Of a DNA stretch of 7,259 nt, positions 1 to 7,259 are shown piece by piece (the first letter of the stretch is position 1; each line of letters starts with the position of its first letter). The position numbers and the translations under genes are program-made. Origin of the DNA: Candidatus Pygmaiobacter gallistercoris (GTDB taxonomy: Bacteria > Bacillota > Clostridia > Oscillospirales > Ruminococcaceae); the NCBI GenBank assembly GCA_019113125.1, contig DXIA01000077.1, positions 1 to 7,259 on the forward strand, in the 5' to 3' direction. The notes under the pieces are model-generated. The model saw only the letters and a list, made by a program, of their open reading frames with translations, searched no databases and was not told the DNA's origin.

Positions 1-53
1 AGCCGCGCAAAAGCGGCCTTTTTACGGCGTTGTTTTCTTATTCTGCCACACCT
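1..53 (+). repeat. Left copy of a 53-bp inverted repeat (51/53 identical)
   Basis: Bases 1-53 match the reverse complement of 7117-7169 with only two mismatches (positions 42 and 46). Similarity stops at 54. The left edge of the repeat cannot be seen because the window begins inside it. The repeat contains the terminator hairpin at 2-23 and the following T/G-rich stretch. Both copies point inward, bracketing about 7.06 kb. It may be a dispersed terminator cassette, a remnant of a duplicated gene end, or an assembly boundary. Confidence 0.9.
2..23 (+). terminator. Intrinsic terminator of an unseen upstream plus-strand gene
   Basis: A stem GCCGC (2-6) pairs with GCGGC (13-17) across the loop GCAAAA, followed by C and five T (19-23). 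This is the form of a rho-independent terminator read on the plus strand, so a plus-strand gene probably ends just before the window. The same structure, inverted, follows the partial gene at the right edge, which supports its function as a gene-end signal. Confidence 0.7.
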
Positions 54-115
54 TTGTCCAATTCCTGTTTGGGCGGCAAGGGGCATCCGCAAAGGTATGA
101 AAAGCCCCGCTCCCC

Positions 116-144
116 TTGCCGGATCCGGCGAAGTCTGGTATCAT
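116..144 (+). promoter_or_regulatory. Predicted promoter of the gamma-carbonic-anhydrase-like gene
   Basis: A -35 box TTGCCG (116-121) and a -10 box TATCAT (139-144) are 17 bases apart, and TGG directly before the -10 makes it an extended -10. Transcription should start near 151, giving a GC-rich leader of about 50 bases. The -35 box is partly covered by one arm of an inverted repeat, CGGCAAGGGG (74-83) with CCCCTTGCCG (112-121), which could be an operator or chance. Confidence 0.6.
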
Positions 145-199
145 ACAGACCAATACCGAAAGCCGCGCCGCGCGCCGGCCGGGAAAGGAGCAAAGAAAG

Positions 200-694
200 A
201 TGAAACAGCCTGTTTTCGGCAAAGAGACCCGCGTCGCCCCCGGCGCGGTGGTGCTGGGCGAGGTCGACTGCGGCGAAGGGGTGAGCGTCTGGTACAATGC
301 AGTGGTGCGGGCGGATGCCGCCCCGATTCATCTGGGCGCCGGGTGCAACCTGCAGGACGGCTGCATCCTCCATGTCGACGCGGGCCACCCGATCCGGCTC
401 GGGGATGGGGTCTCGGTGGGGCACGGGGCGATCCTGCACGGCTGCGCCGTGGGCGGCAACACCATCGTCGGAATGGGGGCGATCCTGCTCAACGGCTGCG
501 TCGTCGGGGAGAACTGCCTGATCGGCGCGGGTGCGCTGGTGACCGAGGGAACCGTCATTCCGGACGGGTCGGTCGCCTTCGGCAGCCCGGCGCGGGTGAT
601 CCGGCCGATCCGGCCGGAGGAGATTGCTCACAACCGGTCCAACGCGGCCCACTACCGCGCGCTCGCCCGGCAATCGCTGCCCGAGGCGGACTGA
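200..694 (+). CDS. Gamma carbonic anhydrase family protein (left-handed beta-helix, YrdA/PaaY-like)
   Basis: This 164-residue cytosolic protein is built almost entirely of hexapeptide repeats, the left-handed beta-helix fold of gamma-class carbonic anhydrases, which act as trimers with metal at the subunit interfaces. The family's expected residues are present: R37 and D39 (VRAD), Q52 and D53 (LQDG), and three candidate metal-ligand histidines H58 (ILH), H75 (VGH) and H80 (ILH). A short C-terminal helix (about 138-160) follows the repeats, as usual for the family. The ATG at 200 is chosen because AAAGGAG (184-190) lies 9 bases upstream; the frame is open upstream to 116, but that overlaps the promoter. 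Many members of this family have no demonstrated carbonic anhydrase activity, and some are CoA-linked or simply uncharacterised, so the reaction is inferred. It ends one base from the convergent azlD, with no terminator between them. Confidence 0.93.
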   Translation: MKQPVFGKETRVAPGAVVLGEVDCGEGVSVWYNAVVRADAAPIHLGAGCNLQDGCILHVDAGHPIRLGDGVSVGHGAILHGCAVGGNTIVGMGAILLNGCVVGENCLIGAGALVTEGTVIPDGSVAFGSPARVIRPIRPEEIAHNRSNAAHYRALARQSLPEAD

Positions 695-695
695 C

Positions 696-1034
696 TCAGC
701 CCGCGAAGACCAGCTGCACCAGCAGCATATAGCAGACGGTGCCCCCCAGCAGCGAGAGCAGGGTGTTGCGTTTCCAGAGATGAAGCAGCAGAATCACCCC
801 GATGCTGATCAGCTCTGGCAGTCCGAACGGGACGGAAAACGGCGAGATGCTGCGCAGGCAGTAGACCACCAGCAGCCCGGTGACGGCAGTGGGCAGCACC
901 TCGCCCAGATACTTGACATAGGCCGGTACCGGCCGGCTGGCCGGAAAGAGCAGAAAGGGCAGGAATCGGGTGATGACGGTGCCGAGCAGCACCATCGCGA
1001 TGGTCAGCACCGCCTGGGGAAAGGTCATGGTCAT
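696..1034 (-). CDS. azlD: AzlD family branched-chain amino acid export subunit
   Basis: This 112-residue, very hydrophobic protein is of typical AzlD size (about 100-110). It has about four membrane segments (roughly 8-30, 44-62, 73-88 and 92-110) and the family pattern TRFLPFLLF (22-30) followed by the [18 protein letters not shown] region (41-58). AzlD is the small partner of AzlC; the pair exports branched-chain amino acids and some toxic analogues across the cytoplasmic membrane. The ATG at 1034 overlaps the azlC stop as ATGA and has AGGAGG 10 bases upstream (1045-1050), so translation is probably coupled. A second in-frame ATG at 1028 is possible but lies too far from the ribosome binding site. 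It is the last gene of its operon, and its stop is one base from that of the convergent gene. Confidence 0.92.
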
Positions 1035-1729
1035 GACTGATTTGCCTCCTCTCTCTCCCATCTTTTTTTCAGCGCGGTCAACACCAGCAGGATCAGCAGC
1101 ATCGCGGGCAGCAGAAAGCCGTCCGGCCCGAAGACGACCAGCGCCGCCACCGAGCAGAGCACCCCGGTCACAGCGGGCAGATGCCGCTTGGCCGCGAGCC
1201 ACTGACCGAGAAAGATCACCACAAACAGGGCGGTCAGCACAAAGTCGATGCCGGTGGTGTCAAACGGCAGCAGACCGCCGACCAGACCGCCGAGCGTCGC
1301 GCCGCAGATCCAGGCGCACTGGTCGATCAGGGTGACAAAGAAGTAGAACCAGTCCCGGTCCACCCCCTCGGGCGGCTCGGTCGAGACATTGATCGCGAAG
1401 GTCTCATCGCACATCCCGAAGATTAAGTACCATTTCTTGCGGCCGGCGTTGCGGTACTTCTCCAGCATCGAGATGCCGTAGAACAGATGCCGCGCGTTGA
1501 CGGTGAGGGCGAGCAGCAGCGCGCCGAGCGGATCAAACCGCTGCACCAGCAGATTCGCGGTGACAAACTCCATCGACCCGGCAAAGATGGTGATGCTCAT
1601 CGCCATCGGCCAGAGAAAGGAAAAGCCGAGACTGGCCATATAGACGCCATAGGACATCCCGACAAACAGAAAACCCGCGCAGACCGGCAGACAGTGGGGC
1701 AGCGCGGCGACAAAGGCCTTTTTCTTCAT
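1031..1729 (-). CDS. azlC: AzlC family branched-chain amino acid permease
   Basis: This 232-residue membrane protein matches AzlC in length and motifs. It shows [13 protein letters not shown] near the first membrane segment (18-30), NARHLFYG (78-85), FGMCDETF (104-111) and [11 protein letters not shown] (160-170), with the hydrophobic C-terminal segments typical of the family. It is the large subunit of the AzlCD exporter for branched-chain amino acids. The ATG at 1729 has AGGAGGAG 5 bases upstream (1735-1742). It overlaps the stop of the upstream DNA glycosylase gene by four bases (ATGA), and its own stop overlaps the start of azlD in the same way. All three products are therefore expected from one transcript with coupled translation. 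No Lrp/AsnC-type or other regulator gene is adjacent. Confidence 0.94.
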
Positions 1730-2241
1730 GCCGTCTCCTCCTCTCCCTGCGGCAGAAACGCCAGCAGCTGCCGGTAACTCTCGATCAGCGCGGGCAGACT
1801 GACCGCGCAGTTGGCCGGGCTCGGACTGGGCAGCGGCAGGATCGGCCGACCGGTGACCGGCTCGATCAGCTTGTGGTAGAGTGCCGCCGCCGTCTTGCCG
1901 GTGGCAAAGATCGCCCGGATCGGCGCACCGGTGAGGATCGGGGCGAGATCATTCGGCTCAGGGTCCCGGATCGCCGCGTCGCTCGCGCCCCGGATCCGGC
2001 AGCCGGCCAGCACATCCCAGAGCGCGACGCCGTGGCGCAGCGCCAGCTGTCTGCAGCCCTCATTCTCGCCGGGATCCTCCTCGCCGAGCACCGCCGCGAG
2101 GACCGGCCAGAACCGGTTGCGGGGATGCGCGTAGTAGAAGTGCGCCGCCCGGGAACGGGGGGACGGCATCGTCCCGAGAATCAACACCCTGCTGTTTTCA
2201 TCCCAAATCGGCGCGAGCGGGTGGGTGACATATTCCTCCAT
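1726..2241 (-). CDS. DNA-deoxyinosine (hypoxanthine-DNA) glycosylase, UDG superfamily family 6 type
   Basis: This 171-residue soluble protein resembles the small UDG-superfamily enzymes annotated as DNA-deoxyinosine glycosylase (HDG, family 6), which remove deaminated adenine from DNA for base excision repair. Visible motifs in order are HPLAPIWDENSRVLILGTMP (7-26, motif 1 strand and loop), PSPRS (26-30), FYYAHPRNRFW (35-45, with the Asn of the active-site region), GVALWDVLAGCRIRGASD (71-88) and the C-terminal LPSPSPAN (137-144). The canonical family form of the last motif is close to LPSTSPAN. The ATG at 2241 is preceded at 5 bases by AGGAG (2247-2251); the frame is open further upstream, but only through the terminator and the neighbouring gene. 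There is no room for a promoter between the upstream terminator and this start. A Mug/UDG family 4-type activity cannot be excluded from sequence alone. Confidence 0.88.
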   Translation of the reverse strand: MEEYVTHPLAPIWDENSRVLILGTMPSPRSRAAHFYYAHPRNRFWPVLAAVLGEEDPGENEGCRQLALRHGVALWDVLAGCRIRGASDAAIRDPEPNDLAPILTGAPIRAIFATGKTAAALYHKLIEPVTGRPILPLPSPSPANCAVSLPALIESYRQLLAFLPQGEEETA

Positions 2242-2263
2242 TGTCTCTCCTCTCTCATGGCAC

Positions 2264-2292
2264 AAAAAAATCCGGACGCCGCGGCGTCCGGA
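2264..2292 (-). terminator. Intrinsic terminator between the small membrane protein gene and the glycosylase-azlCD genes
   Basis: A perfect 22-base palindrome at 2271-2292 (arms TCCGGACGCC and its complement) is followed on the minus strand by seven T (2270-2264). It lies 16 bases after the stop of the small membrane protein gene and 22 bases before the glycosylase start codon. It should end most transcripts of the upstream gene and let only a fraction continue. Confidence 0.88.
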
Positions 2293-2308
2293 TCGGCAGA
2301 ACCTCTCG

Positions 2309-2668
2309 TTATGCTTCCTCGTCGTCCTCCTCCGCTTTGGGCGCCTCTGCGTCGTCCGCGGCGGGGAGATCGTCCTCGTCGTACTCCTCGCTGAAGAGCA
2401 TCTGCTCATACTCATCCAGCTCCTTCTCCCGCTTGAGCAGATAGCAGTACCCGGCGGCCAGTGCGCCCGCAACCGCGGACAGGAAAACGAGCAACGCGAC
2501 AACTGTGGACTTCTTCATGGTGAACTCCCCTTTCTTTTTCGTGCCTTTCTTTTTCAGTTCACTTTTCAGCTGCGCGCCGAACACGGCGACGGCCCCGACG
2601 GCCGCTGTCGCCATCTTCAGCCCCTCCCGCAGCAGCTTTCCCGGTTCGATCCGGAGTTGATATTTCAT
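2309..2668 (-). CDS. Small membrane protein with a strongly acidic C-terminal tail, function unknown
   Basis: I do not recognise this protein. As drawn it has 119 residues: a hydrophobic stretch (about 17-34), a very basic linker (35-47, KSELKKKGTKKKG), a clear membrane segment (55-76, VVALLVFLSAVAGALAAGYC), a charged helix KREKELDEYEQMLF (79-92), and an acidic low-complexity tail (94-119). The start is uncertain. The ATG at 2668 is about 22 bases after the predicted transcription start and has AAGGGA 12 bases upstream. An internal ATG at 2518 has a better site (GGGGAG at 2525-2530, 6 bases away) and would give a 69-residue, single-pass protein. The ATG at 2698 overlaps the predicted -10 box and is unlikely. 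GC-rich third positions in 2519-2640 suggest that this part is coding. A terminator follows at once. Confidence 0.65.
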   Translation of the reverse strand: MKYQLRIEPGKLLREGLKMATAAVGAVAVFGAQLKSELKKKGTKKKGEFTMKKSTVVALLVFLSAVAGALAAGYCYLLKREKELDEYEQMLFSEEYDEDDLPAADDAEAPKAEEDDEEA

Positions 2669-2696
2669 TCCCGGCACCGTCCCTTCAGTTTTTTTC

Positions 2697-2725
2697 ATTA
2701 TAATATGCCCAGACCGGTTTTACAA
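2697..2725 (-). promoter_or_regulatory. Near-consensus promoter of the small membrane protein gene
   Basis: On the minus strand, TTGTAA (2725-2720) is followed after 17 bases by a perfect TATAAT (2702-2697). Predicted transcription start is near 2690. The promoter lies 74 bases after the stop of the upstream permease gene. I see no good terminator on the minus strand in that gap, only a GC-rich imperfect hairpin without a T tract. Readthrough from the ABC operon is therefore possible in addition. Confidence 0.75.
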
Positions 2726-2798
2726 GGGACTTTGCCCCTGCCGGCCGAGTTTTTTCACCTCTGTTAGCCTTCCCGCCGCCGGCGCGGGTTATACGCGG

Positions 2799-3455
2799 TC
2801 ACTTTGCGATATACAGCGCCCGCTTTTCCCGCCGGCGCAGCGGCGCCGGGACAACCGCCCGGAAGAGCAGCGCCAGCCCGAAATCCGCCGCGAGGGCAAG
2901 CAGACAGGCGGGCAGCGCCCCTGCGAGGGTCATGCTGCCGTTTCCCTGCTGGATCCCCTGCAGGATCAGCTCCCCGAGGCCGCCGCCCCGCATCGTCGCG
3001 AGGGTGACCATACCGACCGCCGCGATTCCCGCCCGGCGCAGCCCCGCCATCACCTGCGGACTGGCCAGCGGCAGCAGCACCCGCACAAAGATGGTGGCCG
3101 GGTCCATCCCCATCCCGAGCGCCGCGTCGATCGGCGGCCGGCCGATCCGGCGAAATCCCTTTTCAGTGCCGAAGATCACCGGCAGGATGGTGAAGAAGAG
3201 CGCCGCGAGCAGGCTGGTGATGGTGCTGTGCCGGCCCGGCGCCATCAGGATGCCGAAGACTGCAAAGCCCGGCAGCGTCTTGAGCAGATTGACAAAGCCG
3301 ATCATCGGCGGGGTCAGCGCCCGGTACCGGTAGGCCAGCAGCCCTAGTGGAAAACCGATCGCCACCGCCAGCAGAAAGGTGCCGCCGGTCAGCAGCAGCT
3401 GGCCGCCGAGCGCTGGCCAGAACCCGATCTGGGAGAGAAACTCAGGCAGACTCAC
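2799..3455 (-). CDS. ABC importer permease, OpuCB/ProW-like (quaternary amine or osmolyte type)
   Basis: This 218-residue inner-membrane protein is the usual length for single-domain permeases of the glycine betaine/choline/carnitine importers. It has about five or six membrane segments and the cytoplasmic EAA loop at about 110-140: AALGMGMDPATIFVRV (111-126), then LPLASPQVMAGLR (128-140), which docks to the ATPase. The GGGLGELILQGI stretch (157-168) matches the conserved segment after the EAA loop in OpuCB. The start is a GTG at 3455 that overlaps the ATPase stop by four bases (GTGA), with AGGAGG 10 bases upstream (3466-3471). The two proteins are thus coupled. No substrate-binding protein gene and no fused binding domain are present. 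The substrate is unknown; a glycine betaine-like compound is only a family-level guess. Confidence 0.9.
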   Translation of the reverse strand: MSLPEFLSQIGFWPALGGQLLLTGGTFLLAVAIGFPLGLLAYRYRALTPPMIGFVNLLKTLPGFAVFGILMAPGRHSTITSLLAALFFTILPVIFGTEKGFRRIGRPPIDAALGMGMDPATIFVRVLLPLASPQVMAGLRRAGIAAVGMVTLATMRGGGLGELILQGIQQGNGSMTLAGALPACLLALAADFGLALLFRAVVPAPLRRREKRALYIAK

Positions 3456-4582
3456 AGCGGCTCCACCTCCTCCAGTTCCATTGATTGCTGGCTGAGAATG
3501 GTGACTATGCTCGAGTTGGTGATCAGCCCCACCAGCTTTTCGTTCTGCACCACCGGGATCGCGTTGACCCGGTAACGGCGAATCTTGGCCAGCAGCTCGG
3601 GGACCGTCTCCTCGGGGGAGGCGGTGGTCTTTGCCTCCCGCATCACGCTCTTGATGGCCTCCTCCTTGTTGTCACAGCGGTGGACATGTTCCGCCCGGAC
3701 AATCCCCAGGAAATAGCCGTCCTCATCCACCACCAGCAGCGAGTCGACCCGCGCCAGCCGCATCTTCTCCATCCCCTTGAGCATCGGTACCTCGGGGTGG
3801 GTGGTCACCGGGCTGGTGATCATGATGTCCGACGCGCGGATCTCCTGCGGGCGGGAGAAGATCCGGTTGCGACCGACAAACTGCTCGACAAACCCCGGCT
3901 GCGGCTCCCGCAGAATCTCCTCCGGCTTGTCGTACTGCAGCACCCGGCCCCGCTCCATGATGCACAGCCGGTCGGCGATCCGAATCGCCTCCTCGATGCT
4001 GCTGGTGATAAAGACGACGGTGCGGCGCATCAGCGCCTGCAGCGTGACCAGCTCATCCTGCATCCGGCTGCGCTGCGCCGGCTCGAGGGCGGCGAACGGA
4101 TCGTCCATGAGCAGAATCTCGGGATCGGTCGCAAACGCCCGGGCGATACAGACCCGCTGGCGCTCCATCGCGGTGAGCTGATAGGGATACCGGTCCATAA
4201 ACTCCCCCTGCGGCAGCGAGAAGAGGGAGGCCAGCTCCCCCAACCGCCGGTCGACCGCCGACTGTGCCCAGCGGGCCAGCCGCAGCGGCTCGCAGAGGTT
4301 CTGCCGCACACTCTGGTGCTCGAACAGCCCGGCGTACTGGGTCACATAGCCCATGCTCCGCCGCAGCGCCTGTACCGGCTGACGGGCAATGTCCTGCCCG
4401 TCGATCAGCACCCGCCCGGTGGTGGGGGCGATCAGCCGGTTAATCATCTTGAGGGTGGTGGTCTTGCCGCAGCCGGAGGGGCCGGCGATCACCACCAGCT
4501 CCCGGTCCGGGATCTGCAGATTGACCCCGCTGAGCACTGTGGTGCCGCCCACCGACTTGCTGACATGTTCAAATTCGATCAA
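3452..4582 (-). CDS. OpuCA/ProV-like ABC ATPase with tandem CBS domains and degenerate catalytic motifs
   Basis: This 376-residue protein has an ABC ATPase domain (about 1-240) and two CBS domains (about 246-303 and 308-366), the arrangement of OpuCA, in which CBS domains regulate import. Walker A GPSGCGKT (34-41) and the Q-loop Q82 (GYVTQ) are normal. Other motifs depart from the family. LTAME (136-140) stands where LSGGQ belongs. MDD (159-161) replaces MDE, so D161 stands for the catalytic glutamate. ALEP (165-168) replaces ALDP. S194 replaces the switch histidine (FITSS for FVTHD). V11 stands where the A-loop aromatic is expected. The start is taken as TTG at 4582, with AAAGGAG 11 bases upstream (4594-4600), giving the family-like beginning IEFEHVSK. 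The frame is open to 4717, but that part crosses the promoter. It is first in a two-gene operon. Confidence 0.9.
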
Positions 4583-4608
4583 AGCGCGGCGCACTCCTTT
4601 ATCCTGAA

Positions 4609-4652
4609 TCCCCAGACGGGGACCTCCATTCTTCATCAGCGGCCTTTGCCGC
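4609..4652 (-). other. Two small hairpins in the ABC operon leader
   Basis: On the minus strand the predicted transcript starts near 4652 with a GCGGC-AAAG-GCCGC hairpin (4652-4639). A second perfect hairpin, TCCCC-GTCT-GGGGA (4622-4609), ends 8 bases before the ribosome binding site. They may affect mRNA stability or translation. I do not recognise a known riboswitch in this leader of about 70 bases. Confidence 0.4.
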
Positions 4653-4658
4653 AACCCT

Positions 4659-4687
4659 ATTGTACCATACCCTCCCCCGCTTTTGAA
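4659..4687 (-). promoter_or_regulatory. Predicted promoter of the ABC importer operon
   Basis: On the minus strand, TTCAAA (4687-4682) is followed after 17 bases by TACAAT (4664-4659), with TGG directly before the -10 (extended -10). The leader to the TTG start would be about 70 bases. The promoter is divergent from that of the helicase gene, and the two -10 boxes are about 105 bases apart. Confidence 0.62.
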
Positions 4688-4743
4688 GTCGGGCCGCCGG
4701 CCGAAAAAAGATTTCAAAATTTGTTCACTTTTGCCCCGGGGGA

Positions 4744-4773
4744 TTGGACGACGGGCTCCAAACCGTGTATACT
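4744..4773 (+). promoter_or_regulatory. Predicted promoter of the DEAD-box helicase gene
   Basis: TTGGAC (4744-4749) and TATACT (4768-4773) are 18 bases apart. The -10 box is strong and the -35 box moderate. Transcription should begin near 4780, immediately before the hairpin at 4785-4799. Confidence 0.6.
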
Positions 4774-4784
4774 AAAAAAGTATG

Positions 4785-4799
4785 CCCGCACTGTGCGGG
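4785..4799 (+). other. 5'-terminal hairpin of the helicase mRNA
   Basis: CCCGCA (4785-4790) pairs perfectly with TGCGGG (4794-4799) over a three-base loop, within a few bases of the predicted transcription start. A stable hairpin at an mRNA 5' end commonly slows decay. It ends 11 bases before the AAGAGG ribosome binding site (4811-4816). Confidence 0.45.
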
Positions 4800-4825
4800 T
4801 CAAACCAGAGAAGAGGAAAAGATGC

Positions 4826-6304
4826 ATGACCTTTAAGGAATTAGGGCTGATCCCCACCCTGCTGCGGGCGGTCAGTGAACTCGATTACGTCACCCCCACC
4901 CCGATCCAGCAGCAGGCGATTCCGGTGGTGCTCGCGGGGCGGGATCTGATCGGCTGCGCCCAGACCGGCACCGGCAAAACCGCCGCCTTTGCGGTGCCGA
5001 TTTTGCAGCGGATGCAGGCGGACGGCGGCCGCCGCAGGGGCAAAGCAGCTCCCATCCGGGCGCTGGTGCTCACCCCGACCCGGGAGCTGGCGCTGCAGAT
5101 CAAGGAGAGCTTTGACGCCTACGGGCGGTATCTGCCGCTGAAAAACGCCGTCATCTTCGGCGGGGTCGGACAGGGGCCGCAGGTCGCCGCACTGCAGGCG
5201 GGGGTGGATATCCTGGTCGCGACCCCCGGCCGGCTCAACGACCTGATCGGACAGGGATACATCGACCTGTCGGCGGTGGCATATTTCGTGCTGGACGAGG
5301 CCGACCGGATGCTGGACATGGGCTTTATCCAGGACGTCAAAAAGGTGCTGCGCCATCTGCCGGACAAGAGCCGCCGCCAGACGCTGCTCTTCTCGGCGAC
5401 AATGCCCGCCGAAATCGAGGCGCTCGCCGACCAGATCCTGAAGGATCCGGTCAAGGTGGCGGTCACCCCCGTCTCCTCGACGGTGGATGCGATCCGCCAG
5501 CGGCTCTACAAGGTGGACAAGGCGAACAAGCGGGCGCTGCTCTTGCATCTGCTGCAGGACGAGACGCTGCGCTCGGTGCTGGTCTTCACCCGCACCAAAC
5601 ACGGGGCCGACCGGGTGGCCCGGGATCTCAACCGGGCGAAGATCGCGGCGATGGCGATCCACGGCAACAAGAGCCAGAGCGCCCGGCAGAACGCGCTGGA
5701 GAGTTTCAAGAGCGGCAAAATCCGGGTGCTGGTGGCGACCGACATCGCCGCCCGCGGCATCGACATCGAGGAGCTGTCCTGTGTGATCAACTTTGATCTG
5801 CCGAATCTGCCCGAGACCTATGTGCACCGGATCGGGCGCACCGGCCGGGCGGGTCACGGCGGTCTTGCGATCAGCTTTTGCATGTTCGATGAACTGCCCT
5901 ATCTCAAGGAGATCGAAAAGCTGATCCGAAAGACCATCCCGGAGGTGACCGACCACCCCTATCCGATGCAGCAGACCGCCCCCGCCGAAAAACAGCCGGC
6001 GCAGCAAAAGCAGCCCGATCCCCAGCCGGAGAAGAAAAAAACGCCGAAAAAGCGAAAGAGGGGGCAACGGCAGCCGCAACAGGCTGCGCAGCCCACCCCC
6101 CTCGCCGCTTTGCCCCGGCCGGCAGCGCCGGTGCAGGAGGCGCCGGTCTTTGTCGAGCGGCGGCGCGCCCCCCGACCGGAGGGGCAGCCGATCTTCACCC
6201 TGCCCCGGCAGCCCGAGCCCGCCCCCACACCGGCGCCCCGGCGCAAGCCGAAGGGGGAGAGCCTGCTCCACCGCCGCCCCCAGCGCACCCGGCGGCAGGG
6301 CTGA
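4826..6304 (+). CDS. DEAD-box ATP-dependent RNA helicase, RhlE type
   Basis: This 492-residue cytosolic RNA helicase unwinds short RNA duplexes in ATP-dependent remodelling, typically in ribosome assembly or cold adaptation. All family motifs are intact: Q motif (F3; [10 protein letters not shown] 24-33), motif I AQTGTGKT (45-52), Ia PTRELA (84-89), GG (112-113), Ib TPGR (133-136), II DEAD (157-160), III SAT (190-192), IV VLVFTR (251-256), [12 protein letters not shown] (304-314) and [12 protein letters not shown] (334-343). The helicase core ends near 375. A tail of about 115 residues follows, rich in Pro, Gln, Lys, Arg and Ala, with basic clusters such as [12 protein letters not shown], which probably binds RNA non-specifically. 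The ATG at 4826 follows AAGAGG by 9 bases; an out-of-frame ATG at 4823 stops after four codons. No terminator follows before the mntP promoter, so the riboswitch terminator may end its transcripts. Confidence 0.96.
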
Positions 6305-6318
6305 AAATCAAATCAGTC

Positions 6319-6347
6319 TTGACAAACCCGGGCTTTCCTGCGAAAAT
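6319..6347 (+). promoter_or_regulatory. Predicted promoter of the riboswitch-mntP transcript
   Basis: A perfect TTGACA (6319-6324) is followed after 17 bases by GAAAAT (6342-6347), with TGC before it forming an extended -10. The start is predicted near 6354, just before the riboswitch P1 strand at 6357. The promoter begins only 15 bases after the helicase stop codon. Confidence 0.68.
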
Positions 6348-6353
6348 AGAGTC

Positions 6354-6478
6354 TGTCATAGGGGAGTAGTTTGCACGGTGCGCCGTGTTCCCAAGTCAAC
6401 ATTCTGGCCCCCGGGCCTGGCTTGTGTTCAAAACGAGACTTATGTATAGCTTTCATCGGCTATACATAGGTCTTTTTT
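6354..6478 (+). promoter_or_regulatory. yybP-ykoY manganese riboswitch with transcription-terminating expression platform
   Basis: The leader of mntP carries the conserved elements of the yybP-ykoY Mn2+ riboswitch in order: GGGGAGTA (6361-6368), a CACGG/CCGTG hairpin (6374-6387), GTCAACATTCTGG (6395-6407), a GGCC/GGCC hairpin (6406-6417), and ACGAGAC (6433-6439). P1 is CATAGG (6357-6362) with CTTATG (6439-6444), including one G-T wobble. The 3' strand of P1 is also the 5' arm of the terminator at 6437-6478, so the two folds exclude each other. In this riboswitch class, Mn2+ binding stabilises the aptamer, which here would prevent the terminator and switch mntP on when manganese is high. The class is established; the switching direction here is inferred from the overlap. 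Confidence 0.92.
6437..6478 (+). terminator. Attenuator terminator of the mntP riboswitch
   Basis: A 14-bp stem, GACTTATGTATAGC (6437-6450) with GCTATACATAGGTC (6459-6472), has one G-T wobble and an 8-base loop, and is followed by six T (6473-6478). It competes with aptamer P1 for 6439-6444. It is also the first intrinsic terminator downstream of the helicase gene. Confidence 0.93.
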
Positions 6479-6534
6479 AGTGTCACCGTATACAAAACAG
6501 CCGCCTGAGGCCGGCGGCGGATGGAGGAAAAAAC

Positions 6535-7086
6535 ATGATCGGATTTTGGGATATTCTGCTCATTGGCATTGGTCTGTCGATGGACGCTGTTGCGGTCAGC
6601 GTCTCCAACGCACTGGCCTACCCCTGCATGGGCCGGGGGCGGCGGCTGGCAATCCCCGCGGCCTTCGGACTGTTTCAGGGGCTGATGCCGATCCTCGGTT
6701 TTTTTGCCGGCAGCCTCTTCGCCGATCTGATCAACCGGTATGCCGGCATCGTCACCCTGGTGATCCTAGCCGGCATCGGGCTGAATATGATCCGGGAGGG
6801 CTTTGACACAGACCCCGAGCAGCCCTGCGAGGAGAAGGTGCTCACCGCCCCCGCGCTGCTGGCCCAGGCGGTCGCAACCAGCATCGATGCCTTTGCGGTC
6901 GGGGTGAGTTTCTGTGCCGGTGGCGCAAATATCCTTTTCGCCGCACCGGTGATCGCGGTCACCACCTTCTGCTGCAGCCTGTTGGCGCTGGCGGTGGGCA
7001 GCCGGTTCGGCGCGGCGCTGGGCCACCGGGCTGAGGTCCTCGGCGGCGCGGTGCTGATCCTGATCGGGATCAAGGCGATGTTCTGA
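6535..7086 (+). CDS. mntP: Manganese efflux pump MntP
   Basis: This 183-residue integral membrane protein exports Mn2+ from the cytoplasm. It has six predicted membrane segments arranged as two related halves, each with the family's Asp motif: LSMDAVAVS (14-22, D17) and ATSIDAFAVGVS (114-125, D118). The FGLFQGLMPILGFFAG segment (44-59) and the LIGIKAMF end (176-183) also fit MntP, whose usual length is about 180-190. A hydrophilic loop (about 87-103) separates the halves. The ATG at 6535 has GGAGG 7 bases upstream (6523-6527). Expression is controlled by the Mn2+ riboswitch directly upstream. A GCCGCC/GGCGGC hairpin (6500-6518) ends 4 bases before the ribosome binding site. No clear plus-strand terminator follows: the hairpin at 7150-7169 lacks a T tract on this strand. 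Confidence 0.96.
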   Translation: MIGFWDILLIGIGLSMDAVAVSVSNALAYPCMGRGRRLAIPAAFGLFQGLMPILGFFAGSLFADLINRYAGIVTLVILAGIGLNMIREGFDTDPEQPCEEKVLTAPALLAQAVATSIDAFAVGVSFCAGGANILFAAPVIAVTTFCCSLLALAVGSRFGAALGHRAEVLGGAVLILIGIKAMF

Positions 7087-7116
7087 CCGTTCTGACAAAA
7101 AGGTCTGCTGCGACTG

Positions 7117-7169
7117 AGGTGTGTCAGGATAAGAAAACAACGCCGTAAAAAGGCCGCTTTTGCGCGGCT
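7117..7169 (-). repeat. Right copy of the 53-bp inverted repeat
   Basis: This is the reverse complement of 1-53 with two mismatches (7128 and 7124). It starts inside the spacer after mntP and ends 6 bases before the stop codon of the partial minus-strand gene. It includes that gene's terminator plus about 30 bases beyond it, so conservation extends past what a terminator alone needs. Confidence 0.9.
7147..7168 (-). terminator. Intrinsic terminator of the minus-strand gene at the right edge
   Basis: Read on the minus strand, GCCGC pairs with GCGGC over GCAAAA, followed by C and five T. It begins 7 bases after the TGA of the partial gene. An alternative larger hairpin, CGCCG (7175-7171) with CGGCG (7145-7141), encloses it. 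Confidence 0.75.
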
Positions 7170-7175
7170 GCGGCG

Positions 7176-7259
7176 TCAAACCACCTCGACAACCACAAAG
7201 GGTGCCTTCGGTGCTTTTCCTTGCACCCGCATCAAAACCGACCTTTTTACGGTGCCCTG
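7176..7259 (-). CDS. C-terminal end of an unidentified protein (5' part outside the window)
   Basis: The last 27 codons of a minus-strand reading frame end in TGA at 7178-7176. The readable end includes VLMRVQGKAPKAPFVVVEVV, a basic stretch followed by a beta-prone tail of valines. I do not recognise it. It is supported as a gene mainly by the terminator that begins 7 bases after the stop. One other minus-strand frame stays open here but runs on through the terminator, which makes it a shadow. Third positions are less GC-rich than in the neighbouring genes, so the call is tentative. Confidence 0.45.
   Translation of the reverse strand, partial: QGTVKRSVLMRVQGKAPKAPFVVVEVV

Follow-up and report, generated by a model that had tools for sequence, protein, structure and literature searches.

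A degenerate OpuC-type ATPase and permease pair in Pygmaiobacter, without hydrolysis motifs or a binding domain, as a predicted CBS-controlled switch

Introduction

OpuC-type importers and OpuA of Lactococcus lactis are the closest described systems to the gene pair reported here. In ABC ATPases, the catalytic Glu, the switch His and the A-loop are cis elements of the ATP site, the signature motif and the D-loop are its trans elements, and the residues following the Q-loop face the permease. Most ABC proteins known not to hydrolyse ATP are halves of asymmetric pairs. The non-hydrolysing halves of asymmetric exporters have been reviewed, and this review describes both Walker B Asp sites in exporters that may hydrolyse slowly and a D-loop Asp change that made ABCB2/B3 a nucleotide-gated facilitator (PMC7756269). 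For OpuA, an E190Q substitution is described as preventing hydrolysis, and replacement of the docking-interface residue V149 by Gln as lowering the betaine-dependent ATPase activity two- to three-fold (PMC11065425). The known control of OpuA is CBS regulation by c-di-AMP, which is described as binding the CBS part of both OpuA and OpuCA; for BusAA, binding is described as absent in DRaCALA and yet present in the cryo-EM structure (PMC10243994).

Among the best matches in the open-access literature, no degenerate, receptor-less OpuC-type importer is reported. Here we describe an ATPase and permease pair of this kind, encoded in a 7,259-nt stretch of DNA (hereafter the window) that corresponds to contig C21 in a draft genome of 1.6 Mb (92% complete); this genome shares its genus code with Pygmaiobacter massiliensis. 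An initial annotation had drawn attention to the ATPase; the missing binding domain, the losses in the docking loop of the permease, a reversal of evolutionary constraint and a second lineage, G073, go beyond it.

Results

The degenerate, OpuCA-like ATPase-CBS gene occupies positions 3452-4582, stop codon included, and encodes 376 aa from a TTG start at 4582. The initial annotation had these coordinates right and left the strand, which is minus, unstated. AAAGGAG lies ahead of the TTG start at 4594-4600 on the minus strand, and a candidate promoter on the same strand (4659..4687; TTCAAA-17-TACAAT, with TG before the second hexamer) is a consensus match only. The plus-strand frame over 3452-4582 is that of the adjacent RhlE helicase extended upstream. 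The permease gene (2799..3455, minus strand) has a GTG start and encodes 218 aa comprising a transmembrane domain only; its first 4 nt are shared with the end of the ATPase gene, and because of this overlap the two proteins are likely to be co-translated.

The window also encodes a hexapeptide-repeat protein, an AzlD/AzlC pair and a uracil-DNA-glycosylase-family protein (140-694, 696-1729 and 1729-2241). A 58-nt inverted repeat (93%) is found at the contig ends, at window positions 1-58 and 7112-7169, and its 36-nt core has 39 copies in the genome (at most 3 mismatches) and 0 in a reversed-pattern control. By eye this element is a hairpin followed by T; it may be a terminator-like repeat dispersed through the genome, which could also have broken the assembly. 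Upstream of an mntP gene (6535-7086) lies a divergent candidate for a manganese riboswitch of the yybP-ykoY type (RF00080; 6349-6447, plus strand), which scored 31 bits (E 4.5e-7) where the gathering score is 45, and gave no match in the gathering search.

The Pfam domains of the ATPase are ABC_tran (108.7 bits) followed by two CBS stretches. Its best NCBIfam match is TIGR01186 proV at 304.8 bits, under the cut-off of 326.6. The AF2 model has a mean pLDDT of 90.8, and its top Foldseek match by E-value is OpuA (7ahe_C). A search of about 5.8 billion proteins, with clade clusters taken from the best 120 matches, found at least 18 full-length protein clusters that share the losses of the window ATPase, at 53-99% identity; canonical homologues among these best 120 matches begin at 53% identity. 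Clade counts given below refer to 19 rows, namely the window and the 18 clusters, after a 573-aa fusion row (P0016) was dropped. Protein length is 376 aa in 17 of the 18 clusters and 394 aa in P0001, which at 99% identity is probably the window's own species.

The initial annotation had described an ATPase with an ordinary Walker A motif and Q-loop and with substitutions in most other catalytic motifs, and every residue that it listed is found where it was placed. Walker A (GPSGCGKT, residues 34-41; 4460..4483, like all motif positions on the minus strand) is retained in 19/19 clade rows with T or S as its last residue, and Q82 of the Q-loop (4337..4339) in 18/19, P0019 having P. The A-loop position (V11; 4550..4552) is Val in all 19 rows and aromatic in most canonical relatives. 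At the signature position, LTAME replaces LSGGQ (residues 136-140; 4163..4177), and both glycines are gone in 19/19 rows, with residues that differ within the clade (LTAME, LSPTE, LTHLQ, LDNVQ). Walker B ends in MDD (residues 159-161; 4100..4108), the catalytic Glu being Asp throughout the 19 rows; this Asp161 aligns with E190 of OpuA. The D-loop reads ALEP (residues 165-168; 4079..4090), with E167 in the window and the Asp of position 167 gone from every row, and the H-loop position (S194; 4001..4003) is Ser in 17 rows and Asp in 2.

We scored five canonical features across the aligned relatives (signature GG, DE, the D-loop Asp, the His, and Y/F/W/H in the A-loop), and all five are present in 222/256. 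The 34 flagged relatives comprise 22 of the clade (the window, three loci and the 18 clusters), two that are the G073 protein discussed below, six (L059-L064) flagged by the A-loop only, one of which is truncated there, and four with other changes (P0059, P0065, which is truncated, P0122 and P0127). In a 61-row tree built under LG+G4 with no mixture, in which P0121 has an odd letter make-up, all 13 degenerate rows used form one group with support of 100/100, nested among canonical OpuCA proteins; which canonical protein is sister to the clade depends on a weakly supported branch (90/73).

The losses are unevenly distributed along the chain. At 111 ATPase sites, at least 27 of the 28 canonical rows that we chose have the same residue; in a comparison with 12 degenerate rows, 78 of these sites are kept in at least 11 of the 12, 11 are intermediate and 22 are lost. 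Residues 131-196, which include the signature, the Walker B Glu, the D-loop and the H-loop, hold 18 of the 22 lost sites. From Walker A through residue 95, P88 is the sole site lost, and Walker B Asp160 and the G85-L86-F87-H89-N95 stretch are kept. The chain has thus retained its cis phosphate-binding loop and the residues that follow the Q-loop, and its catalytic and dimer-interface elements are gone. Both cis and trans losses fall on the same chain in 19/19 rows, which leaves no intact site to be expected in either a homodimer or a mixed dimer.

The permease matches BPD_transp_1 (60.1 bits, Pfam), so a type I importer permease partner is present. Its AF2 model (mean pLDDT 89.7) finds OpuA (7ahc_A) best by E-value in Foldseek, with CmpB (9u9z) slightly higher by TM-score, and its length is 218-220 aa in the window and the loci L032 and L033. 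When sites identical in 7 canonical permeases were compared with 12 degenerate rows, 30 were kept and 16 lost, the EAA Glu among the latter, and 26 positions were newly conserved in at least 11 of the 12 degenerate rows. Residues 69-76 (3228..3251, minus strand) form the loop aligned with the OpuA docking interface, in which OpuA V149 aligns with M71; P72, G75 and I76 are the same in 7/7 canonical permeases and are gone in most or all of the 12 degenerate rows. The coupling (EAA) region, residues 106-131 (3063..3140, minus strand), keeps G114, G116, P129 and A131, Glu110 is Asp in 12/12 degenerate rows, and positions 118 and 123 are changed in most. Given the 16 lost sites, the permease path may be altered or shut. 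The degenerate permeases also end in a short C-terminal tail with Ile216 and Lys218 in at least 11 of the 12 rows; these positions are unconserved in the 7 canonical rows.

Canonical relatives carry a binding domain with their permease, either fused to it in a protein of 525-533 aa (G006, G078, G155, G101, G013, G052) or encoded as the next gene (G128). A binding-domain profile matched directly downstream at every one of the 29 canonical loci fetched from the class, and 18 more canonical loci also gave a match; it found nothing at L048, L071 and L074, canonical loci that have Pfam OpuAC matches nearby. At none of the five degenerate loci (L031, L032, L033, L066 and the window) is there a binding domain, its absence from the window resting on a genome OpuAC search with matches on contigs C26 and C98 only. 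The neighbours at the window locus are of other families. OpuAC proteins do occur elsewhere in the window genome (G000) and in G165, G197 (the genome of L031) and G198 (that of L032), so a binding protein could act in trans. The window genome further encodes a canonical system, L065, with ATPase, permeases and binding protein. Sister genomes also have canonical systems, and these vary by host, being OpuC-like in G000, G199 and G200 and OpuA-like by appearance in G165. A diadenylate cyclase gene was found in 8/8 genomes searched, the window's included.

Selection on the pair was estimated by NG86 from the window and L031, the one pair with unsaturated dS, other pairs having high or saturated dS. 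For the nucleotide-binding domain (NBD) dN/dS is 0.065/0.743 = 0.088, for the CBS part 0.026/0.552 = 0.048 (0.022 by YN00) and for the permease 0.071/0.707 = 0.100; the adjacent RhlE helicase, used as a control, has a similar value of 0.068/0.656 = 0.103. Both ATPase and permease are under purifying selection, by dN/dS from this one species pair. The initial annotation had doubted simple decay and proposed that recurrence of the same substitutions as a clade with low dN/dS would bear this out, and that close homologues with canonical motifs would instead point to decay. The losses do recur as a clade (19/19 rows, tree group 100/100) at dN/dS of 0.05-0.10 in the unsaturated pair, and sister species share them, with canonical proteins beginning only at 53% identity.

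Within the ATPase, constraint is flipped: in canonical relatives the NBD is conserved and the CBS part variable, and in the degenerate clade it is the other way round. Mean pairwise NBD/CBS identity is 0.646/0.737 in 12 degenerate rows versus 0.686/0.449 in 28 canonical rows, and at an NBD identity of 0.55-0.65 the CBS identity is 0.677 in the degenerate clade (29 pairs) versus 0.402 in canonical relatives (76 pairs). Between G000 and G200, NBD identity is 90.0% for the degenerate protein and 97.5% for the canonical paralogue, and CBS identity is 94.8% and 89.7%, respectively; a Fisher test on the numbers of differences gives p 0.0025, for one species pair in which truncation leaves the canonical paralogue with 126 CBS columns. 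The flip stems partly from faster NBD change and not from slower CBS change alone. The initial annotation was thus right that CBS domains are present (approximately residues 250-365; 3488..3835, minus strand), whereas its description of them as normal does not hold, since they are the most conserved part of the protein within the clade, the reverse of canonical relatives.

The degenerate ATPase occurs in 4/7 genomes of the genus: the window's own (G000), G165 (locus L033), G199 and G200, P. massiliensis strain Marseille-P3336 being included. A related-locus search of genome contigs gave four loci, one of which, L034 (24% identity), is of another type. Among the loci read in the family (197), order (394) and class (391) genomes there is no further clade member and only the partial case of G073; motif reading covered the fetched loci, which were 29 of 38 matches at class level and, in the family, all but some of the weaker matches. 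The ATPase is absent from G075, a 97% complete genome of the same genus, where the gene beside RhlE is another one, Mfd-like by eye. Of the other two genus genomes without it, G201 is uninformative, as its contig ends just before the locus position, and no RhlE orthologue was found in G202. From its absence in G075, the pair is dispensable in some species.

A second lineage, G073 from a different genus of this family, appears to have lost its receptor along with the signature and the catalytic Glu. Its ATPase has an LAPVQ signature and Asp161 and keeps the D-loop Asp and the His, and its 251-aa permease is without a binding domain (permease and ATPase genes at L066:4714-5469 and 5466-6644, minus strand). 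The best OpuAC match in this 99% complete genome reaches 23.0 bits against a cut-off of 21.2, compared with 148-225 bits in the other 15 genomes searched. The G073 protein sits in a different, well-supported tree group from the degenerate clade. P0123-P0126, among its nearest relatives, are canonical, P0127 has the His to Asp change only, and two other genomes of its genus gave no match. P0122, another relative, has an LTEDQ signature and a Q-loop Arg with Glu and His intact. G073 may represent an intermediate stage.

Discussion

Based on the motifs and their conservation, we favor, with moderate confidence, the proposal that this OpuC-type pair, devoid of hydrolysis motifs and binding domain, is likely no pump and is predicted to serve as a CBS-controlled, ATP-binding switch of a membrane pathway. 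The missing motifs, considered together with the effect of E190Q in OpuA, the slow Asp sites of exporters and the ABCB2/B3 facilitator, lead us to infer an ATP-binding, non-pumping switch in which the ATPase would have lost catalysis. Walker B Asp sites may hydrolyse slowly, so hydrolysis may not have fallen to zero. In the proposed mechanism, ATP would still be bound in cis through Walker A, and the composite ATP sandwich would neither form nor fire. Binding of a ligand to the CBS pair would then change the pose of the NBD; c-di-AMP is the leading candidate because it binds the CBS domain in OpuA and OpuCA. This change of pose could be passed to the permease via the retained coupling contacts. 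Our working model is a valve, that is, a gated passive path, for example for an osmolyte, and its nearest alternative is a pure signalling or regulatory complex. The initial annotation had suggested a gated switch, responding to ATP or to a CBS ligand, or a regulator, and on the sequence evidence these appear to be better readings than decay.

It is also conceivable, if rather unlikely, that the pair has no flux of its own and that it, or its ATPase alone, targets canonical OpuC or OpuA as a regulator or decoy, through mixed NBD dimers or by sequestering partners. The canonical system L065 in the window genome and those of the sister genomes provide possible targets, and the CBS part as conserved core would fit such a role. 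However, the degenerate ATPase retains its own overlapping and constrained permease, the canonical systems differ from host to host, and in the parallel case of G073 there is no OpuAC match above 23.0 bits. With cis and trans elements both gone from one chain, a mixed dimer would consist of two half-broken sites, whereas asymmetric transporters are described as keeping one site intact (PMC7756269). A mixed dimer with canonical OpuCA that restores one good site is unlikely for the same reason.

An importer that is slow or driven by binding, borrowing a binding protein in trans and relying on residual hydrolysis at Asp161, seems to us improbable. Asp replacements are described as capable of slow hydrolysis (PMC7756269), the pair keeps Walker A, the Q-loop and 30 of the canonical permease sites, and OpuAC proteins are encoded elsewhere in G000, G165, G197 and G198. 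Against this, the signature, D-loop and H-switch are gone as well, the docking loop of the permease has lost conserved residues, and the best OpuAC match of G073 is barely over the cut-off. Decay of the operon toward a pseudogene, to which the many lost catalytic residues, the signature residues that differ within the clade and the absence from G075 might point, is as good as ruled out by the clade-wide recurrence of the same losses, Asp161 included, together with dN/dS close to that of the helicase control, open frames of steady length in both genes, a conserved CBS part and 26 newly conserved permease positions.

We return to the predicted CBS-controlled switch and to how it would stand among known transporters. 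A whole importer, with two sites expected to be identical, has lost the motifs of both sites and its cargo receptor and yet is kept by selection. If the pair does gate a path or signal, it would show how a pump becomes a switch. The system is compact, having two genes, and can be compared with a canonical relative that the same cell encodes; G073, a partial parallel, may show an intermediate stage.

With OpuC-type importers the window pair shares domain order (ABC_tran and a CBS pair), fold, a type I permease of the BPD_transp_1 family and its place in the tree; unlike them, it is without LSGGQ, the catalytic Glu and a binding domain, its CBS part is more conserved than its NBD, and it scores below the TIGR01186 cut-off. 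For both subunits, OpuA (7ahc, 7ahe) ranks first in sequence comparison and in Foldseek E-value, but it pumps actively and has its binding domain fused, and the window pair has neither the hydrolysis motifs nor that domain. Asymmetric exporters such as TM287/288 and ABCB2/B3 are likewise described as having an altered signature and a Glu to Asp change in an ATP-binding site (PMC7756269). These exporters keep one composite site intact, whereas the losses of the window ATPase all lie in one chain, whose homodimer would have no intact site. In concept, our hypothesis resembles CFTR, in which an ABC transporter has come to serve as a gated path. CFTR is of the exporter type, with one hydrolytic site left and gating by phosphorylation; channel activity of the window pair is only hypothesized. 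Tentatively, an importer may here have become a valve gated by nucleotide and second messenger, with the CBS sensor as its functional core, an importer-derived counterpart of CFTR that could have arisen, at least partly, twice, in the Pygmaiobacter clade and in G073.
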